DNA from: Glycomyces luteolus | GTDB taxonomy: Bacteria; Actinomycetota; Actinomycetes; Mycobacteriales; Micromonosporaceae | NCBI RefSeq assembly: GCF_027622875.1 | Contig: NZ_JAPZVP010000016.1 | Coordinates: 62,001-126,000 of the forward strand | DNA: 64,000 bases | Direction: 5' to 3' | Part shown: positions 1-64,000 of the stretch, piece by piece | Position numbering within the stretch: the stretch's first letter is position 1 | Layout: every line of letters begins with the position of its first letter | Program-made: the position numbers and the translations under genes | Notes under the pieces: model-generated | The model's database searches: none | Seen by the model: the letters and a program-made list of their open reading frames with translations, nothing else | What the model was told of the DNA's origin: nothing

Positions 1-33
1 CTCAACGAGACCAAGCTCGCCGTGAGCCGCTAG
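1..33 (+). CDS. C-terminal end of an unidentified protein (partial)
   Basis: Frame 1 reads LNETKLAVSR and then TAG at 31-33. The upstream part lies outside the window, so identity cannot be judged. A strong rho-independent terminator follows about 55 bases later on the same strand, which supports a gene ending here. Confidence 0.5.
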   Translation, partial: LNETKLAVSR

Positions 34-37
34 TCGA

Positions 38-715
38 TCACGAACACCGAGACCGACCGGGGCGATTCAGCTCGTAACCCAGTCTGAAGGGCGGGGCCGC
101 TTTCGCGGCCCCGCCTTTTGCCTTGCCGCCGAACGGCAACGGGCCCGGCCGCCCAGGGGGCCGGGGCCGGGGGGGGGGCGGGGGGGGGGAGCGGACCTGG
201 TAGGAGCTGGCCCGGTTGGCCCAGCCGCCGGCGGCGGTGTTGAGGTTGGCGAGGTTGTCGATCCAGGTGGAGGACGTCCCGGTGGCGTCGGCGCTGTCGA
301 AGAGCTTGACGTCGCACGAGCGATAGGTGTGCGCGGAGCTGGCCTTGTTGACGAAGCTCCCCATTCTGGTGATGGTGAACTCGACCGGTGAGTATCCGGC
401 CGAGCAGGTGTAGGAGCCCGGCGCGGTCAGTGTGTGGGTGCCGTTGGCGGTCCCGTAGTTGGTGTCGTTGTACAGCCGCACCAGGACGCTGTCAGCCTGG
501 AGGCCGTCCGAGTTCGCGGCGAGGGCCGCCTCCGGGGAGTCGGCGCAGGTGAGCTCCTCGCTGACGATGTCGTAGGCGCAGTGGTCGCCGGTGGTATCGG
601 CCTGCGCGGTCGAGGGGGCGAGCGCCAGCGAGCCCGCCGCGAACGCCACCGAGAGTGCCACGGCGGCCTTCACGCGCCTGCCGAGCGGGGTGTCTTGCCA
701 TGTGCGATCAGCCAT
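38..715 (-). CDS. Secreted crystallin-like / peptidase inhibitor I36-type protein, with aberrant C-terminus
   Basis: The protein starts at the ATG at 715 (MADRTWQ...), giving a twin-Arg/hydrophobic signal peptide ending near AQA-D. The mature part has the beta/gamma-crystallin pattern (RLYNDTNYG; WIDNLANLN; GWANRASSYQV) and four conserved Cys. It is a tandem paralogue of the neighbour at 822-1358, which stops right after FQVS. Here the frame passes the matching point (codon ending about 191), enters two ten-base G runs (169-189) read as a polyproline stretch, and continues antisense through the upstream gene's terminator. The last ~50 residues are therefore probably not native: either a slipped homopolymer or a sequencing error removed the stop. 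Function in the family is usually extracellular protease inhibition or Ca-binding; the exact role is unknown. Confidence 0.75.
   Translation of the reverse strand: MADRTWQDTPLGRRVKAAVALSVAFAAGSLALAPSTAQADTTGDHCAYDIVSEELTCADSPEAALAANSDGLQADSVLVRLYNDTNYGTANGTHTLTAPGSYTCSAGYSPVEFTITRMGSFVNKASSAHTYRSCDVKLFDSADATGTSSTWIDNLANLNTAAGGWANRASSYQVRSPPPPPPRPRPPGRPGPLPFGGKAKGGAAKAAPPFRLGYELNRPGRSRCS
90..119 (+). terminator. Rho-independent terminator of the gene ending at 33
   Basis: A perfect 11-bp GC-rich stem (90-100 with 105-115), a TTTC loop and a TTTT tract at 116-119 form a classical intrinsic terminator. The convergent crystallin-like reading frame runs antisense through it, which is one reason to doubt that frame's C-terminus. 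Confidence 0.9.
169..189. repeat. Double poly-G tract (G10-C-G10)
   Basis: Ten G, one C and ten G lie exactly where the homologous gene has its stop codon. Such tracts are prone to slippage in vivo and to base-calling error in sequencing. Confidence 0.85.
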
Positions 716-760
716 GCCCGGAACCGTAGGCGCCGAAGCGGATACAAGAGCCGGTTCAGG

Positions 761-776
761 TCGCATACGCGGCGTA
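761..776. promoter_or_regulatory. Conserved operator/promoter element of the first crystallin-like gene
   Basis: A 16-base block (761-776) recurs identically at 1403-1418. It contains the 11-base inverted repeat TACGC-G-GCGTA at 766-776, centred 56 bases before the start at 715. The second copy is 55 bases before its own gene. Equal placement in both paralogues suggests a common regulator; the adjacent SARP is the obvious candidate (inference). Confidence 0.6.
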
Positions 777-781
777 CACGC

Positions 782-809
782 GGGTCCGGCCGCGAGCGCG
801 GCCGGACCC
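782..809 (-). terminator. Hairpin terminator of the second crystallin-like gene
   Basis: A perfect 13-bp stem (782-794 with 797-809) sits 12 bases past the stop of the gene at 822-1358. It has no T tract. It separates that gene from the promoter of the next paralogue. Confidence 0.65.
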
Positions 810-821
810 TGTCGGAATCGG

Positions 822-1358
822 TCAGCTGACTTGGAAGGAGCCGGCTCGGTTGGCCCAGCCGCCGGCGGCGGTGTTGAGGTTGGCGAGGTTGTCGATCCAG
901 GTGGAGGACGTCCCGGTGGCGTCGGAGTTGTCGAAGAGCTTGACGTCGCACGAGTGGTAGGTGTGCGCGGAGCTGGCGCGGTTGCTCCAGCCGGCGGATC
1001 CGAGGTTGACGACGGTGAACTCGATCGGCGAGTACGCGGCCGAGCAGGTGTAGGAGCCGTCGACGGTCAGTGTGAAGGTGCCGTTGGAGGTGCCGTAGTT
1101 GGCGTCGTCGTAGAGGCGCACCAGGGTGGTGGTCGCCTGGATGCCGGCGTCGGCCGCGAGGGCCGCTTCCTGGGTGTCGGAGCAGGAGAGTTCGTCGCGG
1201 GTGAGGTTGTAGACGCAGTGGTCGCCGGTGGTCTCGGCCTGCGCGGTCGCGGGGGCGAGGAGCAGTGTGCCGGCGGCGGCCGCGAAGGAGAGCGCCACGG
1301 CGGCCATGGCGCGCTTGCGGTCAGTGTTGGCGAGGTGTTTCATGTTGCGTTTGGCCAT
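822..1358 (-). CDS. Secreted crystallin-like / peptidase inhibitor I36-type protein
   Basis: A 178-residue protein starting MAKRNMKH with an Ala-rich signal peptide ending near TAQA-E. The mature domain repeats the crystallin Greek-key pattern of its neighbour (RLYDDANYGTSNG; DVKLFDNSDATG; WIDNLANLNTAAGGW) and ends cleanly with FQVS. Both genes have the same upstream block (TACGGTTC just before ATG and an 11-bp inverted repeat ~55 bases upstream), so the duplication included the promoter. It is divergent from the SARP gene at 1484. Likely an exported inhibitor or envelope-binding protein; the substrate is not predictable. Confidence 0.88.
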   Translation of the reverse strand: MAKRNMKHLANTDRKRAMAAVALSFAAAAGTLLLAPATAQAETTGDHCVYNLTRDELSCSDTQEAALAADAGIQATTTLVRLYDDANYGTSNGTFTLTVDGSYTCSAAYSPIEFTVVNLGSAGWSNRASSAHTYHSCDVKLFDNSDATGTSSTWIDNLANLNTAAGGWANRAGSFQVS

Positions 1359-1402
1359 ATCCGAACCGTATGTGACACAGTGGATATGAAAGCAACTTCA
1401 GA

Positions 1403-1418
1403 TCGCATACGCGGCGTA
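1403..1418. promoter_or_regulatory. Conserved operator/promoter element of the second crystallin-like gene
   Basis: Second copy of the 16-base block, with the inverted repeat TACGC-G-GCGTA at 1408-1418. It lies in the divergent region between this gene and the SARP gene, so one bound factor could affect both. Confidence 0.6.
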
Positions 1419-1439
1419 TAGGAGGAAGCGACGCCTCGT

Positions 1440-1453
1440 CGCAAGCGCTTGCG
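1440..1453. promoter_or_regulatory. 14-bp perfect palindrome upstream of the SARP gene
   Basis: CGCAAGCGCTTGCG is fully self-complementary and lies 31 bases before the SARP start. Its shape resembles LacI/GalR-type operators, although no such regulator gene is nearby. The regulator is unknown. Confidence 0.5.
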
Positions 1454-1483
1454 GGCGTATGCCGCCGGTCGAAGGAGTCCCAC

Positions 1484-2233
1484 ATGGAGTTCCGGATGCT
1501 CGGACCACTCGAGGTGCTGGTCGAAGGGGTTCCCGTCCATCTGGGCGGCAGCCGCCAGCAGACAGTGCTCGGGGTGCTGCTCGCGAACGCGGGCCGTCCG
1601 CTGCCGCGGCAGCGGCTGGGCAGTCTGGTGTGGAACGATCCTCCGCCCTCAGCGGGGCCGAATCTGCGTACGTATCTGCGGCGCTTGCGTTCGGCGTTGA
1701 CCGATCCGTTGTCACTCGAGTCGCGGGTGGAGGTGGACCGGCGGCAGGTGACGTTGCGGACTGAGCCGGGGGAGCTCGATCTGGAGGTCTTCGACGGCTG
1801 GTGCCGCACGGCGGACCGGGCGAGGGAGGCGGGCGATGCGGCGAGGGCGGTCGACCTGTACGAGCGGGCGTTGCGGCTGTGGCGCGGGAGTCCGCTGGAG
1901 GGCATCGACGTCGACAACCCGCTGTACGCCACCGCCGTCGAGCTCACGGAGCGGCGCTATGCGGTGGAGTCGCGGCGGTGGGAGCTGCTGGTGGAGTCCG
2001 GTGATTTCGCGGCGGCGATCGGCGAGTTGCGCGCGGCGGTGGTCGCGAATCCGTTCCGCGAGCGCCTCGCGGAACTGCTGATGCTCGCGCTGTGCAAGGA
2101 CCACCGTCGGTGGGAGGCGTTGCAGGTCTTCGCGGAGACGCGTGATCGCATGATCGACTCCCTCGGCTTGGAGCCGGGGCCGGAGCTCCAGCGGGCCCAC
2201 CGGCGCATCTTGGAGGACGACCTGGCGCCGTAG
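1484..2233 (+). CDS. SARP-family transcriptional regulator (short form)
   Basis: A 249-residue two-domain activator. Residues ~1-95 form the OmpR-like winged helix (MEFRMLGPLEVL; GGSRQQTVLGVLL; NLRTYLRRLRSAL). Residues ~96-245 form the bacterial transcriptional activation domain (LEVFDGWCRTADRA; AVDLYERALRLWRG; LGLEPGPELQRAHRRIL). This is the usual length of pathway-specific SARPs, which bind direct repeats near the -35 of target genes. The start is set by GAAGGAG at 1471-1477. It is divergent from the duplicated secreted-protein genes, which share a promoter block, so they are its likely targets (inference). Confidence 0.93.
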   Translation: MEFRMLGPLEVLVEGVPVHLGGSRQQTVLGVLLANAGRPLPRQRLGSLVWNDPPPSAGPNLRTYLRRLRSALTDPLSLESRVEVDRRQVTLRTEPGELDLEVFDGWCRTADRAREAGDAARAVDLYERALRLWRGSPLEGIDVDNPLYATAVELTERRYAVESRRWELLVESGDFAAAIGELRAAVVANPFRERLAELLMLALCKDHRRWEALQVFAETRDRMIDSLGLEPGPELQRAHRRILEDDLAP

Positions 2234-2332
2234 TTTCAGGAGCTTCGGGACTGGTTCCTGCGCCTGTTGCGCTGTTCGGGAAGGCCTTCGGGGGGCTCCC
2301 CCTCCCCCACCCACCCCGCCCCCTTCTGTGTG

Positions 2333-2553
2333 CCTCGGCTCGGCGCGGCCGCGCTCGCCTCGCGGTTCTGGCCTCGCGGCCGCGTTGCAGCGCAGTCAAG
2401 TTGTGCCCCAGCCTGGCCATCGCGCACCTCGGCTCGGCACGACCGCGCTCGCCTCGCGGTTCTGGCCTCGCGGCCGCGTTGCATCGCAATCGAGTCGTGC
2501 TGCGGCTTGACCATCCCGCGCCGCGGCTCAGTGCGGCCTTGCTCGCCTTGCGG
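2333..2553. repeat. Diverged 94-bp tandem repeat, about 2.3 copies
   Basis: The gene-free stretch 2234-2605 contains a unit starting CCTCGGCTCGGC at 2333 and again at 2427, with a third partial copy from about 2521 to 2553. A GC-rich core (2350-2389; 2444-2483) is nearly identical between copies, while the unit ends have drifted. Open frames across it are by-products of GC richness. I see no gene in this stretch. Confidence 0.8.
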
Positions 2554-2605
2554 ACCGGTTGTTAGTGGCGGACCCGCCGCCGGCTGGGCGGGCCCGCTGT
2601 TGCAG

Positions 2606-3103
2606 CTATTGCTCCAGGTTCTTGTGTCGGGCGGTCTTGGTGACCGGGTCGTAGAAGCCCGCCGGGGAGCGGAGGATGACGTTGATGCGGTTCCAGGCGT
2701 TGATCTGGGCGCACATTGCCACCAGGGCCGCGATCTGCTCGTCGTCGTAGTGCTTGCGCACCAGGCTCCAGGTCTCGTCGCTCACCCCGTGCGGGTTGTC
2801 CGCGATGCGGGCCGACTCCTCGGCGAGCGCGAGTGCGGCGCGTTCGGGCTCGGTGAAGGCCGGGGCCTCGCGCCAGACGGTGACCAGGTTGAGGCGCTCG
2901 GGGTCCTCGCCGGCGTGCACGGCGTCTTTGTAGTGCATGTCGACGCAGTAGCCGCAGCCGTTGATCTGGCTGACGCGCAGTTTGAGCAGTTCCATGGTGG
3001 CGTGCGGGACCGGGCCGGTGTGGAAGAGCTTCTCGTTGGCGAGCATGTTCTTGTAGTAGTGCTTGGCGAACTCGGTTTCGGTGAAGGCGAGTCGGGGTTC
3101 CAT
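2606..3103 (-). CDS. AhpD-like carboxymuconolactone decarboxylase family protein
   Basis: A 165-residue AhpD-core protein. It has the redox motif CGYCVDMH (residues ~52-59) characteristic of alkylhydroperoxidase D-like members, followed by the helical ERAALALAEESA and IAALVAMCAQINAWNRI segments. It starts 12 bases after the stop of the ECF41 sigma gene, with AGGAAGGA overlapping that stop, so the two form an operon. Carboxymuconolactone decarboxylases are among the typical partner genes of ECF41 sigma factors. Probable role: thiol-dependent peroxide or small-molecule detoxification. Confidence 0.92.
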   Translation of the reverse strand: MEPRLAFTETEFAKHYYKNMLANEKLFHTGPVPHATMELLKLRVSQINGCGYCVDMHYKDAVHAGEDPERLNLVTVWREAPAFTEPERAALALAEESARIADNPHGVSDETWSLVRKHYDDEQIAALVAMCAQINAWNRINVILRSPAGFYDPVTKTARHKNLEQ

Positions 3104-3115
3104 GATGGTTCCTTC

Positions 3116-4072
3116 CTACTGTTCGGCCTGTGTGATGCGCAGGCCAGCGAACTTCTGCGGATTGCGGAGGTAGTCGACGGTGGTGATGCGGCCGTCTTCG
3201 ATGCCGAGGGCGATGACGCCGTCGACGATGCCGCCGCCCACGGTGACGAGGGCGGGGCTGCCGTTGATGACGATGGGGCGGTGCGCGCGGTCCTCGTACT
3301 TGTGGGAGACGCCGACCAGGAAGCGGGCGACCTTGTCGGCGCCGCGGATCGGGTTGCGGGCGGCCCGGACGAGGCCGCCGCCGTCGGAGGTGAGGACTGC
3401 TTCGGGGTGGAGGAGTTCGAGCAGGCCGTCGAGGTCGCCTGAGCGGGTGGCCCGCGAGAAGGCCTCGACGACGGCGCGGTGCGCTTGCGGGTCGACGTCG
3501 AAGCGGGGCTTGCGTTCCTCGACGTGTTCGCGGGCGCGGCTGGCGAGTTTGCGGCAGGCGGCGGGGCTGCGGCCGAGGGCGGAGCCGACTTCGTCGAAGG
3601 TCAGGCCGAAGACGTCATGGAGGACGAATGCGGCGCGTTCGGCGGGGCTGAGGGTCTCCAGGACCACGAGCATCGCCCAGGACATGGAGTCGGCGAGGCT
3701 CACGGAGTCGGCCGGGTCCGGGGCGGTCTCGACCGGTTCGGGGAGCCAGGGTCCGACGTAGGCCTCGCGGCGGGTGCGGGCGGCGCGGAGGACGTCGAGG
3801 GCGAGGCGGGAGGTGGTGGTGATGAGCCAGCCGGTGAGGTCCTCGATCGGCTCGGTGTCGGCGCCGTCTTGCTGCTGCTCGGGGGGCGAGAGTTTGCGCT
3901 GCAGGCGGATCCACGCGTCTTGGAGGACGTCTTCGGCTTCGGCGACCGAGCCGAGGAGTCCGTAGGCGACGCCGAAGAGGCGCGGGCGGAGTTCCTCGAA
4001 GTGCGCGAGCGCGCGGCTCGCGGGAGGCGCCTCGGCGGGTGCCTCGGTGGGGTGCGCTTCCTGTCGGTTCAT
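3116..4072 (-). CDS. ECF41-type RNA polymerase sigma factor with SnoaL-like C-terminal domain (SigJ-like)
   Basis: Sigma regions 2 and 4 (FGVAYGLLGSVAEAEDVLQDAW; LSPAERAAFVLHDVFGLTFDEV) are followed by a fused SnoaL_2-like domain. The diagnostic ECF41 motifs are all visible: WLPEP in the linker between sigma2 and sigma4, DGGG in the C-terminal domain, and NPQK near the end. The fused domain replaces an anti-sigma factor in this group. I chose the ATG at 4072 rather than the one at 4090, because an ECF41 promoter places transcription start at or next to 4072. The downstream AhpD-like gene is co-transcribed. Confidence 0.93.
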   Translation of the reverse strand: MNRQEAHPTEAPAEAPPASRALAHFEELRPRLFGVAYGLLGSVAEAEDVLQDAWIRLQRKLSPPEQQQDGADTEPIEDLTGWLITTTSRLALDVLRAARTRREAYVGPWLPEPVETAPDPADSVSLADSMSWAMLVVLETLSPAERAAFVLHDVFGLTFDEVGSALGRSPAACRKLASRAREHVEERKPRFDVDPQAHRAVVEAFSRATRSGDLDGLLELLHPEAVLTSDGGGLVRAARNPIRGADKVARFLVGVSHKYEDRAHRPIVINGSPALVTVGGGIVDGVIALGIEDGRITTVDYLRNPQKFAGLRITQAEQ

Positions 4073-4080
4073 GCGAGGAG

Positions 4081-4107
4081 GACGGGACATGGTTCAGAAG
4101 TGTGACA
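4081..4107 (-). promoter_or_regulatory. ECF41 autoregulatory promoter (TGTCACA-N16-CGTC)
   Basis: On the minus strand TGTCACA (4107-4101), exactly 16 bases, and CGTC (4084-4081) match the published ECF41 promoter consensus. Only eight bases separate CGTC from the ATG at 4072, so the transcript should be leaderless or nearly so. This indicates self-activation of the sigma/decarboxylase operon. Confidence 0.8.
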
Positions 4108-4162
4108 TCAGCGCGCAGATTGTGACCGTCATCTCGCGGAAGGCGTAGGGCAGACTTGGGTC

Positions 4163-4810
4163 GTGTTCTCGAACGTCTCGGCGCGGTGGCGCCGTCGCCT
4201 GCGTGTCGCCGTCGTCGTGTGGGCGGTGCTGCTGGTCGCGGTCGCTTTCGCCGCGTCGCGCGCGACGGTGCGCGAGCAGGTGGACGCGGCCGGCGCCCGG
4301 GAGCTGCTGGACGCGGCGATCGGCGAGGCGGCGGGAGTGTTCACGGGCGCGGCGGTGCTCGCGGTGGGGCCGCTGAGCTGGGAGGCGTGCGACGTGACGC
4401 CGGTGCGGGCGGGCCTGTCGCTCGAACGGACGCTCCAGGTCTCGGGTGCGACCGTGGCGAACGTCGAGGCGCTGGCAGAGCGGTTCGCGCTGCGGGTCTT
4501 GACGAACGAGCCGGACGGGGCCTCGTGGTCGGGGACGACCGGGGATTTCATCGGCGTGCGGGTCACCGCCCCGGTCGGCGAGCCGCCGGGCGGGCGCTGG
4601 TCGGAGCCGGTCGAGGTGCAGGCGGTCAGCGGCTGCAGGCCGTTGGAAGGGCCGATCGGGTCGTTCACGCCCGACCCTCCGGCCGGGGCCACGGCCGACT
4701 GGGCGTACGGCTCGGTCGACTGCCCGGGCGGCGAGACCCTGTCGAGCTGGACCGAACCGGTCGAAGCCCAGCCGCTGCGCGTCCACGAGACCACAGGCGG
4801 CTGCGCCTGA
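4163..4810 (+). CDS. Membrane-anchored exported protein of unknown function
   Basis: A 215-residue protein starting with GTG. It has an Arg-rich N-terminus (SARWRRRLR) and one hydrophobic segment (~14-30, VAVVVWAVLLVAVAFAA). The rest is an extracytoplasmic part with four Cys (EACDV, SGCRP, VDCPG, GGCA) that could form disulfides. No family was recognised. It lies between the divergent ECF41 operon and the TIR gene and ends 43 bases before the latter. Confidence 0.65.
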   Translation: MFSNVSARWRRRLRVAVVVWAVLLVAVAFAASRATVREQVDAAGARELLDAAIGEAAGVFTGAAVLAVGPLSWEACDVTPVRAGLSLERTLQVSGATVANVEALAERFALRVLTNEPDGASWSGTTGDFIGVRVTAPVGEPPGGRWSEPVEVQAVSGCRPLEGPIGSFTPDPPAGATADWAYGSVDCPGGETLSSWTEPVEAQPLRVHETTGGCA

Positions 4811-4841
4811 ACACCGTTCCCTCACTGCCGGTAGGGCACGC

Positions 4842-4847
4842 GATACT
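4842..4847 (+). promoter_or_regulatory. -10 box for a leaderless TIR-protein transcript
   Basis: GATACT followed by six bases and then the GTG start at 4854. The spacing matches leaderless actinobacterial promoters and recurs at several genes in this window. Confidence 0.5.
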
Positions 4848-4853
4848 GGGACC

Positions 4854-6188
4854 GTGAACCACCCCCATCGATACGACTTCGCCATCACCTATGCGGACGA
4901 AGACCGCGATTTCGCCAAACCCCTGTACGACCGCCTCGATGCCGAGGGCCTCAAGGGCTTCATCGACGTCGACGCCGAGGCGGACCTCCTCGGCAAGCAC
5001 CGGCCGACCCATCTCGCCGAGTTGTTCGCGAACGACACCGAGTACGTCGTGCTCGCGCTCTCCGGGGCGTACTTCGATCAGGTCTGGCAGCAGGTCGAGC
5101 TGCGCGGGGCGATCGCGACCGCGATCAGGACCAAGCGCGACTACATCCTGCCGGTGCGCCTGGACGACGCCGAATGGCCGGTCCTGCTGCAGGACATCGG
5201 GTTCGTGGACGCGCGCGAGCGGAGCCCCGAAGCTGTCGCCCGCGTCATCGGCGCGAAGCTCCGCGGCGGCGCCGAGCCCCCGGTGCCGCTCACCGAGGCG
5301 CCGCTCGACCCGCCCGTCCTCGGGCTCCACCGCTTCCCGCGCCATGCCAAGCCCGAGTTCGAGGCCGCGGTCGTTCCGTTCAAAGTGGACGAGTCGCTGG
5401 TCGACGACCGCTTCCGCGAATGGGCGCGGGGCCGGTGGCGGGCCCGTGAGGACTTCCGCAGACTGGTGAGCGCGGGCGCCCGCCGGGCCGTGTTCGTGCC
5501 GTACTGGGTCGGCGAGGCCGACCTGTACGTCGAGTACAAGGGCTCGACGCAGATCCAGCCCTCGGCGGCGGGCACAAGCGCGGTGCAGACCCAGCCGCCC
5601 GAACGCGTCTCGGTCAACCGCGAGTTCCTGCACCGGCGCTATCAGTTCGCGCGGCCGGCGTTCATTCCGGACGTCGAGTTCGGTCAGGGCTTCGCGAAGC
5701 ACCTGGCGGCCGTCCGGCCCGGATGGAGCCTCGACGAGCGGATCGCGGCCACGCCCGAGCGGCTCAGCGGCTTCGATCTGATCGGCAGGTCCGTGTCGGC
5801 GCAGGAGGCGGCGAACGACTGGCATCCGTTCTCGGACGACCAGCTCGCGGCCGCGATCAGGGCGGACCTCGGCGGTGCGTATCAGACGATCGGCACGCCC
5901 CGCACGCGCGCCGGAGGCGTCGAGGCCGAGATCCGGTTCCTGCCGGTGTGGGTCGTGGACTGGGAGTTCGAGGGCGAGCGCGGCCGGGTCCTGATCAACG
6001 GCCAGACCGGTGTCGCGGCGGGCAGCGAGTACCGCAGCGCCTGGAAGACGCTGATGATCGCCGCGGGCTGCGTCGCGGCGGTGATGCTGCTGTTCGCCCT
6101 GTTGAACGCCGGGGTCGACGACGCCCAGAGCCCCGGTGAGGGCGCCGGGTCGACCGGAGACGTCACCGAGACCACCCAGGCGGACTGA
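4854..6188 (+). CDS. TIR-domain membrane protein fused to a PYW/LPVW-INGQTG domain
   Basis: A 444-residue protein. Residues 6-138 form a TIR domain: YDFAITYADED, the LSGAYFDQVWQQVEL motif and the candidate NADase glutamate E82. Residues ~160-398 resemble the domain that follows zinc ribbons in some large bacterial membrane proteins: FVPYW (214-218), ERLSGFDL (302-309), FLPVW (362-366) and INGQTG (381-386). A single membrane segment spans ~400-419, followed by a short acidic tail. TIR domains in bacteria act as NADases or produce cyclic-nucleotide signals, often in anti-phage defence; the partner domain has no known function. Which side of the membrane the TIR domain faces is not known; with no N-terminal signal and a C-terminal anchor, a cytoplasmic location is most likely. 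Neighbours are small membrane proteins. Confidence 0.85.
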   Translation: MNHPHRYDFAITYADEDRDFAKPLYDRLDAEGLKGFIDVDAEADLLGKHRPTHLAELFANDTEYVVLALSGAYFDQVWQQVELRGAIATAIRTKRDYILPVRLDDAEWPVLLQDIGFVDARERSPEAVARVIGAKLRGGAEPPVPLTEAPLDPPVLGLHRFPRHAKPEFEAAVVPFKVDESLVDDRFREWARGRWRAREDFRRLVSAGARRAVFVPYWVGEADLYVEYKGSTQIQPSAAGTSAVQTQPPERVSVNREFLHRRYQFARPAFIPDVEFGQGFAKHLAAVRPGWSLDERIAATPERLSGFDLIGRSVSAQEAANDWHPFSDDQLAAAIRADLGGAYQTIGTPRTRAGGVEAEIRFLPVWVVDWEFEGERGRVLINGQTGVAAGSEYRSAWKTLMIAAGCVAAVMLLFALLNAGVDDAQSPGEGAGSTGDVTETTQAD

Positions 6189-6257
6189 GACGGCCCGCGG
6201 CGGCGCCGCGATACAGTGAGCGGGCCTTCACACCCTCCCTCGAAGGAGCCCTCCCCC

Positions 6258-6560
6258 ATGACGTACCAACCGCCGCAATGGCAACCCGGTCAGCAGCAGT
6301 ACCAGCAGCAGCCCCCGTACCCGCATCAGCCGCCGCCTCCCTATGCGCCGCAGGCGTACCAGCAGGCCCCGCAGCCTCCGGCCGCGCCGTACGGGCAGCA
6401 CCCGCACCAGCCGCAGGTCTACACCGGACCGCTGCCCGGCGGCGACCCGAAGGCGCAGGCGTGGAAGAACTACGGCATGCAGTGGCTGCTGGGCCTGGGC
6501 TTCCTCGCGGTCATCGGCATCTTCGCGGTGATCTACAACCTCGCCACCGGCGAATGGTGA
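6258..6560 (+). CDS. Small Pro/Gln-rich single-pass membrane protein
   Basis: A 100-residue protein beginning MTYQPPQWQPGQQQ. Residues 1-63 are a low-complexity Pro/Gln/Tyr cytoplasmic tail. A single hydrophobic helix follows at ~78-93 (LLGLGFLAVIGIFAVI). GAAGGAG at 6242-6248 sets the start. Pro/Gln tails before one membrane helix are common in actinobacterial envelope proteins of unknown function. It is co-oriented with, and 69 bases after, the TIR gene. Confidence 0.8.
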   Translation: MTYQPPQWQPGQQQYQQQPPYPHQPPPPYAPQAYQQAPQPPAAPYGQHPHQPQVYTGPLPGGDPKAQAWKNYGMQWLLGLGFLAVIGIFAVIYNLATGEW

Positions 6561-6567
6561 CCCGCGC

Positions 6568-7710
6568 TCACTTGTCGATGTCGCCGACCACGAAGAACAT
6601 CGAGCCGAGGATCGCGATCATGTCCGGGATGAGGCAACCGGTCATGAGCGTCGCCAGCGCCTGCACGTTCGCGTAGGACGCGGTGCGCAGCTTCAGCCGC
6701 CACGGCGTCTTCTCGCCCCTGCTCACCAGGTAGTAGCCGTTGGCGCCCAGCGGGTTCTCGGTCCACACGTACGTCTCGCCCACGGGCGGTTTGAAGATCT
6801 TCGGCTGCTTGACGTTCACCGGCCCGCCGATGAGCGACGCCTGCTCCAGGCACTGCCGTGCGAGGTCGATCGATACCTGCACCTGGTCGAGCAGGCAGAT
6901 GAATCGCGCGTAGCAGTCGCCTTCGGTGCGCAGCACCACCGGCACGTCCAGCTGGTCGTAGGCGAGGTAGGGCTCGTCGCGGCGCAGGTCGAAGTCGAGG
7001 CCGCTGGCGCGGGCGACCGGGCCGGTCACGCCGTACGCGGCGGCCGTCGCGGCGTCGAGCACGCCGACGCCCTTGGTGCGGGCCGCGAAGATCTCGTTGT
7101 GCCGCAGGAGCTTGTCGAGGCGGGCCATGCCGTGCTCGACCTCGTCGAGGGCCCGGTGCGAGCGCCCCTCCCAGCCGGAGGGGACGTCCGCTTTGAGGCC
7201 GCCGACGCAGTTGTACATGTAGTGGATGCGTCCGCCGCTGGCCTCCTCCATGACCTGCTGCAGCCGTTCGCGTTCGGTGAAGGCGTAGAACATCGGGGTG
7301 ATCGCCCCGATCTCCAGCGGGTACGAGCCGAGGAACATGAGGTGGTTGAGGACCCGGTTCATCTCGGCGAGCGCCATGCGCAGCCAGACCGCCCGCTCGG
7401 GCACCTCGACTCCGGCGAGGCGCTCGGCGGCGAGGGCGACGCCGAGTTCTGAGGAGAACGCGGAGAGCCAGTCGTGCCGGTTGGCGAGGAGCATGATCTG
7501 GCGGAAGTCGCGCACCTCGTAGAGCTTTTCGGCGCCGCGGTGCATGTAGCCGATGATCGGCTCGCATTCGGTGACGCGCTCGCCGTCGACGCGCAGCCGC
7601 AGGCGCAGCACCCCGTGCGTGGACGGGTGCTGCGGCCCGATGTTGAGCACCATGTCGGTGGCCTCGGTGCCGGCTCCGACGCCGACGATCACTTGCTCCC
7701 GCTCGCTCAC
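6568..7710 (-). CDS. nuoD: NADH-quinone oxidoreductase subunit D-like protein (orphan NuoD2 type)
   Basis: A full-length 49-kDa-subunit homologue of about 380 residues with the NuoD signatures [37 protein letters not shown] and [20 protein letters not shown] at the C-terminus. In complex I, NuoD forms part of the quinone site with NuoB. No other nuo gene is nearby, so this is the stand-alone paralogue known from several actinobacteria rather than part of the 14-gene operon. The GTG at 7710 ([12 protein letters not shown]) fits family starts; the longer frame from 7815 adds an unlikely Pro/Arg-rich leader. Whether it assembles into complex I is unclear. Confidence 0.93.
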
Positions 7711-7837
7711 GGTCCCATCGTCGCAGCTTCGCGGCGTTCGGGGAAGGGTCCGCGGCTCGCGGCCCGCAGGTTTCTCTGGCGTCTGTTGCGGCGTGCTGGC
7801 ATCCTTGAGGAGCATCCGACTATGGAGGTGTCTCGGA

Positions 7838-8281
7838 ATGGACCGCGATCAGATGCGTGCGTCGGAGTCCGACCGGCAGGTGGTGATGGAGCGGCTGCGG
7901 CAGGCGGTCGAGGAGGGCCGCCTCGACGTGCCCGAGTACCAGGATCGGATCGATGCCGCCATGCAGGCGAAGGTCTACTCCGAGCTCGACATCCTGCTGG
8001 CGGACCTGCAGCAGCTGCCGCCTCCGGGGTTCACCGAGGCCGGGTTGGAGCCGACTGCGGCCATGCCCGCGACGCCCCTGTCGAAGGTGAATCAGCAGTT
8101 GCGCGAGAGTGCGGACGAGGGTTCGCGGAAGTGGAAGATCGCCGGTGTCGCAGTCGCGATCGCGGCGGTGCTGGCGCTGATCCTCTTCGCGATCTCGCCG
8201 CAGGTGTTCCTGTACTTCGCGATCGCGGTGCTCGTGATCCTGGTCCTGTTCGTGGTCGCGGCCGTCGCCGGACTCTTCTAG
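7838..8281 (+). CDS. DUF1707 (SHOCT-like) domain membrane protein
   Basis: A 147-residue protein. The N-terminal ~55 residues match DUF1707 ([32 protein letters not shown]), a short module found at the start of many actinobacterial membrane proteins. Two closely spaced membrane helices follow near the C-terminus ([35 protein letters not shown]). The ATG at 7838 is preceded by a GGAGG at about 7824-7828. Function is unknown. Confidence 0.88.
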
Positions 8282-8311
8282 ATCCCCCCACTCCCCTGGT
8301 AAGGAAGCACT

Positions 8312-8848
8312 GTGACCGACAGCGACGCGTATCTGAAGGCCTGGGAGCCCGACAACGTCATCCCGTTCCCGCGGGAGGCGTGGATCGGCGAGTTCAAGGC
8401 GCCCAAGGCGACCTATCCCGTGGTCGATTTCCTGCCGATCGACATGTCCGTGGTGTACACCGCGTATCTCGAGGACGCGAGGTTCGACCTGTACAGCCGG
8501 ATCAACCTCGACATGGGGCGGGACGGGACGCTTGAGCTGGCGGTGGTCGGCGCGGTCCCGGACGACAAGGACGACATGCTGTTCTGCCTCGACACCGGCA
8601 GCGGCCAGGTCCTGCTCCTGGGCGTGAGCGACGGGACGATGGAGCTGGTGAACTCGACGTTCAAGGCGCTCACCGAGTTCCTGTACCACTTCGCGCTGTT
8701 CATCGACGCCGACACGGGCGGCGCGGGCCGCGCCCGGCGGGCCAAGGTCTTGCGCGGCACGTTGAACGGGATCGACCCGCAGGCCCTCGCCGACCGGGAG
8801 TCGTGGTGGTCGATCGCCCTCATGCAGCTGGAGGGCGCGAAGGCCTGA
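8312..8848 (+). CDS. SUKH-4 family immunity protein
   Basis: A 178-residue soluble protein clearly paralogous to the gene at 9390-9911: shared PREAW/PREDW, VVYTAYL, VVGAV.DDK, EFLYHFA.F..AD and a C-terminal WW. SUKH proteins bind and neutralise nuclease toxins of polymorphic or contact-dependent systems. It lies on the opposite strand, convergent with the toxin-immunity operon, so it may be a duplicated immunity gene for the same or a lost toxin. Confidence 0.8.
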   Translation: MTDSDAYLKAWEPDNVIPFPREAWIGEFKAPKATYPVVDFLPIDMSVVYTAYLEDARFDLYSRINLDMGRDGTLELAVVGAVPDDKDDMLFCLDTGSGQVLLLGVSDGTMELVNSTFKALTEFLYHFALFIDADTGGAGRARRAKVLRGTLNGIDPQALADRESWWSIALMQLEGAKA

Positions 8849-8880
8849 CCGGCTGGGCTTCCAGGGCCCGTGAACGCGGC

Positions 8881-9243
8881 CTAGGAAGGCGCCGCTTGCG
8901 CGAGGAAGCCGGCGAAGATGTACGAGACCTGGTCCACGAACTCGATCCCGGTCGGCGTGTAGGTGTCGGCGACTTCATCGCCGCAGGCCGCCGCCATGCC
9001 GTTCGCGGAACCCGGGAGCTCGGTGGTGGAGATGTTGAGTGCCACCAGGCCGAATACCGCGCAGATCAGTCCGATGCGGGCCCACAGGGGCAGCCGGTGC
9101 CGCTTGACCGGCAGCGCCAGGATGAAGGCCGTGGCGGTCAGCAGCGTTCCCGATTGCACTTTGCCGCCGCCGAGCAGTACGACGCCGCACAGTCCGGTGA
9201 TGACGATGCCCGTCCACATTGCCGTCTTCTTGAAGGTGTCCAT
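8881..9243 (-). CDS. Small membrane protein at the end of the toxin-immunity operon
   Basis: A 120-residue protein with three predicted membrane helices (TAMWTGIVITGLCGVVLLGG; TLLTATAFILALPV; IGLICAVFGLVALNI) and a C-terminal region with one Cys. The start at 9243 follows GAAAGGAC. It is the last gene of the minus-strand set after the two immunity genes. No family was recognised. Confidence 0.65.
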   Translation of the reverse strand: MDTFKKTAMWTGIVITGLCGVVLLGGGKVQSGTLLTATAFILALPVKRHRLPLWARIGLICAVFGLVALNISTTELPGSANGMAAACGDEVADTYTPTGIEFVDQVSYIFAGFLAQAAPS

Positions 9244-9389
9244 CGGGGTGCCGTCCTTTCGCCGCGGCCCGGGGATTCGGCCGTCATGGCCATTCCACTG
9301 CACGGCGTGTTGCGCGGGCGTCACCTAGGCGGCAGCGCCGCGGCGGCATCGGCGCGCGGCGCCGATCCCGGCCGGCGGACGGTCCCGGG

Positions 9390-9911
9390 CTACGCCCCGA
9401 GCTGGTCGAAGACCAGGGGCCACCAGGCTCCCGCCGCGAAGGCGTTGGGGTCCAAGCGGATCAGGATCTCGCGGAGGGAGGCGGCGCGCTCGGCGCGGCC
9501 CGGTTTGCCGTCGTCGGCGTTGACGAACTGCGCGAAGTGGTACAGGAACTCGATGAAGCAGCGGTAGTTGGAGTTGACGGCCTGGACGTCGCGCGGGTTG
9601 GCCTGGTCGAGCTGGAGGATGTCGCCGCTGGCGGGGTCGAGCACGTACAGGAGGTTCTTGTCGTCCTCGACCGCGCCGACCACGATGAGGCGCAGGTCGA
9701 CCTTGCCGTCCTCGGTGCCGAGGCTGATGGTGTCGTAGAGGCCGGGGCTGCCGGGGAGGTAGGCGGTGTAGACGACCTCGACGTCGAGGGGCACTTCGTC
9801 GCCTTCGGGGAGGGCCGCGGCCGGGAAGCCGTCCGCGAGCCAATCCTCGCGCGGGTAGGGGATCAGTTCGTCTTCAGTCCACAGTGCTTGGTACTTCGCT
9901 GCCGCGGGCAT
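9390..9911 (-). CDS. SUKH-4 family immunity protein
   Basis: A 173-residue protein, paralogue of 8312-8848, with PYPREDW, VPLDVEVVYTAYL, RLIVVGAVEDDKN and EFLYHFAQFVNADDGKPGRAERA. It lies 45 bases downstream of another SUKH-like gene and of the HNH toxin gene, the normal place for an immunity protein. Expected role: cytoplasmic binding and inhibition of the nuclease toxin. Confidence 0.82.
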   Translation of the reverse strand: MPAAAKYQALWTEDELIPYPREDWLADGFPAAALPEGDEVPLDVEVVYTAYLPGSPGLYDTISLGTEDGKVDLRLIVVGAVEDDKNLLYVLDPASGDILQLDQANPRDVQAVNSNYRCFIEFLYHFAQFVNADDGKPGRAERAASLREILIRLDPNAFAAGAWWPLVFDQLGA

Positions 9912-9956
9912 GCGGGCCTCCTCAGGTCAGGGATGCTTTCGGGTTGCGGGAAGGGG

Positions 9957-10484
9957 TCAGGCGAAGCCGAGTTCCTCGATGAGGAGGCGCCATTCGTCCT
10001 CCTCCTCGTCCTCGGGCGTCGGGTAGCCGCCGACGAGCTCGATGAGCTCCCGGTAGCGCGGGCCGAAGAGGAACGCGTCGGCGAAGGCGACCGGGCTGGG
10101 CGCGAGCAGGTTCGTCTCCAGCGATTCGCCCATTTTGACGGCGTCGATGTACAAGTCGCCGTTGAACAGGTGCACCGCCCCCGAGTCGAGGTCGGTGCAC
10201 AGCGCGTCGCTGTAGCCGATCGTGCCGAACTGCAGCAGGTTCGGGACGGGGTCGTGCAGGTCCCCCGCCCCCTTCTTGGCGAGTTCGGCAAGGGCGCCTT
10301 CGGCGTCGAGGAGGTCGATGAACCCCATGCGGGTGCTCAGGCCGTCGAAGATCCGGTAGAGCTCCGCGAGCGCGGGCGGCAGGCCCGCGGGCTCGGCCGG
10401 TTCGCCGAGCTCGTAGTCCCATCCGTATCGATCGAGCTCTCCCATGCGGGGTCGGACGAGCGCCACTTTCGCCGCGAGTTCCAT
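9957..10484 (-). CDS. SUKH superfamily (SMI1/GAD-like) immunity protein
   Basis: A 175-residue acidic protein starting 14 bases after the toxin stop, so probably translationally linked to it. It carries SMI1/SUKH-like features: LPPALAELYRIFDGLST, then GYSDALCTDLDSGAVHLFNGDLYI, then YRELIELVGGYPT. An acidic run (EDEEEDEW) sits near the end. By position this is the cognate immunity protein of the HNH toxin. Confidence 0.75.
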   Translation of the reverse strand: MELAAKVALVRPRMGELDRYGWDYELGEPAEPAGLPPALAELYRIFDGLSTRMGFIDLLDAEGALAELAKKGAGDLHDPVPNLLQFGTIGYSDALCTDLDSGAVHLFNGDLYIDAVKMGESLETNLLAPSPVAFADAFLFGPRYRELIELVGGYPTPEDEEEDEWRLLIEELGFA

Positions 10485-10498
10485 CCTGGACGGTCCTT

Positions 10499-11041
10499 TC
10501 AGTATCCGAGGACTCTGATGATGACGGGTGTGCCGTCGGGCACGCCTCTGAGCTGCCCGGCGATCTGGGAGCCGATGGTGCGGTTCGTGTAGGCGTCCAT
10601 CCAGCGGAGGTTATCAGCGTGGTCGCGCCCGCCGAGCTGCAATTCGTGCACGTGGTCGGGGTCGAGCCCGTCCCCGGCCCGGTTCGCGGACGTGCGGCCG
10701 CTGAACTTCTGCGCGATGCGCCGCTGCTCGGCCCGGTTGCCGCGGTGGCGTCCGGCGAGTTTGCGGATGGTCGCGCCGCGGTAGTTGCGGGTGATCTGCG
10801 GGTCGCGCTTGACGGGCGTCTTGCGGAGCTTGCCCTCGCGGCTGAGGCGCAGGAGCGAGTCGGCCTTCGTCCGGAAGTCCTTCTTGCTCATCTTGGAGTC
10901 GAACCTGATGGTGACGACCTTGGGTTTGACGCCGCGGCCCTTGCCCGCCCGGAAGAAGCGCGGGTTGTCGATGATCGCCGAGATGATCTTGGCGCCCTTG
11001 GAGACGGTCGATCGCGCGGCCCGCGTGCGTGCCCTAGCCAT
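10499..11041 (-). CDS. HNH/endonuclease VII-fold toxin domain protein
   Basis: A 180-residue basic protein whose C-terminal third has the nuclease motif DPDHVHELQLGGRDHADNL followed by DAYTNRTIGSQIAGQL, as in HNH-type toxins of polymorphic systems. It begins inside the last codons of the CpnT-like gene: the 8-base overlap ATGGCTAG holds its start and the previous stop. In most systems trafficking and nuclease domains are one polypeptide. Here they are two overlapping cistrons, either translationally coupled or split by a frameshift. Two SUKH immunity genes follow. Confidence 0.8.
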   Translation of the reverse strand: MARARTRAARSTVSKGAKIISAIIDNPRFFRAGKGRGVKPKVVTIRFDSKMSKKDFRTKADSLLRLSREGKLRKTPVKRDPQITRNYRGATIRKLAGRHRGNRAEQRRIAQKFSGRTSANRAGDGLDPDHVHELQLGGRDHADNLRWMDAYTNRTIGSQIAGQLRGVPDGTPVIIRVLGY

Positions 11042-11528
11042 TGAGCACCGCCTCGATCGCCATGTTGAGGAGCTGCTCGATGAGCATCGAGGTGATCATC
11101 TTGAAGATGGGGATCTCCAGGAGCGAGGCGCCGAAGGTGGCGACGGCGGTGGCGATGGCCTGCGCGATCTGGATGGCGAGCGTGACGAGCTGGACGATCA
11201 TCTGCAGTTTCAGGGCGAGCACGACGCCCGCGGCGATCATGAGGCCGATGCTGATGATGTTCGAGGGCTCGCCGATGTCGGCGATGTTCCGCACCGCGGA
11301 CTCGCCGTCCTCCCATTCGGAGCGGAAGGCGTCGATGTCCTTGCTGATGTTGCCGTCGATGACGCCGCGGGCGGCGTCCTCGAGCTGGTCGATCGCTCCG
11401 GTGAGCTGATCGGAGAGCTTCGTCCAGTTGTCGCCGAGGTCGAAGAGCTTCGTCTCGTCCGATTCGGGCCAGTCGTAGCCGAGCATGGAGAGCAGGCTCG
11501 TGAGTTCTGAGGGCAGTTGCATACCCAC
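11034..11528 (-). CDS. CpnT-like N-terminal (type VII-type trafficking) domain protein
   Basis: A 164-residue protein with the CpnT/WXG100-like N-terminal pattern: LPSELTSLLSMLGYDWPESDE, then a helical region with WTKLSDQL. A long hydrophobic hairpin follows at ~90-150 (IISIGLMIAAGVVLALKLQMIVQL; IATAVATFGASLL). The GTG at 11528 is favoured by GAAGGAG six bases upstream; an ATG two codons on is the alternative. It normally forms the export end of polymorphic toxins and here precedes, in an overlapping frame, the HNH toxin. Confidence 0.8.
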   Translation of the reverse strand: MGMQLPSELTSLLSMLGYDWPESDETKLFDLGDNWTKLSDQLTGAIDQLEDAARGVIDGNISKDIDAFRSEWEDGESAVRNIADIGEPSNIISIGLMIAAGVVLALKLQMIVQLVTLAIQIAQAIATAVATFGASLLEIPIFKMITSMLIEQLLNMAIEAVLNG

Positions 11529-11609
11529 TGGGGTCTCCTTCGTAAGGGGAGGAACGCAAAGGGTGATGAAGGAAGGCGCGGTGGCCGGTGCCGGCGGCCG
11601 GGGCGGGGT

Positions 11610-11933
11610 CTACAGGCCGAGTTCGGCGAGGAGCTCGCGGAAGATGCGGGCGGCCTCGCTGTCGGCCGATTCGTGGTTGTCGGCCATCTCGCGGAGGTTG
11701 ACCGCGTAGTCGAGGAGGTCTTCGACGTTCGACTCGATGCACTCCATGAGGGCCTCCATGCACACCTGGTGCGCGAGGTCGAGGAGCGAGCCGATCATGT
11801 CGCCGCCGAAGGAGTCGGCGAGTCCCTCCACGGCGGATTTGAACTCTTCGAACAGGCCTTGGACCACCTCGGTCGCGGCGTCGAGCGCGTCGGCGCCCTC
11901 CCGGATCGAGTCGAGGTCGAGCTCCACCACCAT
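11610..11933 (-). CDS. WXG100-like helical secretion-associated protein
   Basis: A 107-residue acidic, fully helical protein (LDSIREGADALDAATEVVQGLFEEFKSAVEGLADSFGG). It lacks a strict WXG but has the size, charge and position typical of ESX-type helper or substrate proteins upstream of CpnT-like toxins. It starts one base after the stop of the YbaB-like gene, indicating coupling. Confidence 0.65.
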   Translation of the reverse strand: MVVELDLDSIREGADALDAATEVVQGLFEEFKSAVEGLADSFGGDMIGSLLDLAHQVCMEALMECIESNVEDLLDYAVNLREMADNHESADSEAARIFRELLAELGL

Positions 11934-11934
11934 G

Positions 11935-12339
11935 TCAGGACCCTCCCTGGAGTTTCTTCATGACCGCGCTGATCTGGGTGCTCATGGCGCGCATCTGGGC
12001 GAGGCCCTGGTCCTGGAGCTTGGCGACGGCCTCGCCGATGGCCTCCAGGTCGGGTGCGGCCGTGTCGGCCGAGAGGGACTCGGCGCGGGCGTCGAGGGCC
12101 GCGTTGACGAGGTTGCAGAGCTCCTCCTCGAGGTATTCGGTGCCCTCCTTGAGCACTCGCACCTCCGTGAACTCGAAGCGCTCGACGCGGCCGTTCGCGC
12201 CGAGGGTGATCTTGATGCGCCCGTCGGCCGCCTCGGCGGTGACGGGAGGGACCTGGTGGTTCTGCTGGGTTTGCCTGACGACATCCAGTTGCGAGCGGGC
12301 TTCCGCCAGTTGCTGGGCGATGGCGTCCTCACCGAACAT
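11935..12339 (-). CDS. YbaB/EbfC-like protein of the toxin operon
   Basis: A 134-residue protein with the YbaB-type layout: an N-terminal coiled coil (IAQQLAEARSQLDVVRQTQQ), a beta core (GRIKITLGANGRVERFEF) and C-terminal helices. YbaB-like proteins often open WXG100/polymorphic-toxin operons in actinobacteria, in addition to the housekeeping copy near recR. First gene of the six-to-seven-gene operon running to 8881. Confidence 0.75.
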   Translation of the reverse strand: MFGEDAIAQQLAEARSQLDVVRQTQQNHQVPPVTAEAADGRIKITLGANGRVERFEFTEVRVLKEGTEYLEEELCNLVNAALDARAESLSADTAAPDLEAIGEAVAKLQDQGLAQMRAMSTQISAVMKKLQGGS

Positions 12340-12609
12340 GCCGCCTCCGGGGGCTCAATGGACTCAATGTGAGTCTCAGCATAGACCGGGAACGCAAATT
12401 TCGGGTCCCCCGAAAATGCTTGTCTACCAGGGGTTTTGGCAACCAAGTTTACAGAGTGTCATCATGTCGACTCTGTCCATATTGGTAATGATTCGAGCAT
12501 GCACTCCGGCCCCACTGAAGCACTCCAGACACAGGGCGGCCGCCCCCGGAAGGTTCGGAGGCGGCCGGTTCGGTCGCGGCGGGGCCTCAGGCGCCGCCGC
12601 GGCCGCGGT
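12340..12609. other. Intergenic region: promoter side of the toxin operon and GH43 3' end
   Basis: About 150 bases near 12370-12510 are distinctly less GC-rich than the neighbourhood. They include an imperfect repeat GGTTTTGGCAACC, consistent with a regulated promoter for the toxin operon. No gene is seen. Confidence 0.4.
12537..12567 (-). terminator. Probable hairpin terminator of the GH43-like gene
   Basis: A 12-bp stem with one mismatch (12537-12548 with 12556-12567) and a 7-base loop, about 40 bases past the stop at 12610. There is no T tract, so confidence is moderate. Confidence 0.45.
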
Positions 12610-13584
12610 TCAGGCGCCGCCGCCGCGGAGGGCCGGCGCCTTGGCGGGATCGGGGCGGTAGTCGAACGGCTCGTCGCGCTCGCAGCGCAGCCAGCCGTCG
12701 CGCACGTGGAGGCGCGCGACCTGGACGGTCGAGCGGCGCCCGCCGCCAGGATGGGTGAAGTAGTAGAGGAAGCCCTCGTCAGGGCCCTGCGTGAGGGCCA
12801 TGGCGTGGTGGCCGAGGGCCTCGTCGAAGGCGCGCCTGCCGGGCCCGGCGAGGAGCGGCACGGGCTGGCGGTGCCAGTGCTCGAGGTCGGTCGAGCGGTG
12901 CACGAGGAGGCCGGACCAGCCGTCGGTGACCATCCAGTAGACGCCGCCGAGCGGGAAGACGGTGGGGCCCTCCTGGGCCTGGCCGGTGACGGCGGGACCA
13001 GTCGGCGTCCAACTGAACAGGTCCGGGGAGTCCGCGGTGTGGATGCGGCTCTCGCGGGACTCGTCCTTGAACCACATGCGCCACTTGCCGTTCGGCAGCT
13101 CGTGGACGGTGGCGTCGATGGCGCGCGCCGAGTCGAGGTCGAGCGTGGACCGGAAGATCCAGTCCTCGAGGTCCGCGGAGGTGTAGTGGCGGATCTCGGC
13201 GGGGCCGGTCCAGTCCTCCCGCACGCCTTCGAGATAGGTGACGTACATGTGCCACTGGCCGTCGTGGCGCACGAGCTCGGGGGCCCACCAGGTGTCGCCG
13301 GGGGCGGTGCCGGGAAGGGAGACGGTGCCCCGATAGGTCCATTCACGACCGTCGGGGCTCGTGGCGCGGCCGATCTCGGTGCCGTGCACCCAGGCGACGC
13401 CCGCGTCGGCGGTGTTGGCGCGGCGCTGGGTGTAGAAGAGGTGCCAGAGGGCGCTCTCGGGATCGAAGACGACGGTGGGGTCGGTGGGGCCGTCGAAGAC
13501 CGGGTCGGCGAACAGCGGGGCGGGGGCGCGGTGGTCCTCGGCGGCGGCGGCCTGCGGGGTCGGTGAAGTCGGACCTGTCGTCAT
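12610..13584 (-). CDS. Glycoside hydrolase family 43-like beta-propeller enzyme
   Basis: A 324-residue protein from the ATG at 13584 (GGAGG six bases upstream). It has the five-bladed propeller pattern of GH43/GH32-type enzymes: GPTDPTVVFD (catalytic base candidate D35), APELVRHDGQWHMYVTY, ARAIDATV (D157) and QEGPTVF (acid candidate E205). There is no signal peptide, so it likely acts on short oligosaccharides in the cytoplasm. The promoter region carries a palindrome that could be a sugar-responsive operator. Family confident; substrate unknown. Confidence 0.85.
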   Translation of the reverse strand: MTTGPTSPTPQAAAAEDHRAPAPLFADPVFDGPTDPTVVFDPESALWHLFYTQRRANTADAGVAWVHGTEIGRATSPDGREWTYRGTVSLPGTAPGDTWWAPELVRHDGQWHMYVTYLEGVREDWTGPAEIRHYTSADLEDWIFRSTLDLDSARAIDATVHELPNGKWRMWFKDESRESRIHTADSPDLFSWTPTGPAVTGQAQEGPTVFPLGGVYWMVTDGWSGLLVHRSTDLEHWHRQPVPLLAGPGRRAFDEALGHHAMALTQGPDEGFLYYFTHPGGGRRSTVQVARLHVRDGWLRCERDEPFDYRPDPAKAPALRGGGA

Positions 13585-13654
13585 GGATCCTCCAAGAAGT
13601 CGGCGGCCGGGAGGCGGCACCGGTGGGGTGCTTGAAACTTAGCGAAAGAAAACG

Positions 13655-13665
13655 CTTGCCGCAAG
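13655..13665. promoter_or_regulatory. CTTGC-C-GCAAG inverted repeat upstream of the GH43-like gene
   Basis: A perfect 5-1-5 palindrome 71 bases before the GH43-like start. It lies in the 355-base region (13585-13939) between that gene and pxpA, which holds no other gene. The same 11-mer occurs at 21707-21717. Confidence 0.5.
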
Positions 13666-13927
13666 TCGCGGGTCCGGTGTCGTGAGCGGATCGTCCGCCG
13701 CCGGTTCGCGATTCGCAGACCGCCGACCCGCCATCCACAAGCCCCCACCCGCCACGAGAGGGGAAGATACTGCCCAGCGTCGCGCGGGGGTCCGACAAGA
13801 ACCGGGCCCGGCGGCGACCGTGTCACCCGAACGTGTCCGGAAGTGGCCGCTGCCTCACCCGAACGGGTGGATCGGGGGTGGGGTTTCTCCCCCCGTTCCC
13901 GAAGCGCCCGAATCCCTCGCGCTCCGG

Positions 13928-13933
13928 TACCGT
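13928..13933 (+). promoter_or_regulatory. -10 box for leaderless pxpA transcript
   Basis: TACCGT, six bases, then the ATG at 13940. There is no purine-rich ribosome-binding site before this start. Confidence 0.45.
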
Positions 13934-13939
13934 TTAAGC

Positions 13940-14683
13940 ATGGACCTCAACGCGGACCTGGGGGAGGGTTTCGGTCGCTGGGTGCTCACCGATGATGACG
14001 CGCTGCTGCGCATCGTCACGAGCGCGAATGTCGCGTGCGGCTTCCACGCCGGAGACCCGGCCACGCTGCAGCGCGTCACCGCCCTCGCCGCCTCCCGCGG
14101 CGTGCGCATCGGCGCCCAGGTCTCCTACCGGGACCTCGCCGGGTTCGGCCGGCGCGAGATCGACGTTCCCCCAGACGAACTGGCCGCCGAAGTGGCGTAC
14201 CAGATCGGCGCGCTCCGGGTCTTCGCCGAAGCAGTCGGCGCGACGGTCGCGTACGTGAAACCGCATGGGGCGCTTTACCATCGGGCCGGGCGAGACCCGG
14301 GGCAGGCGGCGGCCGTGGTCGAGGGCGCGAAGCTCGCGGGCGTTCCCGCGCTGCTCACACAGCGCGGGAACGCGCTCGACCTCGTTGCGGCCGAGGCCGG
14401 GCTCACCGTCGTGGGCGAGGCCTTCGCCGACCGCGGGTATCTGCCCGACGGGCGCCTCGTACCGCGGGGGCTGCCCGGCGCGCTGCTGACGCCCGCCGAG
14501 GCGGTCGCACAGGCCGTGTCACTCGCTGAGGAAGGGGTTGTTACCGCCATCGACGGCACTCGCACTCGCGTTGCGGCCGAAACGATCTGCGTACACGGCG
14601 ATGGTCCTGACACAGTGGAGGTCGCCACCTCCATCAGAGCCGCATTGATACAGCGAGGCATCGACGTGGAGGCTTTCTCGTGA
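13940..14683 (+). CDS. pxpA: 5-oxoprolinase subunit A (LamB/YcsF family)
   Basis: A 247-residue protein with the family hallmarks MDLNADLGEGFGRW, SANVACGFHAGDP, QVSYRDLAGFGRR, YVKPHGALYH and the C-terminal ICVHGD. It is the ATP-dependent ring-opening subunit that works with PxpBC to convert 5-oxoproline to glutamate. The start coincides with the conserved N-terminus; an upstream extension in the same frame is not conserved-looking. It overlaps pxpB by four bases (GTGA). Confidence 0.96.
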   Translation: MDLNADLGEGFGRWVLTDDDALLRIVTSANVACGFHAGDPATLQRVTALAASRGVRIGAQVSYRDLAGFGRREIDVPPDELAAEVAYQIGALRVFAEAVGATVAYVKPHGALYHRAGRDPGQAAAVVEGAKLAGVPALLTQRGNALDLVAAEAGLTVVGEAFADRGYLPDGRLVPRGLPGALLTPAEAVAQAVSLAEEGVVTAIDGTRTRVAAETICVHGDGPDTVEVATSIRAALIQRGIDVEAFS

Positions 14684-15327
14684 GCACCAGACCCACTACC
14701 CACCCTCTCAGGCCGCTCCCGGCCGGGCCGCGCGGCATCCTGATCGACTGCGGCACCACCGCGGTCGCGCGCGCCTGCTACCGATCGCTCCAGGCCCGGC
14801 GCATGTCCGGCCTCCTGGAGGCCGCCGACCTTGTCCCGGGTGCGACAACCGTGCTCGTCGACGGCATCGACGAGCCCGAACTGCTCGCCGCCGAACTCCC
14901 CGGCTGGCCGATCTCGGTCGAGCCGGAAGTGGCAGGCGAGACCGTCGAGATCCCCGTCTGCTACGACGGACCCGACCTCGAAACCGTCGCGAAGGCTTGG
15001 GGTGTGAGCGCCGAGGAAGTGGCCGACATCCACTCCAGTGTGGAGTACGAGGCGGCGTTCTGCGGGTTCTCGCCCGGGTTCGCCTACCTGGAAGGCCTGC
15101 CCGAGGAGTTCCACGTCCCGCGCCGCGACGAGCCGCGCACCTCGGTTCCGGCGGGTTCCGTGGCCATCGCCGGGCCCTACACCGGCGTCTATCCCCGCTC
15201 GAGCCCCGGAGGTTGGCAGCTCATCGCGACGATGACCAACCCGGGCCGACTGTGGAACGAGCACCGTGAACCCGCGGCGCTCCTCGTCCCCGGCACTAAG
15301 GTGCGGTTCGCGGCGGTGCGGGTATGA
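14680..15327 (+). CDS. pxpB: 5-oxoprolinase subunit B (KipI family)
   Basis: A 215-residue protein with the KipI/allophanate hydrolase subunit 1 motifs VEIPVCYDGPDLETVA, EYEAAFCGFSPGFAYLEGLP, VPRRDEPRTSVPAGSVAIAG and YPRSSPGGWQLI. It has GTG start overlap with pxpA and ATGA overlap with pxpC, so the three are translationally coupled. It forms the complex with PxpC that hydrolyses phosphorylated 5-oxoproline. Confidence 0.95.
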   Translation: MSTRPTTHPLRPLPAGPRGILIDCGTTAVARACYRSLQARRMSGLLEAADLVPGATTVLVDGIDEPELLAAELPGWPISVEPEVAGETVEIPVCYDGPDLETVAKAWGVSAEEVADIHSSVEYEAAFCGFSPGFAYLEGLPEEFHVPRRDEPRTSVPAGSVAIAGPYTGVYPRSSPGGWQLIATMTNPGRLWNEHREPAALLVPGTKVRFAAVRV

Positions 15328-16211
15328 GCCACATCGAGATCCTGCGCGCGGGCGTCCTCACGACCTGCCAAGACGCCGGACGTCCCGGCTGGGGGCATCT
15401 CGCGGTGCCGCCCTCGGGGGCGGCCGACCAGCCGTCGTGGCGGCTCGCGAACCAGTTGGCGGGCAACCCGACCGGGGCATGCGCGCTCGAGACGACCCTG
15501 AACGGCTGCACCGTGAGGGCCCACCGGAACGTCACCGTGGTCGTGGGCGGCGCGCCGTGTCCGGTCACCGTGGACGGCCGCCCGGAGGCCTGGGGACAGC
15601 CGGTGAAACTCAAGGCCGGTTCGGTGCTCGACGCCGGACCCGCCGAGGTCGGGGTGCGCTCCTACCTCGCGTTCTCCGGTGGGCTGCACCCGAAGTCGAG
15701 CCTCGGATCGCACTCGACCTGTCTCCTCTCCGGCCTCGGCCCGGCGCCGCTGCAGGACGGCGATACCATCCCGCTCGGCCCCAGCCCCGCGCACCCGCCG
15801 CTGCCGACGCAGTGGCCCGCGCCGTGGGCCGGGATCAGCGAGGAGATCGTCATGAAACTCCACTTGGGACCGCGACTGGAGTGGTTCCGGCCTGAGGCAG
15901 TCGCCGAGCTCACGCGCGGCGTGTGGACGGTCTCGGAGCACTCCAACCGGATCGGGCTGCGCCTCGACGGACACATGCTGCGGCGCAGCGACACCGCGGA
16001 GCTGCCGAGCGAGGGTATCGTCGCGGGCGCGCTCCAGGTGCCGCCGAACGGGCAGCTGATCCTCTTCGGCGCCGACCACCCGACCACTGTCGGCTATCCC
16101 GTGGTCGGAGTCGTCGGAGCCGAAGCCCTGGCCGCCGCCGCCCAGGCGAGGCCCGGAACGAGGATCAGATTCGCACCGGTCCCCATGCCGCACTGGAGCA
16201 AACGCGCCTGA
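15324..16211 (+). CDS. pxpC: 5-oxoprolinase subunit C (KipA family)
   Basis: A 295-residue KipA/allophanate hydrolase subunit 2 protein: ILRAGVLTTCQDAGRPGWGHLAVPPSGA, NPTGACALETTLNG, then SNRIGLRLDG and SEGIVAGALQVPPNGQLI. It is the last gene of pxpABC. A convergent gene-free gap of 204 bases separates it from the transsulfuration enzyme. The set scavenges or detoxifies spontaneously formed pyroglutamate. Confidence 0.95.
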   Translation: MSHIEILRAGVLTTCQDAGRPGWGHLAVPPSGAADQPSWRLANQLAGNPTGACALETTLNGCTVRAHRNVTVVVGGAPCPVTVDGRPEAWGQPVKLKAGSVLDAGPAEVGVRSYLAFSGGLHPKSSLGSHSTCLLSGLGPAPLQDGDTIPLGPSPAHPPLPTQWPAPWAGISEEIVMKLHLGPRLEWFRPEAVAELTRGVWTVSEHSNRIGLRLDGHMLRRSDTAELPSEGIVAGALQVPPNGQLILFGADHPTTVGYPVVGVVGAEALAAAAQARPGTRIRFAPVPMPHWSKRA

Positions 16212-16415
16212 CACGACGAGCGCCCGGTCCGTTCGTTCACCTGCATGCGGTCCGGGCGGCGGCGTTCTGCGGCGATGCCCGCCGGGCCCGCCGCCCGCGC
16301 CATCCACCGACGCGGTCGTCCGAAGCCCGGGCGAACGCCGCCATGGGGTCCTCGGCCCCTGGCGCACGGGCGGTGCGCCCGGCGGCCCCAGCGCACTCCA
16401 TGCGTCTCGAATGTC

Positions 16416-17564
16416 TCAGTCGCCCAGCGCCCTCCCGAAGTCCGCGATGAGGTCCTCGGCCGCTTCGATGCCGGTCGAGAACCGGATGAGGTCGTCGCCG
16501 ATGCCCGCGGCCGCCCGCTCCTCGGCGGTCAGCTTCGCGTGGCTGCTGATCGCCGGGCGCGTCACAAGCGACTCGACGCCGCCGAGACTCGCTGCCGAGT
16601 AAGGGATCTGCAGTGACTTCAGCAGCCGCTCGGCCGCCTCCAGCCCCCCGGCGGGACGGAACGCCAGCATCGAACCGAACCCGCCGAACAACTCCGCGGC
16701 GCGCGCGTGGTCGGGATGCGACTCCAGGCCCGGGTAGTGCACCTCGGCGATCGCCTCGTGCGCCTCCAGGAACCGCGCCAGCGCGAGCGCGTTCTCGCCC
16801 TGCGCCCGGACCCGGATCGCGAGGGTCTTGAGGCCCCTCGAGAGCAGGAACGCGGCGTGCGGGTCGAGGCTGCCGCCGTGCAGCATCAGGAAGTGGCGCA
16901 CCCGCTCGATCCGTTCGGCCGAGCCGGTGACGACTCCCGCGACGAGGTCCGAATGCCCGTTGAGGCCCTTGGTGGCCGAGTGGCACACCAGGTCGTAGCC
17001 GAGGCGGTGCGGCCGGAACAGGACCGGGGTGGTGAAGGTGTTGTCGATGATCGAGGTCAGGCCGTGCTCGCGGCTGAAGCGTGCGAGTCCGGCGAGGTCG
17101 CCGACCCTGATGAGCGGGTTGGTGATCGACTCGACGTAGACCGCTCTGGTCGCAGGAGTGAGGGCGGCCGCCCAGGAGGCGGGGTCGTCGGCGTCCACGA
17201 AGTCGACGCCCCAGCCGATGCGGCGGGACTCCTCGGCGAGGAGGGCGTGGGTGCCGCCGTAGATGTTCCCGGCGACGATGATGCGGTCGCCAGCGGCGAG
17301 GACGCTGGCCAGCGCGGTGCTGATCGCGGCCATGCCGGAGGCGGTGGCGACGGCGGCCTCGGCCCCTTCGAGGGCGGCGAGCTTGTCCTGCAGGTAGGTC
17401 TGGGTGGGTGTGTTGGAGTAGCGCAGGTAGTCGACGCCGCCTCCGGGTTCGATCTCGTAGACCGTGCCCTGGTAGATGGGGAAGACGACCGAGCGGCCGT
17501 GTGCGGGTCGGGGTTCGGCGGCGTGGACGGCGAGTGTCTCGAATCGGACGTTGTCTGCGGTCAT
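16416..17564 (-). CDS. PLP-dependent transsulfuration enzyme (cystathionine gamma-lyase/synthase family)
   Basis: A 382-residue Cys/Met metabolism enzyme. It shows YLRYSNTPTQTYLQDKLAALEG, ATASGMAAISTAL, the PLP-site Asp (IIDNTFTTP, D174) and the Schiff-base lysine in CHSATKGLNGHSD (K199). The family includes gamma-lyases, gamma-synthases and methionine gamma-lyases; sequence alone does not separate them. No sulfur-assimilation genes are adjacent. The ATG at 17564 starts with the conserved FETLAVHAAEPRP. Confidence 0.92.
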   Translation of the reverse strand: MTADNVRFETLAVHAAEPRPAHGRSVVFPIYQGTVYEIEPGGGVDYLRYSNTPTQTYLQDKLAALEGAEAAVATASGMAAISTALASVLAAGDRIIVAGNIYGGTHALLAEESRRIGWGVDFVDADDPASWAAALTPATRAVYVESITNPLIRVGDLAGLARFSREHGLTSIIDNTFTTPVLFRPHRLGYDLVCHSATKGLNGHSDLVAGVVTGSAERIERVRHFLMLHGGSLDPHAAFLLSRGLKTLAIRVRAQGENALALARFLEAHEAIAEVHYPGLESHPDHARAAELFGGFGSMLAFRPAGGLEAAERLLKSLQIPYSAASLGGVESLVTRPAISSHAKLTAEERAAAGIGDDLIRFSTGIEAAEDLIADFGRALGD

Positions 17565-17642
17565 CGGCCAACCCTACGGTCGGGCCGGGTGCGCGTGCAT
17601 CTGTCTAACGACCGGTTTGCACCGTGAAGAAAGTCAGGTCGT

Positions 17643-19709
17643 TCAGCGGCGTTCCTGGTCGAGGCTGGCGAGGTAGGCGTTGTAGACCTCGTGCGGGTCG
17701 TCTTCGGGGCGGCCTGAGGCGGCGGCGCGTTCGGCCATGCGGTCGAGGCGGCGGCCTTCGCGCTCTTCGGAGCGGGTCCACTGCGCGATGAGGACGACGA
17801 TGATGATGAGGCTGGGGATCTCGCCGAACGCCCAGGCGATGCCGCCTCCGGCGCGCTGGTCGGCGAGGAGGTCGCCCGCCCACGGGAGGGCGATCTGGGT
17901 GTACCAGTCGGCGGCGATCAGGCTGGTGCCCATCATGAGTGTGAGTCCGAAGATCGCGTGGAAGACGATCGACACGAAGTACAGCAGGACCTTCGCCGGG
18001 TAGGAGAGCGGGCGCGGTTTCGGGTCGGGGCCGATGACGACCCAGAAGAAGAGGCTTCCGGCGGCGAGGAAGTGCGTCGTCATGAACAGGTGCCCGAAGT
18101 GCGAGCGCATCGCCCACTCGAACATGCCCGTGAAGTACATGAGGTAGAGGCTGGTCAGGTAGATGAGGAGGGCCACGAGCGGGCGCGAGACGAGGCGCGA
18201 CCAGCGGCTGTGGATCGCGGCGAGCAGCCATTCTCGGGGGCCGCCGGCGCGGTCGGGTTTGAGGGCGCGCAGCGCGAGCGTGACCGGGGCGGCGAGCACG
18301 AGGAGGATCGGCGCGAGCATGTTCAATGCCATGTGCTGCACCATGTGCGCGCTGAACAGGACCATGCCGTACTTGCTGAGCCCGGAGGAGGTGGTGATGA
18401 CGACGACGGCCCATCCGGCGATCCACAGGGCGGTGCGGTACCAGGGCCAGGCGTCGCCGCGGCGGCGCAGGCGGACCACGCCGGCGACGTACGCGCCCAC
18501 GAGTGCCAGTGCGGCCGTGCAGAACAGCACGGACGGGTACCAGTCGAGCGCGATGGCGGAGGCGGAGAGCGGGCCGGGGGTGGGGAAGCCGAGGAGGGCG
18601 GTGTTCGGGTCGGGCAGCTCCTCTGACGGCGGCGGCGTCACCGACAGGGACGAGGCGAGGCCGAACGCGATCGCCATGAGCCCCAGTTCGACCGCGGCGA
18701 GCCGCGTGAAACCGCCGCGGTCTCCCGCGGCGACGCGCGGCAGTGTGCGGCGGCGGTGCGCCCAGCCGAAGACGCCGCCGGCGGCGAGGACCGCGAGTTT
18801 GGCGAGCGCGATGCGCCCGTAGTCCGATTCCCACAGGTCGGTGAGGTTCACGTTGGCGCAGAACACGATCAGGCCCGAGAAGCCGATCGCGGCGTACGCG
18901 AACACGGCCGCGCGGGAGTACCGGCGGGCGGCGACGGCGGGGTCGCGGCGGGCGATGAACAGCGCGAACAGGCCGCCCGCCCAGAACGCGGCGGCGGCGA
19001 CGTGGATGAGGAGCCCGTCGACGGCGATCTGGTGGTTGCCGTTCGACGCCGAGTGCCCGGTGAAGACCGGCGGGACCGCTGCCGCGACCGCGAGCGCGGC
19101 CGCGCACACCGCGCCGGGGATCGTGAACGCCCGGGCCGCGACCACGGCCGCGGCGGTCGCGAGCAGTGCGGTCAGGGCGAGCGCCTGCCCCTGCTCGTAC
19201 TGGCCCACGTACGACCAGAGGCCGAGGGCGGTGACCCCGCCGAGCGGCCGGGCGAAGGTGTTCGCGAAGTCGATCGGCAGGCTGACCAGTGCGACGGCCG
19301 CCCAGATGCCGGAGGCGGCGGCGCCGACGCGCAGCCACCGCCACGACTGGCCGGTGAGCCGGGCGCGGTCGCCCTGGCGCCCGGGCAGGAAGCACGCGGC
19401 CGCGATCATGCAGCCGACCGCGGCGAGCATCGCCAGGTCGTACCCGTATTTGAGGAGGCCCGCGGCCCATGTCACGGCGGGGTCGGCGGTCGACAGGCCC
19501 GGCAGCGCCGCCACGTCCACGGCCCCGCCGAGATCGAGCGCGATCACGGCGGCGGCGAGGCCCGCGAGCACGGCCGCGATGACGGCCGGTACGCGCATCC
19601 CGGGCCGCGGGGCCCGCTGCTGCCCGCCTCGGGACCGCGCGCCGCCGCCAGGTATGGTGGCGGCGGTGTTTTTGCTGGTCTCGGTCGATGCGGTCACGTA
19701 ACCCAGCAT
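17643..19709 (-). CDS. CopD/CtaG fusion: copper resistance and cytochrome c oxidase assembly membrane protein
   Basis: About 688 residues with many membrane helices. The N-terminal half is CopD-like (SASNGNHQIAVDGLLIHVAAAAFWAGGLFAL; KLAVLAAGGVFGWAHR). The C-terminal half is caa3-type CtaG-like (LFCTAALALVGAYVAGV; FSAHMVQHMALNMLAPILLVLAAPVTL; HFLMTTHFLAAGSLFFW). His-rich helices fit copper handling for cytochrome oxidase assembly. The start is uncertain: I use the ATG at 19709, and the GTG at 19697 is an alternative. The longer frame to 19811 is unlikely. Confidence 0.9.
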   Translation of the reverse strand: MLGYVTASTETSKNTAATIPGGGARSRGGQQRAPRPGMRVPAVIAAVLAGLAAAVIALDLGGAVDVAALPGLSTADPAVTWAAGLLKYGYDLAMLAAVGCMIAAACFLPGRQGDRARLTGQSWRWLRVGAAASGIWAAVALVSLPIDFANTFARPLGGVTALGLWSYVGQYEQGQALALTALLATAAAVVAARAFTIPGAVCAAALAVAAAVPPVFTGHSASNGNHQIAVDGLLIHVAAAAFWAGGLFALFIARRDPAVAARRYSRAAVFAYAAIGFSGLIVFCANVNLTDLWESDYGRIALAKLAVLAAGGVFGWAHRRRTLPRVAAGDRGGFTRLAAVELGLMAIAFGLASSLSVTPPPSEELPDPNTALLGFPTPGPLSASAIALDWYPSVLFCTAALALVGAYVAGVVRLRRRGDAWPWYRTALWIAGWAVVVITTSSGLSKYGMVLFSAHMVQHMALNMLAPILLVLAAPVTLALRALKPDRAGGPREWLLAAIHSRWSRLVSRPLVALLIYLTSLYLMYFTGMFEWAMRSHFGHLFMTTHFLAAGSLFFWVVIGPDPKPRPLSYPAKVLLYFVSIVFHAIFGLTLMMGTSLIAADWYTQIALPWAGDLLADQRAGGGIAWAFGEIPSLIIIVVLIAQWTRSEEREGRRLDRMAERAAASGRPEDDPHEVYNAYLASLDQERR

Positions 19710-19908
19710 GGCTGATTGTTCCAGCTCACGGCCCACCGGGTGGGGCTCAGTTATCTCCGGTAACTCCACGGCGAGCCCTGCGGGCGCATGTCTGCCGTGC
19801 GGGGGTTGCACGACACACAGTCATAAGGCACGCAGCGCGGCAGGCTTTGCCGTGCGATGGCAGTCACGGCGGCGGAGGCGTCGCCGTAGTTTTCTATGGT
19901 GGATCGCG

Positions 19909-21063
19909 ATGGGAATCATCGAAAGACGCGGTGAGATCATGAACCTGCTTCAGGGGGGCGGCGGCGTGCTCGGCAACATGCACTTCACGCTCGACGGCTC
20001 GGACGATCCGTCGAACGTGCTGAACCTCATGGCCCTGGACGCGTATGTCTCCGGCGCCCAGCCCCACGCGGTGGTGCGGGCGCTCGACTTGGTCGCCGAC
20101 GACGTGGACCTCATACCGGAAGGCGGTTCACTCGTCCGGTCGATTTCCGGAGCCTCGTTTCTGCAACTGGTGACCGGCGACGGCTGGACGCTGCGGACGC
20201 AGCGGTGGCGGGACGGCTCGGGCCAGGCGGTCGTGACGGCGGTGACGCGCGAGCGCGCCGAGGAGATCGCCGCGTACCTCACCGACCGCACCGGTTCGGT
20301 CGAGGAGGTCGGCGAGGACAAGGTCGACATGGGGTTCTGGTACCGGTCGGCGCGCGGCCCGTTCCGGTCCACGCGGTCGATCAGCGCGCCGCGCTGGCCG
20401 GAGATCGAGCGGAACTACTCCTCGAACGCCGGGTCGGCGCTGGGCAAGCTCATGTCGACGCAGGCTTCGGACGTGGCGGGGCGGCTCGTGCTGTTCCACG
20501 GCCCGCCCGGGACGGGCAAGACGACGGCGCTGCGGGCGCTCGCGCGCGAATGGGCGCCGTGGTGCCAGGTCGACACCGTGCTCGACCCGGAGGCGTTCTT
20601 CGCGGATCCGTCTTACCTGATGGAGGTCATCATCGGGTCGGAGATGGATCTGGTGCTGGACGCGGACCTGAATGCGGACGAGCCGCGGCGCGGGCACTGG
20701 CGGCTCATGGTCCTGGAGGACTGCGACGAGCTGATCCGCGGCGAAGCGAAGGAGGCGTCGGGGCAGTCGCTCGCGCGGCTGCTGAACCTCACGGACGGCC
20801 TGCTCGGGCAGGGCCGCGAGATCATGGTCGCGATCACCACGAACGAGCGGCTCGACCGCCTGCACCCGGCCGTGGTCCGGCCGGGCCGGTGCCTGGCGCA
20901 GATCGAGGTCGGGGCGCTCTCGGCCATCGAATCGAGCGACTGGCTCGGCGACACCGTGCGCGACCCGATGACCCTCGCCGAGCTGTACGCGCGGCGCAGC
21001 GGCACCGACCCGACGACGACGGAGCCGCAGATCCCGCAGCAGCACGTGGGCCAGTACCTGTAG
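19909..21063 (+). CDS. DUF5925-type AAA+ ATPase
   Basis: A 384-residue protein. The N-terminal domain (~20-175) carries DUF5925 features (DDPSNVLNLMALDAYVSGAQP; GFWYRSARGPFRSTRSI). The AAA core follows: Walker A GPPGTGKTT, the VDTVLDPEAFFADPSYL segment, Walker B LMVLEDCDEL, and the sensor region RLLNLTDGLLGQGR..AITTNERL..LHPAVVRPGRC. This arrangement is widespread in actinobacteria and its role is unknown. Starts at 19909 and 19939 are both possible; the frame upstream of 19909 is Arg/Ser-rich non-coding. Confidence 0.9.
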   Translation: MGIIERRGEIMNLLQGGGGVLGNMHFTLDGSDDPSNVLNLMALDAYVSGAQPHAVVRALDLVADDVDLIPEGGSLVRSISGASFLQLVTGDGWTLRTQRWRDGSGQAVVTAVTRERAEEIAAYLTDRTGSVEEVGEDKVDMGFWYRSARGPFRSTRSISAPRWPEIERNYSSNAGSALGKLMSTQASDVAGRLVLFHGPPGTGKTTALRALAREWAPWCQVDTVLDPEAFFADPSYLMEVIIGSEMDLVLDADLNADEPRRGHWRLMVLEDCDELIRGEAKEASGQSLARLLNLTDGLLGQGREIMVAITTNERLDRLHPAVVRPGRCLAQIEVGALSAIESSDWLGDTVRDPMTLAELYARRSGTDPTTTEPQIPQQHVGQYL

Positions 21064-21183
21064 GTCTCAACGGCCCTATAGCGCCGCCGGCACTGGTCTT
21101 CAAATCGGATGCAGCGCAGATCTACGGCTCCCGAGCGTCGCCGAGCTTGAGGCCCCTGATGCAATGCCGCCTTGGTTCGACAA

Positions 21184-21221
21184 CCGCTGGGGCGCAACGC
21201 TATCGCGCTGCGCCCCAGCGG
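21184..21221. terminator. Strong bidirectional hairpin terminator
   Basis: A perfect 13-bp stem (21184-21196 with 21209-21221), a 12-base loop and a T-rich tail (GTTT) lie between the convergent ATPase gene and the decarboxylase gene. Confidence 0.8.
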
Positions 21222-21245
21222 TGTTTCGTGAGCGGGTTGCCCGAG

Positions 21246-21635
21246 TCAGCGTTCGGCGTCGCGGGCGGCGAATACCTCCCGTGCTGCCTCGACGGCGTTG
21301 ATGGCCGCCGGGAACCCCGCGTAGACGGCGATCTGGATGAGCGCCTCGATCACCTCGGTGCGGGTGCACCCGGCGTTGAGGGCGCCGTTGATGTGGAAAC
21401 GCAGCTGCGGGGCGGCGTTGCCTAGCGCTGCCAGCGCGCCGATCGTGACGAGCTCGCGGTCGCGCAGGTCGAGCTCGGGTCGGGTGAGGACGTCCCCGTA
21501 GGCGAATTCGGCGATGAACCGGCCTAGGTCGGGAGCGATATCGGCCAGTGAGGCGACGACCGTCGGTTCGGCCTCGCCCGAGAGGTGCCGCAGGGTCTTG
21601 AGCCCGCGTTCGCGACGTTCACCGGGTTGCTCCAT
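21246..21635 (-). CDS. Carboxymuconolactone decarboxylase family protein
   Basis: A 129-residue protein from the ATG at 21635 (AAGGAGGA upstream). Family motifs are RFIAEFAYGDVLTRPELDLRDRELVTIGALAALG, LRFHINGALNAGCTRTEVIEALIQIAVYAGFPAAINA. It lacks the CxxC of AhpD, so it resembles the gamma-carboxymuconolactone decarboxylase branch. No aromatic degradation genes are nearby, so the substrate is open. Confidence 0.93.
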   Translation of the reverse strand: MEQPGERRERGLKTLRHLSGEAEPTVVASLADIAPDLGRFIAEFAYGDVLTRPELDLRDRELVTIGALAALGNAAPQLRFHINGALNAGCTRTEVIEALIQIAVYAGFPAAINAVEAAREVFAARDAER

Positions 21636-21706
21636 TTGGAATCCTCCTTGGTCATGTGGGGCCGGATTCGCTTGCCCCACAATGCTGATCCTTCAGTAAC
21701 CGGTCT

Positions 21707-21717
21707 CTTGCCGCAAG
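21707..21717. promoter_or_regulatory. CTTGC-C-GCAAG inverted repeat in a divergent promoter region
   Basis: Identical to the palindrome upstream of the GH43-like gene. It lies between the decarboxylase (start 21635, minus) and the anchored surface protein (start 21858, plus). The regulator is unknown. Confidence 0.45.
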
Positions 21718-21857
21718 CCTCGCCAGTGCTCGGCGTCGGTCGGGAGTGGACCGAGCATCCGGGCGTTTCACTCCACATGACCGGTACCGGCGTTGTTAGG
21801 CTCATCCGCGACTCCTCCCACCAGCAGTCGACCACCGTCCACTCCAGGGGGAGCGCT

Positions 21858-23411
21858 ATGCCGAAGTCGCCGTCGAATCCCAGGTACCGCCTCCGGGCGG
21901 GCCGTCTCGCCGTCCTCGGGGCCGCCGGGATCGTTACTGCGGCGGTTCTCGCCACAGCGGGCACGGTTCCAGTCGCGCAGGCCGCGCCAGTCACAGTGGA
22001 CCCGCTCGCGCCGGCGCTCGGGTTCAACGCTTTCGTCGAGGACGAGACGGTCCTCGTCTCGACCGAGTCCGAGGGCGGGATCGCGACGGGCGGGAACCTC
22101 GTCGTCTCGGGGTCCTACAACGTCAACATCCATGACGCGAGCACGTTCACCGCGCCGGGTGACTCGGTGCCGAGCGCCCTGGTCGTGGGCGGCCAGGTCG
22201 ACTTCACGCAGGACCCCGCGGCGTCGGTCGTGCAGGTCCACGACTACGTGAAGGTCGGGGACCTGGCCGGCGCGGACGTGCTGAACACGGACTCCAACAA
22301 CGCCTCGGTCAACACCCGCCTGGTCGTGGACGCCGCGGACTACAACTCGACGCCGAGGATCGAGCTGAACCTGCAGCAGCCGATCGACTCGGTCGGCCCG
22401 GCCTCCCCGATCGACTTCGACGCGGCCTTCGCCGAACTCCGCCTGAACGCGGCCGACCTGTGGGCGTGCGACGCGAACGAGATCGCGATGCAGGACAGCC
22501 AGGGCGGGACCGTGCCGAAGGGCGAGGTCCAGCAGAACCAGCAGATCCGGATCACGCTGCCGGACGACGGCGATCCCGCCACCACCAACATCCTCAACGT
22601 GACCGGCGAGGACCTGAACGCCATGTCCGACCTCACCTTCGTCAACGAGCCCACCGAGGGTCAGCCGCTGCTGATCAACGTGGACACCTCGGGGACCGGC
22701 GGCGAGCTCGACTGGAGGGTTGCCTCCCAAGCCGGTATCAGCGGCCTCCAGGCGCCATACATCTTGTGGAACTTCAATGACGCCACCCGGCTCCGCATCA
22801 CCAGCGGCGACACGGTCGAGGGCTCGATCCTCGCGCCCGACGCCGACTACTCCGACATCGACCCCTCCAACGTCGAGGGCCAGATCATCGCGAAGAACGC
22901 GAGCCTGGGCGAGGTCGGCGAGAACGGCGGCGAGATCCACCAGTTCCCGTTCGCGGCCACGTTCGCCTGCGAGACCGATGTGAGCCCGACCGAGTCGCCT
23001 TCGGACGACAACGGCACCGGGAGCCAGGAACCGGACGGCGATGACGACACCACCGACGCAGACGAATCAGGCGAGCCCGACGAGCCCTGCCCGCACGAGT
23101 CCGACGAACCCGATCCATCAGACCAGCCCGGCTCGGAGGAGCCCGACGGACCCGACGGATCAAACGAGCCCGGATCAGACGAGCCCGGATCCGAGGAGCC
23201 CGACGGACCCGACGGATCAGACCGGACCGATGGACCCGACGGCACAGACGAGTCCGACCCAGACAGCGACTCGGTCTCGGGCGCTCGCTGCGCCCTGGCC
23301 GCCACGGGCGGCGAAATCGCAGCGTTCGCGGCAGTCTCAGCCGTGCTGGTAGCCGGTGGCGCGGTGGCGCTGATCGCCTCGCGCAGCAGGCGAACGGACG
23401 AGTCGGAGTAG
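21858..23411 (+). CDS. Choice-of-anchor A domain surface protein with LAxTG sortase-like signal
   Basis: A 517-residue exported protein. It has a signal peptide (AAGIVTAAVLATAGTVPVAQA-A) and a choice-of-anchor A domain (LGFNAFVEDE..; ATGGNLVVSGSYNV; ILWNFNDATRLRI..TVEGSILAPDADY). An acidic Pro/Asp/Ser/Glu repeat stalk follows (residues ~385-475, units like DEPGSEEPDGPDGS). The C-terminus is LAATGG, a hydrophobic helix and SRSRR, a class E-type sortase sorting signal. It is expected to be covalently wall-linked. The start at 21858 is preceded by AGGGGGA. The ligand is unknown. Confidence 0.88.
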   Translation: MPKSPSNPRYRLRAGRLAVLGAAGIVTAAVLATAGTVPVAQAAPVTVDPLAPALGFNAFVEDETVLVSTESEGGIATGGNLVVSGSYNVNIHDASTFTAPGDSVPSALVVGGQVDFTQDPAASVVQVHDYVKVGDLAGADVLNTDSNNASVNTRLVVDAADYNSTPRIELNLQQPIDSVGPASPIDFDAAFAELRLNAADLWACDANEIAMQDSQGGTVPKGEVQQNQQIRITLPDDGDPATTNILNVTGEDLNAMSDLTFVNEPTEGQPLLINVDTSGTGGELDWRVASQAGISGLQAPYILWNFNDATRLRITSGDTVEGSILAPDADYSDIDPSNVEGQIIAKNASLGEVGENGGEIHQFPFAATFACETDVSPTESPSDDNGTGSQEPDGDDDTTDADESGEPDEPCPHESDEPDPSDQPGSEEPDGPDGSNEPGSDEPGSEEPDGPDGSDRTDGPDGTDESDPDSDSVSGARCALAATGGEIAAFAAVSAVLVAGGAVALIASRSRRTDESE

Positions 23412-23510
23412 CGGCCTGGAGCCCCGCGCCCACCAGGTCGGACCCGAGCACCGAGGCCGGCGGCGGGTCGGACCGGGAGCGGCCCGTGCCGGCGTTAGCC
23501 TGGGCCGCAT

Positions 23511-24233
23511 GTGGCACCGCCTCGATCCGTCCTCCCCCGCACGGCCGCAGCGCTACGGCGCCGCCCGGTGAGACTGCCCGTCCCGACCTATGCGCACGCC
23601 TGGACCGCGCTCGTGCTCACCGCGATCGCCGGTGCGGTCGACGGCGCCGGGTTCCTCAGCCTGAGCCAGCAGTTCGTCGCGAACCAGACCGGCAACGCGG
23701 TGCTGCTCGCGGTCGCCGTCTCGGGCGAGCTGACCGGACGCGACGACGGTCTCTCCCCTGTCGGCCCCCTGTGGTCGCTGCTCGGGTTCTCGCTCGGCGC
23801 GGTGCTGGCCTCACTGGCGACGCGCCGCCACGTGCTCACGAGCTTCGGCGTCCCGCTGCTCCTCCTGGTCGAGGTGGTGATGCTCGGTCTGGCGGGGCTC
23901 GCGCAGGGATTCGAGCTGGCGATCGCGCTGGCGGCGTTCGCGATGGGCGTGCAGAGCATTCATGCGGCGCGGATCGGGCTGTCGGGCGTGTCGACCACAG
24001 TGCTGACCGGCACGCTCATCGCGCTGTTCGTCAACCTCTCGGGCGGGCGCCGCGGGCTGCGGTCGGCGCGGCTGCAGGCCGGGGTGTGGGCGGTGTACCT
24101 GGTCGCGGCGGCGCTCGGTTCGGCTCTGGCGCACGCGGTGTCGTTCGGCGCGGTGTGCTGGACCGCCGCGGCGGTCGCCGCCGCGATGGCGGTGGCGGCG
24201 TTCGCCGAAGCGCACCGGCACACGACCGCCTGA
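23511..24233 (+). CDS. YoaK/DUF1275 family membrane protein
   Basis: A 240-residue polytopic protein with the DUF1275 signature near the N-terminus (AGAVDGAGFLSLSQQFVANQTGNAVLLAV) and later AFAMGVQSIHAARIGLSGVSTTVLTGTLIAL. About six hydrophobic segments are visible. The GTG at 23511 is taken as start; a GTG at 23568 (VRLPVPTYAH) is closer to typical family length. Role unknown, possibly a transporter. Confidence 0.85.
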   Translation: MAPPRSVLPRTAAALRRRPVRLPVPTYAHAWTALVLTAIAGAVDGAGFLSLSQQFVANQTGNAVLLAVAVSGELTGRDDGLSPVGPLWSLLGFSLGAVLASLATRRHVLTSFGVPLLLLVEVVMLGLAGLAQGFELAIALAAFAMGVQSIHAARIGLSGVSTTVLTGTLIALFVNLSGGRRGLRSARLQAGVWAVYLVAAALGSALAHAVSFGAVCWTAAAVAAAMAVAAFAEAHRHTTA

Positions 24234-24420
24234 TGCGCCCGAGACGCGATCCTTCGATGCGGAGCCGCCGGTTCACGCCGCTGAACAGCAGAAACGGCCG
24301 ATGTCGGACCCGTGTGGGAGAGTCGTCTCATTTCTTCGGTTGGTCGGAGGCGGATGCGGGTGGGAAGGGGCATGCCCTATGCGCCGCCGCCCGTTCCCGC
24401 GCCTCTGCGGTACCGGTGGC

Positions 24421-25422
24421 TCAGCTGCCGGTCAGGGCCCGGACGGCCTTGAGCCCCGGGCGCTTCAAGAGCGGCCACTTCCGGTCGGCGGCCGTACGCC
24501 TCGCCAGGTCGTCGGCTGCGGCTTCCCATGCGGGATAGGAGAATTCGAAGCCGGCGTCCTCGAGACGACCGGGGATGACACGGCGGCTCTTGAGCAGCAG
24601 CTCGGTGTCGCTGCGGAGCGCGAACGCGCCGAGCTCGGCCATCCACTTCGTGGCGGGGAGCCCGAAGTGGCCGCCCCAGGCGCGCCGGAGGGTCCGCATG
24701 AGGTCCTTCTGCCGCAACGGATGCGGGGCCGCGAGGTTGACCGGGCCGGCGAGCTCCTCGTGGCCGATGAGGAACTGCACGGCCCGGGTGAAGTCGGCTT
24801 CGTGGATCCACGACACGAACTGGCGCCCGCCGCCGACGGCCCCGCCGAGCCCGAGCAGGGTCATGCGGGAGAGGACGTCGAAGACCGCGCCGCGATCGGT
24901 GCTCATCACCATCGCCGAGCGGAGCGCGACCTTGCGGGTGTGCGGGGTGTCGGCCTCGTCGAGCGTGCGCTCCCAGGCCCGCGCGATGTCAATGCTCTTG
25001 GCCCAGTAAGCGGGCACGTCGGGTTCGCTGCCGCCGATGACGCCGGTGGCCTCGTCGTTCGCGCGGTCGAAGGTGTGGGCGTAGATCGTGGCGGTGCTCA
25101 TCTGGAGCCATACCGACGGGGGCTGCTCGGCGGCGGCGATGGCCTCGCCGATGACGCGGGTGGAGTCGACGCGGGAGTCCATCATCGCGGTGAGGTTCTC
25201 GCGGGTGTAGCGGCAGCTGACGCTGCGTCCGGCGAGGTTGATCACGATGTCGGCGCCGTCGATCGCCTCGGTCCAGGGGCCGAGGGTGCGGCCGTCCCAG
25301 TGAATGTGGTGCGGGCGGGAGGGACTGCGGGTGAGCACGATGAGGCGGTGGCCTGCGGCCAGGAGGCCGCGTTCGAGAACGGCGCCGACACTGCCGGTGC
25401 CGCCTGGGATGACGATCTTCAT
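24421..25422 (-). CDS. TIGR01777 family SDR epimerase
   Basis: A 333-residue extended-SDR protein. It has the glycine-rich nucleotide motif MKIVIPGGTGSVGAVL, DIVINLAGRSVSCRYT, an ST..YAH active region, WERTLDEADTPHTRKVALRSAMV and the C-terminal DUF1731-like part (GLPATKWMAELGAFALRSDTELLLKSRRVIPGRLEDAGFEFSYP). The ATG at 25422 follows GAAGGAGG. The substrate is unknown for this family. The promoter carries a strong palindrome. Confidence 0.93.
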   Translation of the reverse strand: MKIVIPGGTGSVGAVLERGLLAAGHRLIVLTRSPSRPHHIHWDGRTLGPWTEAIDGADIVINLAGRSVSCRYTRENLTAMMDSRVDSTRVIGEAIAAAEQPPSVWLQMSTATIYAHTFDRANDEATGVIGGSEPDVPAYWAKSIDIARAWERTLDEADTPHTRKVALRSAMVMSTDRGAVFDVLSRMTLLGLGGAVGGGRQFVSWIHEADFTRAVQFLIGHEELAGPVNLAAPHPLRQKDLMRTLRRAWGGHFGLPATKWMAELGAFALRSDTELLLKSRRVIPGRLEDAGFEFSYPAWEAAADDLARRTAADRKWPLLKRPGLKAVRALTGS

Positions 25423-25457
25423 GGGTTCCTCCTTCGCGCCCAAGCCTACTCTAGTTC

Positions 25458-25471
25458 TTGAACACGTTCAA
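25458..25471 (-). promoter_or_regulatory. Operator TTGAAC-AC-GTTCAA overlapping the epimerase -35
   Basis: A perfect 6-2-6 inverted repeat. Read on the minus strand, its first half is a -35-like TTGAAC, 17 bases before TAGGCT (-10). A repressor bound here would block the promoter. This type of operator suits TetR or MarR regulators, none of which is encoded nearby. The rest of the 300-base gap to 25722 shows nothing else. Confidence 0.6.
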
Positions 25472-25722
25472 ATAGTTTGCTTGCGAGACGAGCCGCACAC
25501 CGGTGCGAATCCGGTGAGGCCGCCTCCTCCTCCGGAGTCGACGCGGGCCTTGAAGCAGCGGCCGACAAGCCGTTCCGCGCATTGCTCGACCTGCGGCCGT
25601 GGGCCTGAGGGCCTCCAAGACCGGGTGCGGGCGACGGCCGCCACTTCTTGCTCGATCGCGGGCAGGGAATTGTCGGCCGGGTCGCGTAGCCTGCCGAGGT
25701 CCACGTTGACCTTGGAGGCTCG

Positions 25723-26397
25723 GTGAAGTTCAGGAAGATCGACGACAAGCGGTCCATGCGCAAGCCGCTGTGGGAAGCCGAGCGGCTGCGGCCCTTCGAC
25801 CAGGACGCCGAAGGGGAGCCCGAACCGGACTTCGAGCTGAGCGAGCGCCTCATCGACGGCCTGCGGTGGACCGGCGCGCAGGGCGACGGCAGCCTGGACC
25901 AGTCATTGCTGCGCAGCGTCGACCTCTCGGGGACGGTGTTGTCGCCCTTCGAGATCGTGGACGTGACGGTCGAGCGATCGGTGCTGGCGAACGGCCGCTG
26001 GGAGCGGACGACCGCGCGGCGGCTGGAGATCACCGACAGCCAGCTGGTGGGCTGGCAGGCGCAGTTCGCACTGGCCCAGGACGTCTACATCGCCGACTGC
26101 CGAGCCGATTTCGCGGGCATCTCGATCGGGACGGCCAAGGGCCCGGTGGTCTTCGAACGGTGCCGGTTCATGAACGCGACGTTCCTCGGCGACCTCTCGA
26201 AGACCGTGTTCATCGACTGCGTCTTCCCCGGGGCGGACTTCTCGCGAGTCGGGAATGCGAAGGGCTGCGACTTCCGGCGAGCGGAGTTGTCGGGCATCAC
26301 CGGGCTCTTGAGTCTGCGCGGTGCGCTCATCACTGCGGATCAGGCGGTCGAGATCGCCGGGGAGCTGGCGACCGCCGCGGGGTTCAAGCTGGCCTGA
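25723..26397 (+). CDS. Pentapeptide-repeat-like protein
   Basis: A 224-residue protein. From residue ~60 on, hydrophobic positions recur every five residues (SLLRSVDLSGTVLSPFEIVDVTVERSVLANG; RLEITDSQLVGWQAQF; CRFMNATFLGDLSKTVFIDCVFPGADFSRV), giving a right-handed beta-helix. The C-terminal GALITADQAVEIAGELATAAG is a usual end for this group. A GTG start at 25723 is preceded by GGAGG. Function not predictable. Confidence 0.85.
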   Translation: MKFRKIDDKRSMRKPLWEAERLRPFDQDAEGEPEPDFELSERLIDGLRWTGAQGDGSLDQSLLRSVDLSGTVLSPFEIVDVTVERSVLANGRWERTTARRLEITDSQLVGWQAQFALAQDVYIADCRADFAGISIGTAKGPVVFERCRFMNATFLGDLSKTVFIDCVFPGADFSRVGNAKGCDFRRAELSGITGLLSLRGALITADQAVEIAGELATAAGFKLA

Positions 26398-26410
26398 GTC
26401 GCAGCGCGAG

Positions 26411-26514
26411 CGTTGCGGCGTTGCGGCGTTGCGGCGTTGCGGCGTTGCGGCGTTGCGGCGTTGCGGCGTTGCGGCGTTGCGGCGTTGCGGCGTTGCGGCG
26501 TTGCGGCGTTGCGG
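26411..26514. repeat. Octanucleotide microsatellite, 13 perfect copies of CGTTGCGG
   Basis: Thirteen uninterrupted 8-base units start 14 bases after the pentapeptide gene's stop. Because 8 is not a multiple of 3, every frame is open and yields 8-residue protein repeats, which are not real genes. It is perfect in sequence, hence recent or hypermutable. Confidence 0.95.
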
Positions 26515-26597
26515 CGACCGATTCTGACCATTGCGCGCCATCGCCTACGACTGCCATCGTCCGCTCACTTGGCTACCGCGACCGATTTCGATCGTCG

Positions 26598-26924
26598 TTA
26601 TTTCACCTCCTCGAACGTCCCGGAGTGCACCTCGCCGATCCGTCCGCCGTTGGCGTCCATCGATCGGAACGCGGTGATCTTCTTGGTCCTGAAATCCATC
26701 ACGTGCGCCACGGCCGCTCCCGAGACCTCGTTCCAGCCCACCAGATACATCCGCGGCGCGACCTCGGCGACGAACAGTTCCACCTCCTCTGAAGCGCCCT
26801 CCACGACGCCGTCGATCTGCTCGTACACCATCCGATTGCCTTCGACCGCATAGGTGTTGTGGAACAGCACTCCGTTGTCCAAGCGGATGTCGAAGCCCTT
26901 TCCCGCGAACTCGAAATCGCTCAT
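26598..26924 (-). CDS. MoaF-like domain protein
   Basis: A 108-residue calycin-like protein starting MSDFEFAGKGFDIRLDNG, after GAAGGAG. The pattern F-D-N-G...Y-E-x-I-D-G...YLVGWNE..GAAVAHVMDF...GEVHSGTF matches MoaF-related proteins, small beta-barrels often found near monoamine or catechol metabolism genes but of unproven biochemical role. It stands alone here. Confidence 0.7.
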   Translation of the reverse strand: MSDFEFAGKGFDIRLDNGVLFHNTYAVEGNRMVYEQIDGVVEGASEEVELFVAEVAPRMYLVGWNEVSGAAVAHVMDFRTKKITAFRSMDANGGRIGEVHSGTFEEVK

Positions 26925-27139
26925 GACCGTCTCCTTCGTCGACTGCGCCCATGGTCCGCGCCGGCGCGGACCGCGTTGGCCGCCTTCCAACCTAGGAGAT
27001 CAGCGACCAAGGCACTGGCGATTCGCCGAGCCTGGCATGGTCGAAACCGGTCAATGCCGATGCCGTCGAAGATCGACTCGCCAGGGCCGCCATAGCCGGT
27101 CTTAGCCGGCCCGACCGCCACTCACTCGCAGCCGCGGCC

Positions 27140-27904
27140 TTATTCCTTGTCGCGTGGCGCGCCTCCCTCCGCCTCGATGGCCGCGCTGACTGCCTCCACC
27201 CGGGCGCGGAAGTCCACGTCCTCGGTCTCGGCCAGCGCTTCGAGCGTCGTCCGCCGTCGCCGCAGCGACCGTTCCAGCCAGGCCTGCCATTCCGGCGTGG
27301 CCTCGACCGATGCGACGGTCGCGGGCCGCCAGACCGGCATCGGTGCTCCGATGGCGGCGAATCGCGGGTTCGGTTTGAGCCCTTCAGGTTCGGGAAGGAA
27401 GTCGCGAACCGCCGAGTCGGTCCAGCCACGCGAGCGGAGGATCGGTTTGGTCACCCAGACGGTGCCGTCGCGCTGCCGTACGAACTGCGGTCTCGGAGGG
27501 GCGGGCGGTCCCTGCCACTCCAGTGGCAGCGGCTCGTATCCGGGCCGATCGTCAGGTGGGGCCGGTTCAGGCGCGGCAGGGGCCGCGGAGGGATTCGGTG
27601 GTGCCGCCGTGTTCGGCGCTACCGCTGTCGCGGCTTCAGAGGCGCCCCGCGGTGGCGCTGTCTGCGGTGCGGCTTCGACCGTGGTCGCCGGAGACGCGCC
27701 TTCTGGAGCAACCGCGAGTGGCGGTGTTTCGGGTTCGAGGCTCGGGAACGGTCCGAGCCGATCCGCGGTCGCCAGGGAGTTGAGCAGCCATTGAGCGAAA
27801 TGCGCTCGCAGCGGTTCATTGGGAATGGTTTCGAACGGCAGGGCTCGGGTGATCGCGTCGAGGCCCGCCTGGTTCCGTGAACTGTCTGATGGTTGCACTG
27901 CCAT
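27140..27904 (-). CDS. Hypothetical protein with Ala/Pro-rich linker and a conserved GWT-FLPEP-NP motif region
   Basis: About 254 residues from the ATG at 27904. An N-terminal helical part (GLDAITRALPFETIPNEPLRAHFAQWLL) is joined by an Ala/Pro linker (~75-120) to a C-terminal module: RSRGWTDSAVRDFLPEPEGLKPNPRF, then a long charged helix with WQAWLERSLRRRRTTLEALAE. The GWT...FLxEP...NP pattern recurs in unnamed actinobacterial proteins. It is probably a DNA- or nucleotide-associated helper; no function assigned. Confidence 0.65.
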   Translation of the reverse strand: MAVQPSDSSRNQAGLDAITRALPFETIPNEPLRAHFAQWLLNSLATADRLGPFPSLEPETPPLAVAPEGASPATTVEAAPQTAPPRGASEAATAVAPNTAAPPNPSAAPAAPEPAPPDDRPGYEPLPLEWQGPPAPPRPQFVRQRDGTVWVTKPILRSRGWTDSAVRDFLPEPEGLKPNPRFAAIGAPMPVWRPATVASVEATPEWQAWLERSLRRRRTTLEALAETEDVDFRARVEAVSAAIEAEGGAPRDKE

Positions 27905-28155
27905 CGCACCGTCCGATCGGTTCTCGCGCCCGCCCGTTGGGGCGGTGCGCGCGCTATTCAGTTGCCTCCGCAACCGTAGAAGGGGGGTACGACAATTCCG
28001 CCTCTCCGCGCACCGGCCTGTGAGGACGTTCACTTCAAGCTGGTTCCGACGGCTCGTCAGCAGCGCGTCAGTGCGCTGTCAGCGCCCCCGGCGATGGTTC
28101 TCCTCGACACCGCAACCCGGGAGTACCCGGAACCGCATCCGCGAAGGGAACCACC

Positions 28156-29535
28156 ATGACCGCCAACGAGCTCCAGCAGGTCGTCGCCCAGTCCGCCGCC
28201 GAGTACGCGGTGCCCGGCATCTCGGTCGGCATCTGGCACCAGGGCCGCGAGATCTATGCCTCCCACGGCGTCACCAGCGTCGCGAACCCGCACCCGGTCG
28301 ACGAGGACACCATCTTCACCCTCGGCTCCACCACCAAGGGCTTCACCGCGACCGCGCTCGTGATCCTCGCCGAGCAGGGCAAGGTCGACTTCGACGCCCC
28401 GGTGCGCCGCTACCTTCCCGAGCTCAAGCTCGCCGACGAGCGCACCGCCGCCACGATCACCGTGGGCAACCTGCTCAACCACACTGCGGGCCTGGACACC
28501 TGGATGCTGCGGGACACCGGCGACGGCGACGACGCTCTCAGAACCTATGTGGACCAACTCGATGAACTGACGCTCATCGCCGAGCCCGGCGAGCGGGCGT
28601 CCTACAGCCAGGCCGGCTTCAACCTCCTCGGCCGCGTCATCGAGGTCGTCACCGGGAAGACCTACGAGCAGGCGATCGCGCATCTCCTGTTCGAGCCGGT
28701 CGGGCTCGAGAACTCCACGTTCTTCGCCGCCGAGGCCATGACCCGCAAGTTCTCGCTCGGCCACAGCGTCACCGACGACGGCACCGCCGTCTCCTCCACC
28801 TGGAAGGTCCACCGCGCCCAGAACCCCGGCGGGGGCGGCGCGTCCACCGCGCGCGACCTCGTCCGCTGGGCCCGCTTCCACCTCGGGGACGGCCGCGCCG
28901 ACTCGGGCGAGCGGATCGTCGCCGCCGAAGCGCTACAGGCGATGCGGCGCCAGACCGTCGAGCTGCGCGGCAGCTCCCTCGGCGACGGCTTCGGCATCTG
29001 CTGGTTCCTGCGCGAGATCGACGGCGCGGCCACGTTCGCCCACGGCGGCTCGTCGGTCGGCCAGTTCGCGGACTTCATCGCCGTGCCCGAGCACGACTTC
29101 GCGATCGTCGTCCTCACCAACGCCGAACCCGGCGGCACACCCTGCAACCTGGCGGTCATCCGCTGGGCGCTCGAGCACTACCTGGGCCTGATCGACCGCG
29201 ACCCCGAGCCGGTCGCCTTCGACGTGACGCGCGCCGCCGAGGTCGTCGGCGATTACGAGGTGGACATGATGACCGTGAGCGTCGTCGACGAAGGCGACCA
29301 CCTGAGCCTCGCGGCCCGTATCCGGCCCGAACTGCGCGCGGCCTCCCAGGCGGACATGCCCGCCGACTGCGAACCAGCGCATATGGGTTTCGTTGCGGTG
29401 GAGGGCGACGACTACATCGTCACCGAGGGCCAGCTTCAGGGACAGCGCGGCTACTTCGCCCGGGACGAGGACGGCGAGGTCACCGGGATCGATCTGGCCG
29501 GACGCCAGTTCCGCAGGGTCCGCGAGCACGCCTGA
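28156..29535 (+). CDS. Serine hydrolase, class C beta-lactamase-like family
   Basis: A 459-residue protein of the penicillin-binding/beta-lactamase fold. It has the nucleophile motif STTK (S58-K61), the second motif Y150-S-Q where YxN is usual, and HGGSSVG (H296 region). A C-terminal ~100-residue beta domain follows (VVGDYEVDMMTVSVVDEGD). There is no signal peptide, so it is probably a cytoplasmic esterase or peptidase rather than a resistance enzyme. GGAACC shortly upstream of the ATG serves as a weak ribosome site. The 250 bases before it show no gene. Confidence 0.92.
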   Translation: MTANELQQVVAQSAAEYAVPGISVGIWHQGREIYASHGVTSVANPHPVDEDTIFTLGSTTKGFTATALVILAEQGKVDFDAPVRRYLPELKLADERTAATITVGNLLNHTAGLDTWMLRDTGDGDDALRTYVDQLDELTLIAEPGERASYSQAGFNLLGRVIEVVTGKTYEQAIAHLLFEPVGLENSTFFAAEAMTRKFSLGHSVTDDGTAVSSTWKVHRAQNPGGGGASTARDLVRWARFHLGDGRADSGERIVAAEALQAMRRQTVELRGSSLGDGFGICWFLREIDGAATFAHGGSSVGQFADFIAVPEHDFAIVVLTNAEPGGTPCNLAVIRWALEHYLGLIDRDPEPVAFDVTRAAEVVGDYEVDMMTVSVVDEGDHLSLAARIRPELRAASQADMPADCEPAHMGFVAVEGDDYIVTEGQLQGQRGYFARDEDGEVTGIDLAGRQFRRVREHA

Positions 29536-29581
29536 GCAAAGCATTCGCCCGAACGCCGCCGCACCCGAGTGTGCGGCGGCA

Positions 29582-29764
29582 TCAGCGCGAGGCGGGACTG
29601 CATGACTGCTGGCCCGTAACGCGAGCTGGTTTGCCTCCACGACCGGGACGCTGGACGCGAAATACCGTCGTCTCGTACGTCGTCCTAATCCCCGGCCCCG
29701 CAATAGCCGTGGACTCGATCTCGTGGCCCAAGCTGATCCAGGCTTCTTCTTCGATCCAATCCAT
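29582..29764 (-). CDS. Possible small ORF of unknown function
   Basis: 60 codons beginning MDWIEEEAWISLGHEIE. Composition is plausible for a protein and a TGAGGGG lies upstream, but there is no recognised family and the C-terminal third is Arg/Pro/Ser-rich. It sits in the 374-base gap between the serine hydrolase and the AfsR-like regulator, which otherwise appears empty. Confidence 0.3.
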   Translation of the reverse strand: MDWIEEEAWISLGHEIESTAIAGPGIRTTYETTVFRVQRPGRGGKPARVTGQQSCSPASR

Positions 29765-29909
29765 CCTGACATCGCCCCTCAGGTAGAAGCCGATGCTACT
29801 CATCGAGTACGACCCGCCTGATCGTCAAGCGCGCCGGGCGCGGCCGCCTCAGCCGCCGCGATCGCCCTCCAATGCCTCCGCCGCCCCCTTCCCAGGCACA
29901 CTTACTCCC

Positions 29910-32900
29910 ATGCACGTACTCCTCCTCGGCCCCTTCGAGATCCGCGACGCCGACGACCGGCAAGTCGACCTGGCCGGGGCGCGCCTGCGCGCGCTCATGG
30001 CCCGCCTCGCGCTCGAACCGGGCCGCGAGGTCACCGCCGACGGGCTCCTCGACGCGATCTGGGAGGACGACGCCCCCTCCGCGAACGCCTTGCAGGCCTT
30101 GGTGTCCCGGGTCCGGCGCGCGATCGGCGCGGATCGGCTCACCCGCGGCGCCGCCGGATACCGCCTCGCGGTCGAGCCCGCCGACGTGGACGTGACGCGC
30201 TTCGAGCGCCTCTCGGAGTCCGGCCGCAGAAACGGCGACCTCGCCGCGCTCCGCGAAGCCGAATCCCTCTGGCGCGGACCGGCCTTTGCCGACCTGCGTC
30301 ACCTCCGGTTCGCCGACAACGAAGCGATCCGCCTGGAGCGCTTGCGCAACGAGACCACCCGCGAACGCCTCGCCCTCGAGATCGCCACGGGCACTGACGT
30401 ACTCGCCGAACTCGAACCCCTCGCCGACGCCCACCCGCTCGACGAGCGCTGGCAGGCGCTCCTCATGCGCGCCCTGTACGCGACCGGCCGACCGGCCGAA
30501 GCCCTCGACGCGTTCGAGCGGGCCCGGGAGCGCCTCGCCGACGAGCTCGGCGCCGACCCCTCCCCCGAACTCGCCGAGCTCCACCTGCAGATCCTCCGGC
30601 AGAGCGCGGCCCCGGCCGCGCGCGTCGAGAAGCGCAGCAACCTGAAAGCCCAGCTCACCAGTTTCGTCGGCCGCGAAACCGAGCTGGACGCGCTCGCCGC
30701 GGCGGTAACGGCCTCCCGCCTGGTCACGGTCACCGGTCCCGGCGGCGCGGGCAAGACGCGCTTGGCGGTCGAGGCCGCGACGGGCCTGTCAAGCGTTGCG
30801 CCCCAAGGAGTGTGGCTGGTCGAGCTGGCGGCGGTCGGCGACGACGCCGACGTCGCCCCCGCGGTCCTGCGCGCCATCGGCGCCCGCGAATCCGGCCTGC
30901 TCGAGCCCTCCGCGCACGACGCCGCGTCCCGCCTGGAGGAGTATTTCGCCGACCAGGACGCGCTGGTCGTCCTCGACAACTGCGAGCACCGAATCGACGC
31001 CGCCGCGCGGCTCGCCGCCCGCCTCCTCGGCGCCTGCCCGGGCCTGCGCCTCCTGGCCACCAGCCGCGAACCCCTCGGGATCGGCGGCGAGCACTTGTTC
31101 CCCATCCCGCCACTGCCGATCTCAATAGACAGTCCGGAATCGAGTCCCGCAGTGCGGCTGTTCCGCGAGCGGGCCGCAGCCGTACGCCCCGATTTCAGGC
31201 TCGACGCGTCCAATACCGAAGCGGTCGTGGAGATCTGCCGCCGCCTGGACGGGTTGCCGCTCGCGGTCGAACTCGCCGCCGCGCGCATGCGTGCGCTCGA
31301 CGCGGCCCAGATCGCCGCCCGCCTGGACGACCGGTTCGCACTCCTCGCGGGTGCCGACCGCACCGCGCCCGAGCGGCACCGCACCCTCGAGGCCGTGATC
31401 GCCTGGAGCTGGGACCTCCTCTCGGAAGCCGAACGGGCCCTGGCCATGCGCATGTCCGTCTACCCCGGCGGCGTCGGCTTCGACCGGGTCGGCGACCTCG
31501 ACGCGCTCACCGGGCTCGTCGACAAGTCCCTAGTGGAACGTGTGGGCGACCGGTACCGGATGCTCGAGACCATCCGCTCCTACGCCGCGGCGCGGCTCGA
31601 ACCAGCCGCAGCCGAGGCCGAGCACGACGCGATGGCCCGGTACTGCCTCGACCTGGTCGAACGCGCCGACGACGAGATCCGGACCGCGACTCAGCTCGAA
31701 GCGATGGCGCGACTCGACGCCGAGCACGACAACCTCCTCGCCGTCCTCGGCCGCTCGGTCGCCAACGGCGACAAGGAAACCGGCTTGCGCATGATCGCCG
31801 CCCTGTTCTGGTACTGGCACCTGCGCGGCTTCCGCAGCCAACTCCAGCACTGGTTCCCGGCCCTCCTGGCCCTGCCCGGCGAGATCTCCGCGTCCCTCGC
31901 CCCAGCAGTCCTCCTGGTCACCGGCATGGCGCAGACCGAACTCGGGGACATCGCCGCCGGGGCACGATCGATCACCGAAGGCATCGCCCTGGGACGCAAG
32001 GCGGACGGACCGATCGCCGGTCGCTGGCTCCTCTCCATCGCCCCCGCGTTCCTCTCCGACCCGACCGTCGCCGCCGACCCCGATTCGGCCGAAGGCTGGG
32101 AACTGGGCATCATCCTGCTCACCGCGGCCGCCGTCGACGAGGGTTCCAACGGACTCGTCAGCCTCGCGCAGATCGACCGCGCCGATGCCGAGTTCGCCAA
32201 GCTCGGGGACCGCTTCGGCCGCGCGTCTGCCCTGCGGATGCGCGCCGAATTCTGGGCACGCCAAGGCGATCACACCGCTGCCGAGGACGCGCTCGCACAG
32301 GCGGCCGCGCTCTTCGACGAGCTCGGCACCGCCGGCGATGCCGCCGAGACCTACGCCGAGCTCGCGCTGGTCAGCGCGATGCACGGTGTCGTCCGAAGCG
32401 CGCAGAGCGGCGCTGTCGGCGAGCGCAAAGACGACCAGCCCTGGACGTTCATCAACCGCGGCATCGAACTGGCCGACGCCGACCGCGATCCGCACACCAC
32501 CGCGTATGTGCGCTGGTGCCGTGCCCAGATCCTGCTCTACACCGGCGATCACGAAGCGGCGTTCCGCGAACTCGACGCCACGGAACCGGTCTTCACGGGC
32601 TCCGCCATGCATGCGCGCGTGCACGTCTGCGGCGCTGCGCTGCGGGCCCTGGCCGCGCTCGCCGAGGGAGACCCGGCCCTCGCGCGCCGCCGCCTCGATG
32701 CGCTCACACCCGATCTGGTCGACGGCGCCGCGGGCCCCTACCCCGCCATGGCCGCCCGGATCAGGGCCGCGATCGCCCTCCAGGAAGGGGACGCGGTCAG
32801 GGCGGCGACCTTGCTGGGTGCCGCTGCCGCACTCCTCGGCACCGATGACCGGCGCGGCTACGACGCGGCCCTGCGCACGCCCGAACTCGTCAGGAAGGCG

Positions 32901-32993
32901 CTGGGGGCCAACGCGTTCAAGCAGGGATACGACCTCGGCGCGGCAATGGACCGGGACGCGGCCAGCGCGCTGCTCTTCGCGGATCAGGCCTGA
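29910..32993 (+). CDS. AfsR/SARP-type large regulator with NB-ARC ATPase and TPR-like domains
   Basis: A 1027-residue protein. Residues 1-95 are the winged-helix DNA-binding domain (MHVLLLGPFEIRD) and ~96-235 the BTAD. Residues ~250-560 are an NB-ARC-type STAND ATPase (Walker A GPGGAGKT at 277-284, Walker B LVVLDNCEH, GLPLAVELAAARMR). The C-terminal ~450 residues are helical, TPR-like. Such proteins integrate ATP and partner signals to activate secondary-metabolite or stress genes. No target gene set is obvious nearby. A frame upstream of 29910 exists but has no family match. Confidence 0.93.
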   Translation: MHVLLLGPFEIRDADDRQVDLAGARLRALMARLALEPGREVTADGLLDAIWEDDAPSANALQALVSRVRRAIGADRLTRGAAGYRLAVEPADVDVTRFERLSESGRRNGDLAALREAESLWRGPAFADLRHLRFADNEAIRLERLRNETTRERLALEIATGTDVLAELEPLADAHPLDERWQALLMRALYATGRPAEALDAFERARERLADELGADPSPELAELHLQILRQSAAPAARVEKRSNLKAQLTSFVGRETELDALAAAVTASRLVTVTGPGGAGKTRLAVEAATGLSSVAPQGVWLVELAAVGDDADVAPAVLRAIGARESGLLEPSAHDAASRLEEYFADQDALVVLDNCEHRIDAAARLAARLLGACPGLRLLATSREPLGIGGEHLFPIPPLPISIDSPESSPAVRLFRERAAAVRPDFRLDASNTEAVVEICRRLDGLPLAVELAAARMRALDAAQIAARLDDRFALLAGADRTAPERHRTLEAVIAWSWDLLSEAERALAMRMSVYPGGVGFDRVGDLDALTGLVDKSLVERVGDRYRMLETIRSYAAARLEPAAAEAEHDAMARYCLDLVERADDEIRTATQLEAMARLDAEHDNLLAVLGRSVANGDKETGLRMIAALFWYWHLRGFRSQLQHWFPALLALPGEISASLAPAVLLVTGMAQTELGDIAAGARSITEGIALGRKADGPIAGRWLLSIAPAFLSDPTVAADPDSAEGWELGIILLTAAAVDEGSNGLVSLAQIDRADAEFAKLGDRFGRASALRMRAEFWARQGDHTAAEDALAQAAALFDELGTAGDAAETYAELALVSAMHGVVRSAQSGAVGERKDDQPWTFINRGIELADADRDPHTTAYVRWCRAQILLYTGDHEAAFRELDATEPVFTGSAMHARVHVCGAALRALAALAEGDPALARRRLDALTPDLVDGAAGPYPAMAARIRAAIALQEGDAVRAATLLGAAAALLGTDDRRGYDAALRTPELVRKALGANAFKQGYDLGAAMDRDAASALLFADQA

Positions 32994-33054
32994 CCCGGCC
33001 CGCCACCGACGCACCGCGACGACCGCGCTCGTCGCGGGTCAAGACACGCGAAGC

Positions 33055-33077
33055 GGCCCCGCGCCTGGCGCGGGGCC
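33055..33077. terminator. GC-rich hairpin between convergent genes
   Basis: Near-perfect inverted repeat (33055-33065 with 33067-33077), about 60 bases after the AfsR-like stop and before the end of the next, convergent gene. There is no T tract. Confidence 0.5.
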
Positions 33078-33094
33078 CGCTCGTTGAGCTGCGG

Positions 33095-33667
33095 TCATGC
33101 CCTGCGGAAGTAGGCGCGGGCGGGGCGCAGGGCCAGGAGCACCACGCCGAGGATGCAGCCGCCGATGACCACCGCGAAGCGGACGCCTTCGAGGGCGGGG
33201 AGCCAGCTCGGGTAGGCGGTGAATGCGGCGTCCAGGATCGCGGCCGCGTCGAGGGAGCGGACTGCCGCGTCGTCCGAGGCGTCGAAGAGCGCCTGGACCT
33301 TAGCGGCGGCGGTCGCGTTGCTGGCCATGATGAGCGCGTTCCCGGCGAGCACGAGCGGCAGCGCGATGAACGCAAGGATGCGGCCGATCCGCTTGCCCGC
33401 CAGCACGATGAAGCCGAGCAGCGCGATCGCGGCGGCGATGCCGAACGGCGCCCAGATCGCGACGCCGTGCTCGTCGAAGGCGAGTCCGCTGGCGGCCAGC
33501 AGGTCCGGGGACTGGCCCTGGCGGGCGACCTCGGCTTCGGCGGCGGCTTGGACGTCGCCGCCGTAGACGAGGCCGATGATCGGGATCGACGCGAAGGCGA
33601 GGGCGATCGCGAAGTGGAGGATGGCGGCGATGGTGACGGTGGTGGGGCGGATCTGCTTGGCGGACAT
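33095..33667 (-). CDS. Four-helix membrane protein of unknown function
   Basis: A 190-residue protein with four predicted helices (TIAAILHFAIALAFASIPIIGLV; WAPFGIAAAIALLGFIVLAG; RILAFIALPLVLAGNALIMAS; FAVVIGGCILGVVLLAL). A good GAAGGAGAC precedes the ATG at 33667. No domain was recognised. The 195 bases upstream to 33862 hold no gene. Confidence 0.8.
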   Translation of the reverse strand: MSAKQIRPTTVTIAAILHFAIALAFASIPIIGLVYGGDVQAAAEAEVARQGQSPDLLAASGLAFDEHGVAIWAPFGIAAAIALLGFIVLAGKRIGRILAFIALPLVLAGNALIMASNATAAAKVQALFDASDDAAVRSLDAAAILDAAFTAYPSWLPALEGVRFAVVIGGCILGVVLLALRPARAYFRRA

Positions 33668-33862
33668 TGGAGTCTCCTTCGTTCGAGGTGTCGTGCGGGC
33701 CGTTCGCCGCTAGGCGTCCGGGTTCATGCCGATACCTTCGCCGTCGGCGCTGACGCACGGCTGACAACGCACTGACGGGCACGGAACCCGCAGCGCCGCA
33801 CCGCTTCAGGAGACGCCGACGCCCGCGGCCGGAGACCGGCTGCGGGCGTCGGGAGGGGATTG

Positions 33863-34657
33863 TCAGTCGGCGTAGCGGACGGTGAGATCCCCGACGCTGC
33901 TGTTGACCGAAATGACGTAGTCGGCGTTGCTGGAGGGGTCGGTCGCGATGTCGATGTGCTGCTCGCCGACGCCGCTCTCGAACACCACCTCGAAGGTGGT
34001 GCCGTCATCGGGCACGAGGATCTCGACGCTGCCGGTGCTGGCGATGACGTTGATGTCGCCGCGCACCTCCGCGTACTCCAAGTGGATCGAGCCGACGCCG
34101 GATTCGACGCGGGTCTCGGTGGCGTACAGGTTCTCGCCGTGGATGTCGCCGACGCTGGTCTCGACGTCGATCGCGCCGTCGAGGCCGTCCATCCGGATGT
34201 CGCCGACCGAGCTTTCGGCTTCGGCCGCGGCGCCGCTGGGCATGGCGAGCGTGTAGTGGTACTCGCATTCGTCGCCGCTGATGACGAAGAAGCGGTCGTC
34301 GCATTCGCTGACCGCGGTGAAGGTGTCGCCGTGCCAGGATTCGCTCGGTTCGGGTTGCTCACCGCGCCAGCGGGTCTCGCGGTCGACGACGAGGGTGCCG
34401 TCGGTGGAGGCGTTGAGGTCGATGCGGCCGATGTCGATGGTGACGTCGACGCCGGCGACATGCTGCGCGTACGTCTCGCTGTGGGTGTCGGTCTCCTCGG
34501 GCGAGGCGACCGACCAGATCCAGGCGCCGCTGACGGCGAGGGCGAACAGGAGCACGACTGCGGTGCAGGCGGCGCCGACGATCCACCAGACCGTGCGGGC
34601 GGTGCGGTGCTCTTCGGGTTTCGTGGCGGTGGTCGGCTTCTCGGGGGTGTCGATCAT
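33863..34657 (-). CDS. DUF4097-like adhesin-type membrane protein
   Basis: A 264-residue protein with a short cytoplasmic N-terminus, one membrane helix (TVWWIVGAACTAVVLLFALAVSGAWIW) and an outward-facing beta-helix built from repeats such as AESSVGDIRMDGLDG, VETSVGDIHGENLYA and VESGVGSIHLEYAEV, typical of DUF4097. Its ATG overlaps the stop of the response regulator (ATGA), so it is the third gene of a kinase-regulator operon. It likely reports on or reacts to envelope stress. Confidence 0.85.
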   Translation of the reverse strand: MIDTPEKPTTATKPEEHRTARTVWWIVGAACTAVVLLFALAVSGAWIWSVASPEETDTHSETYAQHVAGVDVTIDIGRIDLNASTDGTLVVDRETRWRGEQPEPSESWHGDTFTAVSECDDRFFVISGDECEYHYTLAMPSGAAAEAESSVGDIRMDGLDGAIDVETSVGDIHGENLYATETRVESGVGSIHLEYAEVRGDINVIASTGSVEILVPDDGTTFEVVFESGVGEQHIDIATDPSSNADYVISVNSSVGDLTVRYAD

Positions 34658-35313
34658 GACCGGTCCTTCGTGTTGCCTTGCAGGAACTTGAGAATGGCGA
34701 GCACGCGGCGGTTGCCGCTGTCGGTGGGCGGTAGCCCCAGTTTCGTGAAGATCGAGTTGATGTGCTTGCTGACCGCGCCTTCGCTGAGGACGAGGGCCTC
34801 GGCGATGCCGGCGTTCGAGCGGCCTTCGGCCATGTGCGACAGCACTTCCCGCTCTCGCGGGGTGAGGCGGTCCAGCTCGCTGCCGTTGCTGCGCACCAGG
34901 AGTTGGGAGACCACTTCGGGGTCGAGCGCGGTGCCGCCGTCGGCGACGCGGCGCAGCGAGTGGAGGAACTCGGTCACGTCGGCTACGCGGTCCTTGAGGA
35001 GGTAGCCGATGCCGCGCATCTGCCCGGTGAGGAGTTCGACGGCGTAGCGCTCCTCGACGTACTGGGAGAGCATGAGGATCGCGAGGTCCGGGTACTGGCG
35101 GCGCAGCACCAGCGCGGCCCGCACGCCCTCGTCGCTCTGGTCGGGCGGCATCCGCACGTCGGCCACGACGAGGTCGGGGCAGTCGCGCTCGACCGAGCGC
35201 AGCAGCGCTTCGGCATCGCCGACGGTGTCGATGACTTCGACGCCGCCGACCTCCATGAGCCGGGCGAGGCCCTCCCGCAGCAGGACCGAGTCTTCGGCGA
35301 TCACGACGCGCAT
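34654..35313 (-). CDS. NarL/LuxR-type response regulator
   Basis: A 219-residue protein. The receiver domain has the acidic pair E7-D8, phospho-acceptor D52 (VVADVRMPP) and K105 region (GYLLKDRV). The C-terminal LuxR HTH is LTPREREVLSHMAEGRSNAGIAEALVLSEGAVSKHINSIFTKL. It overlaps the 3' end of the histidine kinase gene by 13 bases, so the two are translationally coupled. Confidence 0.95.
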   Translation of the reverse strand: MRVVIAEDSVLLREGLARLMEVGGVEVIDTVGDAEALLRSVERDCPDLVVADVRMPPDQSDEGVRAALVLRRQYPDLAILMLSQYVEERYAVELLTGQMRGIGYLLKDRVADVTEFLHSLRRVADGGTALDPEVVSQLLVRSNGSELDRLTPREREVLSHMAEGRSNAGIAEALVLSEGAVSKHINSIFTKLGLPPTDSGNRRVLAILKFLQGNTKDRS

Positions 35314-36557
35314 GGCAGCTCCGCTTCGATGGTGGTGGGCCCGCCGAGGGGGCTGGTGATGCGGAAGGCGCCGTCGACGGATCGGACGCGGTCGGCGAGT
35401 CCTTGGAGTCCGGTGCCGCCCTGGGGGTCGGCGCCGCCGCGTCCGTCGTCGGCGATGCGCAGCCGCAGTTGTCGCTCCGCAAGGGCGACTTCGACCGCGG
35501 CGTGCTCGGCGCCCGAGTGTCTGGCCACATTGGTGAGTGCTTCGGAGACGACGAAGTAGGCGACGGCCTCGACGTCGCGGGCGACGCGGCGGTCCATGTC
35601 GACCTTGAGCCGCACGGGGATCGGCGACCGGGCGGCGACCGCGGAGAGCGCGGCGTCGAGGCCGCGGTCTTCGAGCACGGCCGGGTGGAGGCCGCGTACG
35701 AGGTCGCGCAGGTCGGTGAGGACCTGCTTGGCCTCCTCGTGGGCTTCGGCGATGGCGCGGGCGCCGTCTTCGGGGAGGTCGTTGAGGGTGGCGCGGGCGA
35801 TGCCGAGGTTCATGGCGAGGGAGGTGAGTCGCTGCTGCGCGCCGTCGTGGAGGTCCCGTTCGATGCGGCGGCGCTCCGCGTCCGCGGCGTCTACAGTAGA
35901 GTTCCTGCTGGCGGCGAGGTCGGTCACCCGCATCTCCAGCGCCTCGGTTCGGCTGGTGCCCAGCAGGATTCGGGCCAGGAGCCCGTCGAGTGCGGCCAAT
36001 CCGCGAGTGATCCATGGCGCCGCGATCGTCACGGCTACGCCTGTGCTGAAGAGGATCCAGTTGGCCCGCAGCTCCGAGTCGCGTCCGATGAGCGGCGCGA
36101 GGATCATCGCGGGACCGGTGGTCCATGCGGTGACTGCGAACGCGGCCGCGAAGAACCCGTAGATCCCGGCGATCACGTGATACGAGAACTGCCGCCACGT
36201 CCGCGGGTTCTTCACCAGGGCCAGCAGCGCCCGTGGTGCGAACGTGACCGGCTGGGTGAACGGCCCTTCGGGCCACTCGGCGCCGAGGAACGCGGTGTGG
36301 CGGCTGCGCTGCATCGCGGTGAGCAGGCCGTTCACGACCAGCAGCGTCCCGCCCGTGATGATCGGGATCACGATCGTGATGAGCCCGCCGATACCGGTGG
36401 CCACTAGCGCGAAGATCGCGACGCCGCCGAGCGTGCCGAGCACGCCCCCCGTGACGAGATGCATGAGGGAGCGCCAGGTCGATCCGGCCCAGTACGCCCG
36501 CACCACTGCTCGCGGGGCTCTGCGCCATGGGATCGCCGGCGCCGCTGAGATATCCAT
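35301..36557 (-). CDS. Sensor histidine kinase, HisKA_3 (NarX/UhpB) family
   Basis: About 418 residues. The N-terminal sensor region has four membrane helices in the actinobacterial putative-sensor arrangement. The HisKA_3 phosphoacceptor motif is RRIERDLHDGAQQRLTSL, and the ATPase domain carries SEALTNVARHSGA (N box) and DDGRGGAD / GTGLQGLADR (G boxes). The ATG at 36557 has a -10-like TAGTGT seven bases upstream, so the mRNA may be leaderless. It pairs with the response regulator encoded next. Confidence 0.95.
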   Translation of the reverse strand: MDISAAPAIPWRRAPRAVVRAYWAGSTWRSLMHLVTGGVLGTLGGVAIFALVATGIGGLITIVIPIITGGTLLVVNGLLTAMQRSRHTAFLGAEWPEGPFTQPVTFAPRALLALVKNPRTWRQFSYHVIAGIYGFFAAAFAVTAWTTGPAMILAPLIGRDSELRANWILFSTGVAVTIAAPWITRGLAALDGLLARILLGTSRTEALEMRVTDLAASRNSTVDAADAERRRIERDLHDGAQQRLTSLAMNLGIARATLNDLPEDGARAIAEAHEEAKQVLTDLRDLVRGLHPAVLEDRGLDAALSAVAARSPIPVRLKVDMDRRVARDVEAVAYFVVSEALTNVARHSGAEHAAVEVALAERQLRLRIADDGRGGADPQGGTGLQGLADRVRSVDGAFRITSPLGGPTTIEAELPCAS

Positions 36558-36558
36558 G

Positions 36559-36572
36559 CTTAGAACACTAAG
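36559..36572 (-). promoter_or_regulatory. CTTAG-N4-CTAAG inverted repeat at the kinase promoter
   Basis: A 5-4-5 palindrome covering the presumed -10 and start point immediately before the kinase ATG. Placement suggests an autoregulatory or repressor site. Confidence 0.4.
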
Positions 36573-36657
36573 ATCGTCCGCGCCCGCGCACATTGCCGCT
36601 GACGCCCGACTTCAGGGTGAAGTTTTCTCCACCCCCGACCCGCGGTCCCGGGCATGG

Positions 36658-36687
36658 CCAGGCCAGAGGCGGTGCTCTCTGGCCTGG
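36658..36687 (-). terminator. Hairpin after the RidA gene
   Basis: A perfect 11-bp stem (36658-36668 with 36677-36687) with an 8-base loop, about 65 bases beyond the RidA stop on the minus strand. No T run. Confidence 0.5.
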
Positions 36688-36751
36688 AGCTTCGGGTCGG
36701 CCTCGGCCGGCGAAGCCACCGCCGCTACGCGGAGCGGCCTTCGCCTGCCGC

Positions 36752-37162
36752 TCAGTCGATTACGGCCTCGGCCTCGACCTCGACGAGCACGTCCGGCTCG
36801 AACAGGTAGTCGACGCCGATGAGCGACACCGGCGGCAGCGGCTGCGGCATCCCGAGCTCCGCGACCGCGCGTTCGACGCCGGCCATGAAGTCGCCGATCA
36901 TCTCCCGCTCCCAGCGCACGACGTAGAACCGGAGGCGGACGACGTCGCCGAAGCCCGCCCCGGCTCCGGCGAGCCCGCGCGCGGTGTTGCGCAGCGCGTG
37001 CACGACCTGCCCGGCGAGGTCGCCGGTGGCGAGCCGGTTCCCCTCGGCGTCGCGGGCGATCTGCCCGGCGACGTGGACGTGGCGGGTGCCGGTGGCGACC
37101 GAGACGTGGTGGTACGGAACGGGCTGGAACATGCCCTCGGGGTTCAGCAGTTTGACGGACAT
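36752..37162 (-). CDS. RidA family protein
   Basis: A 136-residue Rid-family protein: MSVKLLNPEGMFQPVPYHHVSVATGTRHVHVAGQIARDAEGN, then GLAGAGAGFGDVVRLRFYV and a C-terminal PPVSLIGVDYLFEPDVLVEVEAEAV. Classic RidA hydrolyses reactive enamine/imine intermediates; the catalytic Arg of RidA-type members is not evident here, so it may belong to another Rid subgroup. It is divergent from an HxlR regulator. Confidence 0.88.
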   Translation of the reverse strand: MSVKLLNPEGMFQPVPYHHVSVATGTRHVHVAGQIARDAEGNRLATGDLAGQVVHALRNTARGLAGAGAGFGDVVRLRFYVVRWEREMIGDFMAGVERAVAELGMPQPLPPVSLIGVDYLFEPDVLVEVEAEAVID

Positions 37163-37183
37163 GGCGGTTTCCTCTCCTTCAGA

Positions 37184-37225
37184 GAACTAGTGGTTTCTCT
37201 TGTATACCTAGTTCCTGAAGGGAAC
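37184..37225. promoter_or_regulatory. Operator cluster between ridA-like and hxlR-like genes
   Basis: GAACTAG at 37184-37190 mirrors CTAGTTC at 37208-37214, and GTTCC-TGAAG-GGAAC spans 37211-37225. They lie over the shared promoter. The HxlR -10 (TAGACT, 37232-37237) is seven bases before its ATG. These are the expected binding sites of the divergently encoded HxlR protein. Confidence 0.6.
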
Positions 37226-37244
37226 TTCAACTAGACTAGGTTTC

Positions 37245-37610
37245 ATGGGCGAAACCACCGAGAACCAGCAGCTGACTCCCGAGCACCGCGAACTGCTCGA
37301 TCAGATCCTCGACAAGTGGTCCTTGCAGGTGCTCGACCAGCTGTGCGGCCAATCGCTGCGGTTCAACGAGCTCCGCCGGGCGATCCCGCTTGTGACGCAG
37401 AAGTCGCTCACGACGACGCTGCGCAGGCTCGAACGCAACGGCATGATCGAGCGCGTCATCGTGGGCACCCGCCCGGTCGCCGTCGAATACCGCATCTCCC
37501 CGATCGGCAATACGCTCCAGGAGCTCATCGACGCGCTCCTCGACTGGTCTTCCGAGCGGCTGCCGGACATTCAGCAGGCCCGCGCCCGCTTCGACGCCGA
37601 ACACGGGTGA
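37245..37610 (+). CDS. HxlR-type winged-helix transcriptional regulator
   Basis: A 121-residue protein with the HxlR pattern: DKWSLQVLDQLCGQSLRFNELRRAIPLVTQKSLTTTLRRLERNGMIERVI and the C-terminal YRISPIGNTLQELIDALLDW. The usual N-terminal Cys of redox-sensing members is absent; one Cys occurs within helix 2 (LCGQ). It is divergent from the RidA gene with operators between, so it probably represses it. Confidence 0.93.
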   Translation: MGETTENQQLTPEHRELLDQILDKWSLQVLDQLCGQSLRFNELRRAIPLVTQKSLTTTLRRLERNGMIERVIVGTRPVAVEYRISPIGNTLQELIDALLDWSSERLPDIQQARARFDAEHG

Positions 37611-37628
37611 ACCCGCGCGGGCACGCAA

Positions 37629-37650
37629 AAGGGGGCCTCGCGGCCCCCTT
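37629..37650. terminator. Bidirectional intrinsic terminator
   Basis: A 9-bp stem AAGGGGGCC/GGCCCCCTT with a TCGC loop. The A and T edges make it functional in both directions, between the convergent hxlR-like and esterase genes. Confidence 0.85.
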
Positions 37651-37675
37651 GGCCTAGGTCGTCCGACTACTCAAC

Positions 37676-39037
37676 TCACCTGAGCGCCCAGTTCTGGTTG
37701 GCGCCGCCGTTGCAGGTCCAGAGGACGACCTTGGTGCCGTTGGCGGTCCGGTTCCCCGTCGCATCGAGGCACAGTCCTGATTGGGCGTTGGTGATGGTGC
37801 CGTTGGCGTTGACGTTCCACTTCTGGTTCGCGCCGCCGTGGCAGTCCCAGATGATCGCCCGTGTACCGGGAGCGGTCGCTCCGCCTTCGGCGTCGAGGCA
37901 TTTGCCGCCGTAGACGCGCAGCTCACCGGTGGCAGTCTTGGTCCACTGCTGGTTGGCTGCGCCATTGCAGTCCCACAGCTGCACATCGGCGCCGTTGGAC
38001 TGGGACTGGCCGGTGACGTCGAGGCAGCGGGAGGACTGGGCGCCGACGATCGCGCCGTCATCGCCGCCGCCCGGGTCGCCGGACCCGAACTGGGAGAAGA
38101 AGTTCCAGGTGACTCCGGAGGTCCAGGTCTGCCAACCGTCCTCATAGGTACCGTCGATCGGGCCGGGGGTGTGGCCGCCGTCGAACGCCGCCCACTGGAC
38201 CGGATAGCCCGCCCTGCAACCGGAGTAGCTGGTGACGATGTGCGTCCGGCTGCCCGAGGCGGGCTCGGGGGCATTCTGCGGGGTGCACCCGTTGTTGGCG
38301 ACGAACCTGTCGCGCAGCGAACGCCCCGCCGAGATGTTGAGGACGTTGTCGGAGATGCCGTGGATGCCGAGGTAGGCGACGGGCTGAGTGCCGCCGCTGC
38401 ACCCGCTGAGCTGACCCCCGGAATAGACCGCGACCGCTCGGAAGACCGTCGGCCGCGAGCAGGCGAGGGAGTAGCTCATGCCGCCGCCGTAGCTGAAGCC
38501 GAGGGCGAAGCGCTGCGCGGTGTCGACGCAGAGACCGGATTCCAGCCGCGCGTTCATGGCGTCGACGAAGGCGACGTCCTGGCCCCCGGAATTGGCCCAG
38601 CCGTTGTTGATGCCTTGCGGCGCAACGAAGATTGCGCTGTTGTTCGACAGGCGCTGCAGCCCGTAGTAGGACCAGTTCGCGCCGTCGGTGCCGCCGCCGG
38701 AGACGTCGCCGGCCGTGCCGCCGTTCCAGTGGAACGCGAAGATCAGCGGGTAGGCGCGGCTGCTGTCGTAGTTGTCGGGGACCCGCAGGATGAACGAGCG
38801 GTTCGTGCCGCCGACCTGGATGCTATGCGTGCCGCTCGAAATAGTCGGAGCGCTCCCACATCCGGCACTCGAGGCGAGTGTGGTGACGTCTGATGCCGGA
38901 TCGGCGGCAGGCGCCGCATTGGCCGCGGCGCCGAACGAGCCGACGGCGACGGCCACGGCGCCGATCAACGCCAGCAGCGGACGGGGGACGCGCCTGCGCG
39001 TTCGCGCAGACCGGTCCCGACTCAAGAGCTGTCTCAA
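37676..39037 (-). CDS. Secreted CE1-type esterase (PHB depolymerase/feruloyl esterase-like) with ricin B lectin domain
   Basis: A 453-residue protein. It has a twin-Arg-like basic start and signal peptide (to ~ANA-A, residue 41). The esterase domain (~60-315) carries nucleophile GFSYGG (S182), Asp candidate GISDN (D230) and GGHTPG (H289). A Gly/Asp linker leads to a ricin-type beta-trefoil (~328-453) with three CLD..G and QxW repeats (NQQW, NQKW, NQNW). Probably cleaves acetyl or feruloyl esters on plant polysaccharides, with the lectin binding sugars. Confidence 0.93.
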   Translation of the reverse strand: MRQLLSRDRSARTRRRVPRPLLALIGAVAVAVGSFGAAANAAPAADPASDVTTLASSAGCGSAPTISSGTHSIQVGGTNRSFILRVPDNYDSSRAYPLIFAFHWNGGTAGDVSGGGTDGANWSYYGLQRLSNNSAIFVAPQGINNGWANSGGQDVAFVDAMNARLESGLCVDTAQRFALGFSYGGGMSYSLACSRPTVFRAVAVYSGGQLSGCSGGTQPVAYLGIHGISDNVLNISAGRSLRDRFVANNGCTPQNAPEPASGSRTHIVTSYSGCRAGYPVQWAAFDGGHTPGPIDGTYEDGWQTWTSGVTWNFFSQFGSGDPGGGDDGAIVGAQSSRCLDVTGQSQSNGADVQLWDCNGAANQQWTKTATGELRVYGGKCLDAEGGATAPGTRAIIWDCHGGANQKWNVNANGTITNAQSGLCLDATGNRTANGTKVVLWTCNGGANQNWALR

Positions 39038-39448
39038 AGCCGTTTCTCCTTGCGTGCCATGAAGGCCAGCGCCTTCAATCGAAGCTCATCAATACGAGAT
39101 CCAATCGTACGTACATATGACGTATCACGTCAAGAGAGCCGCGCAATCGCGGATAAAATGCACTACGAGGCAGAGAAGGAACCCATCCTGTAGCACAATC
39201 ATCAGATTTTTGGGCCGGCTGCAAGTCCCTGAAGCCCTGACCAGCAGGCTGCCCAGCGTCGCGGCGGACGCGGTTTCCTTCGGACAGCCCAGCGGGATCC
39301 TCGTACCCCAACTCCGGATCCTGCCGGTAAACCGCCGGTCGACCGCCTTTACTTCGGCCGTCCCCCGCCCTACCTTGAAGGCGCCCCTCCAACGGACGGT
39401 CCGCTCCGCCCTCGTCCACCGCCCCATACAACTTCAAGGGATGAAGCG
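39038..39448. other. 411-base intergenic region
   Basis: It holds the divergent promoters of the esterase and of the WXG100-type cassette. The part near 39060-39210 is unusually AT-rich for this window (TACGTACATATGACGTATCACG), fitting a regulated promoter. No convincing gene or RNA was found. Confidence 0.5.
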
Positions 39449-40033
39449 ATGCCCGGACTCGAAGTCGACCCCGACGATCTGATCGACGTAGGGGAGATAA
39501 CGCTGCCGTACGCGGCCGACTTCTACGACGAGATGGCCAACCGGCTCGCCGCCATCGGCAACAGCGCAGGGCGCGGGCTCATTCCGACGCTGAGCAGTTC
39601 GCCGGCGGGCAACGCCCTCGGCGAAGCCATCATGCGCTGCCAGCGCTTCCTGTACGCGGTCACCGAGGAGACGGCCGACAGCCACCGCGCCGTCGGCGTG
39701 AGCGTGGCCGAAGCCGGATACGAGTACCGGCAGGCCGACAACGCCGGCGCGCGCGACTTCGAAATGACCGGCGAGGGCCTGACCGGTTCCGTCGCAAGCG
39801 AGTTCACCAAAGTCGACGAGGGCGAATACGACTACGACAGCGGCTACCGGTTCAACAACTTCGACACGGCCGAGAAGGGCTCCGGGTACGAGGACGCGCT
39901 TTCGGGCGACCCGCGGCAGCCGGTCGACCACCAGGACTACGAGATCGAACCTGAACCGTTGTTCGGACGACCGCCCGGACTGACCGACCGTGGCGGCGAC
40001 CGGCCGCCCCTCGACGAACGCAGAGGGCGCTGA
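39449..40033 (+). CDS. WXG100-like protein of a two-gene cassette (copy 1)
   Basis: A 194-residue acidic protein. The first ~110 residues are helical (LEVDPDDLIDVGEITLPYAADFYDEMANRL; ETADSHRAVGVSVAEAGYEYRQAD), like ESX-type small substrates. The C-terminal tail is disordered. It starts after AAGGG with ATG at 39449. The VDPDDL start and the gene order resemble the pair at 52483/52070, so the two cassettes are related. Confidence 0.65.
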   Translation: MPGLEVDPDDLIDVGEITLPYAADFYDEMANRLAAIGNSAGRGLIPTLSSSPAGNALGEAIMRCQRFLYAVTEETADSHRAVGVSVAEAGYEYRQADNAGARDFEMTGEGLTGSVASEFTKVDEGEYDYDSGYRFNNFDTAEKGSGYEDALSGDPRQPVDHQDYEIEPEPLFGRPPGLTDRGGDRPPLDERRGR

Positions 40034-40035
40034 CC

Positions 40036-41025
40036 ATGCCGAAGTTCGCCACGTTCCAGAGCATGAAGGACGACCCGCCGCCGAGCAAGGACGAGCTCAA
40101 GGAGATGGTCGCGAAGTTCAACGAGCCGCTCCAGATGCTGTACGTCCGGTCGCGCTACGACGCGTTCTTCAAGGAGCGGTACCCCACCGGGAGCACGATC
40201 CAGAGCCCGCGCGAGAACTGGACGTTCGACTTCGAGACGCACATGACCCGGGCGGAGGAGGAAGAACTGCGCAGCCTGTGCTGGCCGCTCGCAACGAACT
40301 TCGTCATCGACATGCTCGTCGGCATCGACAACCTCGTGGACAAGGACGAAGGCGACCTCGATGCGCTGGTGGAGGATCTCCTGCAACTGGGCACGTCGTA
40401 TGACGGCGCGATGACCGACGCCAAACTCGCGCTCGTGCAGGACCGGTTCGAGAGCTGGAACGGCGACGCCGGCGCCGCGATCCGGGAACGCTACTCCGAT
40501 CACCTCACCAGGTCGACGCAGACCCACAGTGCGATGGCGCACGCGCTGGCCAATGCGGCACAGCTCGATTCCCTCATCATGATGAAGGTCCGCCATCACC
40601 TCGACGGCCTGGTGAGGACGGCCGGAACCGCCATCGACAACGGCCCGGCGGGTTCCAATCTCGATTTCGAGCCGATCATCGGCTGGCTGACGGCCCTCGG
40701 CGTCGTCGTGAGCGCTCCCGGCAGCCTGCCCGTGATGGGCGCCGTCGGTTGGGTGGGGAGCACCATTCAGACGATCCTCTCGGAACTGCCTCTCGAACCG
40801 ACCGACGAGCCGAGGATGGACTCCTCGGATCCGGACGAGTTGAGGGAACAGGTGCTCGCGGCTTTCGACCAGGTCGCCGAGGTCGTCAAGGCGGACAGGG
40901 AGCGACTCGCCGAGGAACTCCTCGCGGCTTTCGAGGGGCTGGTGGCGCTGATCGGCAGCGGCGACGCGGCGGAGTCCAGTCGCGTGATCCCGAACCCGAA
41001 CGGCGTCAACAGCATCACTCTCTGA
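40036..41025 (+). CDS. Large helical partner of the WXG100-type cassette (copy 1)
   Basis: A 329-residue protein, two bases after the previous stop. An N-terminal helical region (SKDELKEMVAKFNEPLQMLYVRSRYDAFF) is followed by charged helices, a hydrophobic hairpin at ~215-250 (IIGWLTALGVVVSAPGSLPVMGAVGWVGSTIQ) and a C-terminal coiled segment. Layout and length match the gene at 51105-52070. It is probably a secreted or membrane-inserting type VII effector partner; no catalytic motif was recognised. Confidence 0.65.
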   Translation: MPKFATFQSMKDDPPPSKDELKEMVAKFNEPLQMLYVRSRYDAFFKERYPTGSTIQSPRENWTFDFETHMTRAEEEELRSLCWPLATNFVIDMLVGIDNLVDKDEGDLDALVEDLLQLGTSYDGAMTDAKLALVQDRFESWNGDAGAAIRERYSDHLTRSTQTHSAMAHALANAAQLDSLIMMKVRHHLDGLVRTAGTAIDNGPAGSNLDFEPIIGWLTALGVVVSAPGSLPVMGAVGWVGSTIQTILSELPLEPTDEPRMDSSDPDELREQVLAAFDQVAEVVKADRERLAEELLAAFEGLVALIGSGDAAESSRVIPNPNGVNSITL

Positions 41026-41136
41026 CCGCAGAGGGCCGGGCACTCACTCAGCGCCCGGGTCCAGCGAGAACTGCTGGCGTACCTCGCCATCTCCGCACTC
41101 AATGAGGTGGTGGGAGTTGAGCACTCAGCGTCTAGC

Positions 41137-41622
41137 ATGGGTCCGATCTTCCGGCACCGAGGAGTCTCCATCACCGAACCGCCCCGGCCTCAGACCAAAC
41201 CCGAAGTCGTCACCGTGGCCCAAACGCTGCTGTGGGTCCTCTTCGCCAACGGGTTCGCCGTCACGGCATACGAGTTCATCCGAACGCAGTTCTATCTGAA
41301 TGGCGCGAGGGACTACTTCAGCATCGCGCTGATCGCAGCCGTCACTGCAGCTTTTGGAGTCCTTTCGGCCCTGCTCAGTCGGCGCGGCCTGCTCACCTGG
41401 TGTTCAGCCATGCTGCTCTGCGTCTCGGTCGCGGTGCTCATCGCAGCCCTTCTGCTCCCGGAGATGTCCGAACCGGAAGGGTACGAGCGCAAGAGCAGGC
41501 CCGAACTGATGCTCTGGGTTCTGACGTACGTCGCGATGCCGCTTGCCGCCGTCGCCTGCCTGGCGACCCGCGGTGCCCGGAAGTGGTGCTTCAACCGCGG
41601 CGAGGCAACCACCAACGATTGA
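41137..41622 (+). CDS. Four-helix membrane protein of unknown function
   Basis: About 161 residues with four hydrophobic segments (LLWVLFANGFAVTAYEFI; FSIALIAAVTAAFGVLSALL; WCSAMLLCVSVAVLIAALLL; LMLWVLTYVAMPLAAVACLA). The start is uncertain (ATG 41137; GTG 41107 also possible) and no clear ribosome site is present. It lies downstream of the WXG100-type cassette and might belong to it. Confidence 0.6.
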   Translation: MGPIFRHRGVSITEPPRPQTKPEVVTVAQTLLWVLFANGFAVTAYEFIRTQFYLNGARDYFSIALIAAVTAAFGVLSALLSRRGLLTWCSAMLLCVSVAVLIAALLLPEMSEPEGYERKSRPELMLWVLTYVAMPLAAVACLATRGARKWCFNRGEATTND

Positions 41623-41690
41623 AGCCGGTGGTTTCCGGTCGTCGGGAGCGCTGGAGGCATACCCGGGTCTGACTCGTTCGGGCTGTGGAA

Positions 41691-42335
41691 TCAGGTCTCG
41701 CAGGCGACCCCATCACCGTCGCGGTCAAGGTGCTCGTCGTAGCCCGGGTCCCCCTCGTACAGCGGAGCGGCACCGTCCGCCATGGCCTCATCGCAATTCT
41801 CGTAGTGGGCGTCTGAGTCGCCGTTGCCGCCGTCATCGTTGCCGCCACCCGGGTCGTCGCCGAAATAGGGTTCGCAAGCAACGCCATCGCCGTCAGCGTC
41901 GAGGTGGGGCGCGTAGCCGGGCTCCCCTTCGTACAGCGGAGCGGCGCCGTCCGCCCTGGCCTCATCACAATTCTCGTAGTAGACGGACTCGTCCTCCTCG
42001 TTCTCCGGCACGGCCGGCGACGGAGATGGCGAGGGTGACGGAGTCGGTGACGCGGACGGAACGGGTGACGGAGAGGGTGACGGAGACGGAGACGGAGACG
42101 GAGAGGGCGCGGGCCGAGTAGTCGTGCTTTCGGGCGCGGAAGGAGTCGGCGGCGAGGACGTCTCGGTCTCCGTCACGGAGTCGCTGGGATACAAGGGCCC
42201 GATACCGGGATCGTCGCAAGACACCAAAACGACTGCGGCGCTGACGATCACGATCGCCTTCCAGACCAAGGCAAGTTCAGACCAGCGCTTCGCGAGGCGC
42301 TGGTGCGGACCATCTGCGACAGGTTGACTGGGCAT
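41691..42335 (-). CDS. Membrane or lipid-anchored protein with two excalibur calcium-binding domains
   Basis: A 214-residue protein. A membrane/signal segment at ~27-40 (AIVIVSAAVVLVSC) ends in a possible lipobox Cys. A long Ser/Pro/Thr stalk follows (SPSPSPSP repeats). Two excalibur domains close it, each with Y-x-N-CDEA.ADGAAPLYEG.PGY..HLD.DGDGVACE. The AGGAG before the ATG at 42335 supports the start. Expected to be an extracellular Ca-binding envelope protein. Confidence 0.85.
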   Translation of the reverse strand: MPSQPVADGPHQRLAKRWSELALVWKAIVIVSAAVVLVSCDDPGIGPLYPSDSVTETETSSPPTPSAPESTTTRPAPSPSPSPSPSPSPSPVPSASPTPSPSPSPSPAVPENEEDESVYYENCDEARADGAAPLYEGEPGYAPHLDADGDGVACEPYFGDDPGGGNDDGGNGDSDAHYENCDEAMADGAAPLYEGDPGYDEHLDRDGDGVACET

Positions 42336-42465
42336 GGGCACTCCTACGGGCGAAAGGAGATGCACCAGGGGGAATGGTGCGGGCCATGCCGGTCGTAAGC
42401 CCAAGGGAATGTGCCGTGGGGCCGACCGACTACCCGCCGGAAGACCGCCCTGCTCGGGCGGCTGG

Positions 42466-42507
42466 CCAAAAAACAGCTCAAGCCAAGAGTAAACTCCTGG
42501 CTTGAGC
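42466..42507 (-). terminator. Intrinsic terminator of the tRNA-Pro transcript
   Basis: A long stem (42476-42507, about 15 bp with one wobble) followed on the minus strand by TGTTTTTT. It starts three bases after the tRNA 3' CCA. Confidence 0.9.
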
Positions 42508-42509
42508 AA

Positions 42510-42586
42510 TGGTCGGGTTGACAGGATTTGAACCTGCGACCCCCTCGTCCCGAACGAGGTGCGCTACCAAGCTGCGCCACAACCCG
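42510..42586 (-). tRNA. tRNA-Pro (anticodon CGG)
   Basis: A 77-base cloverleaf on the minus strand. The acceptor stem CGGGTTG pairs with CAACCCG, the D arm is GCGCAGCTTGGTAGCGC, the anticodon stem CCTCG/CGAGG has loop TTCGGGA (anticodon CGG), and the T arm is GCAGGTTCAAATCCTGT. It has an A discriminator and encoded CCA (42510-42512). Confidence 0.97.
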
Positions 42587-42725
42587 ATGTTCTGTTTTCC
42601 CGCGCACGCTGGGCGTTCGCGTCGATTGGAAATGCTACCTGAACGTGCCGCACCCCGGCGAACGGGGTGGGGGCGCTCCGGGCCCGGTCACATTCTGGCC
42701 CGGAGCGCGCCTCGAGTGCAAGCGG

Positions 42726-43622
42726 TTAGAACGCCTTCGGCACGAACGTCAGGAGGCTGGCCTCCGGCGCGCACGCGAACCGCACCGGCGCGTACGGGCT
42801 CGTGCCCAGACCCGCCGAGACGTGCAGCCAGGTGTCCTCCCACGGGTGGAGGCCCTTCACCCGCGCGCGGTCGATCCCGCAGTTGGTGACGAGCGCCCCG
42901 TACCCGGGCACGCAGACCTGCCCGCCATGCGTGTGCCCGGCGGCCACGAAGTCGTAGCCGTCGCGCGCGAACTCGTCGAGCACGCGCGGCTCCGGCGAGT
43001 GTGTCAGCCCGATCGAGAGGTCCGCGCTCGCCGGGACGGGCCCGGCGACGAGCTCGTAGTCGTCGAGGTCGAAATGCGGGTCGTCGACGCCCGCGAAGTG
43101 GACGTTGAGGCCGGACACGACCTTGTCGGCGGCGGCGTTGTTCAGGTCGAGCCAGCCCCCGCCGACGAGGACCTTCCGCAGCTCCTCGGTGGGCAGCGGC
43201 TCCCCGTACTTGTGCTCGTGGTTCGGGTTGAAGTACTGCAGCGGGTTCTTGAACACCGGCGCGTAGTAGTCGTTCGAGCCGAACACGAACGCGCCCGGCG
43301 CCCGGAACAGCGGCAGGAGCGTCTTGGTGACGAGATCGATCGCGCCCGGGTGGGCGAGGTTGTCGCCGGTGAGCAGCACCAGGTCAGGGTCGAGCGCGGA
43401 GAGCGACGCGACCCAGTGTGCCTTGCGCACCTGACCGGGCGTCATGTGCAGGTCGGAGATGTGCAGGACCCGAATCGGCTCGGCGCCTTCAGGCAGTGCG
43501 GGCACCGCGAAATGGCGGAGCGTGTACTGGACGCGCTCATAGAGAGAGGCGTAGGCGAGCGCCAGCGCCCCGGCGCCGACCCCGATCCCGGCTGCTGCGG
43601 CTAGTCCACGGCTGATCTTCAT
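42726..43622 (-). CDS. Membrane-anchored metallophosphoesterase
   Basis: A 298-residue calcineurin-like phosphoesterase. An N-terminal membrane helix (LAAAAGIGVGAGALALAYASL) precedes the metal motifs VLHISDLHMTPG, LLTGDNLAH, GSNDYY and GHTHGGQ. A YaeI-like envelope-facing enzyme is likely; the substrate is unknown. The ATG lies six bases after a TACCGT -10, so the mRNA is probably leaderless, and that -10 overlaps the one of the divergent yqeY-like gene. Confidence 0.93.
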   Translation of the reverse strand: MKISRGLAAAAGIGVGAGALALAYASLYERVQYTLRHFAVPALPEGAEPIRVLHISDLHMTPGQVRKAHWVASLSALDPDLVLLTGDNLAHPGAIDLVTKTLLPLFRAPGAFVFGSNDYYAPVFKNPLQYFNPNHEHKYGEPLPTEELRKVLVGGGWLDLNNAAADKVVSGLNVHFAGVDDPHFDLDDYELVAGPVPASADLSIGLTHSPEPRVLDEFARDGYDFVAAGHTHGGQVCVPGYGALVTNCGIDRARVKGLHPWEDTWLHVSAGLGTSPYAPVRFACAPEASLLTFVPKAF

Positions 43623-43628
43623 ACCCCA

Positions 43629-43638
43629 ACGGTAGATT
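43629..43638. promoter_or_regulatory. Overlapping divergent -10 boxes
   Basis: TACCGT on the minus strand (43634-43629) and TAGATT on the plus strand (43633-43638) share two bases. Starts follow at 6 bases (metallophosphoesterase) and 8 bases (yqeY-like). It is a compact bidirectional promoter. Confidence 0.5.
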
Positions 43639-43646
43639 GTCGAGAT

Positions 43647-44102
43647 ATGAGTGAGCTAAAGACCCAGTTGGAAACCGATATGCGATCTGCCCTCAAGTCT
43701 CAGGACAAGGTGACGCTAGGCACCCTGCGGATGGTGCTCACGGCCATCAGGAACGAGGAGCTCGCGGGTAAGGAACCGCGTGAACTCGAGGACGCGGACG
43801 TCGTGAAAGTCCTGGTCAAGCAGGCCAAGCAGCGTCGCGAGGCGGCCGAGGGATTCCGTGCCGGAGGACGCGAGGAGTCGGCGGAACAGGAGCTCGCGGA
43901 GGAGGCCGTGATCAAGCGGTACCTGCCGAGCGAGCTCACTGAGGCCGAAGTCACGCAATTGGTGCGCGACGTGATCGCCGAGGGCGGTTTCGCCGGTCCG
44001 AGGGACATGGGCAAGGTCATGAAGGCGATCGGCCCTAAGACCGCGGGCCGGGCCGACGGGAAGCTCGTCGCCTCGATCGTGAAGGCGGAGCTCGCGGGGT
44101 AG
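43647..44102 (+). CDS. GatB/YqeY domain protein
   Basis: A 151-residue YqeY-family protein: LKTQLETDMRSALKSQDKVTLGTLRMVLTAIRNEE, VLVKQAKQRREAAEGFRAGGREESAEQELAEEAVIKRYLPSELTEAE and the end KTAGRADGKLVASIVKAEL. The fold resembles the tail of GatB and may help tRNA-dependent amidation, but the role is unproven. It precedes the translation genes prfC and ksgA. Confidence 0.95.
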   Translation: MSELKTQLETDMRSALKSQDKVTLGTLRMVLTAIRNEELAGKEPRELEDADVVKVLVKQAKQRREAAEGFRAGGREESAEQELAEEAVIKRYLPSELTEAEVTQLVRDVIAEGGFAGPRDMGKVMKAIGPKTAGRADGKLVASIVKAELAG

Positions 44103-44175
44103 CGCAGCCGGGCCGTGTCGCTCTTCACGGCTACTCTTGAACGTCGGGCCCGCTCCATTACACCTTGAGGAATCC

Positions 44176-45807
44176 ATGTCCAGCCACATCGCGGCCGAGG
44201 CCGCGCGCCGCCGCACCTTCGCGGTGATCTCGCACCCCGACGCCGGCAAGTCGACCATCACCGAGGCCCTCGCCCTGTACGGCCGGGCGATCTCCTCGGC
44301 CGGCGCCGTGCACGGCAAGGGCGACCGCAAGGGCGTGGTCTCCGACTGGATGTCCATGGAGCAGGACCGCGGCATCTCCATCACCTCCGCGGCCCTCCAG
44401 TTCGAGTACCGCGGCTGCGTCGTCAACCTCCTCGACACGCCCGGCCACGCCGACTTCTCCGAGGACACCTACCGGGTCCTCACGGCCGTCGACGCGGCCG
44501 TCATGCTCCTCGACGCCGCGAAGGGCCTCGAGCCGCAGACCCTCAAGCTCTTCGAGGTGTGCCGGGCCCGGCGCATCCCCGTGATCACCTTCATCAACAA
44601 GTGGGACCGGCCCGCGAAGGACGCCCTCGAGCTGATCGAGGAGATCGAGACCCGCATCGGCATCAAGCCCACGCCCGTGACGTGGCCGGTGGGCGTCGGC
44701 GGCGAGTTCCGCGGCGTCATCGAGCGCGTCGGTTTCGGGGAAGAATCGAACGGCCGCCGCACGACCGGCCCCCAGGTCCCGGGCATGGTCCGCTACGAGC
44801 GCTCCCCCGGCGGCCAGCAGCTCGCCACCGCGGAGTTCTTGGACGAGGACGCCGCGCTGGCCCAGTTCGGCCCCGATTACGAACGCGCCCAGGAAGAGTC
44901 CGAGCTCCTCTCCGAGGTCGAGGCCGATTTCGACCCGAAGACCTTCGAGTCGGGCCAGACCACGCCGACCCTGTTCGGCGCGGCCCTCGTCCACTTCGGC
45001 GTCGGCCAGCTCCTCGACCTGCTCGTCGACATCGCGCCGTCGCCGTTCTCCCGCGAGGACGCCAAGGGCCAGCCGCGCGACATCGAGGACGGCTTCTCAG
45101 GTTTCGTCTTCAAGTCGCAGGCGAACATGAACGCCTCGCACCGCGACCAGCTCGCGTTCATCCGCGTCTGCTCCGGCCGCTTCGAGCGCGGCATGCAGGT
45201 CACGCAGGCGCAGGGCAAGCGCACCATGTCCACCAAGTACGCCCAGACCCTGTTCGGCTCGGCCCGCGACACCGTGGACGAGGCCTGGCCGGGCGACATC
45301 GTGGGCCTGGTCAACGCCACCGGCCTCTCGGTGGGCGACACGATCTACACGGGCAAGGCCGTCGAGTACCCGCCGCTCCCGGCGTTCGCGCCCGAGCATT
45401 TCGGGGCGCTCCAGATGCACGACACGTCGAAAGCGAAGCGTTTCCGTCGCGGCATCGCGCAGCTCGACGCCGAAGGCGTCGTCCAGGTCCTCTACTCCGA
45501 GCGCCGCGGCGAGGCCACGCCCGTCCTGGCCGCCGTCGGCCCGCTCCAGTTCGAGGTCACCGTGGCGCGCTTGCAGGCCGAGTTCGACGTCCCCGCGACG
45601 ATCGACCACCTGCCGTTCAAGCTCGCCCGCCTCACCGATGCCGAGGGCGCCCAGCGCCTGCGCACCGCGCCCGGCGTCGAGATCTTCACCCGTCCGAGGG
45701 ACGGCGCGCACCTGGTGGCGCTGCCGAACAAGTACCGCATCCAGACGATCGTGAACGACTACCCGGGACTCGTCCTCGAACCCCTGCTCGCCGGGGGCCA
45801 GGGCTGA
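44176..45807 (+). CDS. prfC: Peptide chain release factor 3
   Basis: A 543-residue translational GTPase. It has G1 SHPDAGKST, QDRGISITSA, G3 DTPGHADFSEDTYR, G4 NKWDRP and the RF3-specific stretch LFGSARDTVDEAWPGDIVGLVN. It removes RF1/RF2 from the ribosome after termination. The ATG at 44176 has GAGGAA upstream. Its stop overlaps the ksgA start (TGATG). Confidence 0.96.
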   Translation: MSSHIAAEAARRRTFAVISHPDAGKSTITEALALYGRAISSAGAVHGKGDRKGVVSDWMSMEQDRGISITSAALQFEYRGCVVNLLDTPGHADFSEDTYRVLTAVDAAVMLLDAAKGLEPQTLKLFEVCRARRIPVITFINKWDRPAKDALELIEEIETRIGIKPTPVTWPVGVGGEFRGVIERVGFGEESNGRRTTGPQVPGMVRYERSPGGQQLATAEFLDEDAALAQFGPDYERAQEESELLSEVEADFDPKTFESGQTTPTLFGAALVHFGVGQLLDLLVDIAPSPFSREDAKGQPRDIEDGFSGFVFKSQANMNASHRDQLAFIRVCSGRFERGMQVTQAQGKRTMSTKYAQTLFGSARDTVDEAWPGDIVGLVNATGLSVGDTIYTGKAVEYPPLPAFAPEHFGALQMHDTSKAKRFRRGIAQLDAEGVVQVLYSERRGEATPVLAAVGPLQFEVTVARLQAEFDVPATIDHLPFKLARLTDAEGAQRLRTAPGVEIFTRPRDGAHLVALPNKYRIQTIVNDYPGLVLEPLLAGGQG

Positions 45808-46676
45808 TGGCGCGCCTGCTGACCTCGGGCGACATCCGTTCGCTCTCGCGCGGCCTGCAGATCACGCCGACGAAGAAGTGGGGCCAGAACTTCGTCGTCG
45901 ACGCGAACACCGTGCGCCGCATCGCGAACGTCGCCAAGCTCGACGCCGACGACGTCGTGATGGAGGTCGGCCCCGGTCTCGGCTCGCTCACCTTGGCGCT
46001 CATCGAGATCGCAAAGCGCGTCATCGCCGTCGAGATCGACCCGAAACTCGCCCTCGCCCTGCCCACCACGGTGGAGCACCGCGCCCCCGAAGAGCACGAG
46101 CGGCTCACCGTCGTCGAGACCGACGCCGCCCGCATCAAGCCCGACCAGATGCCCGAGCCGCCCACCGCGCTCGTCGCGAACCTGCCCTACAACGTGGCCG
46201 TGCCGGTGGTCCTGCACGCTCTGGAGACCTTCCCGAGTCTCCAGAAGGGCCTCGTGATGGTCCAGGCCGAGGTCGGCGACCGCCTCACCGCCGGTCCGGG
46301 CTCGAAGATCTACGGCGCCCCGAGCGTCAAGATGGCCTGGTACGCGAAGGCTCGTCGCGCCGGTTCGGTGTCGCCCAACGTGTTCTGGCCGGTCCCGAAC
46401 GTCGCGAGCGGCCTCGTCGCGTTCGAGCGCATCGAGAGCCCCGACGCGAACCGCGCCGAGGTCTTCGGCGCCGTGGACGCGGCGTTCGGGCAGCGCCGCA
46501 AGATGCTGCGCCAGTCGCTCAAGGCCTGGGCGGGCGCCGACGTGGACGCCGTATTGGATCGCGCGGGAATCGAACCCACCAGGCGGGGTGAATCGTTGGA
46601 CATTACGGAGTTCATCGCCCTCGCCGACGCCAAGGAGGCTCTGGGCGCGACCACACCGTCTCAGGAGGCCTCATGA
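45807..46676 (+). CDS. ksgA: 16S rRNA (adenine1518-N6/adenine1519-N6) dimethyltransferase
   Basis: A 289-residue RsmA/KsgA protein: TPTKKWGQNFVVD, SAM motif VMEVGPGLGSLTLAL, VIAVEIDP, catalytic NLPYNVAVPV, then FWPVPNVASGLVAF and FGQRRKMLRQSL. It dimethylates two adjacent adenines near the 16S 3' end. It overlaps prfC by one base and ispE by four, a tightly coupled set. The ksgA-ispE order is standard in actinobacteria. Confidence 0.97.
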   Translation: MARLLTSGDIRSLSRGLQITPTKKWGQNFVVDANTVRRIANVAKLDADDVVMEVGPGLGSLTLALIEIAKRVIAVEIDPKLALALPTTVEHRAPEEHERLTVVETDAARIKPDQMPEPPTALVANLPYNVAVPVVLHALETFPSLQKGLVMVQAEVGDRLTAGPGSKIYGAPSVKMAWYAKARRAGSVSPNVFWPVPNVASGLVAFERIESPDANRAEVFGAVDAAFGQRRKMLRQSLKAWAGADVDAVLDRAGIEPTRRGESLDITEFIALADAKEALGATTPSQEAS

Positions 46677-47617
46677 CCGGACAGACCGCGCCAGCCCAGC
46701 CCGGCGCCCAGATCAGTGTCGAAGTGCCAGCGAAGATCAATCCGCACCTCGGCGTGGGGGACGCCCGGGCCGACGGCTTCCATGCACTGTCCACCGTGTA
46801 CCAGGCGATCAGCCTGCACGACACCGTGACCGCCGAGCGGCGCAGCGAAGACGGCGGCGAACCGGGCATCGAGATCACCATCTCCGGCGAGGGCGCGGGC
46901 ACGCTGCCGACCGACGAGGCGAACCTCGCTCACAAGGCCGCCAAGCTCATCGCCCTGTACGCCGGGATCGAACCCGACGTCAAGCTGCACTTGAACAAGC
47001 GCATCCCCGTCGCCGGCGGCCTCGCCGGCGGGTCGGCCGACGCCGCCGGGACGCTCATCGCCTGCGCGCGGCTCTGGGAGGTCGAGATCGGCGACGCGGA
47101 ACTCCACCGGCTCGCGGCGGGCCTCGGCTCCGACGTCCCGTTCTGCCTCAAGGGCGGGACCGCGATCGGCAGGGGCCGCGGCGAGGAACTGACCCCTGTG
47201 AAGGCCAAGGGCACCTGGCACTGGGTCGTCGCCACCACGGACACCCAGATCTCCACCCCCGACTGCTACAAAGAGGTCGACCGCCTCCGCGAGGACGGCA
47301 TCGGCCGGTACTCGTCCGATGTGGATCCCATCGTGAAGGCCTTCGAACGGGGCGCGACCGCCGACGACATGGCCCGGCTCCTCATCAACGACATGGAGGC
47401 CGCCGCCGTGAGCCTCCGCCCGCAGCTCGCCTCGCTCATGCACGGCGGCCTCGAGGAAGGCGCCCTCGCCGCGCACGTCTCCGGATCGGGCCCGACGGTC
47501 CTGTTCCTGGCCACCGACGTCAAGCACGCGGTCGCCCTGGCCCGCCGCATCCGTATGAGGGGCGGCGCGAAGAGCGTCCACCTCGCCCACGGCCCGGTCG
47601 ACGGCCCCGCCGCTTAG
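46673..47617 (+). CDS. ispE: 4-diphosphocytidyl-2-C-methyl-D-erythritol kinase
   Basis: A 314-residue GHMP kinase with VPAKINPHLGVGDARADGFH (substrate site), the ATP motif PVAGGLAGGSADAAGTL and GSGPTVLFL near the end. It phosphorylates CDP-ME in the MEP isoprenoid pathway. The start overlaps the ksgA stop (ATGA). Confidence 0.97.
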   Translation: MTGQTAPAQPGAQISVEVPAKINPHLGVGDARADGFHALSTVYQAISLHDTVTAERRSEDGGEPGIEITISGEGAGTLPTDEANLAHKAAKLIALYAGIEPDVKLHLNKRIPVAGGLAGGSADAAGTLIACARLWEVEIGDAELHRLAAGLGSDVPFCLKGGTAIGRGRGEELTPVKAKGTWHWVVATTDTQISTPDCYKEVDRLREDGIGRYSSDVDPIVKAFERGATADDMARLLINDMEAAAVSLRPQLASLMHGGLEEGALAAHVSGSGPTVLFLATDVKHAVALARRIRMRGGAKSVHLAHGPVDGPAA

Positions 47618-47668
47618 ACCGGGCTCGAACTCCTGGTTCGACCGCGTTCACCGCCTTGTCGGGGCCTG

Positions 47669-49141
47669 CTACAGACCTGCCAGGGAGAGGATCCGGTCCA
47701 TCTGCGCCACAGGCAGGTTCGGGTTGCCCGCCGCCGTCTTCGCGACCCACGCGGACGGGTCGTCGAGCAGCCCCACCAGCACGTCCGTCGGCAGCCGCCC
47801 ATGGGTCGCGGTCACGGCCCGGACCGCTTCGTTGGGATCGGCCGCGAGCCGGCGAAGCAGGTCCTCCGGCAGGTCGGGGTCCCGTGGTGCGAGTTCCCGC
47901 ATCCGGGGTTCCGGGTCGGCGGCAAGGCGGCGCAGTGCCTCCGGCGGGAGTGGGAAGTCGTCCGCCGGACGCCAGTCGGTGCGTTTGCCCGGTCGGTAGC
48001 CGCGGTCGATGCGTTCGGCGGTGGCCGGGTCGATCCTGTCGCGGGCATGCTGCGCCATCATGGTGCGGACGCTGCTCTCCGCGTCGTTCAGGAGACGGGT
48101 GACGGCCGCTTCCGGAAGGTCGTCGCCCATTGCCGCCGAGGCACGGAAGCAGGCATAGGGCGAGTCCACATGAGGCAGAGGATCGGCGGTCACCCACGGC
48201 AGGCGCATCGACCAGAACTCGATCCGGGCCATCTCGTCCGAGATCCGCCGTTCGAATGCCGCATCGTCGCCTTCGTCCAGGTCCTCGAACCGGGCCGCCG
48301 AGAGCGGTTCGGACGGGATCCGCGCATGGATCTCGGCGCGCAGCGCCTCCGGGGTGTCCTTTCTGGCGAAGATGCCAAGCGCCACAGTCGTATCGGGATC
48401 CGCGGCGAGCACGGCGCGCAGTCGCGCCGGGAGGTCCGGATGGTCGGCGAGCTGCCTGCGCACCTGCTCGTCCGGGTCCGCTGCCAGCCGGTCGGCCGTG
48501 TCGGCGTCGAGCGCGCAGTGCCGGATCGCTCCGGCCCGGGTGGCGGGGTCGGACAGCAATGCCGGAAGCAGGTCGGCGGGAGGCACCGGGTGGGGCGTCC
48601 TCGCGTAATAGGTCGAGCAGGCCGCCTGGCGCACCCGCTCGTCCGGATCGGTCAGGAGACGTTGGCGAACCGGTTCCGGCGCCTGCGTGAACCACTGGGC
48701 GAGCTTCGCCCGGACGGCCGGGTGCGGGTCCTCCGCCAGGCGGGCGAGCAGATCCTCCGGGACGTGCTCATTGCCCGCCAGGTATTCGCGGACTTTCGGG
48801 TCCTCGTCCCCCGCCAGCCGCTCGTACAGCGCGCGAGGGAACGCGACCGAGCGCGAGGCCAGGGCCCTGCGGATCGCCGCATCGGGGTGCTCAGCGAGGC
48901 GCATCCGGAACGCGTGGGGAAGCACCGGGTTGCACGCGAGCGCGTGCGTGAGCCAGCGGTCGTCGATCGCGATGATCGCGGCGATCATGTCCTCGCTCAG
49001 GTCCGGACGCATCGCGACGCCGCCCATGCCCTTGCGGTACTCGAGGAAACGCCGGACCATTCCCGCCGGCAGGGCCGGATTCCCGGCCAACCCCTCGAGC
49101 ACGCTGTCCCGCTGCGGCGGTACATGTGCTGCATCCGGCAT
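47669..49141 (-). CDS. Leucine-rich-repeat-variant (LRV) superhelix protein
   Basis: A 490-residue protein composed almost wholly of ~24-residue LRV-type repeats of the form LAxDPDxxVRxxLAxNPxLPxxLL, for example LAEDPHPAVRAKLAQWF, LLTDPDERVRQAA and LAADPNEAVRAVTATHGRLPTDVL. One ~60-residue non-repeat insertion sits near residue 280-340. LRV folds are binding scaffolds. The iron-sulfur Cys cluster of the original LRV protein is not seen. ATG at 49141 with GAGGAG upstream. Confidence 0.85.
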   Translation of the reverse strand: MPDAAHVPPQRDSVLEGLAGNPALPAGMVRRFLEYRKGMGGVAMRPDLSEDMIAAIIAIDDRWLTHALACNPVLPHAFRMRLAEHPDAAIRRALASRSVAFPRALYERLAGDEDPKVREYLAGNEHVPEDLLARLAEDPHPAVRAKLAQWFTQAPEPVRQRLLTDPDERVRQAACSTYYARTPHPVPPADLLPALLSDPATRAGAIRHCALDADTADRLAADPDEQVRRQLADHPDLPARLRAVLAADPDTTVALGIFARKDTPEALRAEIHARIPSEPLSAARFEDLDEGDDAAFERRISDEMARIEFWSMRLPWVTADPLPHVDSPYACFRASAAMGDDLPEAAVTRLLNDAESSVRTMMAQHARDRIDPATAERIDRGYRPGKRTDWRPADDFPLPPEALRRLAADPEPRMRELAPRDPDLPEDLLRRLAADPNEAVRAVTATHGRLPTDVLVGLLDDPSAWVAKTAAGNPNLPVAQMDRILSLAGL

Positions 49142-49282
49142 GGCAGGCGTACTCCTCAGCTGCGGGCCGACGCACGATCGGCGAAAGTGGGCGTCAGACG
49201 TCGCCGCCCTGACCATTCTGCGGCATGAACGACCAGGTCGGGATCGCAGGAACACCCATTGCCGAAGCACGGTCGAACAGCT

Positions 49283-49434
49283 CGCCCGAGAACGCGCCGA
49301 CCACTGCAACGTCTACGACTCCGGTGAGCATCCCGAATTGCATCCAATCGGTAGCCTCAGTCGATGCAAGACAGATGCACCGCTTTCCGTCTTCCGTTGC
49401 CCTGCGCCGCAACGCCGTCCAACGCGACGGCCTG
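49283..49434. repeat. Segmental duplication, copy 1 (partner at 52761-52912)
   Basis: About 152 bases align without indels to 52761-52912, at an offset of 3478. A 21-base core (49335-49355) is identical. It covers the promoter and first codons of the lipoprotein relic. Confidence 0.8.
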
Positions 49435-49525
49435 CGTCCCGACCCTGTCCGGGACCGAGCGGTCCCACCGACGCCCCTCCGCTCGGTTCGCCGCACTGCA
49501 CCATGGCCCTGGGGGTACTCCGTGA
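49364..49525 (+). pseudogene. Decayed N-terminal copy of the lipoprotein gene at 52842
   Basis: 53 codons: MQDRCTAFRLPLPCAAT... aligns without gaps to MRDRFTSLCLPLSCAAT... of the intact lipoprotein, including TAC for the lipobox region, but the hydrophobic core is ruined (PSNATAC instead of LFIATAC). The frame then diverges and stops, its TGA overlapping the next start. Upstream DNA including the -10 (TAGCCT) is also conserved. Confidence 0.6.
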
Positions 49526-50091
49526 CAACCTCAGTTATGCGAATTCCGGCACGACCACCCGAAGTCGGCCAAGCTGTCGCAGTACTGTGGACGGTCGCGA
49601 TCGCGTTCGCCGCCGCCTTCACCCTCAAGCTGGCAGGACTCGGCACGTTCCACGAGGAGGGCCGCGCCGCCCAGTACCGTGCGGCCCGAATAGAGGGCAC
49701 CGACCCCGACCTGCTCGAGTCGGTGCCGATCCTCCTGGAGATCGGCGCCTTCCTGGCATCGCTCAACTACGGCCTCGCCGCGTTCCTGTTCATCTGCGCC
49801 GCAAGAAGCGTCGGCATCGGCGCACGACGATCGTTCACCCTCACGGTCTCCGCCTCGATCTGGGCAGCGCTCGGATGCCTCGGACAACCGGCCCTCTGGC
49901 TCCGCATGCACACGGCCGGACGCGAGAGCACGGTCGACATCCTGGACCGGATCCTCGAAACCCTCCCATGGTGGGTCCCGGCCGCCGACGTCCTGGCAGC
50001 CGCCGCGCTCCTCGCCGCTCTGGTCGCTCTCGCCATGCTGCGCGACGACAACGCCCTGTGGTTCAGAGGCGCCCGTCCTCGGAACTCATAG
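49522..50091 (+). CDS. Four-helix membrane protein of unknown function
   Basis: About 189 residues from GTG 49522 (GGGGG upstream). Hydrophobic segments: AVLWTVAIAFAAAFTLKLAG; FLASLNYGLAAFLFICAA; FTLTVSASIWAALGCLGQPALWL; VLAAAALLAALVALAML. No family recognised. The start overlaps the stop of the lipoprotein relic, so it may once have been its downstream partner. Confidence 0.65.
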   Translation: MTTSVMRIPARPPEVGQAVAVLWTVAIAFAAAFTLKLAGLGTFHEEGRAAQYRAARIEGTDPDLLESVPILLEIGAFLASLNYGLAAFLFICAARSVGIGARRSFTLTVSASIWAALGCLGQPALWLRMHTAGRESTVDILDRILETLPWWVPAADVLAAAALLAALVALAMLRDDNALWFRGARPRNS

Positions 50092-50099
50092 GTAGGCCT

Positions 50100-50916
50100 T
50101 CAGAAGTCGATGCTGATGCCCACCCGGTTCCCAAGCTGGGCACGGTACAGCGACGCCGGTTCCAGACCGGGCCCGCTGGTCGGCTCGATGTACCCGGTCG
50201 GATTTCCCGGGAACTGGTTCACGCCGTTGACGGTGCCGGGAGGGTGAGCCGCCGCGATCCGGCGGGCACGCGATCGGAAGTCACGTTCGTGGCGGTGTCC
50301 TTCACCGGGATCGGCATTCCGGTGACGGGGTCCTTCACATCCGCCTCCCAGCCGCCGGCCTTGCCGCCGACCCAGAGGGGGCATTCGACGCCGCCGTCCT
50401 CGGCCCCCGCGGTCGCGGTCGACCGGATGATCGTGCCGACGCCGGGATCGGCAGAGCGGCTCGAACCGCGCAGCACGACGCCGCTCCGCTGCATGAAGAC
50501 GGTCTTCGCAACCTCGTAGAGTCCCGGATTCAGCAACAGCGCGCCGCGGAACCCGTTCTCCTGCATGGGCATCGAACCCACTTCGTCGAGGGCCGCCTGA
50601 AGATGCGCGGTGTTGTCCTGGCCGATGAGCGGGCCGATCGTCTTGACGATCGGGACGTCCGTGGCGCGCAGCGGGACCTCCGCGACGTCCGGTATCGGAC
50701 TTTCGCCGTCGCGGTAGCCCGCCCAGCTGAAGTCGGGGATCTTCTTGCCGCTGAAGGGCTCCGCATGTAATTCAGCATCCCGTCCGCGCCGATGCTCACG
50801 AGGTCGGACTGCCATGCGACCTCCTGCGCCTGCGCGGCAAGTGAAGCGCCGACTCCCGCCGCGGCCACACCTCCGCCGATCTTGAACAGGTTGCGGCGTG
50901 ACAGTGCTCCGGCCAT
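50100..50916 (-). pseudogene. Broken Tat-secreted beta-helix (pectate-lyase-like) protein
   Basis: Three frames together make a recognisable but mangled gene. The ATG at 50916 gives a Tat signal (SRRNLFKIGGGVAAAGVGASLAAQAQ). After ~50 codons, near 50763, the frame shifts into AEPFSGKKIPDFSWAGYRDGESPIPDV...LLLNPGLYEVAKTVFMQRSGVVLRGSS (beta-helix start). Near 50230 a further shift plus loss of the middle joins to NQFPGNPTGYIEPTSG...SLYRAQLGNRVG, the family C-terminus. Intact relatives are roughly twice this length. Confidence 0.75.
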
Positions 50917-51104
50917 AGTGGTCCAGGCTCCTACTCTCGGTGGTTACGCCGAAGCTACCGCGCGTCCACAAGCGTCAGGCTGAGCGCCGCCACCCACTGG
51001 GACAAGGGAGTCGGAGGGACGCATCTTCATGCGGGGTCGAGTCGAGGCGCTCAGTCGAGGTCCAGGCGGGGCCGGTGGGAACCCGGTGGGAGCGAAATCG
51101 AGGC

Positions 51105-52070
51105 TCAGTCGAGCAGTTCCGAACCCGGCGCGTAGTGGTTCGGCTTGGTCTTCCACTCCTCGATGTCATAAGTCGCGCCCGCCATGGACTCCCGCAGGTT
51201 CTTGGCGGCCTGCTCCCGGCCCTCGTCGAGGCCGTTCGAGAGCGACGTGATCGCCGCGTGGACGGTGTTCACGAACTCGCCGAACTTCATGTTCGTGGTA
51301 TCCGGGATCTTCAGCGAGATCTGGACGTTCTGGATGCTCTCCGCCAGCACCGATGCCACCAGTCCGCCCACCCCGACGATCGCGCCCACGACAGGGAACG
51401 GAATCGTCGCCAACCCGACGACACTCAGCCCGATCGAGATGTACGAGAGCGTCTGCTTGTTCTGGGCGCCTTGTCCATACGAGGTGTGCGGACTGCACGC
51501 GGCCAGCGGCAGCTCGGCGAACGCCTTGCGGATCGCGACCTGCGCCGAGGCCTCCATTGCCAACGCGCCCGCCATGTACCCGGCGATGTCCCGGTGCCGC
51601 GTGATCGCGCCGCGGAGGGGCATCAGGAACTCATCGCGGAAGGGATCGGCGGCCTTCTCCTTCCAGTCGCGGGTCAGATCCTTGACGGCTTGGATGTCGC
51701 TGCTGGTGTGGAGCTTGTTGAGGGTGTTGCGGTACCCGGCGTACTTCGCGTACAGCTCTTCGAGTTCGGTTTCCTGGGTCTTGCTGAAGAACGGGGCGTA
51801 GGCCGCCTCGAACGAGTCGAGGACGGCGGAGGTGGCCTCAGTCGCCTTCTGCTTGAGGATCCTGGCGTTCGCCTCGGTGTAGCCCTCGGGGATGCGCGAG
51901 GGGATGGCTTCGGAGTCGACCCACGGAACCACGTCGACGCCGCGACTTTGCAGGTCCGCCACGTACATCGCCAAGGCTTCGCGAATGTACCGGAACTCGA
52001 TCTGGTTCCGGCACTGGTCCCAGAGGCCCCGGACTTGGGCCTGCGTCGGGGTGCCTGCGGGGAAGGCCAT
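51105..52070 (-). CDS. Large helical partner of the WXG100-type cassette (copy 2)
   Basis: A 321-residue helical protein starting MAFPAGTPTQAQVRGLWDQCRN. A central hydrophobic hairpin (~205-250, LSYISIGLSVVGLATIPFPVVGAIVGVGGLVASVLA) is flanked by long amphipathic helices. It overlaps the small upstream gene by one base (TGATG). Size, hydrophobic hairpin position and neighbour match the 40036-41025 protein. Likely secreted by or associated with a type VII system; no enzyme motif. Confidence 0.7.
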   Translation of the reverse strand: MAFPAGTPTQAQVRGLWDQCRNQIEFRYIREALAMYVADLQSRGVDVVPWVDSEAIPSRIPEGYTEANARILKQKATEATSAVLDSFEAAYAPFFSKTQETELEELYAKYAGYRNTLNKLHTSSDIQAVKDLTRDWKEKAADPFRDEFLMPLRGAITRHRDIAGYMAGALAMEASAQVAIRKAFAELPLAACSPHTSYGQGAQNKQTLSYISIGLSVVGLATIPFPVVGAIVGVGGLVASVLAESIQNVQISLKIPDTTNMKFGEFVNTVHAAITSLSNGLDEGREQAAKNLRESMAGATYDIEEWKTKPNHYAPGSELLD

Positions 52071-52483
52071 CAGCTCACGCCTCCTCGGTTGTAGGGCAGG
52101 GGTTCGTCTTTGAGTTCGGGTGACGGCGGCTGCGCTGGGCCGGTCTTGCGGCGGGTGCTGCGCGCCTCGTCGATCGCTTCCTCGTGGTCCTCGAAGGACC
52201 GCTCGACATCGCGATCGGTCATCCGGTGGTTCTCGGCGAAGTCGACCAGGGTCTCGCCCATGGCCCGGATGTTCACGCCCGTTTGGTAAGTGACGGTGTA
52301 GAACATCTCGTACGCGTCGTCGAACGCTTCGAGGAGGGCTTTGGACTTGCCGTTGCCCGTGAACGCTTCGGCGCGGTCGCGCGTCGATCGGGCCGCGTCG
52401 AGGACGAGTTCGTCGTACTCGTCGGCCAGGGCCTTCAGGTGTTTCGAGCCTGCTTCTTCGAGGTCGTCCGGATCGACTTTCAT
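52070..52483 (-). CDS. WXG100-like protein of a two-gene cassette (copy 2)
   Basis: A 137-residue helical, acidic protein (KVDPDDLEEAGSKHLKALADEYDELVLDAARSTRDRAEAF; YQTGVNIRAMGETLVDFAENHRMTD) of the ESX small-substrate type, with a Pro-rich tail. The KVDPDDL start echoes copy 1 at 39449. The start at 52483 follows AAGGTG. Confidence 0.7.
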   Translation of the reverse strand: MKVDPDDLEEAGSKHLKALADEYDELVLDAARSTRDRAEAFTGNGKSKALLEAFDDAYEMFYTVTYQTGVNIRAMGETLVDFAENHRMTDRDVERSFEDHEEAIDEARSTRRKTGPAQPPSPELKDEPLPYNRGGVS

Positions 52484-52841
52484 TGCGCTGCACCTTGTTC
52501 GAAGGAGGTATTCGGGGGATAAAGGTTCGGGAACGTGTTCAGGAGTGACCCCGACCGTCTGTGCGGGCGCGAACCCGGCCGAGAGTTCAGCCCCGGACTC
52601 AGTCCCGAACTCGGCGTCGACCCCCGCCGCGAACACGGTTGGGGGAATCGTCGCGAACTCGGTTGCGGTCGTCAAGCACGCATCGACCTGAAACCTGTCC
52701 CGGTCCGTCCCGGACGCCTGCAACGTGAATCGGTAGGCGAGAGCGTGAGGTCAAGGAGCTCATCTGAGAACACCCCGACCATCGCAACGTCGACAACTCC
52801 GGCGGACATAGCGAATTGCATCCAATCGGTAGCATCGGGTG
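52484..52841. other. 358-base divergent intergenic region
   Basis: Contains the promoters of the WXG100-type cassette and the lipoprotein, plus the second copy of the 152-base duplication from 52761. Short degenerate GAACTCGG-like repeats occur at 52590-52670. No gene is assigned on the plus strand; the duplicated part may be coding on the minus strand (see findings). Confidence 0.5.
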
Positions 52842-52912
52842 ATGCGTGACAGATTCACCTCTCTCTGCCTTCCGCTATCTTGCGCCGCAACGCTGTTCAT
52901 CGCGACGGCCTG
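52761..52912. repeat. Segmental duplication, copy 2 (partner at 49283-49434)
   Basis: Gapless match to 49283-49434 spanning the promoter and first ~24 codons of the intact lipoprotein gene. The identical 21-base core is at 52813-52833. Confidence 0.8.
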
Positions 52913-54164
52913 CACCGCCGACCCACCCGAGGGCACCATCGATCCGGCACCCGGCGGCGACGAGGCTGCCGAGATCTCGCCCGAAGGTCCTCCGATCGCC
53001 TTCGACCCGGTCCCGATCCTGCAATCGCCGGCCAAGACACAGTTCATCGACGGCACCACCTACTACGGGCTCGAATTCGAGGACGGCGCAAACACCTCCC
53101 TGATCCGCCTCATCGACCTCGAGGACCAGACCCAGATCAGCGAGGCGGTGCCAGAGCACGACCAGTCCTTCAGCGCCACTTCGGAAGGGACTTCCGTCCG
53201 CTTCGCCTACAGCGGCGAGGAGGTGCTGCTCTTCCACGCCTTCGGAGTTGACGAGGGCGAAGACAAGCAGATCTCGTTGCGCACCTTCGACACCGCCGAC
53301 GGCTCCCTCCGCTTCACTGGCGCCGCTCCACACGATTTCTATCAAGTCGGGACGATCGACATCGCCCAATCCGAGGGCGACCGCACCCTCGTCACGGTGG
53401 ACGGGACGATGCTCGATGAAGAGAGCTACCGGACATATGACACCGCCAGCTCCTACCTGTTCGACAGCGTCACCGGTGAGCTGATCTGGCAGTCGGACGG
53501 GTTCAAGGCGCTCCGGGTCGAAGGCGAAACCGTCATCGGGACCGCCTACACGCCAACCGAAGGCGACTACTTCACGGAGACCGCCCTGGAGTTTCAAGTG
53601 CTGCCGCTGAGCGGCGGCGAACCGAGCTACGCATACCCCCCGGTCGATGATTTCGAGGCGAAGTGGCTCGAGGGCAGCGAGGTAGTGCTGCTCCAAGACG
53701 GCGACATGGGGATGCTCGGCGCTTCGGACGGATTCCGCGCCCTGCTGGTCGCAATCGATGCCGAAAGCGGTGCCGGGACGAAACTCGCCGAGGTCGTCAC
53801 CGAGACCGAGCCGGATTGCTCGTATGACGGCGTGGCGGTCATCGGCTGTGTCGGCTTCGGCGAAGACGGGCTGACGGCGATGAGCGCGGCCGACGGCTCG
53901 GTACTCTGGACGGACGCCGATATCACGGACTACCTGCCGCCCGACCGCATTCGCGGCGCTGCCGAGGGTGTGTTCTACATGGATAACGAAGAGGGCGCGC
54001 GCCCGCCGATCGTGGTTGAGGCCGCCACCGGCGTGAAGCTCGCCGAGGATCTGCCGTCGGACTTCGTCACTGTCTTTGACGGGTACGGCTTCGGAGTCAC
54101 CCGCGACTACGGCGGTGTCACAACCATGATCTACGAGATCACAGAGCGGTATGAAGCGGACTGA
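52842..54164 (+). CDS. Lipoprotein with PQQ/beta-propeller-like repeats
   Basis: A 440-residue exported protein. Its signal peptide ends in a lipobox (FIATAC-T). The mature part has PQQ-like blades (DTADGSLRFTGAA; DSVTGELIWQSDG; SAADGSVLWTDADIT; EAATGVKLAEDLP). A TAGCAT -10 lies six bases before the ATG, so the mRNA is probably leaderless. Role unknown; similar lipoproteins often serve as envelope scaffolds or sensors. Confidence 0.8.
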   Translation: MRDRFTSLCLPLSCAATLFIATACTADPPEGTIDPAPGGDEAAEISPEGPPIAFDPVPILQSPAKTQFIDGTTYYGLEFEDGANTSLIRLIDLEDQTQISEAVPEHDQSFSATSEGTSVRFAYSGEEVLLFHAFGVDEGEDKQISLRTFDTADGSLRFTGAAPHDFYQVGTIDIAQSEGDRTLVTVDGTMLDEESYRTYDTASSYLFDSVTGELIWQSDGFKALRVEGETVIGTAYTPTEGDYFTETALEFQVLPLSGGEPSYAYPPVDDFEAKWLEGSEVVLLQDGDMGMLGASDGFRALLVAIDAESGAGTKLAEVVTETEPDCSYDGVAVIGCVGFGEDGLTAMSAADGSVLWTDADITDYLPPDRIRGAAEGVFYMDNEEGARPPIVVEAATGVKLAEDLPSDFVTVFDGYGFGVTRDYGGVTTMIYEITERYEAD

Positions 54165-54599
54165 TCGCCACTACATCCAACCTGTGGAAACACGCGCCAG
54201 GACAAGGAAGAACGCCTCCCGCGATAGTCGGCCTTGACAGAGTTGGACCACCCCGTCCCCGCCCTCTCCGCTCTTGACATCGACGTTTACGTCGATGTCC
54301 AGAGCGGCACAGGGCCGCGGATGCCCGGTCAGCGCGGTTTCAGCGGGACCCTCAGATGGCCGAACTCTGATAGAACTGGCGGATGCCCACCCCTCCTACG
54401 GCTGACGAGCGCTTCGGCGACGCCCGTGCTCCATCGCCACTTCGCGTAAGAGCTAAGGGCCGCAATCGCATCGAGGCCCGAGTCTAACTGTGACCGCTCA
54501 CAGATCGTTCTTAGCGAAACGGAACCCAAGCCCTAAAACGGAACTCGCGATCAACTCCAAGATCCGCCAATTACCAGCCCAAAGCTCCCGGATGAACCG
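54165..54599. other. 435-base gap between convergent genes
   Basis: No gene seen. It contains the 18-bp-arm hairpin at 54268-54307 and, from about 54440, a stretch of lower GC than the surroundings. Confidence 0.5.
54268..54307. other. Large stem-loop of unknown role
   Basis: An 18-bp stem with one mismatch (54268-54285 with 54290-54307) and a TTTA loop. There is no T tract after it, it lies 100 bases past the lipoprotein stop, and it is too far to be a simple terminator of the lectin gene. It could be a processing site, small RNA or remnant element. Confidence 0.6.
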
Positions 54600-55628
54600 T
54601 CAGCGGGAAGTGGCGGCCAATACCAGATTCGCTAGGTCGTCGTCGGTTTCAGTCAGACCTGCGGTGGAGATGAACCTGACCGGCTGCCATGTTCCATCGG
54701 CGCGACGGATGGTGTGCGAGGCGACCTGCTTGCCGTCGACCAGTTCGAGGATCCCCAACTGCAGTTCGCCGCCGGCGTTGGCGGCACTGGCACTAAAAGG
54801 AATCTTGCCTTCGAGTACAGCCGGCTCCTGGAACCGCTGCCAGGTCGCGTCCACTTTGCGGATGGCGTGGTAGAGGCCATAGCCATTGGCCATCGCTACG
54901 ACATGGAGACTCGAGCCGATCCCCGCCAAGGTCACCTCATTGACTTCGCCGATCTCGCCGGCCGCGCCCTCGATGTTGCCCCAGCCAGTCCAAGTCCCGC
55001 CCGAGGATCGGATCGCGTGGAGGATTTCGCCGTTGGAGACGACGGCGGTGTCGATCGTGGTGCCGACCTTGGTCGTGGCGATGTGATCGATGCTGCTCGC
55101 GAAGCTCCGGAGCAGCCTCCAACTGGCCCACCAGGTGCCGTCCCCGTTGCGGACCGTGTGGTACAGGTCGCCGCTGTCGCGGATCGAGGCAAAAACATGC
55201 AGCTGGGTGCCGACAGATGCCGCCGCGACCAGGACAATGCCCGTGGGGCCCGATTGCGAGGGAATGGGACTGAATGCCGTCGACGAGCCGTCGGCGGTGT
55301 TCCGGACGGCGTGCTTCGGACCCTCCTCACCGATGCAGGCGACGATGTGGAGATTGTTGGAGATGCCCGCGGCAGAGATGGAGTAGAGAGCCTTGTGAAT
55401 GGGATCGGGGGCGATTTCATTCCAGCGCGCGTTCCAGCTGCCGCCTCCATATCGCGTTTGACGCATGATGTTGCTGCCCAGAGTGCCCGCGAGAAACTGC
55501 GTGTTCCAGTCGGCGGGGGCGGCCGAGGCCGTTCCGGGGGCGAGCGAACCTAGGCCCGTGCCGACCAGCGCGGCGGCTGGAAGTGCGAGGAGCGAACGGT
55601 TGAATTGCCGGCGGTTGAGCGAGGTCAT
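54600..55628 (-). CDS. Tat-exported lectin-like beta-propeller protein
   Basis: A 342-residue protein. The ATG at 55628 (AAGGAG upstream) gives a twin-Arg signal (NRRQFNRSLLALPAAALVGTGL...TASA-A). The mature region is a run of ~47-residue blades with the pattern HAVRNxDGTW..W, e.g. YHTVRNGDGTWWASWRLL, LHAIRSSGGTWTGWGNI and YHAIRKVDATWQRF, as in PLL-type or fucose-binding propeller lectins. Probably binds glycans outside the cell. The longer frame upstream of 55628 is non-coding. Confidence 0.85.
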   Translation of the reverse strand: MTSLNRRQFNRSLLALPAAALVGTGLGSLAPGTASAAPADWNTQFLAGTLGSNIMRQTRYGGGSWNARWNEIAPDPIHKALYSISAAGISNNLHIVACIGEEGPKHAVRNTADGSSTAFSPIPSQSGPTGIVLVAAASVGTQLHVFASIRDSGDLYHTVRNGDGTWWASWRLLRSFASSIDHIATTKVGTTIDTAVVSNGEILHAIRSSGGTWTGWGNIEGAAGEIGEVNEVTLAGIGSSLHVVAMANGYGLYHAIRKVDATWQRFQEPAVLEGKIPFSASAANAGGELQLGILELVDGKQVASHTIRRADGTWQPVRFISTAGLTETDDDLANLVLAATSR

Positions 55629-56240
55629 GTCCGACTCCTTGGAAATCGAGTGAGCTTGCAGGCCAGGGCGCTGCGGCGTTCGCCGCGCGGCTCTCCCGCA
55701 GTATCTTGCACAGCCCTGACGCAGTACGTTGAGCGATCGGGAAGGCGCCGGGATCGAAATTCCCTGAGGCGTCCTCGATGCATTCTGGTCCGGGAGGGTG
55801 CCGTTTTCAAGGCGGGACACCGGCGGGACACCGGCAGGAACTCCATCTCCGGTCTCAAGGATCGACCAACCCACCACCATCCGAAACCGGCACCACGGCA
55901 TGAATCTCCAGGCCATCGTCTCCCCGGCCGGGGTTCACTTTAGAGGCCTCGCCGACGGTCCGAACGACCTTCCATGCTTCTCGGAATTTGATGATGGCAT
56001 ACCAGAGGGTTTGCTACTCCCGCCCGAGTGGGCCGAGGCCGTGCTCGATCGGCATTCGGATCCGGATTCATCGCCGTCCGCCTGACCGCGCTCCGGTCCT
56101 GCGTGGCGTGCGTGGTTGGGCCGGTTCGGGTAACGTGAGCCGCGATGACGGAGCGTGGTGCCGCGCGGCTGTGTCGAGCCGAAGGCGCGGTATCGCGATC
56201 TCTTGCGCCCCAGCCGGTACGAGCGAGAACGGACAACCCC
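55629..56240. other. 612-base intergenic region
   Basis: Divergent promoters for the lectin-like gene and the 56.2-61.4 kb locus. A 62-codon frame at 55900-56085 (MNLQAIVSPAGVHFRGLADG...) is open but has no recognised relatives and no ribosome site. Two GGGACACCGGC units repeat at about 55815-55835. Nothing else is supported. Confidence 0.4.
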
Positions 56241-56498
56241 ATGGCTTCGATTGATGAAGTGATCGCCTCGGTCAGCGCGAACGCGAACGCGGTGACGGAA
56301 GTTCAGGGACAGATCGAGGGCAGCAAGGCGATGACCGAGGAGACCCTGGGTCAGTTGCAGGCCTTGGGCGTCGAGGGTGCGATGGCGGCGATGACGGGTT
56401 GCAAAGAAGCGTTGGAGGAGTGCAGTGCGATGGCTACGGCCCTTCAGAACAAGCTGAACGAGGCGATGGCTGCGGCGGCGGCTGCGAAGCAGCAGTAA
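56241..56498 (+). CDS. WXG100-like small helical protein (first gene of the locus)
   Basis: An 85-residue Ala/Glu-rich helical protein (SIDEVIASVSANANAVTEVQGQIEGSK; EALEECSAMATALQNKLNEAMAAAAAAKQQ). Size and helix-turn-helix layout match ESX-type proteins although no WxG is present. The start at 56241 follows GAGCGAGAACGGA. It is followed after 9 bases by a related longer protein. Confidence 0.65.
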   Translation: MASIDEVIASVSANANAVTEVQGQIEGSKAMTEETLGQLQALGVEGAMAAMTGCKEALEECSAMATALQNKLNEAMAAAAAAKQQ

Positions 56499-56507
56499 GT
56501 TTCGGCC

Positions 56508-57263
56508 GTGGCGAGTCTTCAGGACTTGGCCGCCAAGATCGAGTCCGACCGGGCTGCGGTCGAGGCGGTCGCCGGACCGATCAATTCGTCGAAGGGCCAG
56601 GCCGAGCACACGGCCAGTGCGCTTGGCGGCCTTGGCGTCGAGGTCGCGTCGGAGCGTATGCGCGGTGTGGTCGACAAGATCGAGGAAGCGGAGTCGATGC
56701 GCGCTGCGTTGCAGGGCGCGTTGGTGAAAGCTCACTTCATTGTCTTGTCGGCCATCCATGGCAAGATGGGGCCAAGCGCTCCTGGATCTGGCGGTGTAGT
56801 TCCGCTGACAAGGGTTGACCCGCAAACCGGCGCACCGAAAGCTGGACTCGATGCGATCCCGCCGCATCTGCGCCAAGAGCCGACCCCGAACGGCGCAGAC
56901 CTTCTCGAACCGGTCAGGCGCAAGAAGGGTGCGACGATCTTCAACGAGGCGGTCGGCAAGGGCGACCAAATCGAAGACGCAACCAAGACCTTCGACAAGA
57001 ACTTCGATCTAGCTTGGGAAGCCTTCTACGACGAGCCGTCACCATCGAAGGCCCAGCAAAACGCCGTTTCAGAGACGCAAAGTTCGTACGGGCCGGTCGT
57101 GACCGATGTGCCTGTGCCGAAGGTCGGTGGCGGCGGCGCGATTATGGCCGCCTTCGTGACCTCGGTGGTCATGGCGAAAGCGGTTCAGCCGATCGTGCGA
57201 CAATTCGATCGAACCCACTCGGGGCAAAGGAAGGCCGAAGATCATGGCAGACAGGAACCCTGA
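56508..57263 (+). CDS. WXG100-like N-domain protein with Pro-rich tail and C-terminal membrane segment
   Basis: A 251-residue protein from GTG 56508. The N-terminal ~80 residues are a helical hairpin similar in style to the previous gene (ASLQDLAAKIESDRAAVEAVAGPINSSKGQAEHT). A Pro/Gln-rich linker and a hydrophobic segment at ~212-228 (GGAIMAAFVTSVVMAKAV) follow. Overlaps the next gene by 20 bases. Function unknown. Confidence 0.7.
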   Translation: MASLQDLAAKIESDRAAVEAVAGPINSSKGQAEHTASALGGLGVEVASERMRGVVDKIEEAESMRAALQGALVKAHFIVLSAIHGKMGPSAPGSGGVVPLTRVDPQTGAPKAGLDAIPPHLRQEPTPNGADLLEPVRRKKGATIFNEAVGKGDQIEDATKTFDKNFDLAWEAFYDEPSPSKAQQNAVSETQSSYGPVVTDVPVPKVGGGGAIMAAFVTSVVMAKAVQPIVRQFDRTHSGQRKAEDHGRQEP

Positions 57264-57675
57264 TGAAGTCGCGCTTCTGACCGCGATGATCACCAAAGGC
57301 TCCGAAAACCCGAAGTCAATCGCAGCCCGGATCGGCCCAGCGCGAACCTACGCTCTAGCCGGATCCGCTCTAGCCGTCGCCGCCGAGCGGCGCTTTCCGA
57401 CCGGATCGACCTACGCCGAAGTAGCCGCCTATAGCAAGGGCCTCGCTGACCGATTCCCGAATGCCGCCGAGCTCTTGAAGCCGACTGTGGTCGAGGCGAT
57501 GATTCGATCCGGTCGAGGCGAGGAAGGCCTGCTCGATGGCCTCGATGTCTCACTTGTTCGGCAGCTCTTGCTCATGCTGCCGTATGCGCTCATGACCGAT
57601 CTCGAACTCAGTGCAGTGGACAAGGAGTCGTTCATTGACGAGGTCATCGAGATGACCGACGAAGAGAGCGAGTAG
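57244..57675 (+). CDS. Hypothetical protein of the EAM-R-GE-LL paralogue family (member 1)
   Basis: A 143-residue soluble helical protein. It contains YAEVAAYSKGLADRFP followed by VVEAMIRSGRGEEGLLDGL, a pattern also found in the proteins at 60334 and 60954. It overlaps the previous gene by 20 bases and a strong terminator follows. No known family. Confidence 0.7.
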   Translation: MADRNPDEVALLTAMITKGSENPKSIAARIGPARTYALAGSALAVAAERRFPTGSTYAEVAAYSKGLADRFPNAAELLKPTVVEAMIRSGRGEEGLLDGLDVSLVRQLLLMLPYALMTDLELSAVDKESFIDEVIEMTDEESE

Positions 57676-57978
57676 CGTCACACTCGCGAAAGCGCTTGGG
57701 CGGCAAGGCCTTTGGTCTTGCCGCCCAAGCTCGTCTGAAAAAGCTCTAGACACATTTGTGCCGTAAGTTGACACGTAAGTTTTTAGTGAGTCATCATCGA
57801 AGGACCGGCAGTCGCAATCGCAAGCGAGCCAAGTTCTTACGTCTCGAACGGAGCTTGTTACGAAGCATCCAGATCACATCAGCCATTATCAATAGGCCAG
57901 AATGGAAGTGTCGCCCGGCGGGCTGAGTCCGCTAAAACCTGCTCCGCCGGGCGACCAACAACAGAAAGCGAGCCTTCC
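57676..57978. other. 303-base AT-richer leader of the second half of the locus
   Basis: After the terminator, 57735-57900 is clearly AT-richer than the rest of the window. It has a -35-like TTGACA at 57768-57773 and a CGTAAGTT direct repeat (57762, 57774). An 11-bp stem (57911-57921 with 57944-57954, 22-base loop) sits in the leader of the next gene, a possible regulatory RNA fold. Confidence 0.5.
57694..57730 (+). terminator. Strong stem-loop after the first three genes of the locus
   Basis: A perfect 14-bp stem (57694-57707 with 57717-57730) with a 9-base loop, 19 bases after the stop at 57675. A weak A/T-rich segment follows. Confidence 0.75.
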
Positions 57979-59886
57979 GTGTCGTCTACGACGATACGCT
58001 ATTCGGGCGTACCTGAAAACAGCCATTCCCGGCGGTTCGATCCCGAACACAGCGTTGAACCCGTCTCCGGCATCACTGCCGACGCATCCATCTACTCCCG
58101 TCCGGCCCCGGCCGCCGGCTTCGACCGTGGCCCGGAGTCGGACCTCACCCTCAAGTGGCGCAAGCGCCTCCGCGCCCTCGCCGACGAGGACCCCGCACCC
58201 GGCCCAGACTCAGCGCCTGATCAGGCCCACGGCCAGCACGACAACCCCTCGGCAAGCCGATCGCGGCAGGCCGCTGATCGTCTCAACCGACCCGGGCGGT
58301 TCACCGATCGCTCCGATCGGTCAGAGAACCTCGTCGCGAGCGGTTACGACCTCGCGGGAGACCATGCCGCCAGCGGATACGACCTCGCAGGAAACGTCGC
58401 CAACGAGTGCGAACCCGCAGGAACCCGCGCTGCCAGAGGGTTCGACTCCACCGAACACCGCACCGCCAGCGGGCACGACTCCGCCGGAGACCACACCGAC
58501 TACACCGCGAATGGGTGTGGCCCCGAAAGAGACCGTCCCGCCAACGGTTCCGGGGACAACACCGCCACCGCCCCCGGCACCCACCACGATCCCGCACCGG
58601 ACCAAGCCGCTGATCAGTTCAAGCGCGGAAGCGACCCCGCAACCGGGCCCGACCTGGGCGCAGAGTCCGCCGCCACCGACTTCGTCCCCGGGTTCACACC
58701 CGGAAAGGCCGGTCCGACCTCACCCGACCCGCGCCACAACCGCGCGTTCCCACACCCGCAGAACCCCGGCCTGTTCACCGAGGTCGACGGCTTCTACGAC
58801 TGGGCGAACCGTCGTCTCTACCTGACCGACGGGTCCCCCGACCCGCTGACTCCGGGCGCCTACCGGTACCAAACCCGTCCCGACCTGTGCGACCTGGACG
58901 CACCCGACTCCGATCCCGCCTCGCCCCGCTACGAGCCGATGCACCTGCGCCACAAGCCAGGCGACACCTGGCTGATCGACCGGTCCCGTCCCTACGACGC
59001 CCTCGACCCGGGTCCATTCGGCTCCCCCGGCTGGTTCCCCGACCGCCGCACCGGTCGTCACCGCCGCGACGAACTCCCCGACCCGATCCCCTGGTGGGAG
59101 ATCGAGGAAGAACCCGAGAAAGCCGAGTGGGCCGAGCAGGCCGAAGCGCTCTGGGAACGCCGCACCCGCATCACCCGCGAACGCGAAGCGCGGGAAAGCA
59201 ACCAACGCGAAACCACCGCAAACAACCACAACGCAACCACCGACCGCGCACCCTCCACGCCACGCGGCAGCGCCGACCGCGACAACACCGACCCTCCCGA
59301 ACCGCCAGTGCGGCAGTCGGTTCCGGAAGACCGGCCGCGTCGGCAGGCGGCGACCCGTCCTCAACCCTGGGCCCGGTCCGAACCCGAAGGGCGCGAATCG
59401 TTCCGCGAACCTCCGGCATCGCAGCCGCCACAGCACCACCCGCACGTGCCCCGCCAGGCCGACCGCCGCGCGACCGACATCCCCGTGGAACCGCCGCACC
59501 GGTTCAACAAACTCCGCGAGGACGCTTGGGACCGGTTCATCGAGAAATCCGCCGACCTCGCCGCCGCCCATCGCTCGCAGACCGCGATCGAACGCGAGTG
59601 CGGCCCGACGATCGGCCGGATCGCACGCGGGATCCGCCTGATCACCGGGCTCCTCCGCCACCGTCCCAAGCCACGCGCGGACAAGCCGGTCCCACCAGAC
59701 CGCCGCACCGCACTCGCGGCCCGCACCGCCCGGTTCGCCGGGGCGGTACGCGGAGCGCAGCGGGCCCGGGCCGCTTCGGCGAGGCCCCAGACCCGCACCG
59801 ACTCTGCGCGGCCTCACACCCGCACCGGTTCGGCGCGGCCCGAGGCGGCACGCCGACACGTGCAGGGAGGTGTGGCATGGGCGTAG
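57979..59886 (+). CDS. Large hydrophilic low-complexity protein of unknown function
   Basis: 635 residues from a GTG. Residues 1-250 are Asp/Gly/Ala/Arg-rich and repetitive (SGYDLAGDHAASGYDLAGNVA). Residues ~255-400 look ordered (FPHPQNPGLFTEVDGFYDWANRRLYLTDG; GDTWLIDRSRPYDALDPG; WWEIEEEPEKAEWAEQAEALWERR). The rest is Arg/Pro-rich with a helical part (FNKLREDAWDRFIEKSADLAAAHRS). No signal or membrane segment. A Pro/Thr-rich frame over 57902-58825 is considered a shadow. Confidence 0.65.
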   Translation: MSSTTIRYSGVPENSHSRRFDPEHSVEPVSGITADASIYSRPAPAAGFDRGPESDLTLKWRKRLRALADEDPAPGPDSAPDQAHGQHDNPSASRSRQAADRLNRPGRFTDRSDRSENLVASGYDLAGDHAASGYDLAGNVANECEPAGTRAARGFDSTEHRTASGHDSAGDHTDYTANGCGPERDRPANGSGDNTATAPGTHHDPAPDQAADQFKRGSDPATGPDLGAESAATDFVPGFTPGKAGPTSPDPRHNRAFPHPQNPGLFTEVDGFYDWANRRLYLTDGSPDPLTPGAYRYQTRPDLCDLDAPDSDPASPRYEPMHLRHKPGDTWLIDRSRPYDALDPGPFGSPGWFPDRRTGRHRRDELPDPIPWWEIEEEPEKAEWAEQAEALWERRTRITREREARESNQRETTANNHNATTDRAPSTPRGSADRDNTDPPEPPVRQSVPEDRPRRQAATRPQPWARSEPEGRESFREPPASQPPQHHPHVPRQADRRATDIPVEPPHRFNKLREDAWDRFIEKSADLAAAHRSQTAIERECGPTIGRIARGIRLITGLLRHRPKPRADKPVPPDRRTALAARTARFAGAVRGAQRARAASARPQTRTDSARPHTRTGSARPEAARRHVQGGVAWA

Positions 59887-60326
59887 GCCGACTCGCTCCG
59901 CATCGCGTCCGGGCCCGGTATGCGCAGGCGCTCAAGGAGATCCCGCTGCCGGTGAAGTCGTTCGGCGGGATCGACCCTGAAGGGCTCGCCACCGTGGCCG
60001 AGGCCTACATCGGCGGGCGGCGCGTCCGGATCGGCGTGCTGTACGCGATCCCGAGGCTGTGGATCACCTTCCCGGACATCCTGCCGCCCGTCCTGGGCTT
60101 CGTCACGGGCTTTGCCACGGGATTCTACCGCGCCGCAGGCGATCGCCCCATCCTCGGTGCGGCCTCCGCCGATCAGGGCGCGCCGGGCCTCGGAACCGGT
60201 CGGGCGGAGCTGCACATCACCGAACCCGACCACCTCGATTGGGCCCGCCAACCGGGCCGGGCCCAGGCGATCAAACACGAGGCGATCGCCGCCTGGCTGG
60301 CGGCCCAACGTGAATGCGAAGGATGA
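59877..60326 (+). CDS. Hypothetical protein of the 56-61 kb locus
   Basis: 149 residues, starting inside the end of the large gene (10-base overlap) after AGGGAGG. It contains a hydrophobic stretch with prolines at ~57-85 (IPRLWITFPDILPPVLGFVTGFATGFY), maybe membrane-associated, and a charged helical end (WARQPGRAQAIKHEAIAAWLAAQRE). No family recognised. Confidence 0.65.
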   Translation: MGVGRLAPHRVRARYAQALKEIPLPVKSFGGIDPEGLATVAEAYIGGRRVRIGVLYAIPRLWITFPDILPPVLGFVTGFATGFYRAAGDRPILGAASADQGAPGLGTGRAELHITEPDHLDWARQPGRAQAIKHEAIAAWLAAQRECEG

Positions 60327-60333
60327 CCGCACG

Positions 60334-60957
60334 ATGACCAACGAAGCCGACATGGAATCCGACATGGCCCCCGCCGAGAACTCCGCGCTGTTCAGGGCGC
60401 ACGCCACCGCCCGCCTCACCGGCGACACCGTCGAAACCGAAAGGCTCGCCGCCGCGATCGGTGACGAGCAGTGCATGCACCACCTGCTGTTCACGCTGAC
60501 ACTGTTCAGCCAGTTCGTCTTCGAGGAACTGGGCTACGAACCCGACCCGGCGGACCTCGCCGCGCTTACGAAGCGGTTGCACGACAAGCACTACCCTCCC
60601 GAGAACCAGTTCGAAGCGCTGCGCGCCGAGGCGATGGCCCGGGCCGTCACCGGCGAATCGGGTCTGCTCAACGAGATCCCGCACACCGAGCAGGCCGCGT
60701 ACATGTGGGCGGTCATCGACGAACTCGCCGACAAGACCATGACCGAGGCCGAACTGGCCGAACGCTTCCAGCTCGCCGAGGAGGCCCGCGCCGAGATGCT
60801 CAGCGAAGCGTTCGAGTCCACGGCCCTCTCACCACGGCGACCGAAAGCAGCCCAAGCGGACGAGGCCGCCGAGAGCAGCGGCGTCGGCGAGACCGGCGGG
60901 CCTGTCCAGTACGCACCCGAACAGCACGCACCCGCCCAGGAAGGGGCCGACGCATGA
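60334..60957 (+). CDS. Hypothetical protein of the EAM-R-GE-LL paralogue family (member 2)
   Basis: A 207-residue helical protein: FRAHATARLTGDTVETERLAAAIGD, LAALTKRLHDKHYPPENQFEALRAEAMARAVTGESGLLNEI, and an acidic tail. Related in pattern to 57244 and to the next gene, into which it runs with an ATGA overlap. Confidence 0.7.
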   Translation: MTNEADMESDMAPAENSALFRAHATARLTGDTVETERLAAAIGDEQCMHHLLFTLTLFSQFVFEELGYEPDPADLAALTKRLHDKHYPPENQFEALRAEAMARAVTGESGLLNEIPHTEQAAYMWAVIDELADKTMTEAELAERFQLAEEARAEMLSEAFESTALSPRRPKAAQADEAAESSGVGETGGPVQYAPEQHAPAQEGADA

Positions 60958-61427
60958 CACCTGATGCGCTCCACCGCACCCACTTGACCGCGCTCGTCAC
61001 CGGCGAGGTCGAGACCGCGTCGAAACTCCGGCAGCAGTTCCAGGCAAGGGACCACGGCATCGCCGCCGAACACCTCCGGGCCGCCGTCGCCGTCGTCCTC
61101 GAATACCGTTTCGGGCCCGGCGCCGGGCTCGGGGCGGGCCCGATCGACTACGAACGCCTGGGCGCGTTCATGACCGAACTCCGCCAAGCGGGACGCGGGG
61201 CCGTCCCACCGCCAGACCACCTCGCCGTCGAAGCCGTCACCCGCGCCCTCTACGGCGAACCGCACCTCACCGAGCCGCTGTCAGAGCAGCGGCGCAACCA
61301 GGCGCACTACGCGGCACTCGCCTATGAGCTGCGTCGCCACGAGTGGCTCAGCGCCAACCCGGAACACCTGGTCCACTACGCGAGGAAGCGCATGACCACC
61401 TGGATCCTCGGCCGCCCCGAGGAGTGA
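60954..61427 (+). CDS. Hypothetical protein of the EAM-R-GE-LL paralogue family (member 3)
   Basis: A 157-residue protein: LHRTHLTALVTGEVETASKLRQQFQARD, YERLGAFMTELRQAG, AVEAVTRALYGEPHLTEPL. It parallels member 2 along its length. Start overlaps the previous stop (ATGA). Last gene of the locus; the next genes run the other way. Confidence 0.7.
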   Translation: MTPDALHRTHLTALVTGEVETASKLRQQFQARDHGIAAEHLRAAVAVVLEYRFGPGAGLGAGPIDYERLGAFMTELRQAGRGAVPPPDHLAVEAVTRALYGEPHLTEPLSEQRRNQAHYAALAYELRRHEWLSANPEHLVHYARKRMTTWILGRPEE

Positions 61428-61583
61428 CACGCAGACGGGCCCGCATCCCCGCGCTGCGAGGATGCGGGCCCGTGGGAAGCATCGAGCCGGGCGATCCGCT
61501 GGCCGGTCGGCCCAAACGCGGTCGGACCCGCAGTCCAAGATCATCCTGACTCCCTCGGCAGGATCAGGTGGGCATCACCGGCG

Positions 61584-62141
61584 TCAATCGTCCAGGACCA
61601 GTCCGATGTCGATCGAGAACTGGGCACCGGTGGCGTCGACTGTATGGACCGGGAACTTTGACATGCCTTCTCCGATGTCGTCCGCGGTCGCATCAAGTTT
61701 CTTGAATACACCGTTCGCATCCCGGCGGCCCCGCAACCGGACGCCGTCATGCCCGAACGCGAGCCCCAGGAACACGAAGAATCCGATCGCACAGGCGACG
61801 AATGCTATGGCGAACAACGTGACATAGTTCGAATCGTCGGCCGGTTCGTCGCCGTGGACCTCGAGCCATTGCACTTGCAAGAGGATGACGGCGAGCATGA
61901 GCAGTGCGACGAGCAGGTAGATCAGCCGACCTACCAGGACTCGGCTCCAGCAGCTCACCGTGACGACGAGTTCGGCGCCGCAGAAGTCGCAAGCGGCGGT
62001 CCGTTCGGCATTTCCCTCCGCGCGCGAAGGTCGATCCAACTCCCGTCTCGACTCCATCCACTTCTGGTAGCTGCGGCCTATAGAGACGCTGCTCTCGAGG
62101 GTGTGCTTGACCTTGACGCGGACAGTCGAACGACCGCTCAT
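61584..62141 (-). CDS. Two-helix membrane protein with a possible zinc-binding motif
   Basis: A 185-residue protein. The N-terminal part has CDFCGAELVVTVSC, a possible metal-binding knuckle. Two membrane helices follow (VLVGRLIYLLVALLMLAVILLQVQWL; LFAIAFVACAIGFFVFLGLAFG) and then a cytoplasmic tail. Unknown family. An in-frame start and an AAGGAG upstream support 62141. Confidence 0.7.
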   Translation of the reverse strand: MSGRSTVRVKVKHTLESSVSIGRSYQKWMESRRELDRPSRAEGNAERTAACDFCGAELVVTVSCWSRVLVGRLIYLLVALLMLAVILLQVQWLEVHGDEPADDSNYVTLFAIAFVACAIGFFVFLGLAFGHDGVRLRGRRDANGVFKKLDATADDIGEGMSKFPVHTVDATGAQFSIDIGLVLDD

Positions 62142-62178
62142 GGTTCACTCCTTGGTCGCGGGGCGTTGGATGCGCCTG

Positions 62179-62562
62179 TCAGAGACGGCCGGGTACGAGG
62201 TCGAAGAGCCGCTCGACGTTCCTCACCGCGGATTCGGTATTGCCGACGAAACTGCTTCTCGGATTGAACGTCACGGTCGTGCCGTCAGCTCGCCTCAGCC
62301 GGACGTAGGCGTTGCCGGTGTTGAGGCCGTTGAGAAGCAAGACGCCGTAGGTGCCGTGGAGCGCCACTTGATCGATCGGATCGGCCCACAGGAGGCCTTT
62401 GTCGCTGAGCCGCCAATAGGCGCTCCTGACCATGATCACCCGCCGATCGGTCACCCCCAGCACGCGTCGGGCCAGCCCCGCGCGGACCCACGCCGAGAAC
62501 GCGCAGCGCACCGACTCTCCGGACTGGAGGTGGTCAGAGAAAACGGCCGTCTCACTCGACAT
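62179..62562 (-). CDS. Bacterial PH-like domain protein (putative)
   Basis: A 127-residue protein from the ATG at 62562. The pattern SGESVRCAFSAWVRAGLARRVLGVTDRRVIMV... followed by IDQVALHGTYGVLLL..GNAYVRLRRADGTTVTFN resembles bacterial PH-like (bPH) domains. Likely co-transcribed with the membrane protein 37 bases downstream. Confidence 0.6.
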   Translation of the reverse strand: MSSETAVFSDHLQSGESVRCAFSAWVRAGLARRVLGVTDRRVIMVRSAYWRLSDKGLLWADPIDQVALHGTYGVLLLNGLNTGNAYVRLRRADGTTVTFNPRSSFVGNTESAVRNVERLFDLVPGRL

Positions 62563-62718
62563 GCGCACACTCGCAAATGGGGATGAAGGGAAAGCAGGCG
62601 TCACTGGAGGCACTGGCGGACATACGGATTGTAAGCGGGACGGAGATGCGCGTCAACGGTCGCGCATCCGGTCAGTCCGCGCCGGTCAGCGGCCCCGGTT
62701 CCCCGGCAACCCCTGGAA

Positions 62719-63534
62719 TCAAGTCGCGAGCATGTAGACGATCGCGGCAGTGCCGACGACCGCGATGGCGCCGCGGAGGGCGGGGGCGGGGAGCCTGCGT
62801 CCGATGCGGGCGCCGACGAGGCCGCCGAGGGCGGAGCCGGTGGCGATGAGGGCGACCGCGGGCCAGTCGAGGCTGGCGGGGGCGATCAGGGCGAAGGTGG
62901 CGGCCGCGATGAGGTTGACGACCATGACCAGGAGGTTCTTGAGACCGTTGAGGGACTGGATCGTCTCGGCAGTGAGCAGGCTCAGCAGGCCGACGATGAG
63001 GATCCCTTGGGCCGCACCGAAGTAGCCGCCGTACACGCCGAGCAGGAGCACCCCCGCGAACGTGCCGGCGGTCTTCCACCACGGGACGCTCGCGGCCTCG
63101 GGCCGGGAGGCCGCGCGGCGGGCCGCGGCGCGTTGCACGAGCGGTCCGAGCAGGGCCATCGCGATGCCGAGCGCAATGAGCGCGGGCACGATCAGCTCGA
63201 ACGCCTCCGACGGCAGCAGGAACAGGAGCGCGGCACCGGCGGCGCCGCCGACCGCCGAAGCGGGCAGCAGGAGCCGCGCCAGGTGCGCGGTGGCGCGCAG
63301 TTCACGCCGGTAGCCGAAGGTGCCGGAGAGGCTGCCGGGGACCAGCCCGAGCGTGTTGGAGACGTTCGCGACCACCGGCGGGTATCCGAGCAGAAGCAGC
63401 ACCGGGAACGAGATCAGGGTCCCCGAGCCGACGACGGTGTTGATCGTTCCTGCGCCGAACCCGGCGGCGAAGATCGCGGCCCACGCGAACCAGTCGGCGC
63501 CCGCACCCGCCTGGCCCAGGGTCGCGATCACCAT
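62719..63534 (-). CDS. Sulfite exporter TauE/SafE family (TSUP) membrane protein
   Basis: 271 residues, eight predicted helices. Family motifs: FAAGFGAGTINTVVGSGTLISFPVLLLLGYPPVVANVSNTLGLVPG (first repeat) and GVYGGYFGAAQGILIVGLLSLL (second repeat), with NGLKNLLVMVVNLIAA. Such proteins move sulfur-containing anions or small organic acids. Start overlaps the coaX stop (TGATG), so the two form an operon. Confidence 0.93.
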   Translation of the reverse strand: MVIATLGQAGAGADWFAWAAIFAAGFGAGTINTVVGSGTLISFPVLLLLGYPPVVANVSNTLGLVPGSLSGTFGYRRELRATAHLARLLLPASAVGGAAGAALLFLLPSEAFELIVPALIALGIAMALLGPLVQRAAARRAASRPEAASVPWWKTAGTFAGVLLLGVYGGYFGAAQGILIVGLLSLLTAETIQSLNGLKNLLVMVVNLIAAATFALIAPASLDWPAVALIATGSALGGLVGARIGRRLPAPALRGAIAVVGTAAIVYMLAT

Positions 63535-64000
63535 CAGACGTTGCGGTCCCAGATCATTCTGAGGCCGTGCAAGGTGAGGTTGGGTTCGTAGTGGGTGACC
63601 GTCTCGCACTGCTCGATCACGACCGGGGCGAGGCCGCCGGTGGCGACAACCGCCGTCGGGGTGGCGCCGAGTTCTTCGGTGATGCGGCGGACGAGGCCGT
63701 CGACCTGCGCCGCAGTGCCGTAGACCATGCCCGACTGGAGGCATTCGACGGTGTTCTTGCCGATGACGCTGCGCGGCTTGACGAGCGGGATCTTCAGCAG
63801 GTTGGCGGCGCGTGAGGCCAGGGCGTCGATCGAGATCTCGATGCCCGGGGCGAAGGCCCCGCCGAGGAAGTCGCCGTGCTCGGAGATGACGTCGATGTTG
63901 GTCGAGGTCCCGAAGTCCACGGTGATGCAGGGCCCGCCGTAGAGGTGGAAGGCCGCGTGCGTGTTCGCGATCCGGTCGGGCCCGGCCTCGCGGGGGTTGT
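63534..64000 (-). CDS. coaX: Type III pantothenate kinase (N-terminal part outside the window)
   Basis: The C-terminal ~155 residues of a CoaX protein: ITVDFGTSTNIDVISEHGDFLGGAFAPGIEISIDALASRAANL, KNTVECLQSGMVYGTAAQVDGLVRRI, VVATGGLAPVV. It catalyses the first step of CoA synthesis without ATP-feedback control. The coding frame continues to base 64000 with no start, so it is truncated by the window edge. Confidence 0.95.
   Translation of the reverse strand, partial: NPREAGPDRIANTHAAFHLYGGPCITVDFGTSTNIDVISEHGDFLGGAFAPGIEISIDALASRAANLLKIPLVKPRSVIGKNTVECLQSGMVYGTAAQVDGLVRRITEELGATPTAVVATGGLAPVVIEQCETVTHYEPNLTLHGLRMIWDRNV

Follow-up and report, generated by a model that had tools for sequence, protein, structure and literature searches.

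A TIR domain joined to a YdjG-type membrane module in Glycomyces luteolus and its possible role at the cell envelope

Introduction

A stretch of 64,000 nucleotides from Glycomyces luteolus (contig NZ_JAPZVP010000016.1, positions 62,001 to 126,000; hereafter, the window) contains a gene whose product combines a TIR domain with a second domain and a C-terminal membrane helix. This raises the questions of what the second domain is, how it came to be joined to a TIR domain and what the resulting protein might do. SpbK, as well as ThsB of the Thoeris system, are likewise TIR proteins and respond to infection in phage defence, each of them having partner parts different from that of the window protein.

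Gene and Protein Architecture

The open reading frame starts with GTG, is uninterrupted and encodes a protein of 444 amino acids with the following features:

4854 to 6188, plus strand: protein of 444 aa with TIR domain, YdjG-type domain and membrane helix
4869 to 5267, plus strand: TIR domain, residues 6-138 (PF13676 and match of the predicted model to AbTir, 7uxu)
5085 to 5099, plus strand: W78-x3-E82 motif, E82 being aligned with the same-motif glutamate of AbTir and BtTir
5268 to 5363, plus strand: linker, residues 139-170 (pLDDT <50 over residues 141-168)
5364 to 6038, plus strand: YdjG-type domain, residues 171-395, a divergent homologue of the domain found in zinc-ribbon membrane proteins
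6039 to 6125, plus strand: membrane helix, residues 396-424 (hydropathy and helix of the predicted model)
6126 to 6185, plus strand: short, acidic C-terminal tail as read from the sequence, probably extracellular

An earlier note on this DNA had described a TIR domain at residues 6-138 with a W-x3-E motif and E82, which is borne out by the match to PF13676 and by the sequence WQQVE at residues 78-82, and the further motifs it listed are all present, namely FVPYW (214-218), ERLSGF (302-307), FLPVW (362-366) and INGQTG (381-386). The single C-terminal membrane helix it had placed at residues 400-419 exists as well but has a predicted extent of 396-424, with residues 395-424 being hydrophobic in 19-residue hydropathy windows. 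Likewise, the proposed second domain at residues 150-398 is indeed homologous to a domain following zinc ribbons, although it begins near residue 171 rather than 150. The GC content at third codon positions is coding-like and alike across the parts (0.91 in the TIR part, 0.93 in residues 150-398), and a chance or chimeric reading frame was ruled out by the codon phase, the homology of both parts and the remnants found in relatives. The full-length predicted model reached a mean pLDDT of 78.9 and a pTM of 0.59; it was built from alignment A4, in which, as in A5, part of the N-terminus of the second domain is misplaced.

The TIR Domain

TIR_2 (PF13676) is the sole Pfam family matched in the protein, at residues 9-130 with an E-value of 7.1e-16 and 59.2 bits (cut-off 28), and the genome holds no other match to it. 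Matches from NCBIfam and PADLOC were confined to the TIR part, as was a match to ThsB (E 5.2e-6). An alignment of related TIR domains (11 rows) has E82 in every row and W78 in nearly all of them. Its profile placed AbTir, BtTir and BtpA/TcpB first among proteins of solved structure (E 3.7e-12 to 2.8e-9), and the motif glutamate is aligned in the alignments shown for AbTir (E 3.7e-12) and BtTir (E 2.1e-11). One of the deposited AbTir structures is named NAD(+) hydrolase AbTIR. The TIR part of the predicted model has a TIR fold, in agreement with the domain assignment of the earlier note, and the fold search aligned it with AbTir bound to 3AD (7uxu) at a TM-score of 0.81 by target length and an rmsd of 2.5, the identity with AbTir and BtTir amounting to 20-25%. 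The window protein is thus like AbTir and BtTir in its aligned WxxxE motif and similar fold; to our knowledge, these two proteins lack a YdjG-type module. Judged from its sequence, the TIR domain carries the catalytic-type glutamate (W78-E82) that is required of a TIR NADase, and we infer that the protein would cleave NAD+.

The YdjG-Type Module

In a phmmer search, residues 171-420 had homologues in numerous genomes of the family; the window genome itself holds two further copies of the module (C8:33117, E 2.8e-36; C18:71369, E 7.8e-15), and a copy in another species gave E 6.6e-25. The module of the window protein has no Pfam match, the domain being without a Pfam family of its own. Scanning genome contigs with an alignment of the module confirmed 139 relatives, the best 80 of which were kept and span Actinomycetota, Bacteroidota, Sumerlaeota and Lentisphaerota, which marks the domain as genuine and old. 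None of 30 pattern matches was confirmed when genome contigs were scanned with one module sequence as the query, and none of 16 when viral contigs were scanned with the module alignment. In a 50-row alignment of the module, the window row included, 15 columns are invariant; together with the phmmer homology, this argues against a chance origin of the module motifs, and the region belongs to the LPVW/NGQTG family, as the earlier note had supposed. Conservation among the other 49 rows reaches at least 90% at 48 columns; the window protein retains the conserved residue at 24 of these and has changed at the other 24, and its module may therefore no longer bind the partners of its relatives.

The module usually follows zinc ribbons, as had been claimed: CxxC motifs precede it in 79 of the 79 relatives with a readable upstream part among the best 80 of 139, one relative with a partly masked upstream part (L150) having been left out of this count. 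Within the 130 residues that precede the module, at least four CxxC motifs occur in 96 of 110 distinct module reading frames and two in 12; the remaining two, the window protein and L205, lack such motifs. Of the YdjG-type traits, the window protein shares the single C-terminal membrane helix after the module and has no CxxC motif before it, where a double zinc ribbon (four CxxC) would be expected. L205 (G1148:C22:7001-13000) is a module reading frame preceded by neither zinc ribbon nor TIR domain: in all frames, the roughly 140 residues ahead of it are free of CxxC, and there is no TIR match. Loss of the zinc ribbons is accordingly not unique to the window protein.

The zinc-ribbon proteins had been regarded as unrelated membrane proteins; instead, they form one family that matches the published description of YdjG. 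According to the extract of PMC11237479, YdjG of Bacillus subtilis combines a pair of zinc ribbons with a domain related to YpeB and a membrane segment, and its operon also encodes PspA, a band-7 protein and YdjH, which is a TPM protein. The extract of PMC8581546 adds that the recruitment of YdjI and PspA to the membrane depends on YdjG and YdjH, whose loss leads to disturbed cell shape under alkali shock. Comparable neighbours were found here: at 64 of the 80 loci, the gene directly preceding the module gene in the same orientation falls into a single cluster, which is present at 68 of the 80, and the two members of it that were scanned are Band_7_1/SPFH proteins with GYF_2. Three of the 12 loci without the cluster have no called upstream gene, and four are Glycomyces loci of the one-ribbon type. 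These four (L106, L151, L153, L163) have no upstream SPFH gene and show LytR-type-looking neighbours by eye, the SPFH partner seemingly having been lost. In Glycomyces, each of the ten Band_7_1 matches has a module match at a distance of 450-797 bases. LemA and TPM genes adjoin one Bacteroidales member (L143). The zinc-ribbon relatives therefore resemble YdjG in lying beside SPFH/band-7 genes and, in this Bacteroidales member, a TPM gene. The module is called YdjG-type because its architecture and gene neighbours match those published for YdjG of the pspA-ydjGHI envelope-stress operon; the name rests on these two features, with YdjG known here by its published description. The window protein is like YdjG and the zinc-ribbon module proteins in having a single C-terminal membrane helix after the module, and unlike YdjG in having a TIR domain in place of zinc ribbons and a genome without a Band_7_1 match.

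A weak match of PF03413 (PepSY/YPEB) to 16 of the 50 module rows at E <=1 (best 1.9e-4), the window row being unmatched, agrees with the YpeB-related domain that the extract on YdjG describes (PMC11237479). The predicted model of the module (alignment A6; mean pLDDT 81.3, pTM 0.74) shows long paired strands. Foldseek gave no match to the PDB at E <=0.001 (best 0.12), and the sequence profile of the module gave no relative among solved structures (best E 0.14). A second structural comparison yielded a single chain above Z 5 (4exr, Z 5.5, 62 residues, 2.4 A), which may reflect a common arrangement of elements.

Distribution and Origin of the Fusion

Within the 110 distinct module reading frames, TIR domain and module occur together in the window gene alone. 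The pairing had been called new, and the survey of co-occurrence gave no second fusion in overlapping genome sets: the fusion was found in the window genome only, i.e., in 1 of 61 genomes, 1 of 22 of the genus, 1 of 354 of the family, 1 of 396 of the phylum and 1 of 394 of the class, and in 0 of 345 genomes of Bacteroidota, with at most four candidates per genome scored in the sets of 354, 396, 345 and 394. A second fusion was judged by the query ranges of the matches listed. A match in G1148 reaching back to residue 132 proved to be the module without TIR domain of L205, and five TIR matches of the class set reaching residues 170-208 hold no module at E 1; further TIR matches whose ranges end at about 160-175 were judged by range only. 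Matches in plasmids (3 records) and phages (1 record) were confined to the TIR part (E 1e-5 and 1e-3). The titles and opening parts of abstracts among the matches listed from the literature on TIR or YdjG held no description of such a fusion. As an architecture resting on one genome, it appears new to us.

Since the relatives carry CxxC zinc ribbons at the position of the TIR domain, the latter appears to have replaced them, and the fusion probably originated by a swap of TIR for zinc ribbons in a YdjG-like protein. In the tree, the TIR-fused module groups with a paralog on the same contig with 99/99 support, both on long branches (2.43 changes per column for the TIR-fused module, 1.48 for the paralog). 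This closest relative (G000:C8:33000-34280, or L032:8000-9283) lies about 33 kb upstream and features one zinc ribbon (two CxxC) and the module, followed by a membrane helix and, on the C-terminal side, an Excalibur domain.

No full-length match to the fusion was found in the 20 other genus genomes that have the upstream neighbour described below. Nevertheless, G016 retains 46 residues from the C-terminal end of the fusion at 59% identity, and in G005 a shorter piece of the 3' end survives whose end points differ. These remnants are read here as traces of two independent deletions that hit an older gene, in preference to a late insertion in the window genome (G000) alone, so that the fusion gene was probably lost more than once in related Glycomyces. 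In another species (G004), a different gene occupies the same intergenic place (L074:2181-2915), and the spot may thus be prone to gain and loss.

Genomic Neighborhood and Candidate Partners

The fusion gene sits between two conserved genes and is directly flanked by two small ones:

4163 to 4810, plus strand: upstream neighbour, small protein with a membrane anchor, conserved across the genus, a possible operon mate ending 43 bases before the GTG
6258 to 6560, plus strand: downstream neighbour, Pro/Gln-rich protein of 100 aa with one hydrophobic stretch, with similar DNA in G007 and partial similarity in G018 and G005

The upstream neighbour is present in 21 of the 22 genus genomes, the window genome counted, and in the 20 others it adjoins the counterpart of the complex I 49 kDa-type gene found here at 6568-7710. 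PspA occurs in 22 of the 22 genus genomes, including that of the window, and Band_7_1 in 10 of the 22. The window genome, an assembly of 49 contigs rated 100% complete, gave no Band_7_1 match at E 0.001. The usual SPFH partner accordingly seems absent, and the TIR fusion probably has to operate without a Band_7_1 partner. GYF_2 domains bind proline-rich stretches; such domains are found on the SPFH partners elsewhere, and a Pro/Gln-rich protein is encoded downstream here, but in a genome without a Band_7_1 match. Candidate partners of the TIR fusion are PspA, the paralogous module proteins and the Pro/Gln-rich downstream protein.

Ten neighbouring proteins encoded between 2606 and 11041 gave no PADLOC match, and the neighbourhood they represent does not look like a defence island. 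As a ThsA-type effector was likewise not matched among these ten proteins, the window TIR gene is unlike that of Thoeris ThsB in this respect.

Proposed Mechanism and Alternative Explanations

The explanation preferred here, tentatively and with somewhat less assurance than "probable" would convey, is a membrane-tethered TIR NADase that would be gated by the YdjG-type module and would serve envelope- or phage-triggered cell death. The earlier note had proposed a membrane-linked immune or cell-death sensor, which is supported in part: the sequence bears out its building blocks, while NAD consumption by the TIR domain, sensing by the second domain and a role in phage defence are putative. Excalibur domains are extracellular, and the paralog on the same contig has one beyond its membrane helix, so that the TIR domain and the N-terminal side of the window protein are probably cytoplasmic; the module would lie on the same side and the tail outside. 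In healthy cells, the module might prevent the TIR domains from meeting or sequester them at the membrane. Upon a disturbance of the envelope, be it by phage entry or lysis proteins, loss of membrane potential or antibiotics, the module and the membrane-stress proteins bound to it would rearrange and cluster, whereupon the TIR domains could assemble and cleave NAD+, and the cell would be stopped or killed. The family assignment and structure of the TIR domain, E82, the homology of the module, its SPFH/TPM/LemA context, the presence of PspA and the patchy remnants count for this explanation. The missing Band_7_1 match, the change at 24 of 48 conserved positions, the lack of a PADLOC match, the occurrence in a single genome and the long branch count against it.

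In a Bacillus cereus system expressed in B. subtilis, a CBASS cyclase is covalently linked to PspA, as stated in the extract of PMC11153139. This makes the idea of a TIR domain acting on the membrane-stress network a reasonable, albeit not proven, one, and the window protein would likewise tie an immune enzyme to the Psp membrane-stress machinery; the cyclase is conjugated to PspA reversibly (PMC11153139), whereas in the window protein a gene fusion provides the link to a YdjG-type module. In a stricter form, an immune TIR NADase fused to a module of the YdjG/SPFH/PspA network would respond to membrane damage and not to a phage molecule, with damage triggering the loss of NAD+ and death; this form is conceivable but doubtful. 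If it were true, the protein would be the damage-sensing counterpart of the link between CBASS and PspA, and bacterial TIR immunity would be joined with the network of PspA, SPFH proteins and YdjG that deals with membrane stress. Furthermore, a single protein would be at hand for asking whether membrane damage is read as infection, and the uncharacterised YdjG domain would gain an enzymatic readout, the loss of NAD+, by which its sensing could be tested directly.

Rather unlikely is a role of the TIR domain as a scaffold or signal generator, by which an NAD-derived messenger or the recruitment of other proteins upon envelope stress would promote adaptation instead of defence. AbTir, one of the nearest solved relatives by profile, produces cyclic products. 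The normal place of the module among proteins of the envelope-stress type (SPFH, TPM) and the ten neighbouring proteins without PADLOC match agree with this idea as well. Conversely, E82 and W78 are kept as if catalysis matters, although this would also suit a messenger-making enzyme, and no messenger effector was recognised among the neighbours scanned.

A specialised phage sensor, in which the module or a membrane partner would recognise one phage membrane protein (a holin or a protein of injection or exclusion), is improbable. It has a precedent in the TIR defence protein SpbK, which interacts with the phage protein YonE according to the extract of PMC12847820, and the patchy presence in Glycomyces as well as the long branch and the many changed conserved positions would be in line with an arms race; the long branch, however, fits relaxed constraint equally well.

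Less likely still is a non-functional or decaying chance fusion that is confined to one species, is being lost and has no role: its detection in one genome only in the searches made, the remnants in two related species, the long branch and the 24 of 48 changed module positions would suit such a fate, whereas the uninterrupted reading frame with normal codon phase, the retained catalytic-type glutamate and the remnants elsewhere, which suggest a gene older than one species, speak against it.

Further Features of the Window

A probable interbacterial toxin cassette extends over positions 8312-12339. Pfam assigned two SUKH-4 immunity proteins (8312-8848 and 9390-9911) and a WXG100-like protein (11034-11522) in this region, and the product of 10499-11041, for which Pfam gave no match, shows an HNH-like motif near its C-terminus by eye. 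At the beginning of the window (38-1358), a tandem pair of similar, apparently secreted proteins is encoded, with its members recognised by eye at positions 38-673 and 822-1358.
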